Positions 1-64,000 of a stretch of DNA of 64,000 nucleotides are shown here, piece after piece. The notes under the pieces were generated by a model that did not search any database, was not told where the DNA came from, and saw only the letters and a list, made by a program, of their open reading frames with translations. Source of the DNA: Streptantibioticus cattleyicolor NRRL 8057 = DSM 46488 (GTDB taxonomy: Bacteria > Actinomycetota > Actinomycetes > Streptomycetales > Streptomycetaceae); assembly GCF_000240165.1 (NCBI RefSeq), contig NC_017586.1:1922001-1986000 (forward strand), in the 5' to 3' direction. Every line of letters starts with the position of its first letter. The first letter of the stretch is position 1. Both the position numbers and the translations under genes were made by a program.

Positions 1-2
1 AC

Positions 3-347
3 GAGGAACAACGCGACCAGGCGCATCTGATCACCGTGCTCACCGCGAAGCTGGTTATCACGATGGGCGAAGGGCTCATGTTCGACCAGGTGATCCCGTC
101 GCCTGAACCGCTTGTCGAAGGCACCGACATGCGGGGCGTCATGACCATGGCCCACCCTTACTGCGACGAGGACTTCGAGCTGCTCCTCGACGACCAGGGC
201 AGGGCCGAGTTGCAGATCATCACCCTCGTCCCGGTGACCGGTGCGGAAGTCGCCTTCGTGCGGGAGCACGGGACGGACGCGCTGCTCGAACGCTGGGAGG
301 AGCAGGAGGTCGACGCCCTGGACGTGTACCGCGCGTCCGCGGTCTGA
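3..347 (+). CDS. suppressor-of-fused-like protein, C-terminal part
   Basis: The reading frame is open from the first bases of the window to a TGA at 345-347, so the gene begins upstream and only about the last 114 residues are seen. The tail, with VPVTGAEVAFVREHG followed by ALLERWEE and a short Asp/Val-rich end, resembles the C-terminus of the suppressor-of-fused (SUFU) domain proteins common in actinomycetes. That family is of unknown function in bacteria and is often found among toxin-immunity-like proteins. No catalytic residues are recognisable. The family call is from pattern memory and could be wrong. A strong terminator follows 33 bp after the stop. Confidence 0.55.
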   Translation, partial: EEQRDQAHLITVLTAKLVITMGEGLMFDQVIPSPEPLVEGTDMRGVMTMAHPYCDEDFELLLDDQGRAELQIITLVPVTGAEVAFVREHGTDALLERWEEQEVDALDVYRASAV

Positions 348-380
348 GCCCGGCCCCGCCACCCGCCCCCAGCCCGCCGC

Positions 381-413
381 ACGGCCCGGTCACCGCTTCG
401 GTGACCGGGCCGT
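381..413 (+). terminator. intrinsic terminator after the SUFU-like gene
   Basis: A perfect 15-bp stem (arms 381-395 and 399-413, beginning ACGGCCCGGTCACCG) closes on a 3-nt CTT loop. It sits 33 bp after the stop codon, as expected for a hairpin terminator of a high-GC actinomycete that lacks a long U tract. It separates the partial gene from the operon starting at 689. Confidence 0.8.
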
Positions 414-688
414 CGCCGTTCACGCCGCCCGCACCCCGCCCCGGCCCCGGCGCAGTTGAACGGATTTCTCGCGCCGCCCCGCGGGGGAAAGGCGTGCGGT
501 GGCGCACCGGTGGGAGAGGCATTCACCAGGGACGACCGGGCGGGAAGGAACGCGGAGTTCGGGGGCCGGTACGCATGGTGACGTGACAAAGTCGTCGGAG
601 CCCGGCGGGCGGGGCCGGGGGAAAAGGGGCGGGTCCGTATTCTCGTGCTGTGCCGTCCGGCGGCGGGTGGGGGAAAGGGGAACGCCTG
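414..688 (+). other. intergenic region upstream of the nine-gene operon
   Basis: I see no convincing gene in this stretch. It must hold the promoter of the operon that begins at 689. A TATTCT hexamer at 638-643 could be a -10 element, but no good -35 is visible, so this is weak. The GGGGAAAGGGG purine tract at 670-680 is the ribosome binding site of the first gene. Confidence 0.4.
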
Positions 689-1339
689 ATGAGTGACTGC
701 CGGTTCTTCGTTCTGCTGGGGCCCGACGGGGCCGGGAAGTCGTCGGTGATGACGGAGTTGGCGGAACGGCGGCCGGAATGGCGGTTGTTGTCGACCGACG
801 GGGAGTTCACGCCACCGGAGCACGCGCTGATCGCCCAGTTACGGCGCAATGTGGTCAAGGATGTGCTGCCCGGGCTCGGCAGTACGTATTCGGTGGATTT
901 CCTGGCGAGCATGCTGCAGACCGCGGTGGTCCATCTCAAGGACCGGGTGCTGGCCGAGTGTGCCACCGGGGCGCCGGTGCTGGTGGATTCCTATTACTAC
1001 AAGATACTCGCGAAGTGCCGGCTGGCGGGGCTGCGGGAGAACCCGATGTACGGCTGGTGGCGCACGTTTCCGCAGCCGCGCGGGGTGGTCTTCCTGGACG
1101 TGGCGCCGTGGACCGCCTGGCGGCGCAGCGCCGGGGGACGGCTGCTGAACCGCCTGGAGTACGCGGGGAACGGCCCGGGCTGGGCGGGGTTCGAGAGTTA
1201 TCAGAAGAACCTGCGGACATTGATGCTGGAAGAGGTGGGGCAGGTGCCGGTGACAGTGATCGAGGAACAGCCCAGCCCTGGACGGGCCGCCGAAGCGGTG
1301 GCCGGAGTTCTCGACCGGACCGAGGAGTTCGCCCGGTGA
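689..1339 (+). CDS. P-loop kinase, thymidylate-kinase-like
   Basis: A 216-residue protein with a Walker A loop GPDGAGKSS near residue 9, followed by a dTMP-kinase-like fold. The DRY/DRH segment of thymidylate kinases is replaced by LVDSYYYK near residue 100, and an Arg-rich lid (TAWRRSAGGRLLNR) follows near residue 145. A housekeeping dTMP kinase would not be expected here, so it probably phosphorylates another small molecule in this operon's pathway; the substrate is unknown. The ATG at 689 is chosen for the GGGGAAAGGGG tract just upstream. Codon 51 (839-841) is TTA, the rare leucine codon read by bldA tRNA. Its stop overlaps the next start by 4 nt (GTGA). Confidence 0.75.
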   Translation: MSDCRFFVLLGPDGAGKSSVMTELAERRPEWRLLSTDGEFTPPEHALIAQLRRNVVKDVLPGLGSTYSVDFLASMLQTAVVHLKDRVLAECATGAPVLVDSYYYKILAKCRLAGLRENPMYGWWRTFPQPRGVVFLDVAPWTAWRRSAGGRLLNRLEYAGNGPGWAGFESYQKNLRTLMLEEVGQVPVTVIEEQPSPGRAAEAVAGVLDRTEEFAR

Positions 1340-3078
1340 CCACGGAACCCCGCACCGAACCGGCCGCCGCGAAAACATCCCCCGACGAGATCGATCACGC
1401 CACCCGTACCGCCCGTTACCGCGACCGGGTCTTCGCCGAGCACGACCGGCTCGCCGCCGAACTCGTGGACCTGCCCGGGCAGCAGAAGAGGGTGCTCGCG
1501 GATCTGCTGGAATTCAACTCCGGTACCGAATTCGGAAAACGCCACGGATTCGCCGCGATACGCACCGTCGACGACTTCCGCCGGGCCGTTCCGGTACAGG
1601 ACTACGCGGCGCACGCGCCGTACATCGAGCGGACGGCGGCCGGAGAGGCCAACGTGCTGTCGGCGGACCGGCCGGTGGTCTACTTCACCAGCAGCGGGAG
1701 CACCGGGGCGCACAAGAAGATCCCGGTGACCGCGCGGTTCATGCGCACCACGTTCTTCCCGTTCTACTACGCCGCGTGGGCGCCGTTGCTGCGGCATTTC
1801 CCGGAAGTGGCGGCGCGGCCGGACGCGGTGCTCAACCTCAAGCACGATCCGCCGGCGAGGCCGCCGGTCATGGCGGACGGGCGTCCGCACGTGGGCGCCA
1901 GCCAGGTGGACTTCGGGGCGAAGTTCGGCGAGCCGCTCGCGGCCGAGCTGGGCACCCGGGCGCCGTGGGCGACGCTGCCGGTGGAGACCGACCCCGCGGA
2001 CCACCTGGAGCGGTTGTACCTGCGGCTGCGGCTGGCGGTGCAGGGCGACGTCCGGATGCTGATCGGCATCAACCCGGCGGTGATCGCGGCCGTTCCGTAC
2101 CAGCTCGGGCTGTGGTGGCCGCGGATCGTGCGGGAGGTGCGGGACGGCACCGTGGGCGGGGTGCGCACCGGGTCGCCGGATCCGGCGCGGGCGGCCGAAC
2201 TGGAGCGGCTGGCCGGGTACTTCGGCACCGTGCGCCCGGCCCACGTGTGGCCCCGGGTGCGCGCGCTGTTCTGCTGGACGACCGGGGTCGCCTCCTTGTA
2301 CATGCCGGCGCTGCGCCGGGAGTACGGGGTGGACGTGGCCACGCTGCCGGCGCCGGTGGCGGCCTCGGAGGGCCCGGTGGCGGTGGCGCTGGACCGGCAC
2401 CCCGAGGCGGGCACCCCGGTGGCCTCGGCGGCGCTGTACGAGTTCGTGCCCGCCGACGACGACCTGGCGCCGGACAGCGAGACGCTGCTGGTGCACGAGC
2501 TGGAGCCGGGTCACGACTACCACGTGGTCTTCAGCCACGTCGGCGGGTTGTACCGGTACGCGGTCGGCGACGTGGTGCACGTACCGGACCGGGTGGACGG
2601 TGTGCCCAGGCTGCGCTACGCGGGCCGCGGCACCCGTTCCGACGTGGCCGGGGAACGGCTGCGGGAGGCCCAGGTGGTGCGGGCGCTGCGGGACGCGCTG
2701 GCGGCCGGGGGGCTCTCGCTGCGCAACGTGGCCTGCCGGGTGGAGCGCTCGGCGGGCAGCGCCCACCACTACACGTTCGCCATCGCCCCGGGCACCGGGT
2801 GGCACACCACCGAGGCGCAGCGGTTCCTGGGCCGGCTGGACGCCGCGCTGGCCGCGCGGTCCGACGGCTACCGGCGGGCCAGGGCCGGGCGCCGGCTCAC
2901 CGCGCCCACGCTGCGGCTGCTGGAGCCGGAGGCGTTCCACCGCGACTGGCACGCGGCGGTGGCCGGCGGGGTCCGCCCCGCGCAGGCCAAGGACCGCCTC
3001 TTCCGGCAGGACGACGCGCTGTGGGAACGGCTCACCGGCCCGCGTCCGGCCGACGCCGACGACGGCCACCACCACTGA
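1336..3078 (+). CDS. GH3-family acyl-acid-amido synthetase
   Basis: A 580-residue protein with the full GH3 architecture known from plant auxin-amido synthetases. The ATP/AMP-binding loop TSSGSTG lies near residue 118, followed by VAASEGP in the middle and GLYRYAVGDVVHV near residue 405. These match GH3 motifs I-III in order. GH3 enzymes adenylate a carboxylic acid and transfer it to an amine, usually an amino acid, making an amide. The length fits the family (about 580-610). The GTG start overlaps the stop of the kinase gene as GTGA. Bacterial GH3 proteins are rarely characterised. The acyl substrate and amine partner cannot be read from sequence, but neighbouring methyltransferases and the ArgRS-like protein suggest a modified amide product. 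Confidence 0.85.
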   Translation: MTTEPRTEPAAAKTSPDEIDHATRTARYRDRVFAEHDRLAAELVDLPGQQKRVLADLLEFNSGTEFGKRHGFAAIRTVDDFRRAVPVQDYAAHAPYIERTAAGEANVLSADRPVVYFTSSGSTGAHKKIPVTARFMRTTFFPFYYAAWAPLLRHFPEVAARPDAVLNLKHDPPARPPVMADGRPHVGASQVDFGAKFGEPLAAELGTRAPWATLPVETDPADHLERLYLRLRLAVQGDVRMLIGINPAVIAAVPYQLGLWWPRIVREVRDGTVGGVRTGSPDPARAAELERLAGYFGTVRPAHVWPRVRALFCWTTGVASLYMPALRREYGVDVATLPAPVAASEGPVAVALDRHPEAGTPVASAALYEFVPADDDLAPDSETLLVHELEPGHDYHVVFSHVGGLYRYAVGDVVHVPDRVDGVPRLRYAGRGTRSDVAGERLREAQVVRALRDALAAGGLSLRNVACRVERSAGSAHHYTFAIAPGTGWHTTEAQRFLGRLDAALAARSDGYRRARAGRRLTAPTLRLLEPEAFHRDWHAAVAGGVRPAQAKDRLFRQDDALWERLTGPRPADADDGHHH

Positions 3079-3115
3079 CCCCACCCCGCCCCGACCCACC
3101 GTCTGGAGCCGCCCG

Positions 3116-3973
3116 ATGACCGAGACGCTCAACCCCGTCGAACGCACCGCCCTGCTCACCGCCGCGTTGCGGGCCGCCGAGACCCGGCGCGCGGACCGGC
3201 TGTACGAAGACCCGTTCGCCGAGCGGCTGGTGGGGGACGTCGGCCCCGGGCTGCTGGCCGAGGTGCGCGCCGCGACGTTCCCGCCGGACCGGCCGCGGAC
3301 GCTGCCCAGTACGCCGGACTACAACGCGATCCGCACCCGCTTCTTCGACGACTTCCTCCAGCGGGCCGCCCGGGACACCGCGATGGGCCAGATCGTGCTG
3401 GCCCCGGCCGGGATGGACTCGCGGGCCTACCGGCTGGCGTGGCCGGAGCACATCCGGTACTTCGAGGTGGACCGCCCGGCGGTGCTGGAGTTCAAGGCGG
3501 ATCGGCTGGGCGGCGCGGTGCCGCGTACCGACCACCGCACCGTGGCCGTCGACCTGACCTCCGACGACTGGGAGGACCAGCTCGTCGCGGCCGGGTACGA
3601 CCCGAAGGCGCCCTCCACCTGGCTACTGGAGGGGCTGCTGTACTACATCCCGGAGGCCGACGCGCACCGGATGCTCCGGCGGGTCGCGGGCGTCATGGCG
3701 CCGGGCAGCCGGATCGCCGCCGACATCGTCAGGGCGGCGGCGCTGACCCTGCCGCACATGCGCGGGTTGCTGGACGTCTTCGCCGGCTGGGGGTGCCCGT
3801 GGCTCTTCGGCAGCGACGAGCCGGAGGCGCTCTTCGCGCGGTACGGCTTCGAGGTGGCGGCGGTGCAGCCGGGTGAGCCGGGGGCGGACTTCGGCCGGTG
3901 GCCGGATCCGGTGCCCGACCGCGCCGTGCGGGACGTGCGCCGGGTCTTCTTCGTCCACGGGCGGCGGGCTTGA
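3116..3973 (+). CDS. class I SAM methyltransferase, LCMT/TIGR00027 type
   Basis: A 285-residue SAM-dependent methyltransferase of the leucine-carboxyl-methyltransferase-like group, which in actinobacteria mostly acts on secondary metabolites or unknown substrates. Visible motifs are SRAYRLAWP near residue 102, FEVDRPAVLEFK near 116 (acidic residue for the SAM ribose) and LLEGLLYYI near 170. The N-terminal NPVERTALLTAALRAAET with FAERLV is typical of the group. It lies 37 nt after the GH3 gene, the only real gap in the operon, and its TGA overlaps the TTG start of the next gene. Carboxyl or hydroxyl methylation is plausible; the substrate is unknown. Confidence 0.8.
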   Translation: MTETLNPVERTALLTAALRAAETRRADRLYEDPFAERLVGDVGPGLLAEVRAATFPPDRPRTLPSTPDYNAIRTRFFDDFLQRAARDTAMGQIVLAPAGMDSRAYRLAWPEHIRYFEVDRPAVLEFKADRLGGAVPRTDHRTVAVDLTSDDWEDQLVAAGYDPKAPSTWLLEGLLYYIPEADAHRMLRRVAGVMAPGSRIAADIVRAAALTLPHMRGLLDVFAGWGCPWLFGSDEPEALFARYGFEVAAVQPGEPGADFGRWPDPVPDRAVRDVRRVFFVHGRRA

Positions 3974-5457
3974 CCGCACCGGCCGCCGCCGTCGTCGTCG
4001 TGGGGGGCGGATTCGGCGGCCTGGCCACCGCCTGGGCCCTGGCCGAACGGGGCTTGCGGGTACGGGTGCTGGACCGTTCCGCCCCGCCGCCGGAGGGTCC
4101 GGCGCACCGGGCGGCCTGGACGTGGCGGCGCCCCACCGTGCCGCAGAACACCCAGTCCCACGTGCTGACCTCGCTGGGGGTACGGCTGCTGCGGGAACGG
4201 CTGCCCCGGGTGTACGAGGCGGTGCTGGCGGCGGGCGCCCGGCCGCTCGACCTGACGGCGGCGGTGCCGGCCACCGCGCGCGGCTTCGTACGGCAGCCGT
4301 CCGACGACGACCTGGTGGCGCTCGCGGTACGCCGTCCGGTGCTGGAACTCGCGTTGTACCGGGCGGTGCGCGCGCTGCCCGGGGTGGAGGTGAGCCACGG
4401 CGCGACGGTGCGCGCTCTGGAGCTGGACCCGGCCGGGCGGCGGGTGCGCGCGGTGGTCACCGGCGCCGGGGAGCGGATCGAGGCGCCGGTGGTGGTGGAC
4501 GCCTCCGGGCGGCGGGCGCTGTCGGCCGGCTGGCTGGCCGCCGCCGGGGTGCCGGTCGCCCCGGACGCCACCTGCCCCAACGCGTTCCGCGCGATCAGCC
4601 GGCTGTACCGGCTGGCCGACCCCGCCCGGCTGCCCGCGCCGCTCAACCGGGGCAACGCGGCGGGCGGCATCTTCGACCACTTCGCGGCGGTGGTCCACCT
4701 CGCCGACAACGGGCTGTTCGCGCTCAACTTCGCGGTGCTGCCGGACGATCCGGCCACCGACGCGCTGCTGACCCCGGCCGGCTTCGCGGCCGCCGCGCGG
4801 ATCACCCCGCAGGTGGCCGCGTGGGTGGACGAGCGGGTGGCGGCGCCGGTGAGCTAGGTGCGGGCGATGACGGTGCCGGCGAACGCGCTGCGCGGCACGG
4901 TCACCGCGCCGCCCGAGGTGGCCGGGGTCTTCCCGGTGGGGGACGCGGCGTGCGTCACCGATCCGATGTACGGGCGCGGCCTGTCGCTGGCGCTGGCGCA
5001 CGCCTTCCGCCTCGCCGAACTGCTGGACGGCACGCCGGAGGTGGGCGGGGCGCGGGCGGCGGGGGCGGCCCGGATCGCCGAGGAGCTGCTGCGGCCGTGG
5101 TACGAGCAGACGGTGGCGGACACCTCGGCGCGTACCGCGCTGTGGCGGGCGCGGGCGGCGGGCACCGAACCGGCGGTGCCGCCGGTGGCGCCGGTGCCGG
5201 GGCGTCCGCAGCTCGCCGCGGTGGCGGCGGCGGCCACCGTGGACGCGGTGGTGTGGCGCGGGCTGACCCGGATGCTGATGACGCTGGACACGCCGGCCGC
5301 GGTCTTCGACGACCCCGGGTTCCGCGAGCGGGTGGCCGCGGCGGCCGGCGCGGCCCGCCCGGCCGGTCCCCCGCCGCCGTCCCGGGCCGAACTGGTGGCC
5401 GCCCTCTCCCGTACCGCAACCGCCGTCGCCGCCGCCACGGGAACGGAAGGGGGCTGA
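3970..5457 (+). pseudogene. FAD-dependent oxidoreductase interrupted by in-frame TAG
   Basis: One reading frame encodes a flavoprotein split by a single TAG at 4855-4857. The first 295 codons begin at TTG 3970 (TTGA overlap) with the dinucleotide-binding loop VVVVGGGFGGLATAW. The last 200 codons carry the second FAD motif, VFPVGDAACVTDPMYGRG. Both halves are needed for one enzyme of the UbiH/halogenase-like flavoprotein class, and no frame change occurs. The downstream half has no visible ribosome binding site before its first GTG (4858). It may be a recent nonsense mutation, a base-call error, or a case of readthrough. If functional, it would oxidise or hydroxylate the operon's product. Confidence 0.65.
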
Positions 5458-5460
5458 CCC

Positions 5461-6588
5461 GTGTCCGACCGCCCGAAGGTGCTGCTGGCCCCGGTCACCG
5501 TCACCCCGGCCAAGCCGCTGACCCCCAGCCATCTCAAGGGGCTGCTGTGGACGGACGCGATGTTCCGCGCCACCGCGCCGCTGGCCGACGTGACGTACCG
5601 GTACAGCCACACCACGTACCACCCCACCGAGCAGACGCTGGGGTTCTGGGAGTACCTGGACCGCAGTTACGGCGACGCCGACTACTCGGGGCTGTCGGAG
5701 GAGGAGATCGGCGAGCTGTACGTCGGGTACCGCGCCGAGGAGCGGCGCGCGGCGGCCGAGGACCTGTCGGCGTACGCGCAGGCCGTGGAGTACACCGGCT
5801 GGGTGCATCCGGCCAGCGCCCGGGTGCTGGAGCTGTGGACCGGGCACTACGCGCGGCTCGGGCTGCACGACCCGGGGCTGACGGAGCATCAGCCGCCCGG
5901 GCTCGGCACGGCGGAGATGATCGCCCGGCTGACCGCCTCGGGCCTGGGGCTGGACCAGCGCCCCTACGGCGGCCCGGTCTACCTGGACGCGACCCGTTTC
6001 GGGCTGCCGCTGCGCCGGATCGTGGGGGCCGACGGGCGCCCCAACTACCTCGCCTGCGCGCTGCGCGAACTGCTGCCGTTCACCGAGGACTTCGACGAGA
6101 TCGTCCTCCTCTACGACCGCGAGCTCGACCCCGACTACCAGTTGCTGCAACGGGTGCTGGCCCGCTCCGGGCGGCGGCCGGCGGTGCACCGGGTGCCGAT
6201 CGGCCGGGTGCCCATCGACGGACGGATCGCCTCGGCACGCCACGGCGGCTGGCGCGGCCACACCGTCGGCGCGCTGCTGGAGGAAGTGTCCGGCGGGACG
6301 GATCCGGCGGCGCTGCGGCTGGGGCTGCGGCTGTACTTCATCGCCACGCTGGGCCCCGGCCAGCAGCAGTCGTTCCGGTACGACCTGCTGCGCGGCTGCG
6401 TCGTAAGGGCGGCACGGCTGCTGGACCGCGCCGCCGCCGCGCCGGCCGCCCAGGACCCCTGGGAGCGGACCCTCGACCGCCACCGCCGCGGCCATCTGTA
6501 CGTCGACCCCTACCGGCTGACCACCTCGCTGCTCGGCAAGGGCCGTCCGGCCCCCGACCCCGGCCTGCTGGCCACGGTGTTCCTATGA
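5461..6588 (+). CDS. arginyl-tRNA-synthetase-like protein (degenerate class I motifs)
   Basis: 375 residues of no family I can name with certainty. PLTPSHLKGLLWTDA at residues 19-33 aligns with the HIGH region of arginyl-tRNA synthetases (PLHVGHLRGAV type). Residues 190-275 (DGRPNYLACA, FDEIVLLYDRELDPDYQLL, then DGRIASARHGG) follow the order of the ArgRS catalytic domain up to its KMSKS-equivalent loop (FKTRAGG in E. coli). Both signatures are degenerate. At 375 residues it has no room for the N-terminal and anticodon-binding domains of true ArgRS (about 580 residues). I infer a paralogue that activates an amino acid or makes a peptide-type bond. GTG start 4 nt after the previous stop, with GAAGGGGG upstream. 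Confidence 0.5.
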   Translation: MSDRPKVLLAPVTVTPAKPLTPSHLKGLLWTDAMFRATAPLADVTYRYSHTTYHPTEQTLGFWEYLDRSYGDADYSGLSEEEIGELYVGYRAEERRAAAEDLSAYAQAVEYTGWVHPASARVLELWTGHYARLGLHDPGLTEHQPPGLGTAEMIARLTASGLGLDQRPYGGPVYLDATRFGLPLRRIVGADGRPNYLACALRELLPFTEDFDEIVLLYDRELDPDYQLLQRVLARSGRRPAVHRVPIGRVPIDGRIASARHGGWRGHTVGALLEEVSGGTDPAALRLGLRLYFIATLGPGQQQSFRYDLLRGCVVRAARLLDRAAAAPAAQDPWERTLDRHRRGHLYVDPYRLTTSLLGKGRPAPDPGLLATVFL

Positions 6589-7346
6589 GCCCTCACTCTC
6601 CCGCGCCGCCGACCGGCCCGCCCGGCGCCGACGCGCTGCTGTCCGCCGCCGCGGAACGGGTCCGCGCGGCACGCCCGGAGTTCGCCGGGCGGGACCTGTC
6701 CACGCCCGCGGCGCTGCGGGCGGTACGCGCCGAGATCGCCGCGCTGGACGCGGCCGACCCGGCGGGGGCGCCGCTGGCCGTGTGCGTCGTCGGCGACCTG
6801 GACCTGCCGAGCTGGGCGCGGGAGAGCTGCCGGTTCGCGCTCGCCGTGGACCCGGCGGCGGGCGCGGCCTGGCGGCGGGCGTTCACCCGTACCGTCTTCC
6901 TGGCCGGGCGCCCGGCGAACCTGCGCGACCGGTTCGCCTTCGACCACGTGGCCGACGACGCCACGGCGGCGTGGGCCGGGCCGGCCCCGGAGCCGGCCAC
7001 CGCCGGGCTGCGCAGGCTGCTGAAGACGTTCGACGGGGCCCGGGCGGCGCGGCCGTGGCCGCCGGCCGTGGTGGAGGTCCCCGGGGCCGGACCGCGTCCG
7101 CCGGTCCACCGCGAGGTGTACGCGGCCACCGCCCAGGTCACCGTGGCCCGGCTGCTGGTGCACCTCAACCACCTGCTGGCCGAGGCGGTGCTGGACGGGC
7201 TGATCGCCCCCGGCGACCGGCTGACGCTGCGGTCGGTGCCCCGGCTGGCCGGGGTGACCGTGCCGTTCGCGGCCCTGCGCATCGACACCGACGCCCAGCG
7301 TCCCGACGGACTCCAGGCGCTCGCCGGACTGACCGAGGAGAGATGA
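6585..7346 (+). CDS. protein of unknown function
   Basis: 253 residues, Ala-rich, with no motif I can assign. The first ten or so residues are Pro-rich. The middle has a strand-like CVVGDLDLPSWARES, and the C-terminal third has HREVYAATAQVTVARLLVHLNHLLAE. There is no signal peptide or membrane segment. ATG overlaps the previous stop as ATGA and its own stop overlaps the next start the same way, so it is co-translated with the ArgRS-like protein and the LysR effector domain and probably works with them. It may belong to one of the actinobacterial DUFs that accompany such cassettes, but I cannot name it with confidence. Confidence 0.6.
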   Translation: MSPHSPAPPTGPPGADALLSAAAERVRAARPEFAGRDLSTPAALRAVRAEIAALDAADPAGAPLAVCVVGDLDLPSWARESCRFALAVDPAAGAAWRRAFTRTVFLAGRPANLRDRFAFDHVADDATAAWAGPAPEPATAGLRRLLKTFDGARAARPWPPAVVEVPGAGPRPPVHREVYAATAQVTVARLLVHLNHLLAEAVLDGLIAPGDRLTLRSVPRLAGVTVPFAALRIDTDAQRPDGLQALAGLTEER

Positions 7347-8017
7347 CGTTGCCCGACCAGCGTTCCACCACGACCGCCGGGGCGCGGCCCGGTGCCCCGT
7401 CCGGCGCCGGCCGCCCGGTGCGCTTCGGCGTCCACGGCTCGTCCCACCTGGCGGCCGGCATCGTCGCCGCCGCCGGACACCGGCCGGAGGAGGTCGTCTA
7501 CGTGCCGTACGACGTGCGCGACCCCTTCGCCCAACTGCGGTCCGGCGAGGCCGACATCATGATCGTGAAGTTCGTGCTGCGCGAACCCGACATCGCCCTC
7601 AGCGCCCCGGTCGCCCACGACGACCGGGCCGTGCTGGTGGGCGCCGGCCATACGCTGGCCGGGCGGTCCGAGGTGTCGGTGGAGGAGGTCGCCGACTACG
7701 AGGCGTTCAGCCGCCCCGGCGACTTCCCGCCCTACATCTGGGACGAGGTGGTGCCGCCGGTGACCCCGGGCGGTCGCCGGATCCGCCGGGCGCACCCGCT
7801 GACCACCGTCGAGGCGATGGTCGAGCTGGTCTCCGGGGACCGGGTGGTGCACCTGTCGGTGCGGTCGCTGGACACCGTGGTGCCGCCGCACATCCGGGTG
7901 GTCCCGGTGCGCGACCTGCCGCCGGCGCCGGTGTCGCTGGCCTGGCTCGCCGGTACGCCGCTGCCGCCGGCCGCGGCGCGGCTGGTCGCGGACGCGGAAC
8001 GGGCGGCGGCCCGGTGA
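7343..8017 (+). CDS. orphan LysR-type effector-binding domain
   Basis: 224 residues. The core from VRFGVHGSSHLAAGIV (about residue 27) to SLAWLAGTPLPPAA is a type 2 periplasmic-binding fold as in LysR regulators, including the LRSGEADIMIVKF segment and the hinge region VEEVADYEAF. The N-terminal winged helix-turn-helix is absent. Only about 26 Gly/Pro/Ala-rich residues precede the domain, and the start is fixed by the ATGA overlap, with GAGGAGAG just upstream. It therefore cannot bind DNA as a LysR protein. It may act as a ligand sensor, a substrate carrier or an enzyme-like lyase. Its place inside the operon favours a pathway role over classical regulation. Confidence 0.7.
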   Translation: MTLPDQRSTTTAGARPGAPSGAGRPVRFGVHGSSHLAAGIVAAAGHRPEEVVYVPYDVRDPFAQLRSGEADIMIVKFVLREPDIALSAPVAHDDRAVLVGAGHTLAGRSEVSVEEVADYEAFSRPGDFPPYIWDEVVPPVTPGGRRIRRAHPLTTVEAMVELVSGDRVVHLSVRSLDTVVPPHIRVVPVRDLPPAPVSLAWLAGTPLPPAAARLVADAERAAAR

Positions 8018-8811
8018 GCGCCGCCTCGGCCGGCCGGCCGCCGGTCGTGCTGCTGCACGCGCTCTGCCTCGACTCGCGGATGTGGCGGGCGCAGGCCGCC
8101 GCGCTGCGGGACCGCGGCCATCTGGTGCTGACCCCGGGCCAACGCGGCTTCGGCGGCACGCCGTTGGGCACCGACCCGCCCTCGCTCGACCTGGTCGCCG
8201 ACGACGTGGCCCGGCTGCTGGACGCGCACGGCGTCGAACGGGCGGTGCTGGCCGGCTGCTCGATGGGCGGCTACGTGGCGATGGCGTTCCTGCGCCGCCA
8301 CCGGGACCGGGTACGGGCGCTGGCGCTGCTGTCCACCCGGGGCACCGCCGACCCCGAGGAGACCGCGGCCGGCCGGCGGCGCTTCGCCGAACTGGTGGTG
8401 GACGACACCGCGCGCGGCCCACTGGTGGCCGCCACCACGCCGTCGCTGCTCGGTCCGACCACCCGGGCCGCCCGCCCCGAGGTGCTGGCCGAGGTGATGG
8501 CGGCGGCCCGCGCGGCGTCCCCGGCGGCGGTGGCCTGGGCGCAGCGGGCGATCGCGGCGCGCCCGGACGCCATGGCGGAGCTGCGCGCGTTCCCCCGGCC
8601 CGCGGTGGTGGTGGCCGGCGAGGAGGACGGGCTGGTCGGCGCCGAGGAGTCCGGCGCGCTGGCCGCCGCGCTGCCCGGGGCACGGCTGGTGACCCTGCCC
8701 GCCACCGGCCACCTGCCGCCGCTGGAGGCGCCGGAGCGGACCACCGCGGCGCTGGCCGCACTGCTGGACGAGACCGTGGCGGCGGACCGGAAGGGAGCAG
8801 CCGCATGCTGA
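8014..8811 (+). CDS. alpha/beta hydrolase
   Basis: 265 residues with the canonical fold. LLHALCLDSRMW forms the oxyanion region near residue 14. The nucleophile elbow GCSMGG lies near residue 80 (Ser nucleophile), the acid in GEEDGLVG near residue 208, and the catalytic His in ATGHLPPLE near residue 233. Family members with this look (3-oxoadipate enol-lactonase or epoxide-hydrolase-like) hydrolyse esters, lactones or thioesters. It starts at a GTG that overlaps the stop of the LysR-domain gene (GTGA) and overlaps the following methyltransferase by 7 nt. In this cassette it may release or cleave an ester or thioester intermediate. Confidence 0.85.
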   Translation: MSAASAGRPPVVLLHALCLDSRMWRAQAAALRDRGHLVLTPGQRGFGGTPLGTDPPSLDLVADDVARLLDAHGVERAVLAGCSMGGYVAMAFLRRHRDRVRALALLSTRGTADPEETAAGRRRFAELVVDDTARGPLVAATTPSLLGPTTRAARPEVLAEVMAAARAASPAAVAWAQRAIAARPDAMAELRAFPRPAVVVAGEEDGLVGAEESGALAAALPGARLVTLPATGHLPPLEAPERTTAALAALLDETVAADRKGAAAC

Positions 8812-9665
8812 CGCAGGACCACTCCTCCTGGGGCCACACCGCCTCCACCGGGCTCGGCTTCACCAGCGAGGAGATCGTGGAGGCCCACTTCGCGGCGTGC
8901 GCCCCGCAGTACCGGGCCGCGCTGGAGACGGCGGGCATCACCCCGGGCGCCACCGTGCTCGACGCGGGCTGCGGCAGCGGCGCGTTCCTGCCCTGGCTGG
9001 CCGAACTCACCGGTCCCGACGGCCGGGTGCACGCCATCGACCTCGCCGCCGAGAACGCCGCTGCCGCCGCCGAACGGCTGCGCCGCGCGGTCCCCGGCCG
9101 CGGCCCCGACGTCCGCCAGGGCGACCTGCTGGACCTGCCGTACGCGGACGACACCTTCGACGCCGTGTGGTGCGCCAACACCACGCAGTACCTGGACGAC
9201 GCCGAACTCGCCCGCGCGCTCGCCGAGTTGCGCCGCGTGGTGCGCCCCGGCGGCGTGGTGGCCGTCAAGGACCTGGACGCGTCCTTGATCACCGTGCGCC
9301 CCGGGGACCCGTTCCTGTTCACCGACTTCTTCCGGTCCGCCGCCGGAACCCCCGGCTACGCCCGTCAGCTGCTGCGCACCCGCGACCTGTACCGCCTGCT
9401 CGCCGAGGCCGGACTGGTCTCGGTACGGCAGCGGACCTTCGTCATCGAACACCGCGCCCCGCTGCCGCCCGCCGCCCGCCACTTCTACGGCCTGGCCTGC
9501 GCCAGCATCGCCCGCCAGGCGCTCGCCATGCCCACCCCGCCCGGCTCCCCCGCCGCCTGGCACCCCTTCCTCGACCCCGCCTCCCCCACCCACCCGCTGT
9601 GCTCCCCGAGCGGTTACATCAGTGAGGGGAACACGGTGGCGGTGGGGAGGGTGCCGGGGGGATGA
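8805..9665 (+). CDS. class I SAM methyltransferase, UbiE-like
   Basis: 286 residues. Motif I VLDAGCGSGAFLPWL lies near residue 46, the acidic AIDLA near 72, motif II FDAVWCANTTQYL near 118 and motif III LRRVVRPGGVVAVKD near 144. This is a small-molecule C- or O-methyltransferase of the Methyltransf_11/25 type. It is the last gene of the operon. Its ATG overlaps the hydrolase stop by 7 nt and is preceded by AAGGGAG. Its TGA lies within a hairpin shared with the convergent TetR gene. It is the second methyltransferase of the cassette, so two methylation steps or two positions are likely. Confidence 0.85.
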   Translation: MLTQDHSSWGHTASTGLGFTSEEIVEAHFAACAPQYRAALETAGITPGATVLDAGCGSGAFLPWLAELTGPDGRVHAIDLAAENAAAAAERLRRAVPGRGPDVRQGDLLDLPYADDTFDAVWCANTTQYLDDAELARALAELRRVVRPGGVVAVKDLDASLITVRPGDPFLFTDFFRSAAGTPGYARQLLRTRDLYRLLAEAGLVSVRQRTFVIEHRAPLPPAARHFYGLACASIARQALAMPTPPGSPAAWHPFLDPASPTHPLCSPSGYISEGNTVAVGRVPGG

Positions 9666-9685
9666 CCGGGCCGGGGTCAGCCCCC
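9656..9685. terminator. possible bidirectional terminator between the operon and tetR
   Basis: Two runs of five G and five C flank a GATGACC...GGTCAG core. They form a stem of about 5+5 bp with one mismatch and a 7-nt loop, covering both convergent stop codons. No U tract is present, so this is tentative. Confidence 0.35.
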
Positions 9686-10318
9686 TTGCGGCTCCGCAAC
9701 GGTGGCGCCCGGACGTACTCGGGGGCTGGTGTCGAGGTGGGTGAGGAGGCCGGGGACGGCGAGGGCGGGGAGCAGGTAGCGCCACAGGACGCTGATGCGG
9801 GGCAGCAGGTCGGCGCGGTTGGTGGCGGCCTGGGAGAGCAGTTGGATGCCGGTGAAGGCGCCGACCAGCAGCCGGGCGATCTCCTCCTCGTCCACGCCGG
9901 GCAGCAGCTCGCCCGCCCCGCGGGCCTCGCGCAGCAGCCCCAGGACGACCTCGCGCAGCCCCTCGTACGGGGTGGAGTCGGGCTTGCGGTAAGCGGCCTG
10001 CTCGACGGAGAGGCGTACGGCGCCGCGCAGCACCGGGTCGTGGCGCAGCCGCTCGGCGTACTCCATGGTCAGGTCGATCACCGCCTGGAGCCTGACCTTG
10101 CCGGGGCGCGGCACCAGGATGTCGGTCTGGTAGGCGACCACGGCGTCGGCGATGGCCTCCTTGGAGGGGAAGTGGAAGTAGAGGGCGCCCCGGGTGACCC
10201 CGCTGCGGGCGAGGATCTCGGTGGTGCTGGCGGCGGTGTAGCCGACTTCGTCGAAGACCTCGCCGGCCGCTTCGACGATCAAGCGGCGGGTCCTGACCGC
10301 CCGCGCCTGTCTCGCCAT
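9677..10318 (-). CDS. TetR regulator, ScbR/ArpA (gamma-butyrolactone receptor)-like
   Basis: 213 residues. The N-terminal helix-turn-helix (AEVFDE-like start, EILARSGVTRGALYFHFPSKE at about residues 33-53) is very close to that of ScbR/ArpA autoregulator receptors, which repress antibiotic and differentiation genes until a butyrolactone binds. In known receptors a Trp follows a PYxxW-like segment in the ligand pocket. The matching stretch here reads TPYEGLREVV, with Leu at the Trp position, which suggests a pseudo-receptor. The gene converges on the nine-gene operon. Its own promoter side has GAGGAGGG before the ATG and a 13-bp palindrome (10358-10370, CGCATCTTATGCG) that could be an operator. 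No synthase (AfsA-like) gene is in the window. Confidence 0.8.
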   Translation of the reverse strand: MARQARAVRTRRLIVEAAGEVFDEVGYTAASTTEILARSGVTRGALYFHFPSKEAIADAVVAYQTDILVPRPGKVRLQAVIDLTMEYAERLRHDPVLRGAVRLSVEQAAYRKPDSTPYEGLREVVLGLLREARGAGELLPGVDEEEIARLLVGAFTGIQLLSQAATNRADLLPRISVLWRYLLPALAVPGLLTHLDTSPRVRPGATVAEPQGG

Positions 10319-10408
10319 CGCCGCTACACGTCCCTCCTCAATAGAAACCAGCTCGTCCGCATCTTATGCGCCGAGTCCTTGCCCCCGACCGGCCGCCGCT
10401 CGCCTCCG

Positions 10409-10882
10409 CTACGCCCCGCCGCACCCGGCCCGGCGGAGCAGCCGGCGTGGGCCGGGGCCCTCCCGGCCCAGCCGGTCCAGCGGGTTGGCCAGCGGGCAGC
10501 GGTCGATGGACATGCAGCCGCAGCCCACGCAGTCGGTGAACTCGTCGCGCAGTTGCTGGAGTTGGCGGATCCGCGCGTCCAGGTCGTCGCGCCAGCGCCG
10601 GGAGAGGCTGGCCCAGTCCGCCCGGTTGGGCAGCCGGCCCTCCGGCAGCGTGGCCAGCGCCTCGCCGACCTCGGCGAGCGGGATGCCGACCCGTTGCGCG
10701 ATCCTGATCAGCGCCACCCGGCGCAGCGTCTCGCGGCGGTAACGGCGTTGGTTCCCAGCGGTACGGCGGCTGGTGATCAGGTTCTGCCGCTCGTAGAAGT
10801 GGAGGGCGGAGACGGCCACCCCGCTGCGCCGGGAGAGTTCGCCGACGGTCAGCTCGTGCGCCTCGGGTGTCGCTGGGTCCAT
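10409..10882 (-). CDS. soxR: SoxR redox-sensing MerR-type regulator
   Basis: 157 residues with an N-terminal MerR winged helix (LTVGELSRRSGVAVSALHFYE) and the SoxR iron-sulfur cluster motif CVGCGCMSIDRC near residue 120 (CX2CXCX5C), which binds a redox-active [2Fe-2S] cluster. In Streptomyces SoxR responds to redox-cycling metabolites such as actinorhodin rather than to superoxide itself. The start is the ATG at 10882; an upstream extension of the frame is not needed. A sox box lies 30 bp upstream, so autoregulation or control of the divergent AraC gene is likely. Its position next to a putative biosynthetic operon with a flavoprotein may be meaningful. Confidence 0.93.
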   Translation of the reverse strand: MDPATPEAHELTVGELSRRSGVAVSALHFYERQNLITSRRTAGNQRRYRRETLRRVALIRIAQRVGIPLAEVGEALATLPEGRLPNRADWASLSRRWRDDLDARIRQLQQLRDEFTDCVGCGCMSIDRCPLANPLDRLGREGPGPRRLLRRAGCGGA

Positions 10883-10911
10883 GGCCCGATCCTCGCACCG
10901 CACCGGGGGTA

Positions 10912-10929
10912 CCTCAAGGAAACTTGAGG
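10912..10929. promoter_or_regulatory. SoxR operator (sox box)
   Basis: CCTCAAGGAAACTTGAGG has perfect 7-bp inverted arms (CCTCAAG/CTTGAGG) and the same length as the E. coli soxS operator CCTCAAGTTAACTTGAGG. It sits between soxR and the divergent AraC-family gene. Confidence 0.88.
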
Positions 10930-11052
10930 TTTTCGAGAGGTTTCCGGTGCCCCGGGACGGTTGGCGGGGGCCGTCGCGGCGCAGGCTTCCGGACGGGACG
11001 CGGCGGCCGGAGGGGGCGCGGCGGCCCGGCGTGGCGGAAGGGCGTGAGGCCG

Positions 11053-11937
11053 GTGCGCTACCAGGTCTGTCCCGAGGGGACATGGGAGACGGCGAGCCGT
11101 CGCCCCCATCCGCGGCTGCGCCCCGGGGTCATCTGCTACCGCGGCCACCGGCTGGCGCTGCCCGCGCCGCGCCGGCGGCTGGAGACCCCGGTGGGCGCGG
11201 TGACGCTGGTGCTGGGTTTCGGGTCCCGGCTGCGGATCACCGGGCCGGTGGCCCCGCCCGACTGGTTCGACTCCTGCCTGGCCGGGCTGCACACCGCCGC
11301 GTCGCTCGGCGAGCACGACGGACGGCTGCACGGCGTCGAGGTGCTCTTCACGCCGTGGGAGGCGTTCCGGATCTTCGCGGTCCCGCTGCACGAACTGGCC
11401 GACCGGGCGGTCCGCCCGCGCGATCTGCTCGGCCGCCGGCTCGACGACCTGGCCGGCGCGCTGGCCGCCCTGCCCGGCTGGGCGCCCCGGTTCGCGCTGC
11501 TGGACTCGGTGCTGGCCCGGTGGTCGGCGGGCGGCCCGGCCTGCGCGCCGCAGGTGGTACGGGCCTGGGACGAGCTGTGCCGTACCCACGGGCGGCTGCC
11601 GATCGCACGGCTCGCCGCCGACGTCGGCTGGAGCACCCGGCAACTGGAGAACCGCTTCCGCGAGCAGATCGGGCTGCGCCCGAAGGCCGCCGCCCGGGTG
11701 CTGCGGCTCCAGCACGCGCTGCGGCTGCTGACCGCCCACCGTCCGCCCGCGCAGGTGGCCGCCGCGTGCGGCTACTACGACCAGGCGCACCTGGGCGGCG
11801 AGATCAAGGCGATGACCGGCCGCACCCCGCTGGAGTTCGTCGCCCAGCGCGACCCCGCCACCACTCCGTCCCCGCCGGGCCCGCCCTCCCTGGACCGCCT
11901 CGCGGGCGCGGTGACGAGCGTCATCCTGCCGTCCTGA
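11053..11937 (+). CDS. AraC-family transcriptional regulator
   Basis: 294 residues. The C-terminal double helix-turn-helix is clear: LPIARLAADVGWSTRQLENRF at about residues 182-202, then PAQVAAACGYYDQAHLGGEI and TGRTPLEFV. The N-terminal part is a cupin-like effector domain of unknown ligand. The frame is open further upstream, but that region is Arg/Gly-rich and not protein-like; GTG 11053 has GGAAGG about 11 nt upstream. It is divergent from soxR with a sox box between them and is a candidate SoxR target. Nothing else indicates its regulon. Confidence 0.75.
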   Translation: MRYQVCPEGTWETASRRPHPRLRPGVICYRGHRLALPAPRRRLETPVGAVTLVLGFGSRLRITGPVAPPDWFDSCLAGLHTAASLGEHDGRLHGVEVLFTPWEAFRIFAVPLHELADRAVRPRDLLGRRLDDLAGALAALPGWAPRFALLDSVLARWSAGGPACAPQVVRAWDELCRTHGRLPIARLAADVGWSTRQLENRFREQIGLRPKAAARVLRLQHALRLLTAHRPPAQVAAACGYYDQAHLGGEIKAMTGRTPLEFVAQRDPATTPSPPGPPSLDRLAGAVTSVILPS

Positions 11938-12349
11938 AGCCCCGGCCGGGGTTGCCCGGGGACCCGGTTCGGATTCTTCCAATACGGCCGGGGCCGGGGG
12001 TGGGAACGTGCTGGGGAAGCGGGGTCGTCCGGCCCGGGCAAGGGTTCACGGGAGAGCGGGCCGGGGGACGTCGCGGGGCGGGTGGACCGATGCCGTGGGG
12101 GACGGGAGAGCCCACGGCCGCGTACGGACACGGTGATCGGGGAGAGCGGCCCGGTGTCCGGCGCCGGCCATCCGTACCGCGTCCCGCTCCGCCCGGGGCT
12201 TCTCGGCACCCCGGGGACGGACCGGCCGTGCCGTCCGTCGGGCGTGGCGCCGCGACCCCGCCGATTCCCCGGGGACGCGGCGCCCGCCGCCCGTGCGCGA
12301 AGGTCCTTGCACAGGCCGCCAATCGTCGTGGACGGCTTACACTTGGCGT
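11938..12349. other. intergenic region, no gene seen
   Basis: About 410 bp of GC-rich sequence after the AraC gene. I see no protein-like frame and no RNA gene. The right end holds the promoter of the MarR gene: TACACT at 12338-12343 lies 6 nt before the ATG at 12350, with no Shine-Dalgarno between them, which suggests a leaderless transcript. Confidence 0.5.
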
Positions 12350-12802
12350 ATGTCCGATGACCCGACGGAGGCGCTCGCCCAGGGGTGGTGCGCGCTGGCG
12401 GCGTTGCACGCGCGGATCGCCAACCGGGTCGAACGCGCCCTGCAGTCCGAGCACGGCATCGGGGTCACCGAATACTCGGTGCTCCGGGTCCTCGACCGGC
12501 AGCGCGAGCACCACATGCGGATGCAGCAGCTCGCCGCGGCTGTGGTGCTGAGCCAGAGCGCCACCACCCGGGTGGTCAACAAGCTGGAGGGCCAGGGGCT
12601 GCTCACCCGCTACCTGTGCCCCACCGACCGGCGGGGCATCTACACCGAGGTCACCGACGCCGGCCGCGAGCTGCTCCAGGAGGCGCGGCCGACCAACGAC
12701 GCCGCGCTGCGCGAAGCCCTCGACGAGGCCGCGCACCTCCCCGAACTGGCCCCGCTGGTCAGGGCCGTCGAGGCCACCGACCCGGCCGCGGCCCCCGCGT
12801 AA
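12350..12802 (+). CDS. MarR-family regulator
   Basis: 150 residues with a complete MarR winged helix: TEYSVLRVLD at about residue 40, LSQSATTRVVNKLEGQGLL at 64-82, and the wing CPTDRRGIYTEVTDAG. MarR proteins usually repress an adjacent transporter or enzyme gene in response to phenolic or oxidative signals. The only close downstream neighbour is the TetR gene at 12877. The ATG follows a -10-like TACACT by 6 nt with no ribosome binding site, so the mRNA is probably leaderless. Confidence 0.85.
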   Translation: MSDDPTEALAQGWCALAALHARIANRVERALQSEHGIGVTEYSVLRVLDRQREHHMRMQQLAAAVVLSQSATTRVVNKLEGQGLLTRYLCPTDRRGIYTEVTDAGRELLQEARPTNDAALREALDEAAHLPELAPLVRAVEATDPAAAPA

Positions 12803-12844
12803 CCCGTACGCCCCCGCCCACGCCTGCCACCTCGGAACGTTGCT

Positions 12845-12870
12845 CACTGTACCTATCGGTATGTACAGTG
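12845..12870. promoter_or_regulatory. palindromic operator of the TetR/DUF4865 pair
   Basis: 8-bp perfect arms CACTGTAC (12845-12852) and GTACAGTG (12863-12870) flank a CTATCGGTAT core, 6 bp before the TetR start. The size and position are those of a TetR autoregulatory operator. Confidence 0.7.
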
Positions 12871-12876
12871 CGGATC

Positions 12877-13443
12877 ATGGACACCGCGGAACGGTTGATC
12901 GAGAGCACCCGTGAACTGCTCTGGGAGCGCGGGTACGTGGGCACCAGCCCCAAGGCGATCCTGGAACGGGCCGGCGCCGGACAGGGCAGCATGTACCACC
13001 ACTTCAAGGGCAAGCCCGACCTGGCCCTGGCCGCCGTCCGCCGCACCGTGGCCGAGATGCGCGCCGAGGTCGACGCGCTGCTGTCGGCACCGGGCACGGC
13101 ACGCCGGCGGATCGCCGCCTACCTGGGCCGGGAGCGCGACGCGCTGCGCGGCTGCCCGGTCGGCCGGCTGACCATGGACCCCGACATCGTGGCCAGCGAC
13201 GAACTGCGGGCCCCGGTGGACGAGCTCTTCGACTGGCTGCGGCACCGGCTCGCCGAGGTGGTGCGGGAGGGCCGCGCCCGAGGCGAACTCCCCGCCACCG
13301 CCGACCCGGAGCAGCTCGCCGCCGCCGTCGCCGCCACCGTGCAGGGCGGTTACGTACTGGCCCGCGCGGCCGGTTCCGCCGAGCCCTTCGACCGCGCCGT
13401 CGAGGGCATCCTCGCCCTGCTGGCCGCGGCCGGCGCCGCCTGA
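12877..13443 (+). CDS. TetR-family regulator
   Basis: 188 residues. The helix-turn-helix is GTSPKAILERAGAGQGSMYHHFKGK at about residues 23-47. The C-terminal part is a ligand domain with CPVGRLTMDPDIV, as in the TetR_C LmrA/YxaF-like group. It is followed after 25 nt by the DUF4865 gene, a pairing repeated in many actinomycetes and proteobacteria, so it most likely represses that gene and itself through the palindrome at 12845-12870. No Shine-Dalgarno is seen between the operator and the ATG. Confidence 0.87.
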   Translation: MDTAERLIESTRELLWERGYVGTSPKAILERAGAGQGSMYHHFKGKPDLALAAVRRTVAEMRAEVDALLSAPGTARRRIAAYLGRERDALRGCPVGRLTMDPDIVASDELRAPVDELFDWLRHRLAEVVREGRARGELPATADPEQLAAAVAATVQGGYVLARAAGSAEPFDRAVEGILALLAAAGAA

Positions 13444-13468
13444 CCACCGCCTACCGCGAGGATCCGCC

Positions 13469-14062
13469 GTGTACGCGATGAGCTACGAGATCACCCTGCC
13501 CGCCGACTACGACATGGCGGTCATCCGCCACCGGGTGGCCACCCGGGGCGCCGCGCTGGACGACTTCCCCGGGCTCGCCGTCAAGGCGTACCTGATCCGG
13601 GAACGGGCGGCGGGCTCGCCGGTCAACCAGTACGCGCCGTTCTACCTGTGGCGCGAGACCTCCGGCATGAACCGCTTCCTGTGGGGTGGCGGCGGCTTCC
13701 AGGGCATCGTCGCCGACTTCGGCCGCCCGGCGGTACGGCACTGGACGGGGGTGGGGTTCGCGTACGGCCCGGCCCGGCACGGACTGCCCCGCACGGCGGT
13801 CCGTTCGGCGCGGCCCGTCCCGCAGGGCACCGACCTGACCGCGCTGGCCGAACGCGAACTCGCCGCGCTGCGCCGCCTGTCCGCCGCCCCCGGACTCCAC
13901 AGCGCCGCCCTCGCCATCGACCCGCACACCTGGGAGCTGATCCGCTTCACGCTGTGGGAGCAGGCCCCGGCGGACGCCCCGGGCGAGGACGGGACGCGGT
14001 ACGAGGTGCTGCGGCTGAACACCCCGGAGCTGGACGCTCTCCCGGCCGGCCGCCACTGGTGA
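13469..14062 (+). CDS. DUF4865 family protein
   Basis: 197 residues. The start MYAMSYEITLPADYDM, the LAVKAYLIRERAAGSPVNQY segment and the APFYLWRETSGM...FLWGGGGFQGI block are characteristic of DUF4865. The family is of unknown biochemistry and is regularly co-transcribed with a TetR regulator. The GTG at 13469 is kept because the MYAM start is typical; GCGAGGAT precedes it. An in-frame ATG at 13478 is possible. It is cytoplasmic, with no signal peptide. The pair is plausibly a small stress or detoxification cassette induced by the TetR ligand. Confidence 0.82.
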   Translation: MYAMSYEITLPADYDMAVIRHRVATRGAALDDFPGLAVKAYLIRERAAGSPVNQYAPFYLWRETSGMNRFLWGGGGFQGIVADFGRPAVRHWTGVGFAYGPARHGLPRTAVRSARPVPQGTDLTALAERELAALRRLSAAPGLHSAALAIDPHTWELIRFTLWEQAPADAPGEDGTRYEVLRLNTPELDALPAGRHW

Positions 14063-14231
14063 CATCCGGATAAGTCCGATCATCACTCCTTCTCGGCCCG
14101 GTGACGATTGTCACCGTTACGCCGGTTGTCGGTCACAGGAGTCTCACAGCAATCGGTCGCCCCCGGGTGCGGTCGTTCACCGGTCACAGGGTGATTGACC
14201 GACAGTCACCGTCCATCCGGGAGGTTCGACG

Positions 14232-14426
14232 ATGCCCGACCGGGCCCTGTGGTCGTACACCGATATCGCCGCCCACATCAGAGTGCGGACCGACACCGTG
14301 CGCTCGTACCGCAAGTGCGGGCTGCTGCCGGATCCGGACGTGGTCGAGGGCGGCAGGCCGTTCTGGTACGCCGACACCATCCGGCTGTGGAGTTCACGGC
14401 GCCCCGGCAACCGCTCGGGCCGCTGA
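14232..14426 (+). CDS. small MerR/excisionase-like winged-helix protein
   Basis: 64 residues: WSYTDIAAHIRVRTDTVRSYRKCGLLPDPD is a single winged helix like those of MerR regulators or phage excisionases, followed by a wing (GRPFWYADTIRLWSS) and a basic tail. Proteins of this size are common and uncharacterised in Streptomyces. A good ribosome binding site GGGAGG precedes the ATG. No phage or integrase gene is near, so it is more likely a free-standing DNA-binding protein than an excisionase. Confidence 0.75.
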   Translation: MPDRALWSYTDIAAHIRVRTDTVRSYRKCGLLPDPDVVEGGRPFWYADTIRLWSSRRPGNRSGR

Positions 14427-14509
14427 CCGCGCGGGCGGCCGGGTGACGCGCGGGCCGGCCGGCGGGTGACGGAGGCGACACGCCCGGACGGCGCCCCCGC
14501 TCCCCCATG

Positions 14510-14528
14510 TACCCCCCAGGGGTATAAA
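14510..14528 (+). promoter_or_regulatory. CsoR-like operator overlapping the copZ -10
   Basis: TACCCCCCAGGGGTA (14510-14524) is the C-tract/G-tract inverted repeat typical of copper-sensing CsoR operators. TATAAA (14523-14528) overlaps its right edge and can serve as the -10 of the copZ promoter. Repression by CsoR without copper is inferred; no csoR is in the window. Confidence 0.65.
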
Positions 14529-14579
14529 GTCGTTCTCCGTACGGCCCCCAGGGACAGGTACCACCGGAGGAGAACAGAC

Positions 14580-14837
14580 ATGGGCACCGACAACTCCACG
14601 CTCGCCGCGACCGGTTCCGGGCCGGGCACCACGGTCGTCTACGCGGTCTCCGGCATGAGCTGCGCGCACTGCGAGAAGGCGATCGGCGAGGAGGTCTCCG
14701 CGCTGCCGGGGGTCACCGCGGTCGCCGCGGACGCCGCCACCGGCCGGGTGTCGGTGACCTCCACCGCGCCCCTGGACGACGAGGCGGTCCGCGCCGCCGT
14801 CGACGAGGCCGGATACGAGCTGACCGGCCGGGTCTGA
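14580..14837 (+). CDS. copZ: CopZ-like copper chaperone (HMA domain)
   Basis: 85 residues with the metal-binding loop GMSCAHC near residue 25 in a ferredoxin-like heavy-metal-associated domain. The domain ends with DEAGYELTG, standard for CopZ. These proteins hand Cu(I) to P-type ATPases and to CsoR. GGAGGAG precedes the ATG. It is a single-gene unit here, with its own CsoR-like box upstream and a strong terminator downstream; no copA is adjacent. Confidence 0.92.
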   Translation: MGTDNSTLAATGSGPGTTVVYAVSGMSCAHCEKAIGEEVSALPGVTAVAADAATGRVSVTSTAPLDDEAVRAAVDEAGYELTGRV

Positions 14838-14863
14838 CCCCGCCGACCCGAACGCCACACGGG

Positions 14864-14906
14864 CGAGGGGCGGACGGAACCGGTCACGGTTTCCGTCCGC
14901 CCCTCG
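14864..14906 (+). terminator. intrinsic terminator after copZ
   Basis: Perfect 16-bp arms 14864-14879 and 14891-14906 (CGAGGGGCGGACGGAA and its complement), 11-nt loop, 27 nt after the copZ stop. It also lies downstream of the convergent SDR gene and may serve both. Confidence 0.82.
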
Positions 14907-14961
14907 TCGTACGGGCGTTTCCGGCGCCGGACGGGGCTGCCGCACCCACGCGTCCGGCGGG

Positions 14962-15729
14962 TCAGCGGCCGAGCAGCTCGCCGCCGTTGCACTGGAGGAT
15001 CTCGCCGGTGATGAACCCGGCCTCCTCGGACGCCAGGAAGACCACGGCCGCCGCGACGTCCCCCGGTCGTCCGACCCGGCCCACCAGCGTGCGCCCGGCC
15101 CGCCGGGTCAGCTCCGCCTCGTTGAGCCGGGCGCCGAAGAACTCGGTGCCGGCCACCGTGCCGGGGGCGACCACGTTGCACGTCACACCCTGCGGGCCGA
15201 GCTGGGCGGCCAGCGAGTGGTTCCAGGCGTGCAACGCCGCCTTGGAGGCGCCGTACGAGCCGCCGCCGCGCAGCGCGGCCAGCGAGGTGACGGTGATCAC
15301 CCGGCCCCGGTCGCGGGTGAGCCGGTCCTTGACGGATTCGGTGACCAGCACGGCGGTGAGCACGTTGCGTTCGAAGTCGCCCCGCCACCGGGCCAGGATC
15401 CCGTGCGGTCCGGCGCCCACCGCCACCTCGCGGCTGCCCGCGTTGTTGACCAGCACGTCGATCCGCTCCGGCAGCCGGGCCAGCGCCGCCTCGACGTCGT
15501 CGGGGTCGGCGAGGTCGCAGGTGATCGGGGTGACCGCCAGGCCGTGGGCGGCGGAGATCTCGTCCGCGGCGGTCCGGAGCACCTCACGGCGCCGGCCGAC
15601 GATCACCAACCGGTCACCGGCCGCGGCGAACCGTTCCGCGATCGCCCGCCCGATGCCCGTGCCACCACCGGTGACCACAACGGTGCGGGGACCCTCGTCC
15701 TCCGCCTGGACCGTTTCGTTCTGCGCCAT
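14962..15729 (-). CDS. short-chain dehydrogenase/reductase
   Basis: 255 residues of a classical SDR: cofactor loop VTGGGTGIGRAIAE near residue 17, NNAG near 94, catalytic Ser in VTSLAALRG near 147, and the active-site YGASK near 157. The ending GEILQCNGGELLGR is standard. An Arg after the second strand (GRRREVL) favours NADP(H). The ATG at 15729 has GGAAGG upstream; a longer frame from 15750 is less likely. The substrate is unknown and the gene stands alone. Confidence 0.88.
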   Translation of the reverse strand: MAQNETVQAEDEGPRTVVVTGGGTGIGRAIAERFAAAGDRLVIVGRRREVLRTAADEISAAHGLAVTPITCDLADPDDVEAALARLPERIDVLVNNAGSREVAVGAGPHGILARWRGDFERNVLTAVLVTESVKDRLTRDRGRVITVTSLAALRGGGSYGASKAALHAWNHSLAAQLGPQGVTCNVVAPGTVAGTEFFGARLNEAELTRRAGRTLVGRVGRPGDVAAAVVFLASEEAGFITGEILQCNGGELLGR

Positions 15730-16102
15730 TCGTGCCTTCCGCCCCAACACCCGGTGCCGACTGGGGGTTTAACGCTACGCGATGGGGTACCCGCACCCGG
15801 CGCAGGGGGCGCCCTCCACCCGCGTCGTACATCTGGCGTAGCCTGGACGGATTTGTCCCCGGACCGGCGCCGATCAAGGGAGACCTAGATCACACTCTGT
15901 GCAACGTAACCATGGAGGGGGGTCGTTGGTCTAACCGATCGATCACCGGGCTCCCGGCGGACCCGGTGACCACGATGGGCACGCCGTCTTGGGGGACGGC
16001 GGCCCGCGTAGCCGGGGCGAAGTGACCGGAGAGCTTGAGCGGCCCTCCCGGACGGTTTCGTCCCGGCATAGGCGCCTCTCGGCGCCCACCAGACGCCCGG
16101 TA

Positions 16103-16169
16103 CGGACCCGTGGGGGGATCCGCTTCCGGGGCACGGGGGCGCCCCGCTCCGGACCCGTGGGGGGATCCG
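16103..16169. repeat. 20-bp perfect direct repeat, two copies
   Basis: CGGACCCGTGGGGGGATCCG occurs at 16103-16122 and again at 16150-16169, 47 bp apart start to start. It lies downstream of the citrate synthase stop. Function unknown. Confidence 0.8.
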
Positions 16170-16180
16170 GCGCGGGGCGC
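16139..16180 (-). terminator. possible terminator of the citrate synthase gene
   Basis: 9-bp arms GCGCCCCGC (16139-16147) and GCGGGGCGC (16172-16180) with a 24-nt loop, about 60 nt beyond the gltA stop on the minus strand. The large loop makes it uncertain. Confidence 0.4.
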
Positions 16181-16239
16181 TCTTCTGATTCGTGTCCGCT
16201 CGCCCCCGGGCGCTCCTGCCTTCCCCGGGGACGCCTGGC

Positions 16240-17529
<1,290 letters not shown>

Positions 17530-17736
17530 GTCATCCTCACCGACGTTGTGCCTCTTCTTCGAGGTGCCCTGACTGGTTCTACCTTCCCCCATTTGCCGCA
17601 CATACGTGCACCCGGGGTCAGTCAGACGGTGATTGGGTGGCACGCAGTGCCTATCTTCCCCCTCGGGAAGACCGCCCAACACCCCGGCCGGGCCCCGCCG
17701 CACGGATGGCCGCACGCCGCCCCGGGCCGGTCCCGG

Positions 17737-20025
17737 TCAGCTCTCCCGCACCGCGCCGCGCAGCCGGTGATCGAGTGCGGTGAAGCGTCGGCCTGCGGAA
17801 ACGGTGCGTACCGCCTGTGCGAGTGCCCGCCGTGAGCCGACCAGAACCACCAACCGCTTTGCCCGGGTCACGGCCGTATAGAGCAGATTGCGCTGGAGCA
17901 TCATCCAGGCGCCCGTGGTGACCGGGATCACCACGGCGGGATACTCGCTGCCCTGGGAACGGTGGATGGTCACCGCGTAGGCATGTGCCAGTTCGTCCAG
18001 TTCGTCGAAGTCGTAGCCGACCTCCTCGTCCTCGTCGGTGCGCACGGTGAGCCGGTGTTCGTCGTTGTCGAGCGCGGTGACCACGCCGACCGTGCCGTTG
18101 AAGACACCGTTGGCGCCTTTGTCGTAGTTGTTGCGGATCTGGGTGACCTTGTCGCCGACCCGGAAGACCCGGCCGCCGAAGCGGCGCTCGGGCAGGTCGG
18201 GGCGGCCGGGGGTGACCGCCTGCTGGAGGAGCCCGTTGAGCACCCCGGCGCCGGCCGGTCCGCGGTGCATCGGGGCGAGCACCTGGACGTCGCGGCGCGG
18301 GTCGAGGCCGAACTTGGCCGGGATGCGCCGCGCCACCACGTCCACCGTGAGCCGCCCGGCCTCCTCGGTGTCCTCCTCGGGGAAGAGGAAGAAGTCGGCG
18401 AGCCCCTGGGTGACCGGCGGCAGCCCGGAGTTGATCCGGTGGGCGTTGGTGACCACCCCGGACTGCTGGGCCTGGCGGAAGATCCGGGTGAGCCGCACCG
18501 CGGGCACCGGACTGCCCTCGGCCAGCAGGTCGCGCAGCACCTCTCCCGCGCCCACGCTCGGCAGCTGGTCGACATCGCCCACGAAGAGCAGGTGGGCCCC
18601 CGGCGGCACCGCCTTGACCAGCTTGTTGGCGAGGATCAGGTCGAGCATGGACGCCTCGTCGACCACGACCAGGTCGGCGTCGAGCGGGCGGTCGCGGTCG
18701 TAGGCGGCGTCACCGCCGGGCTTGAGCTCCAGCAGCCGGTGGACGGTGGACGCCTCCGCCCCGGTCAGCTCGGCCAGCCGCTTGGCGGCCCGCCCGGTCG
18801 GGGCGGCCAGCACCACCTTGGCCTTCTTGGCCCGGGCCAGGGTCACCACCGATTTCACGGTGAACGACTTGCCGCAGCCGGGGCCGCCGGTGAGCACCGC
18901 GACCTTCTCGGTGAGCGCCAGCCGCACCGCCTGCTCCTGCTCCGGGGCGAGCTCGGCGCCGGTCCGGTCGCGCAGCCAGGCCAGCGCCTTGTCCCAGGCC
19001 ACGTCGCGGAAGGCGGGCATCCGGTCCTCCGGGCCGCGCAGCAGCCGCAGCACCTGGCCGGCCAGCGATATCTCGGCGCGGTGGAAGGGCACCAGGTAGA
19101 CCGCGCGGATCGCGTCACCGCCGTCCGGATCCGGCACCCGCTCCCGGACCACCCCCTCGGCCTCGACCAGCTCCCCCAGGCAGTCGATGACCAGCCCGGT
19201 GTCGACCTGGAGGAGTTTGACGGCGTCGGCGATGAGGCGTTCCTCGGGCAGGAAGCAGTTGCCGTTGTCGGTGGCCTGGGAGAGCGCGTACTGGAGCCCG
19301 GCCTTGACCCGCTCCGGGCTGTCGTGCGGTATGCCGACGGCCTGGGCGATGCGGTCGGCGGTGAGGAAGCCGATGCCCCACACGTCGGCGGCGAGGCGGT
19401 AGGGCTCGTTGCGCACCACGGAGATCGAGGCGTCGCCGTACTGCTTGTAGATGCGCACCGCGATCGAGGTGGAGACGCCCACGCCCTGGAGGAAGACCAT
19501 CACTTCCTTGATCGCCTTCTGCTCCTCCCAGGCGGCGGCGATCTTCCTGGTGCGTTTGGGGCCGAGGCCGGGGACCTCGATGAGGCGGGCCGGGTCCTGC
19601 TCGATCACCTCCAGGGTGTCGGTGCCGAAGTGGGAGACGATGCGCTCGGCGATGCGCGGGCCGACCCCCTTGATCAGCCCGGAGCCCAGGTAGCGGCGGA
19701 TGCCCTGGATGGTGGCGGGCAGGACGGTGGTGTAGTTCTCCACGGTGAACTGCTTGCCGTACTGCGGGTGGGAGCCCCAGCGGCCCTCCATGCGCAGGGA
19801 TTCGCCGGGCTGCGCGCCGAGCAGGGCGCCGACGACGGTGAGCAGGTCGCCCGAGCCGCGGCCGGTGTCGACGCGGGCCACCGTGTAGCCGTTCTCCTTG
19901 TTGGCGTACGTGATGCGTTCCAGCACGGCCTCCAGGACGGCGGGGCGGAACTCGCCCTGGCCCGGGGGCCGTTGCGGCTGCTTCCCCGGCTGCGGGCGGG
20001 GTTGTGACGGCGGTCGCGGATCCAT
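17737..20025 (-). CDS. recD2: RecD2-type ATP-dependent DNA helicase
   Basis: 762 residues of an SF1B helicase not part of a RecBCD complex. Tandem helix-hairpin-helix segments (IKGVGPRIAERIV, EVPGLGPKRTRKI, at about residues 120-175) precede the Walker A GGPGCGKSFT (near 370), Walker B VVDEASML (near 450) and the C-terminal SH3-like and motif VI regions (THRSQGSEYP-like near 700). RecD2 unwinds DNA 5' to 3' and acts in repair. ATG 20025 is preceded on its strand by AGGAGGGAGG. It is divergent from the ribokinase gene. Confidence 0.93.
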   Translation of the reverse strand: MDPRPPSQPRPQPGKQPQRPPGQGEFRPAVLEAVLERITYANKENGYTVARVDTGRGSGDLLTVVGALLGAQPGESLRMEGRWGSHPQYGKQFTVENYTTVLPATIQGIRRYLGSGLIKGVGPRIAERIVSHFGTDTLEVIEQDPARLIEVPGLGPKRTRKIAAAWEEQKAIKEVMVFLQGVGVSTSIAVRIYKQYGDASISVVRNEPYRLAADVWGIGFLTADRIAQAVGIPHDSPERVKAGLQYALSQATDNGNCFLPEERLIADAVKLLQVDTGLVIDCLGELVEAEGVVRERVPDPDGGDAIRAVYLVPFHRAEISLAGQVLRLLRGPEDRMPAFRDVAWDKALAWLRDRTGAELAPEQEQAVRLALTEKVAVLTGGPGCGKSFTVKSVVTLARAKKAKVVLAAPTGRAAKRLAELTGAEASTVHRLLELKPGGDAAYDRDRPLDADLVVVDEASMLDLILANKLVKAVPPGAHLLFVGDVDQLPSVGAGEVLRDLLAEGSPVPAVRLTRIFRQAQQSGVVTNAHRINSGLPPVTQGLADFFLFPEEDTEEAGRLTVDVVARRIPAKFGLDPRRDVQVLAPMHRGPAGAGVLNGLLQQAVTPGRPDLPERRFGGRVFRVGDKVTQIRNNYDKGANGVFNGTVGVVTALDNDEHRLTVRTDEDEEVGYDFDELDELAHAYAVTIHRSQGSEYPAVVIPVTTGAWMMLQRNLLYTAVTRAKRLVVLVGSRRALAQAVRTVSAGRRFTALDHRLRGAVRES

Positions 20026-20248
20026 CCGGTCGGCCTCCCTCCTGGCGTACGGGCCGCGGCCGGCTGCGCCGCCACCTCGATGTGACTGAGACGTTATCTC
20101 CCGTCACCGACATCGCGGGCGTGGGATCTCCAGCCTGTGGACAACTTCCGCGCGAGGGGATCGCCCCGCCGCGCTACCGTCGCAGAAGTGGTCAAAAACA
20201 GTCGTTAACGCGCCATAGCGAACGAAAAGGTCCGCAGAGAGGGCACCG

Positions 20249-21172
20249 ATGCGGGACGGCGAGGACGGTTACGACCTGGTGGTCGTGGGGTCGGCCAACG
20301 CCGACCTGGTGGTACGGGTGGAGCGCCGCCCGGCGCCCGGCGAGACCGTGATCGGCACCGGCCCGGCCACCCACCCCGGCGGCAAGGGCGCCAACCAGGC
20401 GGTGGCCGCCGCCCGGCTCGGCGCCCGCACGGCGCTGCTGGCCCGGGTCGGCGACGACGACCACGGACGGCTGCTGCTGGACACCCAGCGTTCGGCGGGC
20501 GTGGACACCGGCGGCGTCCTGGTCGGCGGCGCCCCCACCGGGGTCGCGCTGGTCGCCGTCGATCCCTCCGGTGACCGCGGCGTCGTGCTGGTCCCCGGCG
20601 CCAACGCCCGGCTCACCCCGCACGACGTCGCCGCGGCCGGCGCGCTGCTGGCCGCCGCCCGGGTGGTCGCCGTGCAGCTGGAGATACCGCTGGAGACGGT
20701 GGCCGCGGCGGTCCGGGAGGCGGTACGGGCCCGTACCCGGGTGGTGCTCAACGCCTCGCCGCCGGCCCGGCTGCCCGCCGAGGTGCTGGCCGCCTGCGAT
20801 CCGCTGCTGGTCGACGGGGACGAGGCGCGCGCCCTGCTGCGCGACGCCGGCGACCCCGCCGCGGACTCGGCGGCGCCGAAGACGTGGGCCGAGGCGCTCG
20901 CCGCGCGCGGCCCGCGCTCGGTGGTGATCACCCTGGGCGCCTCGGGGGCGCTGGCGGCGGGGCCGGACGGCATCGTCCACGTGCCCGGGCGCACCGTCGA
21001 GGCCGTGGACACCACCGGCGCCGGGGACGCCTTCGCCGGCGCCCTGGCCTGGCGGCTGGCGGCCGGGGACGGCCTCGCGGAGGCGGTGCGCCTGGCGGTG
21101 CGGGCGGGCGCCGCCGCCGTCACCCGGCCCGGCGCGCAGGCCGCGTTCCCCACCGCGCGTGAGCTGCCGTGA
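20249..21172 (+). CDS. rbsK: ribokinase
   Basis: 307 residues of the PfkB family. The N-terminal signature VVVGSANADLVVRV and the sugar-binding PGGKGANQAVAAARLG fit ribokinase, and DTTGAGDAFAGAL near residue 255 holds the catalytic Asp and anion hole. It phosphorylates D-ribose at O5 using ATP. No transport genes are adjacent, so it may act on ribose from nucleoside salvage. Another PfkB substrate cannot be excluded. A clear hairpin terminator follows. Confidence 0.9.
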   Translation: MRDGEDGYDLVVVGSANADLVVRVERRPAPGETVIGTGPATHPGGKGANQAVAAARLGARTALLARVGDDDHGRLLLDTQRSAGVDTGGVLVGGAPTGVALVAVDPSGDRGVVLVPGANARLTPHDVAAAGALLAAARVVAVQLEIPLETVAAAVREAVRARTRVVLNASPPARLPAEVLAACDPLLVDGDEARALLRDAGDPAADSAAPKTWAEALAARGPRSVVITLGASGALAAGPDGIVHVPGRTVEAVDTTGAGDAFAGALAWRLAAGDGLAEAVRLAVRAGAAAVTRPGAQAAFPTARELP

Positions 21173-21190
21173 CGCACGTCCCGGAACGCC

Positions 21191-21218
21191 GGAAGGGACC
21201 CGTGGCCGGGTCCCTTCC
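21191..21218 (+). terminator. intrinsic terminator after rbsK
   Basis: Perfect 12-bp arms GGAAGGGACCCG and its complement, 4-nt TGGC loop, followed by CGTCTTCC, 18 nt after the stop. Confidence 0.87.
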
Positions 21219-21332
21219 GTCTTCCCCCCAAGGTTCCCCGAGCCCCCCGGGAACCTGGCGAGGAGTACGACACGGCAGGCCGCCGGATGGTTGCACGCGC
21301 GGCGCGGGAAAGCCGCCGGAGCCGCCCGCCGG

Positions 21333-22142
21333 TCAGGCGGGCGGCGCGGTGCCGATGACGACCGTCGCCCCCAGATCGTCGCAGGAGACCACCCGGGCGC
21401 GCAGCCCGCCGCGGGTGAACGCCTCGGCGGTGCGCGGCGCCTGGCGTTCACCGGTCTCGATCAGCAGGTGGCCACCGGGGGCGAGCCAGCGGGACGCGCC
21501 GGCGGTGACCCGGCGCTGCACCTCGACCCCGTCCGCGCCCCCGTCGAGGGCGACCGCCGGCTCGTGGTCGCGGGCCTCGGACGGCAGCAGCCCGATCGCC
21601 CCGGTGGGTACGTACGGCGCGTTGGCCACCAGCACCTCGACCCGGCCGCGCAGCGCGGCGGGCAGCGGCTCGTACAGGTCGCCGTGGTGGACCGTGCCGC
21701 CCAGGCCGGCCAGGTTGCGGCGGGCGCAGCGCACCGCGGCCGGGTCGATGTCGGCGGCGTGGAGTTCGAGCCCGGCCACCGCGGTGGCGAGCGCCGCGCC
21801 GACCGCTCCCGTACCGCAGCACAGGTCGACCACGACCGCCCCGGGCCGGAGCAGGGCGGCGGCCTGACGGGCCAGGAACTCGGTACGCCGCCGGGGGACG
21901 AAGACACCGGGGTCCACGGCTATCCGCAGACCGCAGAACTCCGCCCAGCCCAGGACGTGTTCGAGCGGCAGCCCGCGGACGCGCCGTTCGACCATGGCGG
22001 CGAGCGCGGCGGGGTCGCCGGCGGCGTCGAGCAGCAGCCGCGCCTCGTCCTCGGCGAAGACGCAGCCCGCGGCCCGCAACCGGGCGACGACCTCGGCGGC
22101 GAGGAGCGGATCGGGGGAAACGGGTGACGACGGGACCGACAT
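21333..22142 (-). CDS. HemK/PrmC-related protein-(glutamine-N5) methyltransferase
   Basis: 269 residues. The N-terminal helical domain (PLEHVLGWAEFCGL) and the methyltransferase core VVDLCCGTGAVGAAL follow the PrmC pattern, but the catalytic NPPY is NAPY (VANAPYVPTGAI). That replacement marks the PrmC-related subfamily in actinobacteria, whose target is unproven; release factors are the textbook substrate of PrmC itself. ATG 22142 is chosen because CGAAAGG lies 7 nt upstream; an in-frame GTG at 22160 is possible. It stands alone on the minus strand. Confidence 0.85.
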   Translation of the reverse strand: MSVPSSPVSPDPLLAAEVVARLRAAGCVFAEDEARLLLDAAGDPAALAAMVERRVRGLPLEHVLGWAEFCGLRIAVDPGVFVPRRRTEFLARQAAALLRPGAVVVDLCCGTGAVGAALATAVAGLELHAADIDPAAVRCARRNLAGLGGTVHHGDLYEPLPAALRGRVEVLVANAPYVPTGAIGLLPSEARDHEPAVALDGGADGVEVQRRVTAGASRWLAPGGHLLIETGERQAPRTAEAFTRGGLRARVVSCDDLGATVVIGTAPPA

Positions 22143-22387
22143 GAGAGCCTTTCGGGACACCGACGGGGGCTCCCTGGCGGTCGGTTACGCCCGGGTCACC
22201 GGACGGCCGCGGGAGGGGAGCACCCGGCCTGACACAGCGGTGATGGGTCCCACCTCCTCGGTTCCTCGACGGCTGCGGCGCGGGACGCGTCGTAACGCGC
22301 CCGGCACCGGGACGGCAACCCTACCCGACCACGGGCCACGCCTTCCCGTCCTTTTCCGCGGCGCGGCGCCGTCCTCCCCGCGGGACG

Positions 22388-23242
22388 TCAGCACACCAGC
22401 CGGCGGTAGCGCTCCGCCGTCCCGGCCACCACGCGCTTCCCGTCCCCGGCCCACAGCGCCGGGTTGAAGACCTCCACCTCGATGGGGCCGGTGTATCCGG
22501 CGGCGTCGACCATCTCGCGGAAGGCGCGCAGGTCCACGCAGCCGTCGCCGAGCTGTCCCCGGCCGAGCAGGACGCCCTCGGGCAACGGGGTGATCCAGTC
22601 GGCGAGTTGGAAGGCGGCGATGCGCCGTTCGGCGCCGGCCCGGGCGATCAGGTCCGGCACCCGGTCGTCCCACCACAGGTGGTAGGTGTCGACCACCACG
22701 CCCACCTGGTCGGCGGGGAAACGCTCGGCGAGGTCGAGCGCCTGGCCGAGGGTGGAGACCACGCAGCGGTCGGAGGCGTACATCGGGTGGAGCGCCTCGA
22801 CGGCCAGGCGTACGCCGTGCCGGGCGGCGTACGGGGCGAGTTCGGCGAGGGCGTCGGCGACGCGTTCGCGGGCCGCCGTCAAGTCCTTGGCACCGGCGGG
22901 CAGTCCGCCGGAGACGAGGACGAGGGTGCCGGTGCCGAGGGTGGCCGCCTCCTCCACGGCGGCCCGGTTGTCGGCGAGGGCGGCGGCCCGCTCGTCCGGG
23001 TCGACGGCGGTGAGGAAGCCGCCGCGGCACAGCGAGCTGACGGTGAGCCCGGCCGCCCGCACCGTCTCGGCGGCCCGCCGCACCCCCAACTCCCGTACCG
23101 GACCGCGCCACAGGCCCACCCCGCCGATGCCGAGCGCGGCACAGACCCGGACCAGGTCGGGTACGGACAGCTGCCGGACGGTCTCCTGGTTGATGCTGAG
23201 CCGCCCGGCGGCGGGCGGGACGGGGGCGTTGTCGGTGGTCAC
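22388..23242 (-). CDS. sugar phosphate isomerase/epimerase (TIM barrel)
   Basis: 284 residues of the xylose-isomerase-like AP endonuclease 2 family. Metal ligands are visible in LAVEALHPMY (Glu), VVDTYHLWWD (Asp, His), AAFQLADWI and EVEVFNPALW (Glu). Such proteins epimerise or isomerise keto-sugars or inosose. It is the third gene of the minus-strand operon: its GTG overlaps the stop of the DUF993 gene (GTGA). With a dehydrogenase and an aldolase-like protein ahead of it, it fits a catabolic path for a sugar, sugar acid or cyclitol. Confidence 0.88.
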   Translation of the reverse strand: MTTDNAPVPPAAGRLSINQETVRQLSVPDLVRVCAALGIGGVGLWRGPVRELGVRRAAETVRAAGLTVSSLCRGGFLTAVDPDERAAALADNRAAVEEAATLGTGTLVLVSGGLPAGAKDLTAARERVADALAELAPYAARHGVRLAVEALHPMYASDRCVVSTLGQALDLAERFPADQVGVVVDTYHLWWDDRVPDLIARAGAERRIAAFQLADWITPLPEGVLLGRGQLGDGCVDLRAFREMVDAAGYTGPIEVEVFNPALWAGDGKRVVAGTAERYRRLVC

Positions 23243-25572
23243 TGGCAGACTCCGTGGACGGAGAGGAGGGATGCCATGCGGGATGCCGCGAGTTCCGGGT
23301 CGGGGAACAGGCCGAGTCCGTCGGCGAGCCGGTAGGCACGGGCCAGATGGGGCAGGGTACGGGCCGACTGGAACCCGCCGACCATGGTGAAGTGCGACTG
23401 GTGGCCGGCGAGCCAGGCGAGCAGCACGACGCCCGTCTTGTAGTAGCGGGTGGGCGGCGCGAACAGGTGGCGGGCGAGTTCCACGGTGGGGTCGAGCCGC
23501 GCGCGGAACGCCTCGGTGTCCCCGTGGTCGAGCAGGCGCACGGCCTCGGCGGCCAGCGGGGCCAGCGGGTCGAAGACGCCGAGCAGGGCGTGGCTGAAGC
23601 CGTGGTCGTCGCCCTGGATCAGCTCGGGGTAGTGGAAGTCGTCGCCGGTGTAGCAGCGCACCCCGGGCGGCAGCCGCCTGCGCAGGGCCACTTCGCGGCC
23701 GGCGTCCAGGAGGGAGACCTTGACGCCGTCCACCGCGCCGGGGCGGGCGGCGACGACGGCGAGGAAGGTCTCGGTGGCCGCGTCGAGGTCCGTGCTGCCC
23801 CAGTAACCGGTGAGGGCGGGGTCGAACATGGGGCCCAGCCAGTGCAGGATCACCGGGCGGCGGACCTGGCGCAGCAGCCGGTCGTAGGTGTCGGCGTAGT
23901 CGTCGGGGCCGGTGGCCAGCGCGGCCAGGGCGCGGGACGCCATCAGGACCGGCTGGGCGCCGCCGGCCTCGACGAGGGCGAGCTGTTCCTCGTAGGCGGC
24001 GGTCACCTCGGCGAGGGTGGCCGGGGGGCGGGTGAGCTGGTCGGTGCCGGCGCCGGCCGCGATCCGGCCGCCGCAGGCCGCCGCCTCGGCCGCCGAGCGG
24101 CGGATCAACTCGGCCGCGGCCGGCCAGTCGAGCCCCATGCCCCGCTGCGCGGTGTCCATCGCCTCGGCCACGCCCAGCCCGTGCGCCCACAGATGCCGCC
24201 GGAACGCCAGCGTCGCCTCCCAGTCCACCGCCGCCGGGGCCTCCGCCGCGGCCCGCCACGGATCCGCCACCACATGCGCCGCCGCGAACACCACCCTCCC
24301 CCGCGCCTCCGCCCCGCCCACCCACCCCACCCCGTCCCCCCGAGGCACATACCCCCGCAGCCCCCCACCCTCCTCCGGAAGCCGAAGCACCCGACAACGG
24401 GCCGCGCCGCCCGACCCGCCGGACGGGGTGGGGTGGGCTCCGCCCGGGGTGGGGTTGGCGCCCGGCGCGGGCGGCGGACCGCCGGGTGGGGCGGGTCGGC
24501 TGGCGCCCGGCGGAGTCGGCTGGCCGCCGCCGGGCGGGACGGGTCGGCCGGCGCCGGGCATGACGAGGTGGGCTGCGCCGGAAGCGGGACCAGCACCCGG
24601 CTCGGACGGGGTACCGGCGGGCGCGGCCGAAAGGGAGCTGGCGGGGCGGCCGTCGGCGAACGTGACAGCGTGGGCCCCGGCCGAAGCAGGGCAAGCGCCC
24701 GACGCGGGCGGCGGACCGTCAGGTGCGAGCGCCCCGCCGACCGGCACGCCGGGAACAGCGCCGGAGGCGGCCGGAGCAGAACCGGGAAGGGTGACGCCGG
24801 GCGTGGAAGGGTGGGCTCCGCCCGAGACGGGACGAGCGCCCGGCACGGCCGACCCGCCAACGGCCACCGCACACCCGCTCCGGGACACGGCCAACCCGCC
24901 GCCCGGCGGGATCGGATGGCCGCCGACCGCGACGGGACGGCTGCGGTCAGGCACCCCGGGGCGGGCCTCGCCCGAAGCGGGGCAGGCACGCGCCCCGGGC
25001 GGCGAACCGGCGGGCACGGCCAACCCGCCGCCAGGCGCCCCCTGGCGGGCCCCGCCCGAAGCGAGGCGGGACCCCGGCTCGGGCACGGAACCGCCGGACG
25101 GAGTCCGCCCGTCGGCCGACGCGGACGGAACGCCGTCCCGCACCGAGCACCCGTCCCCGGACGCGGACGGACCGTCGCCGGGCGGGGTGGGGTGCGACGC
25201 GGCCGAGATGGGCGGGGTAGCGGCGGCGACGCCGTCCCGCACCGAACACCCGTCCAGGGACGCGGACGGCCCGTCGCCGGGCGGAGCGGGGTGCGATCCG
25301 GCCGACGCGGGCGGGGTAACGGCGGCGACGCCGTCCCGCACCGAACACCCGTCCCCGGACGCAGCCGGCCCGTCGCCGGGCGGAGCGGGGTGCGATCCGG
25401 CCGACGCGGGCGGGGTAACGGCGGCGACGCCGTCCCGCACCGAACACCCGTCCCCGGACGCAGCCGGACCGTCGCCGGGCGGAGCGGGGTGCGATCCGGC
25501 CGACGCGGGCGGGGTAACGGCGGCGATGCTATCCCGCACCCGGATTCCGTCCTCCGGCGGAGTCGGTGTCAT
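23239..25572 (-). CDS. DUF993 dihydrodipicolinate-synthase-like protein with repeat expansion
   Basis: 777 residues, about twice the normal family length. The C-terminal 386 residues (from RVLRLPEEGG near 24400) are a DUF993 aldolase-like TIM barrel; WLGPMFDPALTGYWG, DGVKVSLLD and CYTGDDFHYPELI are typical. The first 390 or so residues are Pro/Gly/Ala/Ser-rich. They start with four 33-residue repeats of the type RDGVAAVTPPASAGSHPAPP and continue into degenerate HP-PPG-like repeats. ATG 25572 overlaps the upstream stop as ATGA, so the extension is probably translated, though internal starts are possible. It lies between the Gfo/Idh dehydrogenase and the isomerase in a sugar or cyclitol catabolic operon. 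Confidence 0.78.
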   Translation of the reverse strand: MTPTPPEDGIRVRDSIAAVTPPASAGSHPAPPGDGPAASGDGCSVRDGVAAVTPPASAGSHPAPPGDGPAASGDGCSVRDGVAAVTPPASAGSHPAPPGDGPSASLDGCSVRDGVAAATPPISAASHPTPPGDGPSASGDGCSVRDGVPSASADGRTPSGGSVPEPGSRLASGGARQGAPGGGLAVPAGSPPGARACPASGEARPGVPDRSRPVAVGGHPIPPGGGLAVSRSGCAVAVGGSAVPGARPVSGGAHPSTPGVTLPGSAPAASGAVPGVPVGGALAPDGPPPASGACPASAGAHAVTFADGRPASSLSAAPAGTPSEPGAGPASGAAHLVMPGAGRPVPPGGGQPTPPGASRPAPPGGPPPAPGANPTPGGAHPTPSGGSGGAARCRVLRLPEEGGGLRGYVPRGDGVGWVGGAEARGRVVFAAAHVVADPWRAAAEAPAAVDWEATLAFRRHLWAHGLGVAEAMDTAQRGMGLDWPAAAELIRRSAAEAAACGGRIAAGAGTDQLTRPPATLAEVTAAYEEQLALVEAGGAQPVLMASRALAALATGPDDYADTYDRLLRQVRRPVILHWLGPMFDPALTGYWGSTDLDAATETFLAVVAARPGAVDGVKVSLLDAGREVALRRRLPPGVRCYTGDDFHYPELIQGDDHGFSHALLGVFDPLAPLAAEAVRLLDHGDTEAFRARLDPTVELARHLFAPPTRYYKTGVVLLAWLAGHQSHFTMVGGFQSARTLPHLARAYRLADGLGLFPDPELAASRMASLLSVHGVCQ
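25130..25537. repeat. 99-bp tandem repeat (about four units) inside the DUF993 gene
   Basis: The anchor ACCGA(A/G)CACCCGTCC starts at 25142, 25241, 25340 and 25439, exactly 99 bp apart, with a degenerate fifth start near 25538. Units are contiguous with no spacers. 99 bp is 33 codons, so the reading frame is preserved. The two units at the right are nearly identical, which points to recent expansion. Confidence 0.92.
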
Positions 25573-26720
25573 CGGGGGAGCTCCGGGACGGGGAGGCGGC
25601 GGGCTTGGGTGGAGGATTCCAGGGCCAGGGCGGCGAGGTGGACGCCGCGGGCGCCGGCGAGGAGGTCCCAGGGCCAGGGGTCGCCGAGGGTGACGTGGCG
25701 GAGGAAGAGTTCCCACTGGGCCTTGAAGCCGTTGTCCCAGACGCCGTTGTCGGGGACGTCCTGCCAGTGGTCGCGGAAGCGTTCGGTGGCCGGCTGGTCG
25801 GGGTTCCAGACCGGCCGGGGGGTGGCGGCGCGGTGCTGGAAGCGGCAGGAGCGCAGTCCGGCGACGGCCGAGCCGTGGGTGCCGTCCACCTGGAACTCCA
25901 CGAGTTCGTCGCGGTGGACCCGGACCGCCCAGGAGGAGTTGATCTGGGCCACGATGCCGCCGGCCAGCTCGAAGATGCCGTAGACCGCGTCGTCGGCGGT
26001 GGCCGGGTAGGGCTTGCCGGCCTCGTCCCAGCGCCGTGGGATGTGCGTGGTGGCCAGCGCCTGCACGGAGGTGACCGGGCCGAAGAGTTCGTGGAGGACG
26101 TACTCCCAGTGCGGGAGCATGTCGAGGGTGATCCCGCCGCCGTCCTCGGCGCGGTAGTTCCACGAGGGGCGTTGCGCCTGCTGCCAGTCGCCCTCGAAGA
26201 CCCAGTAGCCGAACTCGCCGCGCACGGAGAGGACCCGGCCGAAGAAGCCGCCGTCGACGAGGCGTTTGAGCTTGCGCAGCCCCGGCAGGAAGAGCTTGTC
26301 CTGGACGACGCCGTTGCGTACCCCGGCCTGTTGGGCGAGGCGGGCCAGGCGCACCGCGTCCGCCACTCCGGGGGCGGTCGGCTTCTCGCAGTAGACGTGT
26401 TTGCCGGCGGCGATCGCCCGTTCCACCGCGGCCACCCGCGCGGAGGTGACCTGCGCGTCGAAGTAGATCTCCACGGCGGGGTCGGCGAGGACGGCGTCGA
26501 GGTCGGTGGTCCAGTGGTCGAGGCCGTGCTGGGCGGCGATCTCCTCCAGCGCGAGGCCGCGGCGGCCGACGAGTACCGGTTCGGGCCACAGCGTGGTGCC
26601 GTCGCCCAGGTCGAGGCCGCCCTGCTCGCGCAGCGCCAGCACGGAACGGACCAGGTGCTGCCGGTACCCCATCCGCCCGGTCACCCCGTTCATCGCGATG
26701 CGCACCGTCCTGCGTGTCAC
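25569..26720 (-). CDS. Gfo/Idh/MocA family oxidoreductase
   Basis: 383 residues. The N-terminal part is a Rossmann NAD(P) domain with AMNGVTGRMGYRQH in place of the usual GxGxxG. The active-site EKP motif lies in HVYCEKPTAPG near residue 128, and the C-terminal substrate domain includes GGGITLDMLPHWEYV with the catalytic His. Such enzymes oxidise sugars, inositols or sugar acids. It is the first gene of the three-gene operon, divergent from the LacI gene with a LacI-type operator between them. The GTG start has GGGAGG upstream. Confidence 0.9.
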   Translation of the reverse strand: MTRRTVRIAMNGVTGRMGYRQHLVRSVLALREQGGLDLGDGTTLWPEPVLVGRRGLALEEIAAQHGLDHWTTDLDAVLADPAVEIYFDAQVTSARVAAVERAIAAGKHVYCEKPTAPGVADAVRLARLAQQAGVRNGVVQDKLFLPGLRKLKRLVDGGFFGRVLSVRGEFGYWVFEGDWQQAQRPSWNYRAEDGGGITLDMLPHWEYVLHELFGPVTSVQALATTHIPRRWDEAGKPYPATADDAVYGIFELAGGIVAQINSSWAVRVHRDELVEFQVDGTHGSAVAGLRSCRFQHRAATPRPVWNPDQPATERFRDHWQDVPDNGVWDNGFKAQWELFLRHVTLGDPWPWDLLAGARGVHLAALALESSTQARRLPVPELPR

Positions 26721-26757
26721 GCGGACCTCCCGGTCTCGGCGATGGGGAAAGGCGGTA

Positions 26758-26769
26758 GCAAGCGCTTTC
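26758..26769. promoter_or_regulatory. LacI-type operator
   Basis: GCAAGCGCTTTC contains the perfect core AAGCGCTT (26760-26767) with near-symmetric flanks. This is the shape of LacI-family operators with a central CG. It lies in the divergent region between the Gfo/Idh operon and the LacI gene. Confidence 0.72.
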
Positions 26770-26957
26770 TGTCCGTCGCGTACGCTAGCCGCGCCCCGTC
26801 GCCGCGGACAAGAGGGACACCGCCCGGGACCGGTCCGGTCACCCGGGCCACACCGGGGGCCGCCCGGTGAGAGCATGTGGCCGTCAAACGGCACCGGGCG
26901 CGGCCCGGTCCGGCGGGGGCGGCGTGCCGCGGCACGCATCACGGAGGCGTACCAGCG

Positions 26958-28184
26958 ATGACGGTGACACTGGCCGACGTGGCGGCGCGCGCGGGGGTCT
27001 CGGCCGCGACCGTCTCGCGCGTCCTGAACGGCAACTACCCGGTGGCCGACAGCACCCGCGAACGCGTGCTGCGCGCCGTCGACGAGCTGGAGTACGTGGT
27101 CAACGGGCCCGCCAGGGCGCTCGCGGCGGCCACCTCCGACCTGGTCGGGGTGCTCGTCAACGACATCGCCGACCCGTTCTTCGGCATCCTGGCCGGGGCC
27201 GCCCAGACCGAGATCGCCCGCGGGGCGGGTCCCTCCGGCACCCCGGCCCCGGCCGGAAGCGGAACCCCGTCCGGGCACCCCGGCGGCAAGCTCGCGGTGG
27301 TCTGCAACACCGGCGGATCGCCCGCGGCCGAGCTGACCTACCTCACCCTGCTGCAACGTCAGCGCGCCGCCGGCGTCATCCTGACCGGTGGCGCCGTCGA
27401 GGGCACCGAACACACCGCGGCCGTGGCGGACCGGCTCGCCCGGCTCGCCGCACAGGGCACCCGGATCGTGCTGTGCGGCCGGCCCGGGGTGGAAGCGGAA
27501 TCGATACCCAGGGCCCGGCCGGAGGAGGCGCCGACCCGGGGGGCCGGGGTCTTCGGGGCGTCCGGCGGGGCCCCCGCGTCCTGGCCCGGCGCCCGGCGTC
27601 CCCGTACCCCCGCGCCGCGCGGCGGGGAGCCGGTGCCGGGGCCGGTCACGCTGGCGTTCGACAACCGGGGCGGCGCCTACGCGCTCACCGCTCATCTGCT
27701 GGCGCTGGGCCACCGCCGCATCGGGTACGCGGCCGGACCGGTGGACCGGACCACCACCCGGGAGCGGCTGGAGGGCCACCGGGCGGCGCTGGCCGCGCAC
27801 GGGGTGGACCCGGCCGGCCGGCCCACGGCGCACGGCCCGTACGAGCGCGGTTACGGCTGCCGGGCCGCCGTCGAACTCCTCGCCCGCGACCCGGGGTTGA
27901 CCGCGGTGGTGGCCGCCAACGACACCATCGCGCTCGGCGTCTGCGCGGCGTTGCGCGAGCGCGGGCTGCGGGTCCCCGAGGACGTCTCGGTGGCCGGCTT
28001 CGACGACCTGCCGTTCAGCGTGGACGCCGCCCCGGCGCTGACCACCGTCCGGCTGCCGCTGCACGAGGCCGGGGCGTGGGCGGGCCGGCTGGTGATGGGC
28101 GCCGAGGCGCCGCCGCCGGGTGACCGGGCGCTGGTGGAGGCCGCCTTGACGGTCCGGGCGTCGACGGCCCCACCACGGGGGTGA
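26958..28184 (+). CDS. LacI-family regulator with low-complexity insertions
   Basis: 408 residues against a usual 330-350. The helix-turn-helix VTLADVAARAGVSAATVSRVLNG is at residues 3-25, with the hinge RALAAATS. The periplasmic-binding-like effector domain follows. Two Pro/Gly/Ala-rich inserts (about residues 89-110 and 176-228) account for the extra length. They probably lie in surface loops and resemble the composition of the expanded region in the nearby DUF993 gene. The GGAGG at 26943-26947 sets the ATG. It should repress the divergent sugar operon through the operator at 26758-26769, and the isomerase gene downstream. Confidence 0.88.
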   Translation: MTVTLADVAARAGVSAATVSRVLNGNYPVADSTRERVLRAVDELEYVVNGPARALAAATSDLVGVLVNDIADPFFGILAGAAQTEIARGAGPSGTPAPAGSGTPSGHPGGKLAVVCNTGGSPAAELTYLTLLQRQRAAGVILTGGAVEGTEHTAAVADRLARLAAQGTRIVLCGRPGVEAESIPRARPEEAPTRGAGVFGASGGAPASWPGARRPRTPAPRGGEPVPGPVTLAFDNRGGAYALTAHLLALGHRRIGYAAGPVDRTTTRERLEGHRAALAAHGVDPAGRPTAHGPYERGYGCRAAVELLARDPGLTAVVAANDTIALGVCAALRERGLRVPEDVSVAGFDDLPFSVDAAPALTTVRLPLHEAGAWAGRLVMGAEAPPPGDRALVEAALTVRASTAPPRG

Positions 28185-28208
28185 GGACGGGGCGCGGGGC
28201 GAGCCTCG

Positions 28209-28237
28209 TTGACCCGGTGGCCGGCGCTGCCTAGGGT
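28209..28237 (+). promoter_or_regulatory. promoter of the 28245 gene (leaderless)
   Basis: TTGACC (28209-28214), a 17-bp spacer and TAGGGT (28232-28237) form a housekeeping-type promoter. The ATG at 28245 is 7 nt beyond the -10, which implies a leaderless mRNA. Confidence 0.68.
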
Positions 28238-28244
28238 CCGGACG

Positions 28245-29045
28245 ATGAGGTTCGCGTTCTCCACGCTCGGGGTGCCGGGGCTGCCGGTCGGACAGGTCGC
28301 GCGGCTCGCCGCGGACAACGGGTTCCACGGGGTCGAACTGCGCGCCGCCGAGGGCGAGGAGCCGGTGCACACCGGGCTCGACGCGGCCGGCCGGCGCGAG
28401 GTGGCCGCCACCTTCCGGGCGGCCGGGGTGGAGATCCTCGGCATCGCCTCCTACCTGGAGGTGGCCGCGCCCGGCCCGGACGACCCCGTGCTCGACGGGC
28501 TGCGGGCCCACGTGGCGCTCGCCGCCGACCTGGCGGCGCCGTTCGTCCGCGTCTTCCCCGGCGGTGGCGGGACCCCGCCGGAGCAGGCCGACGCCGTCGC
28601 CGCCCGGCGGCTGGCCGCGGTCGCCCCGTACGCGGCCGAACGCGGGGTGCGGCTGCTGCTGGAGACGCACGACTCGCACCGCACCGGCGCGGACGCCGCC
28701 CGGGTGCTGGGGCTCGTCGGCCACCGGGCGGTGGGCGCGCTGTGGGACGTGCTGCACACCTGGCTCGGCGGCGAGGAGCCGTCCGCCACCTACCCGGTGC
28801 TCGCCCCGCACCTGGGATACGTCCAGGTCAAGGATGTCGCCTCGGCCGAGGAGAGCGCTCCGCTGCCGCTCGGGCAGGGCGTGCTGCCGCTGGCGGAGTG
28901 CGTGGAGGTGCTCAGCCGCGCCGACTGGGACGGCTGGCTGTGCTGGGAGTACGAGAAGCGGTGGTACCCGCGGGCCCCCGAGTTGGCCGGGCTGCTGCGG
29001 GCGGGGCGCGAGCACCTGGCGCGGCTGCTGGCCGGTTCCGCCTGA
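28245..29045 (+). CDS. sugar phosphate isomerase/epimerase (TIM barrel)
   Basis: 266 residues of the same AP-endonuclease-2-like fold as the gene at 22388 but clearly diverged. FHGVELRAAEGE is near residue 26, LLLETHDSH holds the first metal Glu, GALWDVLHTW has Asp and His, YVQVKDV follows, and WLCWEYEKRW carries the last Glu. It is probably an isomerase or epimerase of the same catabolic pathway as the divergent Gfo/Idh operon. It has its own promoter (TTGACC-N17-TAGGGT) ending 7 nt before the ATG and no Shine-Dalgarno. Confidence 0.87.
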   Translation: MRFAFSTLGVPGLPVGQVARLAADNGFHGVELRAAEGEEPVHTGLDAAGRREVAATFRAAGVEILGIASYLEVAAPGPDDPVLDGLRAHVALAADLAAPFVRVFPGGGGTPPEQADAVAARRLAAVAPYAAERGVRLLLETHDSHRTGADAARVLGLVGHRAVGALWDVLHTWLGGEEPSATYPVLAPHLGYVQVKDVASAEESAPLPLGQGVLPLAECVEVLSRADWDGWLCWEYEKRWYPRAPELAGLLRAGREHLARLLAGSA

Positions 29046-29175
29046 TCCGCCGTTCGCGGCGGGGCGCACGATCGAGCGCCCGAGGCGGCCGGTCCGGACG
29101 GCGCCGGGCGGGTCCGGTTCCGCCGCCCCTCCCGTCGTCCCTCCCGCCGTCCGCCGGACGAACGGAGAGGACCGC

Positions 29176-30078
29176 ATGCTCGACCTGGCCAGACTGCGCG
29201 CCCTGCACGCCGTCCACGTGCACGGTTCGGTGGGGGCCGCGGCGGGGGCGCTGGGGTACACCCCGTCCGCCGTCTCGCAGCAGATCGCCAAGCTGGAACG
29301 GGAGACCCGCACCACGCTGCTGGAGCGCAAGGGGCGCGGGGTGGCGCTCACCGACGAGGCGCACCTGCTGGTCTCCACCGCGCAGCGGCTGCTGTCGATC
29401 GTCGAGGAGACCGAGGTCGCCCTGGAGCAACGCCGCGGGCTGCCCGCCGGCCGGCTGACGATGGCCGCCTTCCCCACCGCCGCCCGCGGCATCTTGCCCG
29501 GCGTGCTCGCCCAACTGGCCGCCGACCACCCGGCGTTGGAGCTGCGGCTGGTCGAGCAGGACCCGCACGTGTCGGTGGACCTGGTGGCCCGGGGCGTGGT
29601 GGACCTGGCGGTCGCGCACGACTGGGACATCGCCCCGCTGCCGGCGCCGGACGGGCTGGAGCGGGTGGCGCTCGGCGCCGACCGCTGCGACGTGCTGCTG
29701 CCGGCCGGCCATCCGCTGGCGGACCGGGCCGAGTTGTGCCGGGCGGATCTGACCGCGCTGCGCTGGATCTGCCAGCCGCCGGGGACGGTGTGCCACGAGT
29801 GGCTGGTGCGTACCCTGCGGGCGTCCGGCGCGGAGCCCGATCTCGCCTACCAGGTGGCCGAGTTCGCCACCCAGCTGGCGCTGGTGGCCGCCGGTCTCGG
29901 GGTCGCCCTGGTGCCCCGGCTCGGCCGCGGTCCGGTGCCGGAGCAGGTGGTGGTGCGCCCGCTGGAACCGGCCCCGGTGCGCGGGGTGTTCGCGCTGTGG
30001 CGGGCCAAGGCGTCGCGCCGGCCGGCGATCGCGGAGACGGTGCGGGTGCTGCGCGCCCGCTGGCCGGCCGGGGGGTGA
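29176..30078 (+). CDS. LysR-family regulator
   Basis: 300 residues. The LysR winged helix is at residues 2-60 (GSVGAAAGALGYTPSAVSQQIAKLE), followed by a type 2 periplasmic-binding effector domain (RLTMAAFPTAARGILP onward). GGAGAGG precedes the ATG. It is convergent with the ABC exporter gene, the two stops being 3 nt apart, so its target is not obvious from position. The isomerase gene upstream is 130 bp away on the same strand. Confidence 0.9.
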   Translation: MLDLARLRALHAVHVHGSVGAAAGALGYTPSAVSQQIAKLERETRTTLLERKGRGVALTDEAHLLVSTAQRLLSIVEETEVALEQRRGLPAGRLTMAAFPTAARGILPGVLAQLAADHPALELRLVEQDPHVSVDLVARGVVDLAVAHDWDIAPLPAPDGLERVALGADRCDVLLPAGHPLADRAELCRADLTALRWICQPPGTVCHEWLVRTLRASGAEPDLAYQVAEFATQLALVAAGLGVALVPRLGRGPVPEQVVVRPLEPAPVRGVFALWRAKASRRPAIAETVRVLRARWPAGG

Positions 30079-30081
30079 CGG

Positions 30082-33000
30082 TCAGGCCGTGGCGGGTTCC
30101 TCCTGTCCGGCGAAGGTGCGCCACAGCCGCGCGTACCGGCCGTCGGCGGCGAGCAGTTCGGCGTGGGTGCCGTCCTCCACCACCCGGCCGCCGTCCATCA
30201 CCACGACCCGGTCGGCGCGGGCGGCGGTGGTGAGGCGGTGGGCGACCACGAGGGTGGTGCGGCGGGTGGCGAGGCGGTCGGCGGCCTCGTTGACCAGGGC
30301 TTCGGTGGCCAGGTCGAGGGCGGCGGTGGCCTCGTCGAGCAGGAGCACGTCGGGGTCGACGAGTTCGGCCCGGGCCAGGGCGATCAGCTGGCGCTGGCCG
30401 GCCGACAGGTTGCGGCCCCGCTCCCCCACCCGGTGCAGGTAGCCGTCGCCGAGGCCGGCGATCATCCGGTGCGCCCCGACCGCCCGGGCGGCGGCCTCCA
30501 CCTCGGCGTCGGTCGCCTCGGGCCGGCCGTAGGCGATGGCGTCCCGTACGGTGCCGGGGAACAGGTACGGCTCCTGCGGGACCACGCCGAGCCGGCGGCG
30601 GTAGCCGGTCAGGTCGAACTCGCGCAGATCGGTGCCGTCCACCCGCACGGAGCCCCGCGTCGGGTCGTAGAACCGGGCCACCAGCTTGACCAGGGTGGAC
30701 TTGCCGGCCCCGGTCTCGCCGACGAACGCCACCGTCTGCCCGGCCGGGATGCGCAGCGCCACCCCGGTCAGCGCCTCCTCGCCGTCGCCGTACGCGAAGT
30801 GCACGTCGTCGAAGACGATGTCGCCGCGCAGCCCGTCGTCCGGCACCGGGCGCGGGGCGTCGGCCGCCGGGGTGCTGGTCGGCACCCGCAGCAGCTCGCG
30901 TATCCGGCCCAGCGACACCGACGCCTGCTGGTAGCCGTCGAAGACCTGGGAGAGCTGCTGGACGGGCGAGAAGAACAGGTCGATGTAGAGCAGGTACGCC
31001 ACCAGCGCGCCGGCCGTCAGCGTGCCGTGGCCGACCCGTCCGGCGCCGACCACGATCACCAGCGCGGCGGCGGTGCTCGACAGGAACTGGACGAACGGGA
31101 AGTAGACCGAGATGTACCACTGGCCGCGTACCCGGGCGGCGCGGTAGTCGTCGCTGCGGCGGGCGAAGCGCTCGGCGCCGGCCCGTTCGCCGCGGAACGC
31201 CTGCACCACGCGCAGCCCGGCGACGTGTTCCTGGAGGTCGGCGTTGACCGCGCTGATCCGGTCGCGGGCGAGCCCGTACGCCTTGGCGGAGCGGCGGCGG
31301 AAGAACACGGTGGCGACGATCAGCGGCGGCAGGGTGGCGAAGACCACCAGCGCCAGTTGCACGTCGATGGCGAGGAGGGCGACGAGTATGCCGAAGAAGG
31401 TGAGCAGGCTGACGGCGGCGGTGACCAGTCCGGTCTGGAGGAACGTGGTGAGCGCGTCGACGTCGGTGGTCATCCGGGTCATCACCCGGCCGGTGAGTTC
31501 GCGCTCGTAGTAGTCGAGTCCGAGGCGCTGGAGGTGGGCGAAGATCTTCAGCCGCAGCGAGTACAGCACGCGTTCGCCGGTGCGTCCGGTCAGCCGGTTC
31601 TCGGCGACCTGGGCGGCCCACTGAACGAGGACCACCAGCAGGGCGAGGCCCGCGGCGGCCCACACCGCGCCGAGCGCCATCCGCTGGACGCCCTGGTCGA
31701 CGCCGTGCCGGATGAGGACCGGCAGCAGCAGCGAGCCGAGCGCGTCGGCGCCGACCAGCGCCAGGCTGAGCAGGAGCACGGGGCCGAAGCCGCGCAGCAG
31801 CGCGCGCAGCCCGAAGTCGGGGTCGGCGGCGCGGGCGCGTTCCTCGTCGATCCCCGGGGTGTCGGTGGCGGGCGGCAACGCGGCGACCCGGGCCAGCAGT
31901 TCGGGGGTGGCCGGCATGCCCGCCAGCGCCCCGGCCATGCCGGGTCCGGCGGCCACGCCCGGGGTGGCGGCGCGGTGGTCGCCGTCCCGGCCGGTGTCGA
32001 CGCGGTCGTGCGGCCACAGTTCGCGGGTGACGCCGTCGACCACGTGGCGGCGGTGGCGGACGGGGGCCGCGGCGGCGGGGGCGTCGAGGAGTCCGGTGGC
32101 CGACGATTCGCCGTCGCCGAAGCCGGGGGCGGTGCGGCCGGCCGGGTCGGGGGTGAGCGCGTCGGCGGCGAGTTCGTCGGGGTCGGTGAGGAGTTCGCGG
32201 TACAGGGCGCAGCGCTCGCGCAGTTCGGCGTCGGTGCCGATGTCCGCCAGGCGGCCGTGGTCGAGCACGGCGATCCGGTCGGCGAGCGCGAGGGTGGAGC
32301 GGCGGTGGGCGATCAGCACGGTGGTGCGGCCGGCCATCACCTGGCGCAGCGCGTCGTGGATCTCGGCCTCGACGCGGGCGTCGACCGCGGAGGTGGCGTC
32401 GTCCAGCAGCAGCAGCCGGGGGTCGGTGAGGACGGCGCGGGCCAGGGCGATGCGCTGCCGCTGGCCGCCGGAGAGGGTGAGCCCCTGCTCGCCGACGACG
32501 GTGTCGTAGCCGTGCGGGAGTTCGCTGATGAAGCCGTGGGCCTGGGCGGCGCGGGTGGCGGCGAGGATCTGCTCGTCGGTGGCGTCGGGGCGGCCGTAGG
32601 CGATGTTGGCGCGGATGGTGTCGGAGAACAGGAAGCTGTCCTCGGGCACCAGGCCGATGGCGGCGCGCAGCGAGTCGAGGGTGAGGTCGCGTACGTCGGT
32701 GCCGCCGACCCGCACGGCGCCGGAGGTCACGTCGTAGAAGCGCGGCAGCAGCAGCGAGACGGTGGACTTGCCGGAGCCGGAGGCGCCGACCACGGCGACC
32801 GTCTCGCCCGGTTCGACGCGCAGCGAGAAGCCGTCGAGGACCGGGTGCGCGGGGTCGTAGCCGAAGGTGACCTGGTCGAACTCGACGTCGGCGGGAGCGT
32901 CGGCGGGCAGTTGGCGGGCGTCGTGGGCCTGCTGGACGCGGGGTTCGGTGTCGATCAGCTCGTAGACCCGCTCGACGCCGGCCCGGGCCTGCTGGCCGAC

Positions 33001-33957
33001 GGTGAGCATCATGGTCAGCATCCGCACCGGCCCGGTGAGCTGGGCCAGGTACGTGGAGAAGGCGACGAAGGTGCCCAGGCTGATCTGGTGGTGGACGGCC
33101 ATCCAGCCGCCGAGCGCCAGCATCGCCACCTGGCCGAGCGCGGGCACGGCCTGGAGGGCGGGGTTGTAGCGGGAGTTGAGGCGTACGGTACGCAGCCGGG
33201 CGGCGAAGAGCCGGCGGCCGACCTCCCGCAGCTTGGACTCCTCCTGGCTCTCCTGCCCGAACCCCTTGACCACCCGGACCCCGGTGATCGCGCCGTCCAC
33301 CACCCCGGCCACCGCCGCGGCCTGGCCCTGTGCGTACCAGGTGGCGGGGAAGAGCCGGGTGCGGCTGCGGTCGGCCAGGAACCACAGGGCGGGGGCGACG
33401 GCGAGGGCGATCACCGTCAGCAGCGGGGAGAGCACCGCCATGACGATCAGCGACATCACGAAGAGCAGGACGTTGCCGAGCATCATCGGGAGCATGAAGA
33501 GCATCCCCTGGATGAGCTGGAGGTCGCTGGTGGCCCGGCCGACGACCTGGCCGGTGCTCAGCTCGTCCTGGCGGGCGCCGTCGAGCCGGCCGACGCTGCG
33601 GAACATCGCGGTGCGCAGGTCGTGCTGGACGTCCAGGGCGAGCCGGCCGCCGTAGAAGCGCCGCAGGTAGGTGAGGAGGTAGACGGCGAGCGCGGCGACG
33701 ATCAGCAGCCCGGCCCAGGGGGCCAGCGGCTTGCTGTGCCGCACGATCACGTCGTCGATGATGAGCCGGGGCACCAGCGGCACCAGGGCGGTGACCGCCA
33801 TGCCGGCGAGCGAGGCGCCGAGGGCCAGCAGCACGTTGCGCCGGTAACGCCAGCAGTCGGCGCTGATCCGTCTCAGCCATCCGCCGCCGTCCGCCGCGGG
33901 TCGCCGGGGTTCCCCGGCCCGCTCGTCGCCCTGCCGTGCCCGCTCCGCCGCCGCCAC
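30082..33957 (-). CDS. ABC transporter, fused TMD-NBD-TMD-NBD exporter
   Basis: 1291 residues: two complete half-transporters in one chain. The first membrane domain (about residues 30-315) is followed by NBD1 with Walker A GASGSGKST, signature LSGGQRQR and Walker B LLLLDDATSAVD. A charged linker of about 150 residues (rich in DGESS, HRRHVVD) comes next, then the second membrane domain and NBD2 with GETGAGKST, LSAGQRQL and LLLDEATAALD. NBD1 has Asp where the catalytic Glu is expected, so ATP hydrolysis is probably asymmetric, as in heterodimeric multidrug exporters. GTG 33957 is chosen because AAAGGG lies 7 nt upstream; GTG 34005 is the alternative. Substrate unknown. Confidence 0.9.
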   Translation of the reverse strand: MAAAERARQGDERAGEPRRPAADGGGWLRRISADCWRYRRNVLLALGASLAGMAVTALVPLVPRLIIDDVIVRHSKPLAPWAGLLIVAALAVYLLTYLRRFYGGRLALDVQHDLRTAMFRSVGRLDGARQDELSTGQVVGRATSDLQLIQGMLFMLPMMLGNVLLFVMSLIVMAVLSPLLTVIALAVAPALWFLADRSRTRLFPATWYAQGQAAAVAGVVDGAITGVRVVKGFGQESQEESKLREVGRRLFAARLRTVRLNSRYNPALQAVPALGQVAMLALGGWMAVHHQISLGTFVAFSTYLAQLTGPVRMLTMMLTVGQQARAGVERVYELIDTEPRVQQAHDARQLPADAPADVEFDQVTFGYDPAHPVLDGFSLRVEPGETVAVVGASGSGKSTVSLLLPRFYDVTSGAVRVGGTDVRDLTLDSLRAAIGLVPEDSFLFSDTIRANIAYGRPDATDEQILAATRAAQAHGFISELPHGYDTVVGEQGLTLSGGQRQRIALARAVLTDPRLLLLDDATSAVDARVEAEIHDALRQVMAGRTTVLIAHRRSTLALADRIAVLDHGRLADIGTDAELRERCALYRELLTDPDELAADALTPDPAGRTAPGFGDGESSATGLLDAPAAAAPVRHRRHVVDGVTRELWPHDRVDTGRDGDHRAATPGVAAGPGMAGALAGMPATPELLARVAALPPATDTPGIDEERARAADPDFGLRALLRGFGPVLLLSLALVGADALGSLLLPVLIRHGVDQGVQRMALGAVWAAAGLALLVVLVQWAAQVAENRLTGRTGERVLYSLRLKIFAHLQRLGLDYYERELTGRVMTRMTTDVDALTTFLQTGLVTAAVSLLTFFGILVALLAIDVQLALVVFATLPPLIVATVFFRRRSAKAYGLARDRISAVNADLQEHVAGLRVVQAFRGERAGAERFARRSDDYRAARVRGQWYISVYFPFVQFLSSTAAALVIVVGAGRVGHGTLTAGALVAYLLYIDLFFSPVQQLSQVFDGYQQASVSLGRIRELLRVPTSTPAADAPRPVPDDGLRGDIVFDDVHFAYGDGEEALTGVALRIPAGQTVAFVGETGAGKSTLVKLVARFYDPTRGSVRVDGTDLREFDLTGYRRRLGVVPQEPYLFPGTVRDAIAYGRPEATDAEVEAAARAVGAHRMIAGLGDGYLHRVGERGRNLSAGQRQLIALARAELVDPDVLLLDEATAALDLATEALVNEAADRLATRRTTLVVAHRLTTAARADRVVVMDGGRVVEDGTHAELLAADGRYARLWRTFAGQEEPATA

Positions 33958-34075
33958 CCGGATGCCCTTTCGTCGAACCCACGTTCCGCCGCCAGGCTGC
34001 AACACCGTGGGGTGCGGATTTCATCCTGCGGCAACAAAAGGGGCGGTCCGGGGGCGGACCGGCGGGGGCGGTGGC

Positions 34076-35047
34076 TCAGGCGCCGGTTCCCCGGGCGGCG
34101 GCGATCTGCCGCGCCATGAGGGTGGTCAGCTCGTAGGCGGTGTGCGAGGCGGCGACGGAGGTGATCTCCGCGTGGTCGTAGGCCGGGGCCACCTCGACGA
34201 CGTCGGCGGAGACCAGGTTGCAGCCGGCCAGGCCGCGCAGGATCTCCAGCAGTTCGCGCGAGGTCATGCCGCCGGCCTCGGGGGTGCCGGTGCCCGGGGC
34301 GTGCGCCGGGTCGAGCACGTCGATGTCGATGGAGATGTACAGCGGGCGGTCGCCGATGCGCTCGCGCAGTTGCTGGGCGACCTCGTCCACGCCGCGCCGC
34401 ATGACGTCGGCGGAGGTGACGATGCCGAAGCCCATCTTGGCGTCGTCGTCCAGGTCCCGCTTGCCGTAGAGCGGGCCGCGGGTGCCGACGTGGGAGAGGG
34501 CGGAGGTGTCGAGGATGCCCTCCTCGACGGCGCGGCGGAACGGGGTGCCGTGGGTGTACTCGGCGCCGAAGTAGGTGTCCCAGGTGTCCAGGTGGGCGTC
34601 GAAGTGGAGCAGCGCGACGGGGCCGTGCCTGCGGGCGACGGAACGCAGCAGGGGCAGCGCGATGGTGTGGTCGCCGCCGAGCGTCATCAGCCGGGCGCCG
34701 GTGTCGAGCAGGTCGTCGGCGGCGGCCTGGATGGTCTCGACCGCCTCGTTGATGTTGAACGGGTTGGCCGCTATGTCCCCGGCGTCGGCGACCTGGGCCA
34801 GCGCGAACGGGGAGGCGTCCTGCGCCGGGTTGTACGGGCGCAGCAGGCGGGAGGCCTCACGGATGGCGTTGCCGCCGAAGCGGGCGCCGGGGCGGTAGGA
34901 GACCCCGGCGTCGAACGGCACGCCCACCACGGCGACGTCGGTGGTGCCGACCTCGTCCAGCCGGGGCAGCCGGGCGAAGGTGGCCGGGCCGGCGAAACGG
35001 GGGACGCGGGAGGAGTCGATCGGACCGCGCGGCTCGCTGGTGGTCAT
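34076..35047 (-). CDS. speB: agmatinase / ureohydrolase
   Basis: 323 residues of the arginase-agmatinase family. The manganese ligands are all present: [19 protein letters not shown] and [14 protein letters not shown], followed by TGTPEAGG. It releases urea from agmatine or from a related guanidino compound such as guanidinobutyrate. GGAAG precedes the ATG. The divergent neighbour is a PucR-type regulator, the usual partner for nitrogen-compound catabolism genes, so it is probably induced by its substrate. Confidence 0.9.
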
Positions 35048-35198
35048 GTTCGCTCTGTCTTCCTTCACTCGTTCGAGGGGTTTGGGAGATGCCGGGACGT
35101 TAACCGGCGCCTTCCGTGCGTCGACCCTAGGTGGCGGCCTGGCAGCGGTGAAGTGTACGTTTCCTCCATTCCGTACCGCCGATATGGATGGATCGTCC

Positions 35199-36695
35199 AT
35201 GCCGGATCTCGCTCCGCCCACCCCCGCCGTCCCGTTGTCCGAACTGCTCGCGCAGACCGCGCCGGGGTTGCGGCAGGTCGCCGGTCCCCCGGCCGGCGAG
35301 GTGCTGGTGCAGTGGGTGCACGCCAGTGAGATGGCCGATCCGGTGCCGTATCTGCTCGGCGGTGAGCTGTTGTTGACCGCCGGTGTCCACTTCCCGGTGG
35401 ACGAGGAGCGGGCGGAGTACCTGGACCGGTACGTGGCGCGCACCGTGCAGGGGGGTGCGGCGGCGCTCGGCTTCGGGCTGGCGCCGGTGCACGAGCGGAC
35501 CCCGGGGGCGCTGGTGGCGGCGTGCGAACGGCACGGGCTGCCGCTGGTCGAGGTGGCGCCGCGGACCCCGTTCGCGGCGGTGGCGCGGGCGGTGTGGCAG
35601 GTGATGGCGCGGGCCCGGGAGCGCGAGCTGCGCCGGGTCACCGAGGCGCAGCGGGCGCTGGGGGCCGCGGCCGGGCGCCCCGATCCGGTGCCGGCCGTGC
35701 TGCGGCACCTCGCCCACCACCTCGGCGGCCGGGCGTGGCTGCTGGACGCGGGCGGTACCCGGGTGCACGCGGCGGGGGCCGCCGTCCCGGCCGGGGTGGA
35801 GGCGGCGGCGCGGGCGCTGGCCGCGGTGGTGCGGCCGGGGCGGGCCGGGGCGCCGGCGTCCGCCACCGACACGGCGGGCGGCACCCGGCTGGCCGCCTAC
35901 GCGCTCGCCGCGGGCCCGGCCGGCGGCGGTTCCGGCGGCCTGGTGCTCGTCCTGGCCGCCGAGCGCCGGGACCCGGCCGACCACGCGGTGGCCGGCCTCG
36001 CGGCGGTGCTGCTGTCGCTGCTCACCGGGGGCTACCAGGGGGCGTCGGACGCGGGGCGCACGGCGGCCCTGGTGCGGCTGCTGCTGGGCGATCCGCCGGA
36101 GCGGGCGGTCGAGGCGCTGGCGGACGGCGCCGCGTCGTGGACCGTGGTGCACGCGGTACGCGGTGCGGGCGGCGTGCGGGACGGCGCCGCCCCGGGCGAA
36201 CTGGCCGCCGCGCTGGGCACGCCGCTGGTGGCCGCCGGTGACGGCGACGGTCCGCTGCGCGCGCTGGTGGCCGGTGACCGGGAGATCACGGCGCGGCCGG
36301 GGTGGACGTTCGGGGTCGGCGCGCCGGCCGCCGCCGGTGATCTGGCCGCGGCCGACGCGCAGGCGGCCGGCGCGCTGCGCAGGGCGGTGGCCGGGCGCGT
36401 CCCGGTGGTGCGCCACGCCGCCCCGCACTCCGGCATCGCCGCGCTGCTCGCCCCCGCCGAGGCCGCCGCGTACGCCCGCTCCCGGCTCGCCCCGATCGCC
36501 GGCTCGCCCGCCCTGATCGACACCCTGCGCACCTGGATCTCGCTGTACGGCAACTGGGACCGCACGGCCGTCGCGCTGGGGGTGCACCGCAACACCGTCC
36601 GCCAGCGCGTCTCCCGCGCCGCCGCGCTGCTGGAGGCCGACCTGGACGACCCGGACGTGCGGACGGACCTGTGGATCGCGCTGCGGTACGGATGA
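35199..36695 (+). CDS. PucR-family transcriptional regulator
   Basis: 498 residues. The N-terminal PucR domain (about residues 10-125, [15 protein letters not shown]) is followed by a GGDEF-like middle region. The C-terminal helix-turn-helix is [20 protein letters not shown] with [15 protein letters not shown] at the end. PucR proteins control purine, polyamine and amino-acid catabolism. It is divergent from the agmatinase gene and is its likely activator. The ATG at 35199 is taken because GGATGGA lies 6 nt upstream; ATG 35184, five codons earlier, is possible. Confidence 0.85.
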
Positions 36696-36860
36696 ACGAC
36701 GGGCGAGCACGGACACGGCGCTTACGTACGCACGGCGGCCCAAACTCGCCCGTCCGGGTGAACGCTGGGCGGCGCCGCCACGGCCGCGTGCACCTGGACC
36801 GACCGCACCGCGGACATCCGCTCGCCGCACAGGCGTTCCCGGGCACGCGACAATGGAGTC

Positions 36861-37655
36861 ATGCCCACTGATCACATCCCCTCCCGCCAGGACCTCGTCG
36901 ACCACCTGCTGCGGACCCGCATCGCCGGTGACGTCGCCACCAGCCGGGAGAACAACCTCGACCACTACCGCGAACTGGCCGCCGGCAACCGCTACTACTG
37001 GCTCGGCCTCGACCTCGGCACGCGGTGGACGGACGAGGACGCGGTGCTGGAGCTGATGGCGCAGCGCTGCGGCGTCGTCGCCGACCGGGACCACCGGGCC
37101 GGGCAGGACACCATCGACCCGCAGCTGACGGTGGACGCGCTGGACCGGATGGCCGTCGTCCTGCGCAAGGCCGCCGCCGGCCGCCAGCGGGTGCTGGTCG
37201 CCACCGGCCACCCCGGCGGGCTGCTCGGCGTCCACCAGGCGACCGTCGCGGCGCTGCGGCAGGCCGGCTGCGAGATCGTCGCCATCCCCGAGGGGCTCCC
37301 CGCCGACGACGGCCGGGTCCTGCAGATCAGCGGGGTCGCCATGGTGCTGCGCAACGCCGCGCTGGTGCACACCCACTCGCCGGAGCCGATGACGGCGATA
37401 CTCGACGCCCTGGAGGGGTCCGGCCGCCCCCTGCCGCACCTGGTCGTCGCCGACCACGGCTGGGCCGGGTGCGCGGCGCAGCGCGGCATCGACGCGGTCG
37501 GGTACGCCGACTGCAACGACCCGGCGCTCTTCGTCGGCGAGGCCGAGGGCACCCTGGCGGTCACCGTGCCGCTCGACGACCACGTGCCGCCGCACCACTA
37601 CGAGCCGATGACCGCCTATCTGCTGAACGCGGCCGGGCTGGCCCCGGTCCGCTGA
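36861..37655 (+). CDS. phosphatase-like conserved protein
   Basis: 264 residues of a conserved actinobacterial family usually called phosphatase, on thin evidence. Notable segments are LVATGHPGGLLGVHQ near residue 112, a NAALVHTHSPEPM stretch near 171, and DHGWAGCAAQRGIDAVGYADCND near 196; the His and Asp residues in these could bind metal. The N-terminus (RQDLVDHLLRTRIAGDVATSREN) is helical. Its stop is inside a hairpin shared with the convergent thioesterase gene. I cannot assign a substrate. Confidence 0.7.
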   Translation: MPTDHIPSRQDLVDHLLRTRIAGDVATSRENNLDHYRELAAGNRYYWLGLDLGTRWTDEDAVLELMAQRCGVVADRDHRAGQDTIDPQLTVDALDRMAVVLRKAAAGRQRVLVATGHPGGLLGVHQATVAALRQAGCEIVAIPEGLPADDGRVLQISGVAMVLRNAALVHTHSPEPMTAILDALEGSGRPLPHLVVADHGWAGCAAQRGIDAVGYADCNDPALFVGEAEGTLAVTVPLDDHVPPHHYEPMTAYLLNAAGLAPVR

Positions 37656-37680
37656 GCGGCGCGGGGCGGGCCGCCGCTCA
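37653..37680. terminator. bidirectional terminator between convergent genes
   Basis: 9-bp arms TGAGCGGCG (37653-37661) and CGCCGCTCA (37672-37680). Each arm contains the stop codon of one of the two convergent genes. Confidence 0.65.
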
Positions 37681-38556
37681 CCGCGAGCGCGGGACGCGGA
37701 CCACGCCCTCCTGGATGACCGTGACCGCCAGCCGTCCGTCCTGGGTGTACATGTGGGCGGTGCCCAGGCCCCGGCCGCCGGAGGCCGACGGGGACCGCTG
37801 GTCGTACAGCAGCCACTCGTCGGCCCGGAACGGGCGGTGGAACCACATCGCGTGGTCCAGGCTGGCACCGACCACGTCCCCGACCGCCCAGCCGCCGCGC
37901 CCGTGGGCCAGCAGCACCGAGTCCAGCAGGGTCATGTCGGAGACGTAGGTGGCCAGGCAGACGTGGAGCAGCGGGTCGTCGTCGAGCTTGCCGCGGGTGC
38001 GGAACCACACCTGCGAACGGGGCTCGCGCGGCCGGCCCGCGGTGAGGAACGGCGGATCCTGCGCGTACCGCAGGTCCACCGCGGCCCGCGCCTCCAACAG
38101 CCGTTCCACGGTGCCCGGTTCGGGGAACCGGTCGGCGTGCGCCGGCAGCAGTTCCTCGGCGGTCGGCAGCGACTCGGGGTCGGGCGCCTGCGGCATCGCC
38201 TCCTGGTGCTCCATGCCGTCCTCGTACACCTGGAACGAGGCCGACAGGTGGAAGATCGGCTGACCGTGCTGGACGGCGACCACCCGGCGGGTGGTGAAGG
38301 AGCGGCCGTCGCGGATCCGGTCCACCTCGTAGACGATGGGCGCCCCCGGGTCGCCCGGGCGCAGGAAGTAGGCGTGCAGGGAGTGCGCGGGGCGCTCGGC
38401 GGGAACCGTGCGCCCCGCGGCCACCAGCGCCTGGGCCGCGACCTGCCCGCCGAAGACCCGGGGGACGACGGCGGGCCGGCTGAAGCCGCGGAAGATGTCC
38501 CGCTCGATCCGTTCCAGGTCGAGCAGGTCGAGCAGGGACCGCAGCGCCGCGTTCAC
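37678..38556 (-). CDS. tesB: acyl-CoA thioesterase II
   Basis: 292 residues with a double hot-dog fold. VFGGQVAAQALVAAG near residue 33, HSLHAYFLRPGD near 58, SASFQVYEDG near 100 and the catalytic Asp region ASLDHAMWFHRPF near 236 follow the TesB pattern. It hydrolyses medium- and long-chain acyl-CoAs. The GTG start lies 7 nt after the stop of the acyl-CoA dehydrogenase gene, with GAGG upstream, so the two form an operon for fatty-acyl metabolism. Confidence 0.92.
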   Translation of the reverse strand: MNAALRSLLDLLDLERIERDIFRGFSRPAVVPRVFGGQVAAQALVAAGRTVPAERPAHSLHAYFLRPGDPGAPIVYEVDRIRDGRSFTTRRVVAVQHGQPIFHLSASFQVYEDGMEHQEAMPQAPDPESLPTAEELLPAHADRFPEPGTVERLLEARAAVDLRYAQDPPFLTAGRPREPRSQVWFRTRGKLDDDPLLHVCLATYVSDMTLLDSVLLAHGRGGWAVGDVVGASLDHAMWFHRPFRADEWLLYDQRSPSASGGRGLGTAHMYTQDGRLAVTVIQEGVVRVPRSR

Positions 38557-38563
38557 CCGGTCC

Positions 38564-39721
38564 TCACAGCCCCATCGACTTGGCGATGATCGACCGCATG
38601 ACCTCGCTGGTGCCGCCGTAGATGCGGGAGACGCGGGTGTCCGCGTACAGCCGGGCGATCGGGTACTCCAGCATGTAGCCATAACCGCCGTGCAGCTGGA
38701 GGCACTTGTCGATGACGCGGGCGGCGACGTCGGTGCAGAACAGCTTGGCGGAGGCGGCGTCGGCCACCGTCAGCTCCCCGGCGTCGTGCGCCTCCAGGGC
38801 GCGGTCGACCACCGCCTGCGCGGCGTCCACCTCGGCCTGGCAGTCGGCGAGGACGAACTTGGTGTTCTGGAACTCGGCGACGGTCCGGCCGAAGACGGTG
38901 CGCTCCTTGACGTACTGGGTGGCGAACCGGACGGCGGCGGCGGCCTGCGCGTAGGCGCCCACGGCGATGCCGAGACGTTCCTGCGGCAGGTTGTGGGTCA
39001 GGTAGGAGAAGGCCTTGCCCTCCTCGCCGAGCAGGTCCTCGACCGGCACCTTGACGTCGGTGAAGGAGAGTTCGGCGGTGTCCGAGGAGCGCAGGCCCAG
39101 CTTCTCCAGCTTGCGGCCGACCGCGTACCCCTCGCTGCTGGTGTCGACCACCAGGATCGATATCCCGCCGCGCCGGTCCTCCGGGGTGGCCGGCGAGGTG
39201 CGGGCGCAGACCAGGACGCGGTCGGCGAGCACGCCGCCGGTGATGAAGGTCTTGGCGCCGTTGAGGACGTAGTGGGTGCCGTCCTCCGACAGCTTGGCGG
39301 TGGTCTTCATGCCGGCCAGGTCGGAGCCGGTGCCCGGCTCGGTCATGGCGATGGCGGTCATCAGCTCGCCGGTGACGAACTTCGGCAGCCAGCGCTTCTT
39401 CTGCTCCTCGTTGCCGTACTTGAGCAGGTAGGGCAGGCACAGCGCGGTGTGCACGCTGCTGCCGCCGAAGCTGACCCCGGCGCGGGCGCACTCCTCGCTG
39501 ATGACCGCGTTGTACTTGAAGCTGGTCTCGCCGGCGCCGCCGTACTCCTCGGGCACCTCGATGCCGAAGACGCCCAGATCACCGAGCTTGTAGTAGAAGT
39601 CGCGAGGGGCGTGGCCGGCCTCTTCCCACTCGTGGTAGACGGGGGCGACCTCGCTGGCGATGAAGTCGCGGATCGTGGCCCGGAACGCCTCGTGGTCCTC
39701 GTTGAACACCGTGCGCCGCAC
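38564..39721 (-). CDS. acyl-CoA dehydrogenase
   Basis: 385 residues of the FAD-dependent acyl-CoA dehydrogenase family: AMTEPGTGSDLAGMKT near residue 125, GAKTFITGG near 155, ERTVFGRTVAEFQNTKF near 275 and the C-terminal IYGGTSEVMRSIIAKS. Chain-length preference cannot be told from sequence. GTG 39721 (VRRTVFNEDHEAF) has GGGAGG upstream; the frame continues further but without support. It is followed by tesB. It differs from the second acyl-CoA dehydrogenase in the window at 45296. Confidence 0.93.
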   Translation of the reverse strand: MRRTVFNEDHEAFRATIRDFIASEVAPVYHEWEEAGHAPRDFYYKLGDLGVFGIEVPEEYGGAGETSFKYNAVISEECARAGVSFGGSSVHTALCLPYLLKYGNEEQKKRWLPKFVTGELMTAIAMTEPGTGSDLAGMKTTAKLSEDGTHYVLNGAKTFITGGVLADRVLVCARTSPATPEDRRGGISILVVDTSSEGYAVGRKLEKLGLRSSDTAELSFTDVKVPVEDLLGEEGKAFSYLTHNLPQERLGIAVGAYAQAAAAVRFATQYVKERTVFGRTVAEFQNTKFVLADCQAEVDAAQAVVDRALEAHDAGELTVADAASAKLFCTDVAARVIDKCLQLHGGYGYMLEYPIARLYADTRVSRIYGGTSEVMRSIIAKSMGL

Positions 39722-39894
39722 TGTGCGCCTCCCTCTTCCGGCTCTCCCGGCCGCGCGATGGTGCACAGTCGAACGGGCCGAGTCGAACGTACCAAGTTGT
39801 ACTAAGCAAGCGCTCAGCAAGTTACTTCCGGGTCACCGCTTCTGTCCAGGGGCGCGGTCTCCCGGGGCCCCGGTACGAGGGGCTCCGGGGCGGC

Positions 39895-40482
39895 TCAGCC
39901 GAGCGCGGCGAACGCGCCGAGCGCCAGCCGGCGCAGCAGGGCGGCGGTGGCCGCGCGGCCGGGCAGGGCCCCGGGGCGGCCCAGGTGCGGGGTGGAGTTG
40001 AGCAGTCCGAAGACCGCGTGGACGGCGGCCCGCGCCTCCGCCTCGGCCGCCCGCGGGTACTCCCGGCGCACCACCTCGACCCACAGCTCCACGTACTGCC
40101 GCTGGAGCTGGCGGACCAGCTTGCGGTCGGATTCGCGCAGCCGGTCCAGCTCACGGTCGTGCAGGGTGATCAACGGGCGGTCGTCGAGCGCGAAGTCGGT
40201 GTGGCCGCGCACCAGCGAGTCGAGCGCCTCCCCGGAGCCGGCGGCCTCGGCCACCCGGCGCTTGCCCTCGGCGAGCAGCCGCCCGCTGATGCCGACGAGC
40301 AGCTCGGCCAGCATCGCGTCCTTCCCCGCGAAGTGGCGGTAGAGCCCGGGGCCGCTGATCCCGACCGCGGCGCCGATCTCGTCCACCCCGACGCCGTGGA
40401 ACCCCCGCTCGGCGAAGAGCTGGGCGGCCTCCTTGAGGATCTGCTCGCGCCGGCTGGCACCGGCCCTGGTCGACTGCTGCAT
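39895..40482 (-). CDS. accR: TetR repressor of acyl-CoA metabolism, AccR-like
   Basis: 195 residues. The helix-turn-helix is GVGVDEIGAAVGISGPGLYRHFAGKDAM at about residues 30-57, and the C-terminal domain is all-helical. It is divergent from accD1-accA1-hmgL-fadE4, the arrangement described for AccR of S. avermitilis, which represses that operon and responds to short-chain acyl-CoAs through GTTAA-N6-TTAAC-like sites. Two GTTA-N8-TAAC sites lie between the divergent genes here. The gene name is from that synteny and recalled literature, not from an alignment. Confidence 0.83.
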   Translation of the reverse strand: MQQSTRAGASRREQILKEAAQLFAERGFHGVGVDEIGAAVGISGPGLYRHFAGKDAMLAELLVGISGRLLAEGKRRVAEAAGSGEALDSLVRGHTDFALDDRPLITLHDRELDRLRESDRKLVRQLQRQYVELWVEVVRREYPRAAEAEARAAVHAVFGLLNSTPHLGRPGALPGRAATAALLRRLALGAFAALG

Positions 40483-40504
40483 GAAAAAGATTCTAGACAG
40501 ACAG

Positions 40505-40549
40505 GTTAGCGCGCGTTAACGTGTGGGCAGGAGGTTAACGGTCACTAAC
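40505..40549. promoter_or_regulatory. tandem AccR-type operators
   Basis: GTTAGCGCGCGTTAAC (40505-40520) and GTTAACGGTCACTAAC (40534-40549) share the form GTTA-N8-TAAC and lie 29 bp apart in the accR-accD1 gap. They fit the GTTAA-N6-TTAAC pattern recalled for AccR, each with one changed base. Confidence 0.7.
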
Positions 40550-40643
40550 GCCACCGGCGTCCCATCCGGCCCGTCCGGTACGACGCCCGGGGCCGAGGCG
40601 GCCGTGTCTGGGGACGTCTGCGAGCAAGGGAGCTCGAAGGCCA

Positions 40644-42314
40644 ATGCGTACGACCACTGGGGATCCGGGGACGGCGCTCCGGGCGGGGGCGCCGCCGGTG
40701 CTGGGCACCGCCGTCGATCCGGCGTCCGACGCCTACGCCGCCAACGCGGCGGCCCACCGGGAGCTCGCCGCCGAGCTGCGGGAGAAGCTGGCCACGGCCC
40801 GGCTGGGCGGCGGCGAACGGGCCCGGGCGCGCCACACCGCGCGTGGCAAGCTCCTCCCCCGCGACCGGGTCGACGGGCTGCTCGACCCCGGCTCGCCCTT
40901 CCTCGAACTGGCCCCGCTGGCCGCCGACGGCATGTACGACGGGCAGGCCCCCGCCGCCGGGGTGATCGCCGGGATCGGCCGGGTGGCCGGCCGCGAGGTC
41001 GTGGTGGTCGCCAACGACGCCACGGTCAAGGGCGGCACCTACTACCCGATGTCGGTCAAGAAGCACCTGCGCGCCCAGGAGGTCGCGCTGGAGAACCGGC
41101 TGCCCTGCGTCTACCTGGTCGACTCCGGCGGCGCCTTCCTGCCCAAGCAGGACGAGGTCTTCCCGGACCGCGAGCACTTCGGCCGGATCTTCTACAACCA
41201 GGCCACCATGTCCGCCCGCGGCATCCCGCAGATCGCCGCCGTCATGGGGTCGTGCACGGCCGGCGGCGCCTACGTGCCCGCGATGAGCGACCAGGCGGTG
41301 ATCGTCCGCGACCAGGGCACCATCTTCCTGGGCGGCCCGCCGCTGGTGAAGGCGGCCACCGGAGAGGTGGTCACCGCCGAGGAGCTGGGTGGCGGCGAGG
41401 TGCACGCCAAGGTCTCCGGCGTCACCGACCACCTCGCGGAGAACGACGCGCACGCGCTGCGGCAGGTCCGCGAGATCGTGGCCACCCTGCCCGCCCGGCC
41501 CCCGCTGCCCTGGCCGGTCGCCCCGGTCGAGGAGCCGGTGGTCGACCCCGCCGGCCTGTACGGCGCGGTCCCGGCCGACCCCCGCACCCCCTACGACGTG
41601 CGCGAGGTCATCGCCCGGCTGGTGGACGGCAGCCGGTTCGCCGAGTTCAAGGCGGAGTACGGCACCACGCTGGTCACCGGCTTCGCACGGCTGCACGGCC
41701 ACCCGGTCGGCATCGTGGCCAACAACGGCATCCTGTTCGGCGAATCGGCGCTCAAGGGCGCCCACTTCATCGAGCTGTGCGACCAGCGCGGCATCCCGCT
41801 GGTCTTCCTCCAGAACATCTCCGGCTTCATGGTCGGCCGGCAGTACGAGGCCGGCGGCATCGCCAAGCACGGCGCCAAGATGGTCACCGCGGTGGCCTGC
41901 ACCCGGGTGCCCAAGCTGACGGTGGTGATCGGCGGCTCCTACGGCGCCGGCAACTACTCGATGTGCGGCCGGGCCTACTCCCCCCGCTTCATGTGGATGT
42001 GGCCCAACGCCAAGATCTCGGTCATGGGCGGTGAGCAGGCCGCCTCGGTGCTCGCCACCGTCAAGCGCGACCAGCTCGAAGCGGCCGGCGAGAGCTGGCC
42101 CGCCGACGAGGAGGAGCGCTTCAAGGCGCCCATCCGCGCCCAGTACGAGGAACAGGGCAACGCCTACTACGCCACCGCCCGGCTGTGGGACGACGGCGTC
42201 ATCGACCCGCTGCAGACCCGCACGGTGCTCGGCCTCGCCCTGACCGCCTGCGCCAACGCGCCGCTGCCGCAGCGCGATCCGGGCGCTCCCGGCTACGGCG
42301 TCTTCCGGATGTAG
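40644..42314 (+). CDS. accD1: acyl-CoA carboxylase beta subunit (methylcrotonyl-CoA type)
   Basis: 556 residues of a carboxyltransferase. The N-terminal acyl-CoA half has [18 protein letters not shown] and [20 protein letters not shown]. The C-terminal half has [34 protein letters not shown] and [13 protein letters not shown], typical of methylcrotonyl-CoA carboxylase beta chains. It transfers CO2 from carboxybiotin to 3-methylcrotonyl-CoA in leucine degradation, together with the next gene product. It is the first gene of an operon repressed by the divergent AccR-like protein. Confidence 0.92.
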
Positions 42315-42327
42315 GGGGGAACACCAG

Positions 42328-44343
42328 ATGTTCGACACCGTACTCGTGGCCAACCGGGGCGAGATCGCCGTCCGGGTGATCCGCACCCTGCGCCGTCTCG
42401 GCATCCGCTCGGTCGCCGTCTTCAGCGACGCCGACGCCCGGGCCCGCCATGTCGCCGAGGCCGACACCGCGGTGCACATCGGCCCCACCCCGGCGGTCGG
42501 CAGCTACCTGTCCGTGGAGCGCCTGCTGGAGGCCGCCGCCCGCACCGGGGCCCAGGCGGTCCACCCGGGGTACGGCTTCCTCGCGGAGAACGCGCGGTTC
42601 GCCCGGGCCTGCGCCGAGGCGGGGCTGGTCTTCATCGGGCCGCCGGCCGACGCCATCGAGCTGATGGGCGACAAGATCCGCGCCAAGGAGACCGTCCGCG
42701 CCGCGGGCGTACCGGTGGTCCCCGGCAGCGACGGCAGCGGCCTGACCGACGGCCAACTCATCGCCGCGGCCCGGGAGATCGGCACCCCGGTGCTGCTCAA
42801 GCCGTCCGCGGGCGGCGGCGGCAAGGGCATGCGGCTGGTGCACGACCCCGCGCTGCTGGCCGAGGAGATCGCGGCGGCCCGGCGGGAGGCGCGCGGTTCC
42901 TTCGGCGACGACACGCTGCTGGTCGAGCGGTGGATCGAAGGCCCCCGCCACGTCGAGATCCAGGTCCTCGCCGACGGCCACGGCCAGGTGATCCACCTCG
43001 GTGAGCGCGAGTGCTCGTTGCAGCGCCGCCACCAGAAGGTGATCGAGGAGGCCCCCTCCGTCCTGCTGGACGAGGCCACCCGGGCCGCCATGGGCGAGGC
43101 CGCCGTGCAGGCCGCCCGGTCCTGCGGCTACGTGGGCGCCGGCACCGTGGAGTTCATCGTGCCCGGCGCCGACCCGGGTGCCTACTGCTTCATGGAGATG
43201 AACACCCGCCTCCAGGTGGAGCACCCGGTGACGGAGCTGATCACCGGGCTGGACCTGGTGGAGTGGCAGGTACGGATCGCCGGTGGCGAGCCGCTCCCCT
43301 TCGGCCAGGCGGAGGTGGTCCTCGACGGGCACGCCGTGGAGGCCCGGATCTGCGCCGAGACCGCCCGGGTCACCGCGGCCCCGGACGGCTCCCGGGTCGA
43401 CTTCCTGCCCTCGGCCGGCCGGGTGCTGGCGCTGCGCGAACCTCAGGGCGAGGGGGTCCGCACGGACTCCGGGCTCGCGGTGGACACCGAGGTCGGCACC
43501 GCCTACGACCCCATGCTGGCCAAGGTGATCGCCCACGGCCCCGACCGGGCCACCGCGCTGCGCCGGCTGCGGGCGGCCCTGGCGGAGACCACGGTGCTGG
43601 GGGTCGACACCAACACCGGTTTCCTGCGTCGGCTGCTGGCCCACCCCGCCGTGGCCGCCGGGGAGTTGGACACCGGGCTGATCGGCCGCGAGGCGGCCAC
43701 GCTGGTCGACGCCGGCGTGCCCGACGAGGTCTACGGGGCCGCCGCGCTGCTGCGCCAGGCCGCGCTGGCGCCGCCCGAGGACGGCTGGCGCGACCCGTTC
43801 TCGGTGCCCAGCGGCTGGCGGCTGGGCGCGGAGCCGGCCTGGACTCGCCATCCCCTGCGGGTGCCGGGCCACGAGCCGGTGACGGTCGCCGTGCGCGACG
43901 GCGAGGTGCGGATCGGGGACGCCGAGCCGGTGGCCGCCGCGCTGCACACCGACGGCGACCGGGTGATACTGCACTGGGCCGGGGTCACCCACCTCTTCCG
44001 CCACGCCGGTGACTGGCTGGGCCGGGACGGGGACGCCTGGCAGGTCGCCGACCACGACCCGGTCGAGGCGGCGTTGCACGGCGGTTCGGCGGCGGCCCAC
44101 GCCGGAACGCTCACCGCCCCGATGCCGGGCACGGTCACCGTGGTCAAGGTGGCCCCCGGGGACGAGGTGAGCGCGGGCCAGTCGCTGCTGGTGGTGGAGG
44201 CGATGAAGATGGAGCACGTCATCGCCGCCCCGCACGACGGCACCGTCACCGAGCTGGACGTCACCCCCGGCAGCACGGTGGCTATGGACCAGGTGCTCGC
44301 GGTGGTGCTGCCCACCGCCTCCGCCGAGGAGGAACGGTCATGA
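42328..44343 (+). CDS. accA1: acyl-CoA carboxylase biotin subunit (biotin carboxylase plus BCCP)
   Basis: 671 residues. The biotin carboxylase part shows VANRGEIAVRVIRTLRRLG at the N-terminus, the ATP-grasp loop SAGGGGKGMRLVHD near residue 160 and EMNTRLQVEHPVTE near 288. A middle domain is followed by a C-terminal biotinyl domain with the modified Lys in VVEAMKMEHVI. It carboxylates biotin with bicarbonate and ATP. It lies 13 nt after accD1, and its TGA overlaps the ATG of hmgL. A fused alpha chain of this kind matches methylcrotonyl-CoA carboxylase. Confidence 0.94.
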   Translation: MFDTVLVANRGEIAVRVIRTLRRLGIRSVAVFSDADARARHVAEADTAVHIGPTPAVGSYLSVERLLEAAARTGAQAVHPGYGFLAENARFARACAEAGLVFIGPPADAIELMGDKIRAKETVRAAGVPVVPGSDGSGLTDGQLIAAAREIGTPVLLKPSAGGGGKGMRLVHDPALLAEEIAAARREARGSFGDDTLLVERWIEGPRHVEIQVLADGHGQVIHLGERECSLQRRHQKVIEEAPSVLLDEATRAAMGEAAVQAARSCGYVGAGTVEFIVPGADPGAYCFMEMNTRLQVEHPVTELITGLDLVEWQVRIAGGEPLPFGQAEVVLDGHAVEARICAETARVTAAPDGSRVDFLPSAGRVLALREPQGEGVRTDSGLAVDTEVGTAYDPMLAKVIAHGPDRATALRRLRAALAETTVLGVDTNTGFLRRLLAHPAVAAGELDTGLIGREAATLVDAGVPDEVYGAAALLRQAALAPPEDGWRDPFSVPSGWRLGAEPAWTRHPLRVPGHEPVTVAVRDGEVRIGDAEPVAAALHTDGDRVILHWAGVTHLFRHAGDWLGRDGDAWQVADHDPVEAALHGGSAAAHAGTLTAPMPGTVTVVKVAPGDEVSAGQSLLVVEAMKMEHVIAAPHDGTVTELDVTPGSTVAMDQVLAVVLPTASAEEERS

Positions 44344-45299
44344 CCGGTGTCGCCCTGCCCGCCCCCGGGCTGCCGATGGCCGTCCCCCAGGAGGGGCTGC
44401 CGGCCCGGGTGCGCATTCACGAGGTCGGCGCCCGGGACGGGTTGCAGAACGAGAAGTCGACGGTGCCCACCGAGGTCAAGGCCGAGTTCATCCGCCGGCT
44501 CGCCGAGGCGGGGCTGACCACCATCGAGGCGACCAGCTTCGTCCACCCCAAGTGGGTGCCCCAACTGGCCGACGCGGAGCGGCTGATGCCCCTGGTCTCT
44601 GGCCTCGGGGTGCGGCTGCCGGTGCTGGTCCCCAACGAACGGGGGCTGGAGCGGGCGCTCGCCCTCGGGGTGCGGGAGGTCGCGGTCTTCGGCAGCGTCA
44701 CCGAGTCGTTCGCCAAGGCCAACCTCAACCGCACGGTGGACGAGTCGCTGGCCATGTTCGAGCCGGTGGTGGCCAAGGCCCGGCAGGCCGGGGCGCGGGT
44801 GCGCGGCTACCTGTCGATGTGCTTCGGCGACCCGTGGGAGGGCGCGGTGCCCGTCCCCCAGGTGGTCGCGGTTGCCCGGCGCCTGGCCGACCTGGGGTGC
44901 CAGGAGCTGAGCCTGGGCGACACCATCGGGGTGGCCACCCCCGGCCACGTCGCCGCGTTGCTGACGGCGCTGGGCGAGGCGGGGCTCGGGCCGGAGCGGC
45001 TCGCCGTCCACTTCCACGACACCTACGGCCAGGCGCTCGCCAACACCCTGGCCGCGCTGCGCCACGGCGTGGCCACGGTGGACGCCTCCGCCGGCGGGCT
45101 GGGCGGCTGCCCGTACGCCAGGAGCGCCACCGGAAACCTCGCCACCGAAGACCTGGTCTGGATGCTGAACGGCCTCGGCATCGACACCGGGGTCGATCTG
45201 ACCCGCCTCACCGCCACCAGCGTGTGGATGGCGGAACAACTGGGCCGACCCAGCCCGTCCCGTACCGTTCGCGCCCTCTCCCACGAGGAGTCGTCATGA
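44340..45299 (+). CDS. hmgL: hydroxymethylglutaryl-CoA lyase
   Basis: 319 residues of the HMGL-like family: HEVGARDGLQNEK near residue 23 with the catalytic Arg-Asp pair, EATSFVHPKWVPQLAD, and the signature AGGLGGCPYARSATGN containing the catalytic Cys near residue 258. It cleaves HMG-CoA to acetoacetate and acetyl-CoA, the last step of leucine breakdown. ATGA overlaps on both sides show translational coupling with accA1 and fadE4. Confidence 0.94.
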   Translation: MTGVALPAPGLPMAVPQEGLPARVRIHEVGARDGLQNEKSTVPTEVKAEFIRRLAEAGLTTIEATSFVHPKWVPQLADAERLMPLVSGLGVRLPVLVPNERGLERALALGVREVAVFGSVTESFAKANLNRTVDESLAMFEPVVAKARQAGARVRGYLSMCFGDPWEGAVPVPQVVAVARRLADLGCQELSLGDTIGVATPGHVAALLTALGEAGLGPERLAVHFHDTYGQALANTLAALRHGVATVDASAGGLGGCPYARSATGNLATEDLVWMLNGLGIDTGVDLTRLTATSVWMAEQLGRPSPSRTVRALSHEESS

Positions 45300-46465
45300 C
45301 GACCGACCACCGGCTGCCCGCCGAGTACGAGGAACTGCGCCGCACCGTCGAGGAGTTCGCGCACGACGTCGTCGCGCCCAAGATCGGCGAGTACTACGAG
45401 GACCACGAGTTCCCGTACGAGATCGTGCGCGAGATGGGGCGGATGGGGCTGTTCGGGCTGCCGTTCCCGGAGGAGTACGGGGGCATGGGCGGCGACTACT
45501 TCGCGCTGTGCATCGCGCTGGAGGAGCTGGCCCGGGTCGACTCCTCGGTGGCGATCACCCTGGAGGCGGGGGTGTCGCTGGGCGCGATGCCGATCTACCG
45601 GTTCGGTACGCCGGAGCAGAAGCGCACCTGGCTGCCGCGGCTGTGCTCCGGGGAGCGGCTGGGCGCCTTCGGGCTGACCGAGCCGGAGGGCGGTTCCGAC
45701 GCGGGCGGCACCCGGACCACCGCGCGGCTGGACGAGTCCACCGGCGAGTGGGTGATCAACGGCACCAAGTGCTTCATCACCAACTCGGGCACCGACATCA
45801 CCGCCCTGGTGACGGTGACCGCGGTCACCGGCCGCAAGCCGGACGGGCGCCCCGAGATCTCGTCGATCATCGTGCCCTCCGGCACCCCCGGGTTCACCGT
45901 GGCCAAGCCGTACTCCAAGGTCGGCTGGAACGCCTCGGACACCCGGGAGTTGTCGTTCACCGACTGCCGGGTGCCCAAGGAGAACCTGCTGGGCGAGATC
46001 GGCCGGGGCTACGCCCAGTTCCTGCGGATACTGGACGAGGGCCGGATCGCGATCTCGGCGCTGGCCACCGGGCTGGCCCAGGGCTGTGTGGACGAGTCGC
46101 TGGCGTACGCCAAGACCCGGCAGGCGTTCGGACGGCCGATCGGCGCCAACCAGGCGGTGCAGTTCAAGCTGGCCGACATGGAGATGCGGGCCCACACCGC
46201 CCGGCTGGCCTGGCGGGACGCGGCCTGGCGGCTGCTGAGCGGCGACCCCTTCAAGAAGGAGGCGGCGCTCGCCAAGCTCTACTCCTCCGAGATCGCGGTC
46301 ACCAACGCCCGGGAGGCCACCCAGATCCACGGCGGCTACGGCTTCATGAACGAATACCCGGTGGCCCGCTTCTGGCGTGACTCCAAGATCCTGGAGATCG
46401 GCGAGGGCACCAGCGAGGTGCAGCGCATGCTGATCGCCAGAGAGCTGGGCCTCCCCACGGCGTAG
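45296..46465 (+). CDS. fadE4: acyl-CoA dehydrogenase (isovaleryl-CoA type)
   Basis: 389 residues. FGLTEPEGGSDAGG near residue 125, GTKCFITNSG near 155, KTRQAFGRPIGANQAVQFK near 275 and the ending EIGEGTSEVQRMLIARELGL are typical family motifs. The position after hmgL matches fadE4 of Streptomyces and the isovaleryl-CoA dehydrogenase of other leucine operons. It would form 3-methylcrotonyl-CoA, the substrate of AccA1-AccD1. ATGA overlap with hmgL. A strong palindromic terminator follows. Confidence 0.93.
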   Translation: MTTDHRLPAEYEELRRTVEEFAHDVVAPKIGEYYEDHEFPYEIVREMGRMGLFGLPFPEEYGGMGGDYFALCIALEELARVDSSVAITLEAGVSLGAMPIYRFGTPEQKRTWLPRLCSGERLGAFGLTEPEGGSDAGGTRTTARLDESTGEWVINGTKCFITNSGTDITALVTVTAVTGRKPDGRPEISSIIVPSGTPGFTVAKPYSKVGWNASDTRELSFTDCRVPKENLLGEIGRGYAQFLRILDEGRIAISALATGLAQGCVDESLAYAKTRQAFGRPIGANQAVQFKLADMEMRAHTARLAWRDAAWRLLSGDPFKKEAALAKLYSSEIAVTNAREATQIHGGYGFMNEYPVARFWRDSKILEIGEGTSEVQRMLIARELGLPTA

Positions 46466-46491
46466 CCCTCGGAAGCGGCCACGATCACGCT

Positions 46492-46519
46492 CATCCCTGC
46501 CCGATATCGGGCAGGGATG
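46492..46519 (+). terminator. palindromic terminator after the accD1 operon
   Basis: A perfect 28-bp palindrome: 12-bp arms CATCCCTGCCCG around a four-base ATAT loop, followed by TTGCGTTT. It lies 27 nt after the fadE4 stop and just before the promoter of the small gene at 46556. An operator role is also possible because of the perfect symmetry. Confidence 0.75.
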
Positions 46520-46555
46520 TTGCGTTTCCGGGGGCGGATCGCGCAGGATACAGCG

Positions 46556-46831
46556 GTGCTCGAACGCCGGACGCCCCATGACGACCTGATCGACCACCTG
46601 GTGCGCACCACACCGCTGCGACGCGGGGAGGCCGCCAGGGTGGTGCTGGACGTGCTGGCGTACTTCGACGAGCCGGCGGAGGAGTACGTCCGCCGGCGCC
46701 ATCGCGAACTCCAGGCACGCGGGCTGGCGAACCCGGAGATCTTCGAGCGGATCGCCGAGGAGTTGCCGCACCGCGTGGTGGCCGCGCCGCAGTACTCGCT
46801 GCGTCAGCTGCGGCGCATCGTCTACGGCTGA
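46556..46831 (+). CDS. small conserved protein of unknown function
   Basis: 91 residues, helical, charged: LERRTPHDDLIDHLVRTT at the start, then VVLDVLAYFDEPAEEYVRRR and ELPHRVVAAPQYSLRQLRR. It has no signal peptide or membrane segment and no known motif. It looks like a real conserved Streptomyces small protein because of its composition and codon bias. GTG 46556 is preferred over GTG 46517; a GGATAC at 46546-46551 only 4 nt upstream suggests a leaderless start. It lies between the leucine operon and glmS without clear linkage to either. Confidence 0.65.
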   Translation: MLERRTPHDDLIDHLVRTTPLRRGEAARVVLDVLAYFDEPAEEYVRRRHRELQARGLANPEIFERIAEELPHRVVAAPQYSLRQLRRIVYG

Positions 46832-46872
46832 CCGGCCGGAGCCGGCCGGCCGCTGATCGTTAGCGGCGGGCG

Positions 46873-46962
46873 CGCTCCGTCCGGGCCGCGTTCTTCCGGC
46901 ACCCGTTCTTCAGGGCCGCATTTCTCAGGCACGCATTTCTCAGGCACGCATTTCTACGGGAG
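46873..46962 (+). repeat. tandem 15-nt repeats in the glmS leader
   Basis: Six contiguous units of 15 nt run from 46873 to 46962. Units four and five, GCATTTCTCAGGCAC at 46918-46932 and 46933-46947, are identical. The sixth starts GCATTTCTACGG, and units one to three are degenerate (for example GCGTTCTTCCGGCAC at 46888). They end 8 nt before the glmS ATG, so the last unit carries its ribosome binding site. Confidence 0.85.
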
Positions 46963-46970
46963 GGACCACC

Positions 46971-48785
46971 ATGTGCGGAATCGTGGGATACATCGGCAAG
47001 CGTGACGCCGCTCCGCTGCTGCTGGAGGGGTTGCAGCGGCTGGAGTACCGGGGTTACGACTCGGCCGGGGTCGTGGTCACCGGCAAGTCGGGCGGACTGA
47101 AGACCGTCAAGGCCAAGGGGCGGGTGCGGGAGCTGGAGGCCCGGCTGCCGAAGCGGTTCGCCGGCACCACCGGGATCGCCCACACCCGTTGGGCCACCCA
47201 CGGCGCGCCCAGCGACGAGAACGCCCACCCGCACCTGGACGCCACCGGCGAGGTCGCGGTGGTGCACAACGGCATCATCGACAACGCCGCCGAGCTGCGG
47301 GCCAAACTGGCCGCCGACGGCGTGGAGTTCGCCTCGGAGACCGACTCGGAGGTGCTGGCCCATCTGATCGGCCGCTCCTCGGCAAAGACCCTGGAGGCCA
47401 AGGTCCAGCAGGCGCTCTCCCGGGTGGAGGGCACCTACGGCATCGCCGTGCTCCACCAGGGGTTCGCCGACCGCGTCGTGGTGGCCCGCAACGGCTCCCC
47501 GGTGGTGCTGGGCATCGGCGAGCACGAGATGTTCGTCGCCTCCGACGTGGCCGCGCTGGTCCGCCACACCCGCCAGGTGATCACCTTGGACGACGGGGAG
47601 ATGGCCACCCTCAAGGCCGGTGAGTACCGCACGTACACCACCGAGGGCAGCCGCACGTCGGCCGAGCCGACCACCATCGAGTGGGAGGCCGAGTCCTACG
47701 ACATGGGCGGCCACGACACCTACATGCACAAGGAGATCTTCGAACAGCCGGACGCGGTCGACCGGGTGCTGCGCGGGCGGATCGACGACCGGTTCGCCAC
47801 CGTGCGCCTGGGCGGCCTCGGGATCGACGCGCGCGAGGCGCGGGCGGTGCGCCGGGTGAAGATCCTCGGCTGCGGTTCGGCGTACTACGCCGGGCAGATC
47901 GGCGCCCAGTTGATCGAGGAGCTGGCCAGGATCCCGGCGGACGCCGAGCCGGCCAGCGAGTTCCGGTACCGCAACGCGGTGGTGGACCCGGACACGCTGT
48001 ACATCGCGGTGAGCCAGTCCGGCGAGACGTACGACACGCTGGCCGCGGTGCAGGAGTTGAAGCGCAAGGGCGCCCGGGTGCTGGGCGTGGTCAACGTGGT
48101 CGGCAGCGCGATCGCCCGGGAGGCGGACGGCGGCATCTACGTGCACGCCGGCCCCGAGGTGTGCGTGGTCTCCACCAAGTGCTTCACCAACACCGCGGTG
48201 GCCTTCGCGCTGCTGGCGCTCCACCTCGGCCGGGTGCGGGACCTGTCGGTCAGCGACGGCAAGCGGATCATCGCGGGGCTGCGCCGGCTGCCGGGGCAGA
48301 TCGCCGAGATCCTGGCCGGCGAGGCGGAGATCGCCCGGCTGGCCCGGACGTACGCCACGGCGCGCAGCATGATGTTCGTGGGACGGGTGCGGGGTTACCC
48401 GGTGGCCCGGGAGGCCGCGCAGAAGCTCAAGGAGGTCAGCTATGTGCACGCCGAGGCGTACCCGGCCTCGGAGCTCAAGCACGGCCCGCTGGCGCTCATC
48501 GAGCCCGAGGTGCCCTCGGTGGCGGTGGTCCCCGACGACGACCTGCTGGAGAAGAACCGGGCGACCCTGGAGGAGATCAAGGCGCGCAGTGGCCGGATCC
48601 TTGCGGTGGCCCACCAGCCGCAGGAGGCCGCCGACGACACCCTCGTCGTCCCGCGCAACGAGGTGGAACTCGACCCGATCCTGCTGGGTGTCCCGCTCCA
48701 ACTCTTCGCGTACCACGCGGCGTTGGCCCTCGGCCGGGACATCGACAAGCCGCGCAATCTGGCCAAGTCGGTCACGGTCGAGTAG
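46971..48785 (+). CDS. glmS: glutamine--fructose-6-phosphate aminotransferase
   Basis: 604 residues. The catalytic Cys follows the initiator Met in MCGIVGYIGKRDAAP. The glutaminase domain (about 1-225) is followed by two SIS domains with CGSAYYAGQIG and SQSGETYDTLAA, and the protein ends in LAKSVTVE as expected. It makes glucosamine-6-phosphate from fructose-6-phosphate and glutamine for cell-wall precursors. GGGAGGG precedes the ATG. I see no glmS ribozyme; instead the leader is a 15-nt tandem repeat. A strong hairpin follows the gene. Confidence 0.96.
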   Translation: MCGIVGYIGKRDAAPLLLEGLQRLEYRGYDSAGVVVTGKSGGLKTVKAKGRVRELEARLPKRFAGTTGIAHTRWATHGAPSDENAHPHLDATGEVAVVHNGIIDNAAELRAKLAADGVEFASETDSEVLAHLIGRSSAKTLEAKVQQALSRVEGTYGIAVLHQGFADRVVVARNGSPVVLGIGEHEMFVASDVAALVRHTRQVITLDDGEMATLKAGEYRTYTTEGSRTSAEPTTIEWEAESYDMGGHDTYMHKEIFEQPDAVDRVLRGRIDDRFATVRLGGLGIDAREARAVRRVKILGCGSAYYAGQIGAQLIEELARIPADAEPASEFRYRNAVVDPDTLYIAVSQSGETYDTLAAVQELKRKGARVLGVVNVVGSAIAREADGGIYVHAGPEVCVVSTKCFTNTAVAFALLALHLGRVRDLSVSDGKRIIAGLRRLPGQIAEILAGEAEIARLARTYATARSMMFVGRVRGYPVAREAAQKLKEVSYVHAEAYPASELKHGPLALIEPEVPSVAVVPDDDLLEKNRATLEEIKARSGRILAVAHQPQEAADDTLVVPRNEVELDPILLGVPLQLFAYHAALALGRDIDKPRNLAKSVTVE

Positions 48786-48795
48786 CCGGCGGTAC

Positions 48796-48823
48796 GGGCC
48801 CCGGCGGACATCCGCCGGGGCCC
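48796..48823. terminator. terminator between glmS and the convergent uspA-like gene
   Basis: 13-bp perfect arms GGGCCCCGGCGGA (48796-48808) and complement (48811-48823) on a 2-nt centre, 10 nt after the glmS stop, touching the stop codon of the convergent gene. Confidence 0.82.
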
Positions 48824-49344
48824 TACGGGATCACGATCACCGGGCGCTGGGCGCGGCGGGCCAGGCGGCCGGCCACCGAGCCGAAGATCTTGCCGATGAT
48901 GCCGTGGGTGCTGCCGACCACGATGGCGTCGGCGGCGTACTCGCGGCCGACCTCCTCCAGTTCGTGGCAGATGTCGCCGCCGCGCTCCACCAGGATCCAG
49001 GAGACGTCGCACAGGTAGTCGGCGCAGGCCAGTTCCAGGCCGAGCACCTCGGTGCGGTGGTCGGGGACGTCCACGAAGACCGGGGGCTCGCAGCCGGCCC
49101 ACACGGTGGCCGGCAGCCGGTTGGCGACGTGCACGATGATCAGGCCGGAACCCAGGCGGCGGGCCATGCCGATGGCATAGGCGAGCGCCCGTTCGCTGGA
49201 GAGGGAGCCGTCGAAGCCGACGACGACGCCGTGCTGGAAGGCCGGGTCGCAGGAATGACGCGTTTCGGTGTCCGCCCGGCGTTCCGCCGTGGGATCGGCG
49301 AGCGGTTTGCCGTCGGCGGGGTCGGGGAGCTCGTATCCGGCCAT
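48823..49344 (-). CDS. universal stress protein
   Basis: 173 residues of the UspA family: GVVVGFDGSLSSERALAYA near residue 38 and the nucleotide-binding tail IVVGSTHGIIGKIFGSVAGRL, which matches the G-2x-G-9x-G-(S/T) ATP-binding type. The N-terminal 30 or so residues are hydrophilic and variable. ATG 49344 (MAGYELPDPAD) is the natural start; the frame extends upstream through Ala/Pro-rich sequence to a TTG. Likely a starvation or stress protein. The adpA upstream region begins on its other side. Confidence 0.9.
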   Translation of the reverse strand: MAGYELPDPADGKPLADPTAERRADTETRHSCDPAFQHGVVVGFDGSLSSERALAYAIGMARRLGSGLIIVHVANRLPATVWAGCEPPVFVDVPDHRTEVLGLELACADYLCDVSWILVERGGDICHELEEVGREYAADAIVVGSTHGIIGKIFGSVAGRLARRAQRPVIVIP

Positions 49345-50208
49345 GATGGGGTTTTTCGGCGAAGGCGGCGCGGGAGGCGCCGCTGAAGCGGACAACGACA
49401 GCGGTGGCCGCGGGACCGGCTTTTTGGCCGGTTAGGGCGTTGCCCTCCCGCTGCCTCCAGAGTACGGCGGCGGCGCGTCGCTGCACAGATGCGCCGAGTG
49501 ATTCACCGCAAGGTGTACTACCCGGAGTTTCCGAGAGAATGCCGGAGCTCGGCGCGAAGCGCAACGCCTCATGCCGGACCGGTCATCGCCGCACACCGCC
49601 GGACGGCGTAACGGAACCAATCCGTCCGGCCGTGGAAATGCCGTATGCCGTGGGGATCACAGCGCGCCGGAAACGGCCCGGGCGGCCGGTCCGGAGCACG
49701 CCGGCACCGGTCATGGGCGCCGTGCGCCGCCGGGTACGCCGTCCCGCGCTCCGGGCGCCGGGGGCGGGCCCGCCACCCCGGTGGGCGGCGCCGAAGGCGC
49801 GCGCGGAATGCGGTCGCGCCCCAGAGCGCACAACCGCGCACCACAACGGAGTTCGGTCAGGTCTTACGATTCTTTTCGGCCAACTTGCCGCACCCGTGCG
49901 CCCATCGCCCACACCGCTCCGTAACTCCCCCGTCACCAGCGCGAATGTCCTGACGGGGGGCGCACGAAGCGCTCCGCACCGGGGAGTTACCGGGCCATGC
50001 CGCCAAGGCGTACTTCCCAGCGGGCGCTACGAGTGCAACGCTTCGTGATCGAACGCTTCGCGCCAAGTTGTCATGTCGACTTAGTACCGGATGGTGAACT
50101 TGTCACCTCATCCTGAGCGAACACAGTAGATTCGATCTTGGGTAACACGGCGGGGGAAACGTGCAGTACCGAAAGGACGTTGCGTCGACCGAGGGGGGCT
50201 CATCCGCC
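49345..50208. other. long regulatory region upstream of adpA
   Basis: About 860 bp between two divergent genes, with no protein-like frame. The AT-richer part at 49860-50160 must hold the adpA promoters. TTGTCA (50100-50105) is a possible -35, but the nearest TAGATT (50127-50132) is 21 bp away, so this is weak. TGGCGCGAAG on the minus strand (50055-50080 area) is close to the AdpA consensus TGGCSNGWWY, which would fit autoregulation. adpA genes in Streptomyces typically have such long upstream regions. Confidence 0.5.
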
Positions 50209-51699
50209 ATGACCCAGGACTCCAGGACCGGAGCGGCGACGGAGGCCACGACCCCGTCCCCCGCCCGCACCGCCACGGCCACCGCCACCGGTGGTGCGAC
50301 CGCCGTCCGCAAACTCTCCGCACGGCGCCGCAAGGAAGTCGTCGCCGTGCTGATGTTCAGCGGCGGCCCGATCTTCGAGAGTTCCATCCCGCTGTCCGTC
50401 TTCGGCGTCGACCGCCAGGACGCCGGGGTTCCGCGTTACCGGCTGCTGGTCTGCGCGGGCGAGGACGGCCCGCTGCGCACCACCGGCGGCCTGGAGCTGA
50501 CCGCTCCGTACGGACTGGACGCCCTGGGACGGGCGGGCACCGTCGTCGTCCCGGCCTGGCGTTCCATCTCCCAGCCGCCGCCCGCCGCCGCGCTCGCCGC
50601 GCTGCGCCGGGCCCACGAGGAGGGCGCGCGGATCATCGGCCTGTGCACCGGCGCCTTCGTGCTGGCCGCCGCCGGGCTGCTGGACGGCCGTCCGGCCACC
50701 ACGCACTGGATGTACGCGCCGACGCTGGCCAAGCGCTACCCGTCGGTCCACGTCGACCCGCGGGAGCTCTTCGTCGACGACGGCGACATCCTCACCTCGG
50801 CGGGGACCGCGGCCGGTATCGACCTGTGCCTGCACGTGGTGCGCACCGACCACGGCGCGGACGCGGCCAACGCGCTCGCCCGCCGGCTGGTGGTGCCGCC
50901 CCGGCGCGGGGCCGGGCAGGAGCGCTACCTGGACCGGTCCTTACCCGAGGAGATCGGCGGGGATCCGCTCGCCGAGGTGGTGGCGTGGGCGCTGGAGCAT
51001 CTGCACGAGCAGTTCGACGTCGAGACGCTGGCCGCCCGCGCGTACATGAGCCGCCGCACCTTCGACCGCCGGTTCCGCTCGCTCACCGGCAGCGCCCCGT
51101 TGCAGTGGCTGATCACCCAGCGGGTGCTCCAGGCGCAGCGGCTGCTGGAGACCTCCGACTACTCGGTGGACGAGGTCGCCGGGCGCTGCGGATTCCGTTC
51201 CCCGGTCGCGCTGCGCGGGCACTTCCGGCGGCAGCTGGGGGCCTCCCCGGCCTCGTACCGTTCGGCGTTCCGGGCCCGCCGGCCGCAGGAGGCGGAGCGG
51301 GGCGAACGGGACGGGCGCGGCGAGCGCGCGGAGCGGTTCGACCGGATCGAGCGGGACGGCCGCGGCGAGCGGATGGAGCGCGGCGACCCGCGCGGTGATC
51401 TGCTGCCGCATCCACGCCGCGCCGACGGCGACGGCCCCGGCCGCGGCGAGCCGGAGGTGTACGCCGCCCGCCAGTCCGAGCACGGCCGGGCGGAGGGCCC
51501 CGAGGTGGCCGGCGCCCCCGGTTCGTCCGTTCCGGCGCGGCTGCGCGGCGACCGGGGTGAGCGCGGCGCCCGGCTCGCGGCACGGCGGGCGGCCGGGCGC
51601 GGCCTGGGCCCGTCGCTGGCCCAGGGGGCCGCGGGGCTGACCCAGGCGGGCGGGCGCGGCCCGACGCTCCCGGCACCGTGGGATCGCCCCTTAGGGTGA
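50209..51699 (+). CDS. adpA: AdpA, pleiotropic developmental regulator
   Basis: 496 residues. A DJ-1/PfpI-like dimerisation domain (about 45-220, with [15 protein letters not shown]) is joined to an AraC-type DNA-binding domain (about 245-345, [20 protein letters not shown] and a second helix-turn-helix [11 protein letters not shown]). AdpA activates hundreds of genes for morphology and antibiotics in Streptomyces. The linker between domains holds TTA at codon 245 (50941-50943), the conserved bldA checkpoint. A second TTA is the last-but-one sense codon (51691-51693). The C-terminus after residue 365 is a long Glu/Arg/Gly-rich tail. ATG 50209 has GAGGGGGG upstream. orn follows, as in other Streptomyces. 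Confidence 0.95.
51692..51697 (+). promoter_or_regulatory. -10 element of orn inside the adpA stop region
   Basis: TAGGGT overlaps the last codons of adpA (TTA GGG TGA) and lies 7 nt before the orn ATG at 51705, with no Shine-Dalgarno. This is the geometry of a leaderless promoter. No clear -35 was seen. Confidence 0.55.
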
Positions 51700-51704
51700 G
51701 ACGT

Positions 51705-52319
51705 ATGAACGACCGGATGGTGTGGATCGACTGCGAAATGACCGGGCTCTCGCTGCGCCATGACGCGCTGATCGAGGTGGCGGCCCTGGTGACCGACTCC
51801 GAGCTGAACGTGCTCGGGGACGGGGTGGACATCGTGATCAAGCCGCCGGCCGAGGCGCTGGAGACGATGCCGGAGGTGGTGCGCGCCATGCACACCGCCT
51901 CCGGCCTGCTGGACGAGCTGCCCGGCGGCACCACACCGGCCGAGGCGGAGCAGGCGGTGCTGGAGTACGTGCGCCAGTACGTGAAGGAGCCGCGCAAGGC
52001 GCCGCTGTGCGGCAACTCGGTCGGCACCGACCGGGGCTTCCTCGCCCGGGACATGCCGGCCCTGGAGCAGCATCTGCACTACCGGATCATCGACGTCTCC
52101 TCGGTCAAGGAGCTCTCCCGCCGCTGGTATCCGCGGGCGTACTTCAACGCCCCGCGGAAGAACGGCAACCACCGGGCGCTGGCCGACATCCGGGAGAGCA
52201 TCGCGGAGCTGCGCTACTACCGGGAGGCGGTCTTCGTACCGGCGCCCGGCCCGGACAGCGAGACGGCGCGGACCATCGCGGCCAAGTACGTCCTGCCCGG
52301 CCAGGAGCCGCAGGGGTAG
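51705..52319 (+). CDS. orn: oligoribonuclease
   Basis: 204 residues of a DEDDh 3'-5' exonuclease: WIDCEMTGL near residue 5 (Exo I), the [13 protein letters not shown] region near 103 (Exo II) and [12 protein letters not shown] near 152 (Exo III with His and Asp). It degrades short RNA oligomers and pGpG. In Streptomyces it lies next to adpA and its loss affects development. ATG 51705 is preceded by TAGGGT at 51692-51697, so it is probably read from a leaderless mRNA in addition to adpA readthrough. The ATG at 51717 is an alternative. Confidence 0.95.
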
Positions 52320-52430
52320 TCGCCGGGGTCCCGGGCCCGCTGGTCCGGGGCCCGGACGGCGGGTGTGCGCGAGCACCCCCCGAAACCCTGTATGCTTCTT
52401 CTCGGCCGGTGCGGGAAAGCGCCGGTCATG

Positions 52431-52506
52431 GTGGGTGTAGCTCAGCTGGTAGAGCACCTGGTTGTGGTCCAGGATGTCGCGGGTTCGAGTCCCGTCACTC
52501 ACCCCA
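52431..52506 (+). tRNA. tRNA-His (GTG)
   Basis: Complete cloverleaf: acceptor arm GTGGGTG pairing with CACTCAC, D arm GCTCAGCTGGTAGAGC, anticodon arm CCTGG-TTGTGGT-CCAGG with anticodon GTG, T arm CGGGTTCGAGTCCCG, and an encoded CCA. The preceding G at 52430 can provide the G-1 typical of histidine tRNA, opposite C at 52503. Confidence 0.97.
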
Positions 52507-52516
52507 GCCGATGAAG

Positions 52517-52548
52517 GGCCCGACCCGGGAGACCGGGTCGGGCCTTTC
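52517..52548 (+). terminator. terminator of the tRNA-His gene
   Basis: 12-bp arms GGCCCGACCCGG (52517-52528) and complement (52533-52544) with a GAGA loop, followed by TTTCTC; it starts 11 nt after the tRNA. Confidence 0.9.
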
Positions 52549-52589
52549 TCGCATGAACGGCCGGCCGAGGGCGGGAAGGGATCAGCACG

Positions 52590-52940
52590 TTGAGCAAGCA
52601 GGACGTTGGTCAGGCCACCGGGATCGAGGAGTCGGCCCGGCAGGAGTTGCTGCGGCTGCGGGCCAGCATCGACAACCTGGACGCGGCTCTGGTGCATCTG
52701 CTCGCCGAGCGCTTCAAGTGCACCCAGGCGGTCGGCCGGCTCAAGGCGGCGCACGACCTGCCGCCGGCCGACCCGGCGCGGGAGGTGACGCAGATCGCAC
52801 GGCTGCGGCAGCTCGCCGAGGAGGCCCATCTCGACCCGTCGTTCGCGGAGAAGTTCCTCAACTTCATCATCGAAGAGGTGGTGCGCCACCACCGGGCGAT
52901 CGCCGAGCAGTCCGCGTCGCAGGAGACGCCGCGGGGCTGA
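52590..52940 (+). CDS. chorismate mutase (AroQ type)
   Basis: 116 residues, all helical. The N-terminal catalytic helix LRLRASIDNLDAALVHLLAER near residue 22 has the Arg of AroQ enzymes. It is followed by TQAVGRLKAAHDLPPADPARE, with the conserved Lys and a second Arg, and FLNFIIEEVVRHH. It converts chorismate to prephenate for Phe/Tyr synthesis. The start is TTG at 52590 with GGGAAGGG upstream. It is a single gene after the tRNA. Confidence 0.88.
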   Translation: MSKQDVGQATGIEESARQELLRLRASIDNLDAALVHLLAERFKCTQAVGRLKAAHDLPPADPAREVTQIARLRQLAEEAHLDPSFAEKFLNFIIEEVVRHHRAIAEQSASQETPRG

Positions 52941-52959
52941 CGCCCGGCGGTGGCGGCGC

Positions 52960-54393
52960 TCAGCCGCCGTAGGCCGCGAACGCCTTGGCGAAGTCGCCGG
53001 GGTTCTGGGTGATCGAGGAGCAGGTGGCGTCGGCGTAGTTCTTGGCGCCGCCCGCGCACTGCTTGTCGCGGGTGGCCGACCACATCGACAGCCACGCCAG
53101 CCCCTTGGACTTGGCGAACGAGGCCAGTTCGGCGGCGTCGGCGACGGTGAAGGTCTCCGCGGCGACGTCGTTGACGCCGATCATCGGGGTGACGGCGACC
53201 TTCTTCCAGGCGGCGGTGTCGGTGACCCCGAGGACGCTCTTGACCTGGGCCTGGGTGGCGGTGGCGGCGTCGATGGCGTACCGGCCCATGTCGCCGCTGT
53301 AGGAGGCGCCGTAGTCCATCGCCATCACGTTGACGGCGGCGACGTCCACGCCCTGGGCCTTGGCGTCGGTCAGCAGGTCGACGCCGTCCTGGGTGAGCCC
53401 GGTGGGCATCACCGGCAGGGTGTAGGAGACCTCCAGGCCGGGGTGGTCGTGCTGGAGGCGGGCGATGGCCTGGGCGCGGCGGGTGTTGGCGGCGGTGTCG
53501 GCCAGGGCGCCGCCCTCGACGTCGAAGTCGACCTTGGTGAGCCGGTAGGCGTCGATCACCTTGCCGTAGGCGGCGGCCAGGTCGGAGGCGGAGGAGCAGG
53601 CGGCGGCGAGTTCGGTGCCGTTGGCGCCGCCGAAGGAGACCCGTACGTCGCCGCCGGCCGCGCGCAGGTCGCCGATCCGGGCCGCCACCGCGTCGGCACC
53701 GAGGTCGGTCACCCCGCCCCACTTGGGGACGCAGCCGCCGCCGGAGGTGACGAAGGCCAGGTTGTACTGCTTGACCCCGGTCGCCTTGGCCTGCGCCACC
53801 AGGTCGTAGGGCGGGTAGAGGGAGGTGTCCACGTAGGGCGAGAAGCCGGCCGTGGCCGCGGTGCCGGTCCCGGTGCCGGAGGTCGGGGTGGGCGCGGGGC
53901 CGGTGGGGGACGCGGTCGGGGTGGGCGGCGCGGTGGTGGGCCGGCCGCTGGGGGTGGGGGCCGGGCCGCTGTCGACCGAACACGTGGCGCCGTCGATCAG
54001 GCAGCCGGCCGGGTCGGCGGCGCCGGTGACCACGAAGCCGACGGTGACCGAGCCGCCGGGGGCGACGGTGGCGTTCCAGTCCGCGGGCTTGACGGTGACC
54101 TGGTCGCCGTCGACGGTGTAGGTGCCGTTCCACAGCGAGCTGATGCGGCTGCCGGCCGGGAGCCGGAAGGAGAGCGTCCAGCCGGTCAGCGCCTGGCCGG
54201 TGGAGTTGCTGATCACGTACTGGCCGGTGTAGCCGCCGCTCCAGCCGCTGGTCCTGGAGTAGGCGGCACCGACCGGGGCGGCCTGGGCGGAGCCGGCCAG
54301 GGCGACGGCGGTCCCGGCCACCGCGGCGGCGGTGACCAGGCCGCCGATGAGCTTGACCCGGCGGCTGGGACGGCGGCGGTGCGAACTGCTCAT
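52960..54393 (-). CDS. secreted GH18-like chitinase with CBM2
   Basis: 477 residues. A signal peptide with RRR and a hydrophobic core ends in AGSAQAAP near residue 38. A family 2 carbohydrate-binding domain follows (about 40-145; WSGGYTGQYVISNSTGQ, TLSFRLPAGSRISSLWNG), then a Pro/Thr linker and a GH18-type barrel. The catalytic DxDxE is seen in VDFDVEGGAL near residue 288. It is exported and probably acts on chitin. The barrel is of the short chitinase C/D-like class, and endo- against exo-activity cannot be told. I saw no TGGTCCAGACCT-type chitinase promoter repeat. Confidence 0.9.
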   Translation of the reverse strand: MSSSHRRRPSRRVKLIGGLVTAAAVAGTAVALAGSAQAAPVGAAYSRTSGWSGGYTGQYVISNSTGQALTGWTLSFRLPAGSRISSLWNGTYTVDGDQVTVKPADWNATVAPGGSVTVGFVVTGAADPAGCLIDGATCSVDSGPAPTPSGRPTTAPPTPTASPTGPAPTPTSGTGTGTAATAGFSPYVDTSLYPPYDLVAQAKATGVKQYNLAFVTSGGGCVPKWGGVTDLGADAVAARIGDLRAAGGDVRVSFGGANGTELAAACSSASDLAAAYGKVIDAYRLTKVDFDVEGGALADTAANTRRAQAIARLQHDHPGLEVSYTLPVMPTGLTQDGVDLLTDAKAQGVDVAAVNVMAMDYGASYSGDMGRYAIDAATATQAQVKSVLGVTDTAAWKKVAVTPMIGVNDVAAETFTVADAAELASFAKSKGLAWLSMWSATRDKQCAGGAKNYADATCSSITQNPGDFAKAFAAYGG

Positions 54394-54498
54394 GGTGTTG
54401 CCTGCCTTCGCGTGGTGGTGGGGGGCGGCAGCACGCTAACGGCAGGCAATCGGACAAAAGCCCAGTTCAGGCTGTGGGCGGCGGTTCTTATGGCGGCC

Positions 54499-55926
54499 TT
54501 AAGGAAGCGATCGGGTGAGGTAAAGGTTGGCTTTGTCCGCGGGGGGCGGCGCCGGACGGGACCTGGCCGCCCGCCGGCGTCCGGCGACCCGGTGGCCGCG
54601 CCGTCCACCGCCGGAACGGGGACGCAGCGCCAGCCAGAGGCGTACCTCGGTGCCGCCGAGCACCGAGGGGCCCAACGCCACGTCGCCGCCGGTGGATTCG
54701 GCGACCCGGCGCACGATGTCCAGGCCGAGTCCGGTGGAGCCGGGGCCGCCGTCGCCGTGGCCGCGGCGCAGCGCGGCGTCCGGGTCGGCGATGCCGGGGC
54801 CGGCGTCGGAGACGAGCAGGATCACCGCGTCCTCCCCGCTGTGCACGTCCACCGAGAAGGCGGTGCCCTCGGGGGTGTGGCGGAAGACGTTGCCGAGCAA
54901 CGCGTCGAGGGCGGCGGCCAGTTCGGCGCGGGCCACCGGCACCCGGGCCGGGCGGTCGACGCCTGCGGTGCGCGCCCGGCGGCCCTGGTCCTCGGCGAGC
55001 GCGGACCAGAAGGCCATGCGTTCGCGGACCACCTCGGCGGCGTCGCAGCCGGCGGTGGCCGCGGCGGTGGCCGAGGTGTGCGCGCGGGCGGTGCGGATGA
55101 TCTGGTCGACCTCGCGTTCGAGCTGGTCGACGGCGGCGCCGATCCGCCCGGCGGCGGGGCCCTCGCCGAGCGAGGCGGCGTCGAGCCGCAGCACGGTCAG
55201 CGGGGTGCGCAGCCGGTGCGACAGGTCGGCGGCCAACTCGCGTTCGTTGGCGAGCAGTTGGGAGACCTGGTCGGCCATGGCGTTGAACGCGGCGGCGGCG
55301 GAGCGCAGTTCGGCCGGGCCGTCCTCGCGCAGCCGCACCCCGAGGTCGCCGCGGCCCAGGTCGCGGGCGGCGGCGGCGAGCCGGACGGCGGGGCGCACCA
55401 GCCGGGTGCCGAGCCGGTCGGCGACCACCACCGAGCCGATCACCAGCCCCAGTCCGACCCCGCCGAGCACCAGCCAGGCGGCGGTGACCCCGCGGGCGAG
55501 GTCCTGGTCGGGGACGAAGACCTCCACCACGGCGACCGCGCCGGAGCCGACGGCGGTGGGTTGCAGCAGCGCGAAGCCGCCGGGCACGGCCGCCGTGGAG
55601 GCCCGGCCGAGCCGGGTGGTGGCGGCCAGTTCGGCGGCCGGGGCGCGGGGGTGGCCGATGACGGCGCCGGGGCGGGTGCCGTCGGCGGGGACGTGCACCG
55701 CGATCCGGCCGTCGGCGCCGGCCTGGGTGGAGGCCACCGCGCGTTCCAGCTGGGCGCGGTCGGTGGTGATGGCGAGCGCCGGGCCGATGGCGGCGGCCTG
55801 CCGTTCGGCGTTGGTCAGCGCCCGGTCTCGGGCCATTTCCCGCACCACCAGCCCCAGCGGCACCGCGAAGGCGAGCACCACCATCACGGTGACCGCGAGC
55901 ACCACCTTGACCAGCGCCCATCTCAT
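54499..55926 (-). CDS. sensor histidine kinase
   Basis: 475 residues. There are membrane segments at about residues 7-28 and 147-168 with an extracytoplasmic domain between them, then HAMP (RLVRPAVRLAAAARDLGRGD). The phospho-acceptor box is DLSHRLRTPLTVLRLD near residue 235, and the HATPase part has LGNVFRHTPEGTAF (N box), SDAGPGI and GSTGLGLDIVRRV. It overlaps the response regulator gene by 4 nt (ATGA). The signal is unknown. The C-terminal basic tail is not conserved-looking. Confidence 0.92.
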   Translation of the reverse strand: MRWALVKVVLAVTVMVVLAFAVPLGLVVREMARDRALTNAERQAAAIGPALAITTDRAQLERAVASTQAGADGRIAVHVPADGTRPGAVIGHPRAPAAELAATTRLGRASTAAVPGGFALLQPTAVGSGAVAVVEVFVPDQDLARGVTAAWLVLGGVGLGLVIGSVVVADRLGTRLVRPAVRLAAAARDLGRGDLGVRLREDGPAELRSAAAAFNAMADQVSQLLANERELAADLSHRLRTPLTVLRLDAASLGEGPAAGRIGAAVDQLEREVDQIIRTARAHTSATAAATAGCDAAEVVRERMAFWSALAEDQGRRARTAGVDRPARVPVARAELAAALDALLGNVFRHTPEGTAFSVDVHSGEDAVILLVSDAGPGIADPDAALRRGHGDGGPGSTGLGLDIVRRVAESTGGDVALGPSVLGGTEVRLWLALRPRSGGGRRGHRVAGRRRAARSRPAPPPADKANLYLTRSLP

Positions 55927-56624
55927 GCCGGCCGCCCCGGATCCGGGACGGCGGGCGGCTCCAGCTTGACGCCGACCCCGCGCACCGTGTGCAGGTAACG
56001 CGGGCGGGCCGCGGTCTCCCCCAGCTTGCGGCGCAGCCAGGACAGGTGGACGTCGATGGTCTGGTCGTCGCCGTAGGACTGCCGCCAGACCTCGGCGAGC
56101 AGCTCACGCCGGGCGACCACCACGCCGGGGCGGGCGGCGAGGTGGGCGAGCAGGTCGAACTCGCGCCGGGTCAGGTCGAGTACGGCGCCCTCCAGCGCCG
56201 CCTCGCGCCGCGCCACGTCCACCCGCAGCGCCCCGACTTCGAGGACCTGGGCGGACTGGGGCCCCCGGGCGCGCCGCAGCACCGCGGTCATCCGGGCGGA
56301 CAGGTGCTGCACCGAGAACGGCTTGACGAGGTAGTCGTCGGCGCCGTCGTTGAGCAGCCGGACGATCTCGGCCTCGTCGTCCCGGGCGGTGGCCACGATG
56401 ACGGGGACGTCGGTGACGGCCCGCAGCATCTTCAGCGCCTCCGCCCCGTCCAGGTCGGGCAGCCCGAGGTCGAGCACGACCAGGTCGAGGCGGACCTGGG
56501 CCGCCTCGCGCAGCGCCTGGAGCGCGGTGCCCACGCTGCGCACGGTGTGGCCGGCCTCGGTGAGGTGGCGGATGAGCGCCGAGCGTACGAACTGGTCGTC
56601 CTCGACCACGAGCACACTTGCCAT
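55923..56624 (-). CDS. OmpR-type response regulator
   Basis: 233 residues. The receiver domain has EDD near residue 8, the phospho-Asp in LVVLDLGLPDLDG near 52, ATARDD and YLVKPFS near 100. The C-terminal winged helix includes LTRREFDLLAHLAARPG and SYGDDQTIDVHLSWLRRKLG. ATG 56624 (MASVLVV) is taken; an in-frame start three codons earlier lacks support. It is the first gene of the two-component operon, divergent from the small secreted protein gene at 56669, which may be a target. Confidence 0.93.
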   Translation of the reverse strand: MASVLVVEDDQFVRSALIRHLTEAGHTVRSVGTALQALREAAQVRLDLVVLDLGLPDLDGAEALKMLRAVTDVPVIVATARDDEAEIVRLLNDGADDYLVKPFSVQHLSARMTAVLRRARGPQSAQVLEVGALRVDVARREAALEGAVLDLTRREFDLLAHLAARPGVVVARRELLAEVWRQSYGDDQTIDVHLSWLRRKLGETAARPRYLHTVRGVGVKLEPPAVPDPGRPA

Positions 56625-56668
56625 GCCCGGCACCGTACCGGTGGGGCGATGCGGCAGGATGGGCGGCC

Positions 56669-57181
56669 ATGCGAAGAGGATTGGCGCACGCCGGGGCGTG
56701 GGCGGCGGCCACCGGCACGGCGGTGGCGCTGTCGTGGCTGGGCGTGCACGCGGTGCTGGCGGGCACGGTCTACGATCCGCCGCGCGCCCTGCCGGTGCCG
56801 GCGGGCGGGCCGGGTGCGCAGCCGGTGCCCTCGGTGAGCGCGGTGGCCTCCGCGCCGCCCGCGCCGCGGCCCTCGGTGAGCGCTCCGGCGCGGCCGTCGC
56901 CGTCCGTTCCGCCCGCTCCGTCCACCCCGGCCGCGCCGTCGGCCACCCCGGGCAGCGGCGGCGGGGTGCGCGGCTACCAGGTCACCGGCGGCCGGGTCGC
57001 GCTCGACATGGGCGCCTCGTCGGCGACGCTGGTCTCGGCGACCCCGGAGCCGGGCTGGTCGATGCGGGTGTGGAAGCAACCGGGGTGGATCCGGGTGGAC
57101 TTCACCTCCGGCAACCGCACCTCGTCGGTCTTCTGCACCTGGAACGGCCATCCGCCGACGGTGCAGACGTACGGTTCGTGA
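56669..57181 (+). CDS. secreted or membrane-anchored protein of unknown function
   Basis: 170 residues. The N-terminus MRRGLAHAGAWAAATGTAVA continues through a hydrophobic stretch (to about residue 32) that can serve as a signal anchor. A Pro/Ser/Ala-rich linker (about 40-95) follows, then a compact C-terminal domain of about 65 residues with TGGRVALDMG, EPGWSMRVWKQPGW and FTSGNRTSSVFCTW. I recognise no family. It is divergent from the response regulator gene and could be controlled by that system. Confidence 0.65.
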   Translation: MRRGLAHAGAWAAATGTAVALSWLGVHAVLAGTVYDPPRALPVPAGGPGAQPVPSVSAVASAPPAPRPSVSAPARPSPSVPPAPSTPAAPSATPGSGGGVRGYQVTGGRVALDMGASSATLVSATPEPGWSMRVWKQPGWIRVDFTSGNRTSSVFCTWNGHPPTVQTYGS

Positions 57182-57200
57182 GCCCGCGGCGCGGCGCCGG

Positions 57201-58058
57201 TCAGTCGAAGGCGTCCGGCGGCGGGGCCGGCGAGGCGGTGGCGGTGGCGTCGCCGACCGGCTGGGCGCCGGCGGTGAAGTCGGCCAGGGCGCGGCCGTGT
57301 TCGAGGCGTCCGGGGTGCGGGTCGCAGGCGATCCGCCGGCTCAGCGCGGGGTACGGGGGCTCCTCGTCGCTGCCGAGCAGCAGCGCGTTGCCGAAGCGCC
57401 GGCCGCGCAGCACGGCGGGGTCGGCGGCCAGGCAGGCGTGGCGGAACCGGCCGCGTACGGTGGCGGCCTGGGAACGCAGGAAGGCGAGCCGGCCGCCGTC
57501 GGTGAGGTTGGCGGCGTAGGTGCCGCCCGGGCGCAGCACCCGGCGGACGGCGTCGAGGAACTCCCCGCTGGTCAGGTGGGCCGGGGTGCGGGCGCCGTGG
57601 AAGACGTCGGCGATCACCAGGTCGGCGTGGGCCTCGGGGAGCCTGGCGAGCCCTTCGCGGGCGTCCACCGGGCGGACCTTGATCCGCCAGGCGGGGTCCA
57701 GCGGCAGCTCCCGGCGGACCAGTTCGGTCAGCGGGGCGTCGATCTCCAGCACCTGCTGGGTGGAGCGCGGCCGGGTGGCGGCGACGTACCGGGGCAGGGT
57801 GAGCGCGCCGCCGCCGAGGTGGACCACGCGCAGCGGGCGTCCCGGCGGGGCGACCAGGTCGACCACGTGGCCCAGCCTGCGCTGGTAGGCGAAGTCGAGC
57901 CGGGCCGGGTCGTCGAGGTCGACGTGGGACTGGGGTGCGCCGTCGATCGTCAGCGACCAGGCGCGGGCCCGGTCGGGGTCGGGGACCAGCGCCGCCGTGC
58001 CGCCGCCGACGTCCGCGGTGACGCCGGTGGCCCGTGCCCTGGTGGTGCGTGCTGCCAT
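57201..58058 (-). CDS. spermidine-synthase-like methyltransferase-fold protein
   Basis: 285 residues with a spermidine synthase-like Rossmann core: PQSHVDLDDPARLDFAYQRR, VVHLGGGALTLPRYVA near residue 78, LEIDAPLTELVRRE near 103 and the DLVIADVFHG segment near 148. The catalytic Asp region differs from true SpeE (no GGDG), so polyamine synthesis is uncertain; many actinobacterial members have no known function. The ATG at 58058 lies just outside the palindromic element at 58081-58244, whose sequence extends the frame but is not protein. Confidence 0.75.
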   Translation of the reverse strand: MAARTTRARATGVTADVGGGTAALVPDPDRARAWSLTIDGAPQSHVDLDDPARLDFAYQRRLGHVVDLVAPPGRPLRVVHLGGGALTLPRYVAATRPRSTQQVLEIDAPLTELVRRELPLDPAWRIKVRPVDAREGLARLPEAHADLVIADVFHGARTPAHLTSGEFLDAVRRVLRPGGTYAANLTDGGRLAFLRSQAATVRGRFRHACLAADPAVLRGRRFGNALLLGSDEEPPYPALSRRIACDPHPGRLEHGRALADFTAGAQPVGDATATASPAPPPDAFD

Positions 58059-58080
58059 CCGTCCAGTATGGGTGAGGCCC

Positions 58081-58244
58081 AGTGCCGCGTCGGCCAAGGT
58101 TTGCCCCGTCGCGACGCCCGGCACGGCGCCTCGCGGCGTTGCCGGATCAACCGAGTAGGCCCACTACGAAGCCGATCCGGCGCCTTGCGATCCACCGCAC
58201 CGGACGCCGCTCCTTACCGGGCAAACCTTGGCCGACACGGCACT
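58081..58244. mobile_element. 164-bp palindromic element, MITE-like
   Basis: Terminal inverted repeats of 26 bp with one mismatch (58081-58106, beginning AGTGCCGCGTCGGCC, and 58219-58244) flank a 112-bp interior. The interior has further symmetry: GCCGGATC/GATCCGGC and a central GTAGGCCCACTAC. The whole could fold into one long hairpin. It has no coding capacity and no clear target duplication. Its right end overlaps the stop codon of the 58243 gene. It looks like a small non-autonomous insertion or a large extragenic palindrome. Confidence 0.65.
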
Positions 58245-58695
58245 AGAGCTGGTCGGCGGCCTCAAGGGTGCGGGCGGCTTCGCCGAGGGCCTGGCGGAGC
58301 TGGGCGGGGTCGGTGACCTGGTGGCCGTCCTCGGGGCGGACGAGCCAGCCGGCGCCGGCCACCGGGGGGTCGTCGGTCCAGCGGCGGGCCCGGCCGTCGG
58401 TGCCGGTGCAGGCGCTGCCGGGCAGGTCCCAGCAGTCGGCGGTGCCGGGCGGCACCAGGAAGCCCAGGGTGTCCCCGGTGTGGTCGTGGAGCACCGGGCC
58501 GACGCCGGTGCGCAGCCGCAGGATGTCCACCGCCTCCAGGCCCTGCCGGGACGGCACGGTCACCAGGTCCCAGCAGTCCACGCCGGCCTCGCCGTCCGGG
58601 GCGGCCGGGACGGTCGTCGTCCCCGGGGCCGGGGCGGTGAACCGGCCGTACCGCTTCGCCGCGTACGGCCTGTGTGCCTCACCGGTGTCCAACAC
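58243..58695 (-). CDS. conserved protein of unknown function
   Basis: 150 residues. It contains RPYAAKRYGRF near residue 10, WDLVTVPSRQGLEAVDILRL near 40 and GDTLGFLVPPGTADCWDLPG near 75, which recur in a Streptomyces-specific family whose members I associate with bifunctional primase-polymerase-like or regulator-linked proteins; no function is established here. GTG 58695 is chosen because GAGGAGGG lies 6-7 nt upstream; the frame opens further to an ATG at 58800 without a ribosome binding site. Its TAG stop coincides with the edge of the palindromic element. Confidence 0.7.
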   Translation of the reverse strand: MLDTGEAHRPYAAKRYGRFTAPAPGTTTVPAAPDGEAGVDCWDLVTVPSRQGLEAVDILRLRTGVGPVLHDHTGDTLGFLVPPGTADCWDLPGSACTGTDGRARRWTDDPPVAGAGWLVRPEDGHQVTDPAQLRQALGEAARTLEAADQL

Positions 58696-58914
58696 GGTGA
58701 ACCCTCCTCGCAGTCGGGCGCGCCCTGCCTTGCCCCCTGACCAACGCGGAAGGACGTCAACGGCTACGGTTCCGTAACGCTGCAAAGGATGGCACTTCAT
58801 GGCGAATCGCGGGTGAGATGTCCGTTTTGTAGTTGAAAACCCCCCGAGCGGCTCAGCGGAGCCGCTACGGTCGTGCCGCCGATCAGCCCGCAGCGCCGTC
58901 AGCGGAGGCCCGCC

Positions 58915-60258
58915 ATGGCAACCTCACCGGCATCCCCGGCCCCCGGGGACGCCTCGCGCACGTCAGGCCCCAACTCCGCGTTCCGGCGGCTGCGCGGGGA
59001 CCTGTCGCCGGGCGAGTTCGCGGCGGCGGTACGCCGGGCGGCGCGGGAGATCGGCGAGCGGGTGAGTTGCGACGCCCGTTACATCGGACGCGTGGAGGCC
59101 GGGGAGATCCGGTGCCCCAACTACGCGTACGAGCGGGTGTTCAAGCACATGTTTCCGGGCTACTCGCTCACCGAGATGGGGTTCGAGCCACGGGAGCGGG
59201 TGCGCGGCGGACGACGGTCGTCCCCGGCGGCCCGCGACCATCATCACAGTGACGAGGAGAGCGACGTGCTGCGTCGCGCATTCATGACCAGCGGCCCGGC
59301 GGTCGCGTTGTCCGCCGCGCTCCCTCCGGTGCCGGAGGTCTCCGGGCCGCGCCGGATCGGCGGCGGGGAGGTACGGGCGGTGGAGGAGGTGGTCAGATGC
59401 ATCCGGGTGCTGGACGACCGGCACGGCGCCGACGACCTCTACCAGCGCGCCGGGCAATCACTGCGGGCCACCCACGAGTTGCTGGACCGGGCCGCGTACA
59501 ACCGGGCCACGGCCGGCCGGCTGTTCACCGGGGCCGGTGAACTGGCCATCTCCGTCGGGTGGTTGGCGCACGACTGCGGACGTCCCGCGGACGCCCGCTC
59601 GCACTACGCGGAGGCGCTGGCCACCGCGCGCACCGCGGACGACGCCGGGCTGGAGGCGCACGCCTTCTCCAACCTGTCGTTCCTGGCCCGCGACGACGAC
59701 CGGCCCCGGGAGGCGGTCCGGGCGGCGCAGGCCGGGCAGCAGGCGGCGCAGCGGGTCGGTTCGGCCCGGCTGTGCTCGCTGCTGGCGCTGCGGGAGGCGG
59801 GCGGCTGGGCGGTGCTCGGCGACCGGACGGCGTGCGAGCGGGCGCTGGCGCGGGCCGCGCGGCTGTACGCCCGGGGGCCGGGCGACGCGGATCCGGAGTG
59901 GATGACGTTCTACGGCGAGGCGGAGCTGGCCGGGCTGGAGGCGCAGTGCTGGTCCCGGCTGGGTGACGCGCGCCGGGCGGCGGACTGCGCCCGGCGCGCG
60001 GTGGCCCTGCAGGATCCGCACTTCAGCCGCAACATCGCGCTGTACAGCGCCCAGTTGGCCGGTGACCTGGCGGCCTGCGGGGAGCCGGAGGAGGCCGCCG
60101 AGGCCGGCCGGCAGGCGCTCGGTCTGCTGGACCAACGGGTGCGGTCCTCCCGGATCCAGGCGATGCTGCACGCCGCCGCCCGCAAGCTGCGCCCGTACGG
60201 TCACCGGGGCGCGGTGGGCGACTTCCTGGCCGGCCGTCCGGCGCCCCGGATGATCTGA
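58915..60258 (+). CDS. XRE-type regulator with TPR-like region (NsdA-like)
   Basis: 447 residues. The N-terminal helix-turn-helix-like part (FRRLRGDLSPGEFAAAVRR, DARYIGRVEAGEIRCPNYAYE) is like that of NsdA and related negative regulators of Streptomyces differentiation. The rest is helical repeats of TPR type (ADARSHYAEALATARTADDAG, HAFSNLSFLARDDDRPREAVR and further). GCGGAGG precedes the ATG. The similarity to NsdA is from memory of the family pattern; it may be a paralogue. Divergent from the 58243 gene. Confidence 0.75.
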   Translation: MATSPASPAPGDASRTSGPNSAFRRLRGDLSPGEFAAAVRRAAREIGERVSCDARYIGRVEAGEIRCPNYAYERVFKHMFPGYSLTEMGFEPRERVRGGRRSSPAARDHHHSDEESDVLRRAFMTSGPAVALSAALPPVPEVSGPRRIGGGEVRAVEEVVRCIRVLDDRHGADDLYQRAGQSLRATHELLDRAAYNRATAGRLFTGAGELAISVGWLAHDCGRPADARSHYAEALATARTADDAGLEAHAFSNLSFLARDDDRPREAVRAAQAGQQAAQRVGSARLCSLLALREAGGWAVLGDRTACERALARAARLYARGPGDADPEWMTFYGEAELAGLEAQCWSRLGDARRAADCARRAVALQDPHFSRNIALYSAQLAGDLAACGEPEEAAEAGRQALGLLDQRVRSSRIQAMLHAAARKLRPYGHRGAVGDFLAGRPAPRMI

Positions 60259-60286
60259 CCGCCCCGGACGTTCGCGCGGGGGCAGG

Positions 60287-60886
60287 TCAGTCGAGGTGGC
60301 CGGTGTCGTTCCAGCGCTCGACGGCGGGGGCGCCGTAGGCCCAGCCGAGGATGGAGAGCGAGGCGGGCGAAAGGCGCACGGTGGCGCCGAAGGCGAGGTC
60401 GTGGCCGAGCCAGCGGGCGCACAGCGCGCGCAGGAAGTGACCGTGGGCGAAGACCACCACGTCGCGGTCGGCCGAGCGGGCCCACTCGACGGTGTCGTCG
60501 GCCCGGGCGGCGACGTCGGCGACGCCCTCGCCCTCGGGGGCGCCGTCCCGCCAGATCAGCCAGCCGGGGCGGCGCTGCCGGATCTCCTCGGGGGTGAGCC
60601 CCTCGTAGGCGCCGTAGTCCCACTCGACGAGGGTGTCCCATTCCTTGGCGCGTTCGCCGAGGCCGGCCAGGTCGCAGGTCTCGCGGGCCCGGGAGAGCGG
60701 GCTGGTGCGCACCTCGACGTCGGCGCCGAGCAGTGCGCGCCAGGACGCGCGGTGGAGCCGGTCGCCGAGCAGGCGGGCGGTGCGCCGGCCCTCCTCGGTG
60801 AGGGGTATGTCGGTACGGCCGGTGTGCCGGCCGGTCCGTGACCAGTCGGTCTGGCCGTGCCGGACGAGCAGTATGCGCGGTGCCAT
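60287..60886 (-). CDS. histidine phosphatase family protein
   Basis: 199 residues of the phosphoglycerate-mutase-like branch. The catalytic [20 protein letters not shown] is at residues 7-26, [15 protein letters not shown] near 62, [15 protein letters not shown] near 88 and the second His in [13 protein letters not shown] near 145. The N-terminal RHGQT with [16 protein letters not shown] is typical of small-molecule phosphatases, not of glycolytic mutase. Substrate unknown. It is convergent with the XRE gene. Confidence 0.9.
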
Positions 60887-60959
60887 CCCGGCGGGCCTCC
60901 TTGCGTTGCGCCGGTGAACGTGGTGCGCGGGCCCGTCGGGCCCGCGCCCCCATCATCGC

Positions 60960-61805
60960 TCACCCCTGCCCGGCGCCCGCCAGCAGCCCGTCGAGCAGGG
61001 CGTCGAGCCCGTGCTCGTACTGCTCCGTCCCGTGGTCCCGGCCGTTCTGCGCGGCGGCGACCTCGTCGGCGAGGTCCGTCAGATACGGGTAGCGCTCCGC
61101 GGGGAGAGCGGCCAGACGCGCCCGCAGCCGGGTGGCGCGGTCGGAGCCGGCGGGCGTACCGAGGTCTCCGGAGGCACCGGGTTCTTCGGAGTCGCCAGGG
61201 TCAACGGGCTTGCCGGGCGCGGCCGTTGCTCGCGGGGCGCAGGCGGCGGCTTGGCGGCCTCGGGCGGCCCACAGCGCGGAGCCGACGGTGTACTGCATCA
61301 GGGCGGTCTGCGCGCGGGCGGCGTCGCGGCGGCCGAGGCCGGCCCGCAGCATCAGTCCGAGCAGCCGGTCGACCACCGCCGTTCCCTCGTCGCCGTGGAC
61401 CGGGCGCACGGTCACCAGCCGCAGCACCGAGGGGTGCTCGGCGAGCAGCCGGTAGACGGCCAGGCACAGGGCGCGGGCCTCCTCGCGGGGGGTGGCGCCG
61501 CTGCCCCGCGGCGGCAGTTCGACCTCGCCGAAGAGACGTTCGCGCACCGCGTCGACGATCTCGTCCTTGCCCCTGAAGTGGCTGTAGACGGCCATGGTAC
61601 CGACGCCGAGGCGGGTCGCCAGGGCCCGCATGGTGAAGGCGTCGGGGCCGGCGTGGTCGAGCAGGTCGACGGCGGCGGTAAGGACGCGTTCGCGGTTGAG
61701 GCTGCCGCGCGGGGCACGGCGGCGGCGGGCGGACGCGGGATCCCGCGCCGGTCGGGTGGTGGCGGGCGCCGGCCGGTCGGTCGCGGGCGCCGGTTCTCCT
61801 GTCAT
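60960..61805 (-). CDS. TetR-family regulator
   Basis: 281 residues. About 35 residues of Pro/Arg-rich sequence precede the helix-turn-helix TMRALATRLGVGTMAVYSHFRGKDEIV (about residues 58-84). The C-terminal part is a TetR_C tetracycline-repressor-like domain with a low-complexity insert (ATAAPGKPVDPGDSEEPG) near residue 205. It is divergent from the PAP2 phosphatase gene, with two palindromes between them (61943-61963, 61966-61982), so it probably represses itself and that gene. The start (ATG 61805) lacks a strong ribosome binding site. Confidence 0.83.
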   Translation of the reverse strand: MTGEPAPATDRPAPATTRPARDPASARRRRAPRGSLNRERVLTAAVDLLDHAGPDAFTMRALATRLGVGTMAVYSHFRGKDEIVDAVRERLFGEVELPPRGSGATPREEARALCLAVYRLLAEHPSVLRLVTVRPVHGDEGTAVVDRLLGLMLRAGLGRRDAARAQTALMQYTVGSALWAARGRQAAACAPRATAAPGKPVDPGDSEEPGASGDLGTPAGSDRATRLRARLAALPAERYPYLTDLADEVAAAQNGRDHGTEQYEHGLDALLDGLLAGAGQG

Positions 61806-61942
61806 CTGCGGCCTGGTCCCCGGCTCTGGTGAGGTGTGGGTGAACTGCTGGTTCCGGTGAGGCAACCCGGGGATGGCCCCCGGCGTCCTACCGCGTACCC
61901 GGCGGGCGGCCCGCGGACACCGGCCCCCGATGTGCGCGTTCG

Positions 61943-61982
61943 CTACCGTACGGCGTACGGTAGGCAACGTACAACGTACGTT
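61943..61982. promoter_or_regulatory. paired TetR operators
   Basis: CTACCGTAC-GGC-GTACGGTAG (61943-61963) has 9-bp arms. AACGTAC-AAC-GTACGTT (61966-61982) has 7-bp arms. Both have a 3-bp centre and a GTAC core, side by side in the divergent region, as expected for two TetR dimers. Confidence 0.72.
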
Positions 61983-62081
61983 CGGAACATCGCAAAAGAA
62001 CCCCGACGAAGAGTGCAAGCGAACGATCGCCACCGGCCGGGCGGCCCGGGGGCCGACGGCAGAGACGGAGAAGACGGCCCG

Positions 62082-63068
62082 ATGTCCAGCCCCCGCCCGT
62101 CGCCCCCCACCACCCCCGGCCGTCCCCGGCCGCGTGACGACCGGCCGGTCCACGGTTCCGGGCCCTCGGCGGACGTCTCCCCCGCACGGCGCCGGCCGGC
62201 TCCGCGCTGGTGGGCCGAGCTGCCGCTGATCGCCCTGGTCTACGCCGCGTACTCGGGCGGACGACTGCTGGTGGCCGGCGGGACCGGCTCCGCGGTGGCG
62301 CACGGCGAGGCGATCGTCCGCCTCGAACACACCTTGCGGATCTCCCCCGAGCACGCGCTCAACCAGCTCTTCACCCACCAGGCGTGGCTCGGGGTGCCGG
62401 CCTGCTTCGCCTACGCCACGCTGCACTACGTGATCACCCCGGCGGTGCTGGTGTGGCTGTGGCGGCGGCACAGCGGCAGCTACCTGTACATGCGCACCTG
62501 GCTGATGATCTCCACGCTGCTGGGGCTGATCGGCTTCTCGCTGCTGCCCACCGCGCCGCCGCGCCTGCTGCCGGCCGCCGCCGGTTTCCAGGACACCATG
62601 GCGCACTTCTCCCACCTGGGCTGGTGGGGCGCGGACGCCAGCGCGCCGCAGGGCCTGGGCGGGATGACCAACCAGTACGCCGCCATGCCCAGCCTGCACG
62701 TGGGGTGGGCGCTGTGGTGCGGGGTGATGCTGTGGCGGTACGCCGAAAACCGCGTGCTGCGGGTGGCCGGGCTGGCGTACCCGGTGGCGATCACCTTCGT
62801 GGTGCTGGGCACCGCCAACCACTACCTCCTCGACGCGGTGGCCGGGGTCGCCGTGATGATCGTCGGCCTGCTGCTGACGCGCCCGGCACGCCATCTCACC
62901 GCCCGCGTACGCTCCCGGTTCGCCCGCCGCGCCGCCCCCGCCGCCGTCCCGGCCCCGCCCGCCCTCGTGCCGGCCCCCCGCCCGGCGCCCGGACCGGCGG
63001 ACCCGCCGGTGGCGGCCACCCCCGCCGCCGTCGCGGGCCCGGCCCCGGCGAGCCCGGCGGGACGCTGA
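62082..63068 (+). CDS. PAP2-superfamily membrane phosphatase
   Basis: 328 residues. A disordered Pro/Arg-rich N-terminus (1-45) is followed by about six membrane segments and a Pro/Ala tail after residue 290. The lipid phosphatase motifs are MPSLHVGWALW near residue 205 and TANHYLLDAVAG near 245, giving the two catalytic His residues of the inositol-phosphorylceramide-synthase-like PAP2 group. It probably acts on a phospholipid or polyprenyl phosphate at the membrane. GGAGAAG precedes the ATG. Likely controlled by the divergent TetR. Confidence 0.87.
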   Translation: MSSPRPSPPTTPGRPRPRDDRPVHGSGPSADVSPARRRPAPRWWAELPLIALVYAAYSGGRLLVAGGTGSAVAHGEAIVRLEHTLRISPEHALNQLFTHQAWLGVPACFAYATLHYVITPAVLVWLWRRHSGSYLYMRTWLMISTLLGLIGFSLLPTAPPRLLPAAAGFQDTMAHFSHLGWWGADASAPQGLGGMTNQYAAMPSLHVGWALWCGVMLWRYAENRVLRVAGLAYPVAITFVVLGTANHYLLDAVAGVAVMIVGLLLTRPARHLTARVRSRFARRAAPAAVPAPPALVPAPRPAPGPADPPVAATPAAVAGPAPASPAGR

Positions 63069-63129
63069 GGCCGGCGGCGTCCGGGGCCCGGCGGCCCGCT
63101 CCGTCCGCCCCGGATGCCACACTGCCCGG

Positions 63130-64000
63130 GTGAGCGATGACAGCAACCGGGCCGGGTCGGTGGGGGCGCGTCTTGCCGAGGTGCGGGGGAACGGGGTGGC
63201 GCCGAAGGCGCTGGACGCCCGGGGGATCGCGGCGCTGGCCGCCAACCCGGGGTGCGGGCGGCGGGCGCTGGTGGACACCGCGGGGGTGGACAAGGCCGCG
63301 CTGGCCCGGGCGCTGGGGAGCCCGGCCTCCTTCGGGCAGTCGCGGTTCGCCTTCGGCCGCGGGCACGCCTTCGAGGCCGGGGTGAAGGCGGACGGCTGCC
63401 GGGAACTGCTGCGGCTGCTGGGCGAACGCCTCGGCGCCCCGGAGACCGGCCCGGACGGCGTCCGCCTCCCCGACCTCGCCGCCCCCGGCCCCGCCGGACG
63501 CGCCGAACGCACCCGGCTGGCGCTGCGCGAGGCCACCGAGGCGGCCGGGGCCGACGGCAGTTGGAGCGTGCTCGACCACCCGCTGCTCCCGCTGGACGTG
63601 GCCGGCGCGACCGCCTACGTCGAGCCCGACGCGGTCGTGGTCGCCCCGGACGGGCGCTGGACGGTGGTCGAGATCAAGTCGTTCCCGATCCTGGACGGCA
63701 CCGCGGACCCGGCGAAGGTCGGCGCGGCGGCCCGCCAGGCCGCGGTCTACGTCGCCGCCCTGGAACGCCTGGACGCCGCCGCACCGCGCACCGATGCGCT
63801 GCTGGTCTGCCCCAAGGACTTCTCCAACCTGCCCACCGCCGAACTGGTCGACGTCCGCAGGCAGCTCGCGGTGACCCGGCGCCAGCTCGCCCGGATGACC
63901 CGCATCGAGGATATAACCGCCCGCCTGCCGCGCGGCGCCACGCTCGACGTGCGGCTGCCCGCGCCCCGGCTGGCGGCGGCGCTGGACGCGGTACCCGCCG
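63130..64000 (+). CDS. PD-(D/E)XK-like protein, partial at window end
   Basis: The frame is open from GTG 63130 to the last base, giving about 290 residues with no stop yet. An N-terminal helical part (VRGNGVAPKALDARGIAALA) contains GQSRFAFGRGHAFEAGV near residue 75, as in Cas4/RecB-type nucleases. YVEPDAVVVAPDGRWTVVEI followed by KSF near residue 163 gives a D-ExK active-site pattern. This suggests a PD-(D/E)XK nuclease fold, but the nuclease role is inferred. No Cas or known defence gene is nearby. The GTG has no clear Shine-Dalgarno. Confidence 0.6.
   Translation, partial: MSDDSNRAGSVGARLAEVRGNGVAPKALDARGIAALAANPGCGRRALVDTAGVDKAALARALGSPASFGQSRFAFGRGHAFEAGVKADGCRELLRLLGERLGAPETGPDGVRLPDLAAPGPAGRAERTRLALREATEAAGADGSWSVLDHPLLPLDVAGATAYVEPDAVVVAPDGRWTVVEIKSFPILDGTADPAKVGAAARQAAVYVAALERLDAAAPRTDALLVCPKDFSNLPTAELVDVRRQLAVTRRQLARMTRIEDITARLPRGATLDVRLPAPRLAAALDAVPA

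Follow-up and report, generated by a model that had tools for sequence, protein, structure and literature searches.

Results

The DUF993 gene and its neighbours

Within the window, the 64,000-nucleotide stretch of Streptantibioticus cattleyicolor DNA analysed here, a minus-strand gene of the DUF993 family runs open from an ATG at 25572 to a stop at 23239 and carries a long repetitive stretch ahead of its enzyme domain. The features of the locus are as follows.

23239..25572, minus strand: whole DUF993 gene, 777 aa, about 76 kDa (computed)
23248..24384, minus strand: DUF993 catalytic-type TIM barrel (PF06187, E 1.2e-172; PDB 4dnh, E 7.8e-126)
24346..24390, minus strand: family N-terminal beta-hairpin, VLRLPEEGGGLRGYV, strands 396-399 and 405-408; near the enzyme start of most relatives
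24391..25572, minus strand: N-terminal low-complexity extension, residues 1-394 (disorder prediction; 3n repeat offsets)
25130..25540, minus strand: 99-bp (33-aa) tandem array, 4.2 copies (TRF score 682; unit alignment)
24391..25129, minus strand: degenerate older copies of the array motif at spacings of 20-50 aa (repeat comparison)
24480..24590, minus strand: weak 24-bp tandem array within the degenerate part (TRF score 95)
25569..25572, minus strand: ATGA start/stop overlap, the DUF993 start lying inside the oxidoreductase stop
25581..25584, minus strand: GGAG, Shine-Dalgarno-like, 8 nt before ATG 25572 and inside the oxidoreductase 3' end
25569..26723, minus strand: Gfo/Idh/MocA-type oxidoreductase, upstream operon partner (Pfam GFO_IDH_MocA domains); adjoins DUF993 in relatives
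22388..23242, minus strand: putative sugar-isomerase-like gene, downstream, so named from its sequence; GTGA overlap with the DUF993 stop; adjoins in most relatives' loci

The DUF993 domain behind the extension is full length and intact as judged by the Pfam profile, residues 397-775 matching positions 2-382 of 382 with 574.5 bits against a curated cut-off of 24. The closest solved structure, 4dnh, shows 55% identity and a TM-score of 0.92 (normalised to 4dnh), and structures of dihydrodipicolinate synthase (DHDPS) rank next, from E 4.6e-9. K618 is among the columns invariant over the 45 rows of a structure alignment of DUF993 (44 of 80 relatives' loci plus the window's protein), so the core residues of the family are intact; by analogy with DHDPS, this lysine may be the catalytic one. 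Literature searches with DUF993 or 4DNH gave no paper, and among the titles listed for broader topic queries none was about the enzyme.

At each end the gene shares a four-base start/stop overlap with its neighbour. The C-terminus of the oxidoreductase reads PELPR (window 25569-25574), where most relatives displayed have PEL(S/T)L, and this change turns the usual GTG start of DUF993 into ATG. Beyond it, the divergent LacI-type regulator (window 26958-28184, plus strand) contains two Gly/Pro/Ala-rich in-frame stretches and measures 406 aa from its helix-turn-helix start, compared with a median of 354 (56-387) in 20 relatives' proteins, some of them cut by locus ends.

The extension and its repeats

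As the first-pass annotation had claimed, repeats have about doubled the length of the enzyme, 394 of the 777 residues being extension. Its description of four nearly identical 99-bp units that then degrade is likewise borne out: TRF reports 93% matches and 0% indels for the array, the four full units differ pairwise at 4-14 of 99 bases, and the diverged copies follow. At a threshold of 12, the extension holds 65 self-similar DNA segments, far more than the 7.0 averaged over 20 codon shuffles. With tandem units of 3n bases (99 bp x 4.2) inside an open frame, the array is a candidate coding minisatellite. Its TRF score is the second-highest in the ~1.26 Mb surveyed, the top score belonging to a repeat kinase, HAMP-type by its sequence, in one relative (G015). 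The array there (L140, 5117-7825) is coding, with 9.8 copies of 276 bp in a hybrid histidine kinase of 1788 aa with HAMP repeats, and seems ordinary. We found the extension repeat nowhere else in its own genome, where the best match outside the locus, among 40 of 272 candidates scored, was 81% over 53 bases (E 4e-4).

Residues 1-393 consist of P (19.8%), G (19.6%), A (18.6%) and S (11.5%) to about 70%; the extension of about 35 kDa has a net charge of about -3 and is devoid of Lys, Tyr and Trp. An AlphaFold model of the whole protein (mean pLDDT 57, pTM 0.49, 45 sequences) leaves residues 1-390 devoid of helix and strand, with 10-residue block pLDDT means of 26-44. By its biased composition the extension is a low-complexity region, and by the model it is predicted to be disordered, which agrees with the disordered tail proposed earlier. 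In the same model the hairpin strands 396-399 and 405-408 reach block pLDDT means of 78 and 89.

Relatives and the ancestral start

Of 394 genomes sampled across the family, 318 encode a relative of the window's protein. Among the best matches with a name, Streptomyces predominates, joined by Actinacidiphila and Kitasatospora. We collected 136 relatives' loci (L002-L110, L183-L209), which were reduced to 121 distinct ones by dropping three without a partner match, three without an exact anchor, one non-adjacent and eight duplicates. An in-frame, open RTGA start at the overlap is found in 112 of the 121 (111 GTG, one ATG; the window has ATG), and 106 of the 121 carry GGAG in the 20 nt ahead of this position. 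From this start to the HVVADP anchor of the domain there are 17-50 codons (mode 39) in 109 loci and 90, 114 and 125 in three others, while the window has 432, which confirms the roughly 390 extra residues first noted before the aldolase-like domain. The extension is therefore not conserved among orthologues, lengthening being absent from those 109 loci. In the remaining nine loci the enzyme's frame does not match the overlap, and the eight that we inspected need a new start near the domain; such a start is thus workable in the family.

Behind the extension, the hairpin keeps 7 of the 9 letters of the family consensus LPxxxGxxRxYxPRxEP. Since decay would otherwise be expected, translation should begin before the hairpin. 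The GTG at the hairpin itself (24390) has no Shine-Dalgarno site (-2.7, compared with a random median of -3.0). Four relatives, however, have their start only about 17 codons ahead of the anchor, which leaves no room for the hairpin.

In a tree of 50 rows (49 hand-chosen loci and the window's protein), the window's protein clusters with L020, L021/L023, L018, L019, L024 and L047 with support of 100/99, the inner order not being settled. Four of these rows are without an extension (L018, L019, L024, L047) and represent three different sequences, L024 and L047 being identical. The top-scoring relative, L020 (= G016), carries some 85 additional codons in frame behind the same overlap (GTGA), with small repeats of its own. 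L021 and L023 have instead a linker lengthened in frame after the hairpin; aligned with each other, the two linkers show one gap of 45 nt and one of 27 nt. Lengthening in this clade has thus occurred at two sites and is in frame in all four members that show it. The extensions of L020 and the window may have a common origin: they share a site and similar first residues but differ in their repeats; one gain with later loss in the clade is possible.

Evidence on translation

That the frame is kept throughout had been offered as an argument for translation. The frame is indeed open over 777 aa, but the argument is weak, because three of the six frames through the extension are stop-free and the degenerate half (243 codons), when base-shuffled, is stop-free in 28% of trials. 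Long open frames through DUF993 also occur in unextended relatives with the ordinary overlap (G031, 806 codons; G005, 889; G008, 793), and we rejected the open frame as proof of translation.

The spacing of the repeats can be assessed with no frame assumed. At threshold 12, all 65 offsets between self-similar segments (63 distinct) are divisible by 3; at lower thresholds the counts are 80/81 (11), 102/104 (10) and 148/168 (9), the exceptions being what short chance matches would produce. The 20 codon shuffles gave means of 4.8, 1.4 and 0.8 segments for remainders 0, 1 and 2. Because the segments are nested, we estimate about 7 independent spacings, for a chance of (1/3)^7. The test can fail, since in repeat-rich gaps outside called genes, our negative control, fewer than 60% of offsets were 3n in 4/7 gaps of G008, 2/9 of the own genome and 0/6 of G015. 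Among lengthened relatives it is mixed at threshold 12 (L020 3/4, L021 8/12, L023 2/2). The 3n spacing and the retained hairpin are better signs of translation than the open frame or the overlap.

The ATGA overlap, said to fix the start, does mark the most likely one, though with less force than stated. At ATG 25572 the Shine-Dalgarno duplex energy is -5.8, beside a median of -6.1 at 46 called-gene starts and, at random positions, a median of -3.0 with the stronger quartile at -5.9; the site is thus only moderate. Stronger Shine-Dalgarno-like runs precede GTG codons 12, 45, 78, 144 and 236 of the extension, GTGs behind the hairpin (409, 415, 418, 427, 428) and CTG 405, so that translation may begin further along the extension or may yield a short product as well. 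Also speaking against translation, the three codon positions of the extension have a flat G+C content (0.80/0.80/0.83), compared with 0.80/0.54/0.94 in the domain. GC3 falls below 0.87, the lowest value of 17 PGAS-rich called-gene windows of the own genome, in 4 of 7 extension blocks of 60 codons; in G008, 3 of 12 such called-gene windows have a GC3 of 0.84 or less.

Selection on the tail and its wider setting

We looked for amino-acid selection in the tail through the mismatches between diverged copies by codon position and detected none: positions 1, 2 and 3 mismatch equally, at 89/395, 98/390 and 99/396 (0.225, 0.251 and 0.250). Together with the flat G+C content by codon position, we read this as repeat growth free of selection on codons or residues. 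Only the reading frame appears constrained, and the sequence drifts.

A peculiarity of the own genome was considered and is not supported, low-GC3/high-GC2 stretches in called genes numbering 13.9 per 100 kb coding over 400 kb of it (14.3 in the window) compared with 18.3 in G015 and 16.0 in G008. As the gene caller picks starts by GC3, a survey of called genes misses stretches of the extension's type, and repeat-rich gaps were therefore surveyed too (464 kb of the own genome, 400 kb each of G015 and G008). Gaps with at least 90% 3n offsets make up 5/9 in the own genome, the window's included, 3/6 in G015 and 3/7 in G008, no strong difference. With in-frame repeat-rich stretches in both relatives sampled, the window's tail belongs to a known kind, of which it is an extreme example.

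Of the tandem arrays that lie outside called genes, 18/19 have a 3n period in the own genome (G000), several of these 18 clustering in few loci, compared with 26/48 in G008 and 18/39 in G015. Elsewhere in the own genome (L133, 2145-5171; C2, about 3.602-3.605 Mb), what looks like a sigma-factor/zinc-finger-like frame is followed by long Gly-Ala-rich, collagen-like repeats, in which 231/231 self-similar offsets are multiples of 3.

Discussion

In this study, we relate an unusually long N-terminal extension of a DUF993 enzyme to the operon that it sits in. In our judgement the extension is probably a translated, tolerated, disordered N-terminal tail that grew by repeats. Its mechanism would start from the position of the DUF993 start codon inside the stop of the upstream gene (RTGA), with the Shine-Dalgarno-like GGAG also within that gene. 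With the start locked there, we infer that inserts between start codon and domain get translated; only in-frame, stop-free inserts would then keep the enzyme, while duplications that shift the frame or bring in a stop codon would lose it. G+C-rich DNA at this site has gone through repeated duplication, and its copies have stayed at 3n spacing, the older units having diverged and the 99-bp array being the latest. Such 3n growth would survive where the fold tolerates a tail, and the outcome would be an almost uncharged Pro/Gly/Ala/Ser tail of about 390 residues, predicted to be coil, on an intact enzyme.

The main competitor, which we consider unlikely, is an untranslated or barely translated intergenic minisatellite, with the enzyme starting internally near its domain and the frame a by-product of about 81% G+C. 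The flat codon-position composition of the extension and its three open frames would fit this, as would the Shine-Dalgarno-like runs before codons 405 (CTG), 409, 415 and 418, the nine of 121 loci that are not in the overlap's frame, with a domain-near start required in the eight inspected, and the four loci that begin at about the end of the hairpin, 17 codons before the anchor. Against it stand the 65/65 offsets in multiples of 3 at threshold 12, the RTGA overlap, which is kept, and the lengthened members of the same clade, which are in frame too; further, a start at 409 or later would delete both hairpin strands, which keep the consensus. That the assembly is wrong at the repeat and has miscounted its copies is very improbable. 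Neighbouring units do differ by as few as 4 of 99 bases, and tandem repeats are reported as a cause of assembly errors (PMC6868369), but no two units are exact copies, mis-assembly of the array cannot account for the diverged half (>700 nt), and the genome is assembled in 2 contigs at 100% completeness.

If the tail is translated, it might also be useful, the coil acting as a spacer, solubility bristle, scaffold or condensate driver whose length is tuned by copy number. A near-uncharged coil that is predicted to be disordered, and several rounds of extension while the enzyme core stayed intact, are compatible with this; nevertheless, we regard it as improbable. Selection on the sequence was not detected, lengthening is absent in 109 of 121 loci and in the four same-clade rows (three different sequences), the relatives' expansions differ in composition and, for L021/L023, in position, and the other two sampled genomes likewise contain repeat-rich stretches that are in frame. 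The first-pass annotation had proposed a role in assembly or crowding, or else tolerated drift with unstable copy number. We found nothing that points to assembly, crowding or regulation. Tolerated drift fits, given the equal divergence by codon position, the flat composition and the relatives' other sequence and, in two of them, other site; with no sign of selection on its sequence, the tail looks tolerated and not useful.

For the tolerated tail, we tentatively suggest a more general reading, namely that RTGA-locked genes may act as frame-filtered traps for repeat growth, in which random G+C-rich inserts are forced into translation and survive only in 3n steps. Should this hold, operonic enzymes of high-G+C actinomycetes could evolve long disordered tails neutrally, and repeats would give rise to new protein sequence that might in time become a functional tail. 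The locus offers a clear case of frame constraint separating from sequence constraint, with many in-frame duplications and a drifting sequence and, if translated, shows that a conserved enzyme can bear a neutral tail equal to its own length. It also has a practical side, as open frames in 80% G+C DNA prove little alone, while the way in which diverged repeats are spaced offers a test of translation.

The finding is real and explained mainly by known processes. As in intragenic tandem repeats and coding minisatellites, the window has an array of 3n period in an open frame together with diverged older copies. Surface proteins are common carriers of intragenic tandem repeats, whereas this array sits on an enzyme-type protein. 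Compared with the DUF993 family and 4dnh, of DHDPS-like aldolase fold, the window's protein is alike in its full-length domain and operon neighbours and differs in the 394 residues before the hairpin and in the resulting distance from start to anchor. Finally, the tail resembles prokaryotic low-complexity regions (LCRs; PMC6821194) in its G/A/P/S-rich composition and terminal location. According to the title of that article, prokaryotic LCRs are highly conserved and of functional importance, and a passage reports eukaryotic metabolic proteins to be depleted in LCRs; in contrast to the LCRs described there, the window's tail is carried by a metabolic-type enzyme and is not conserved.
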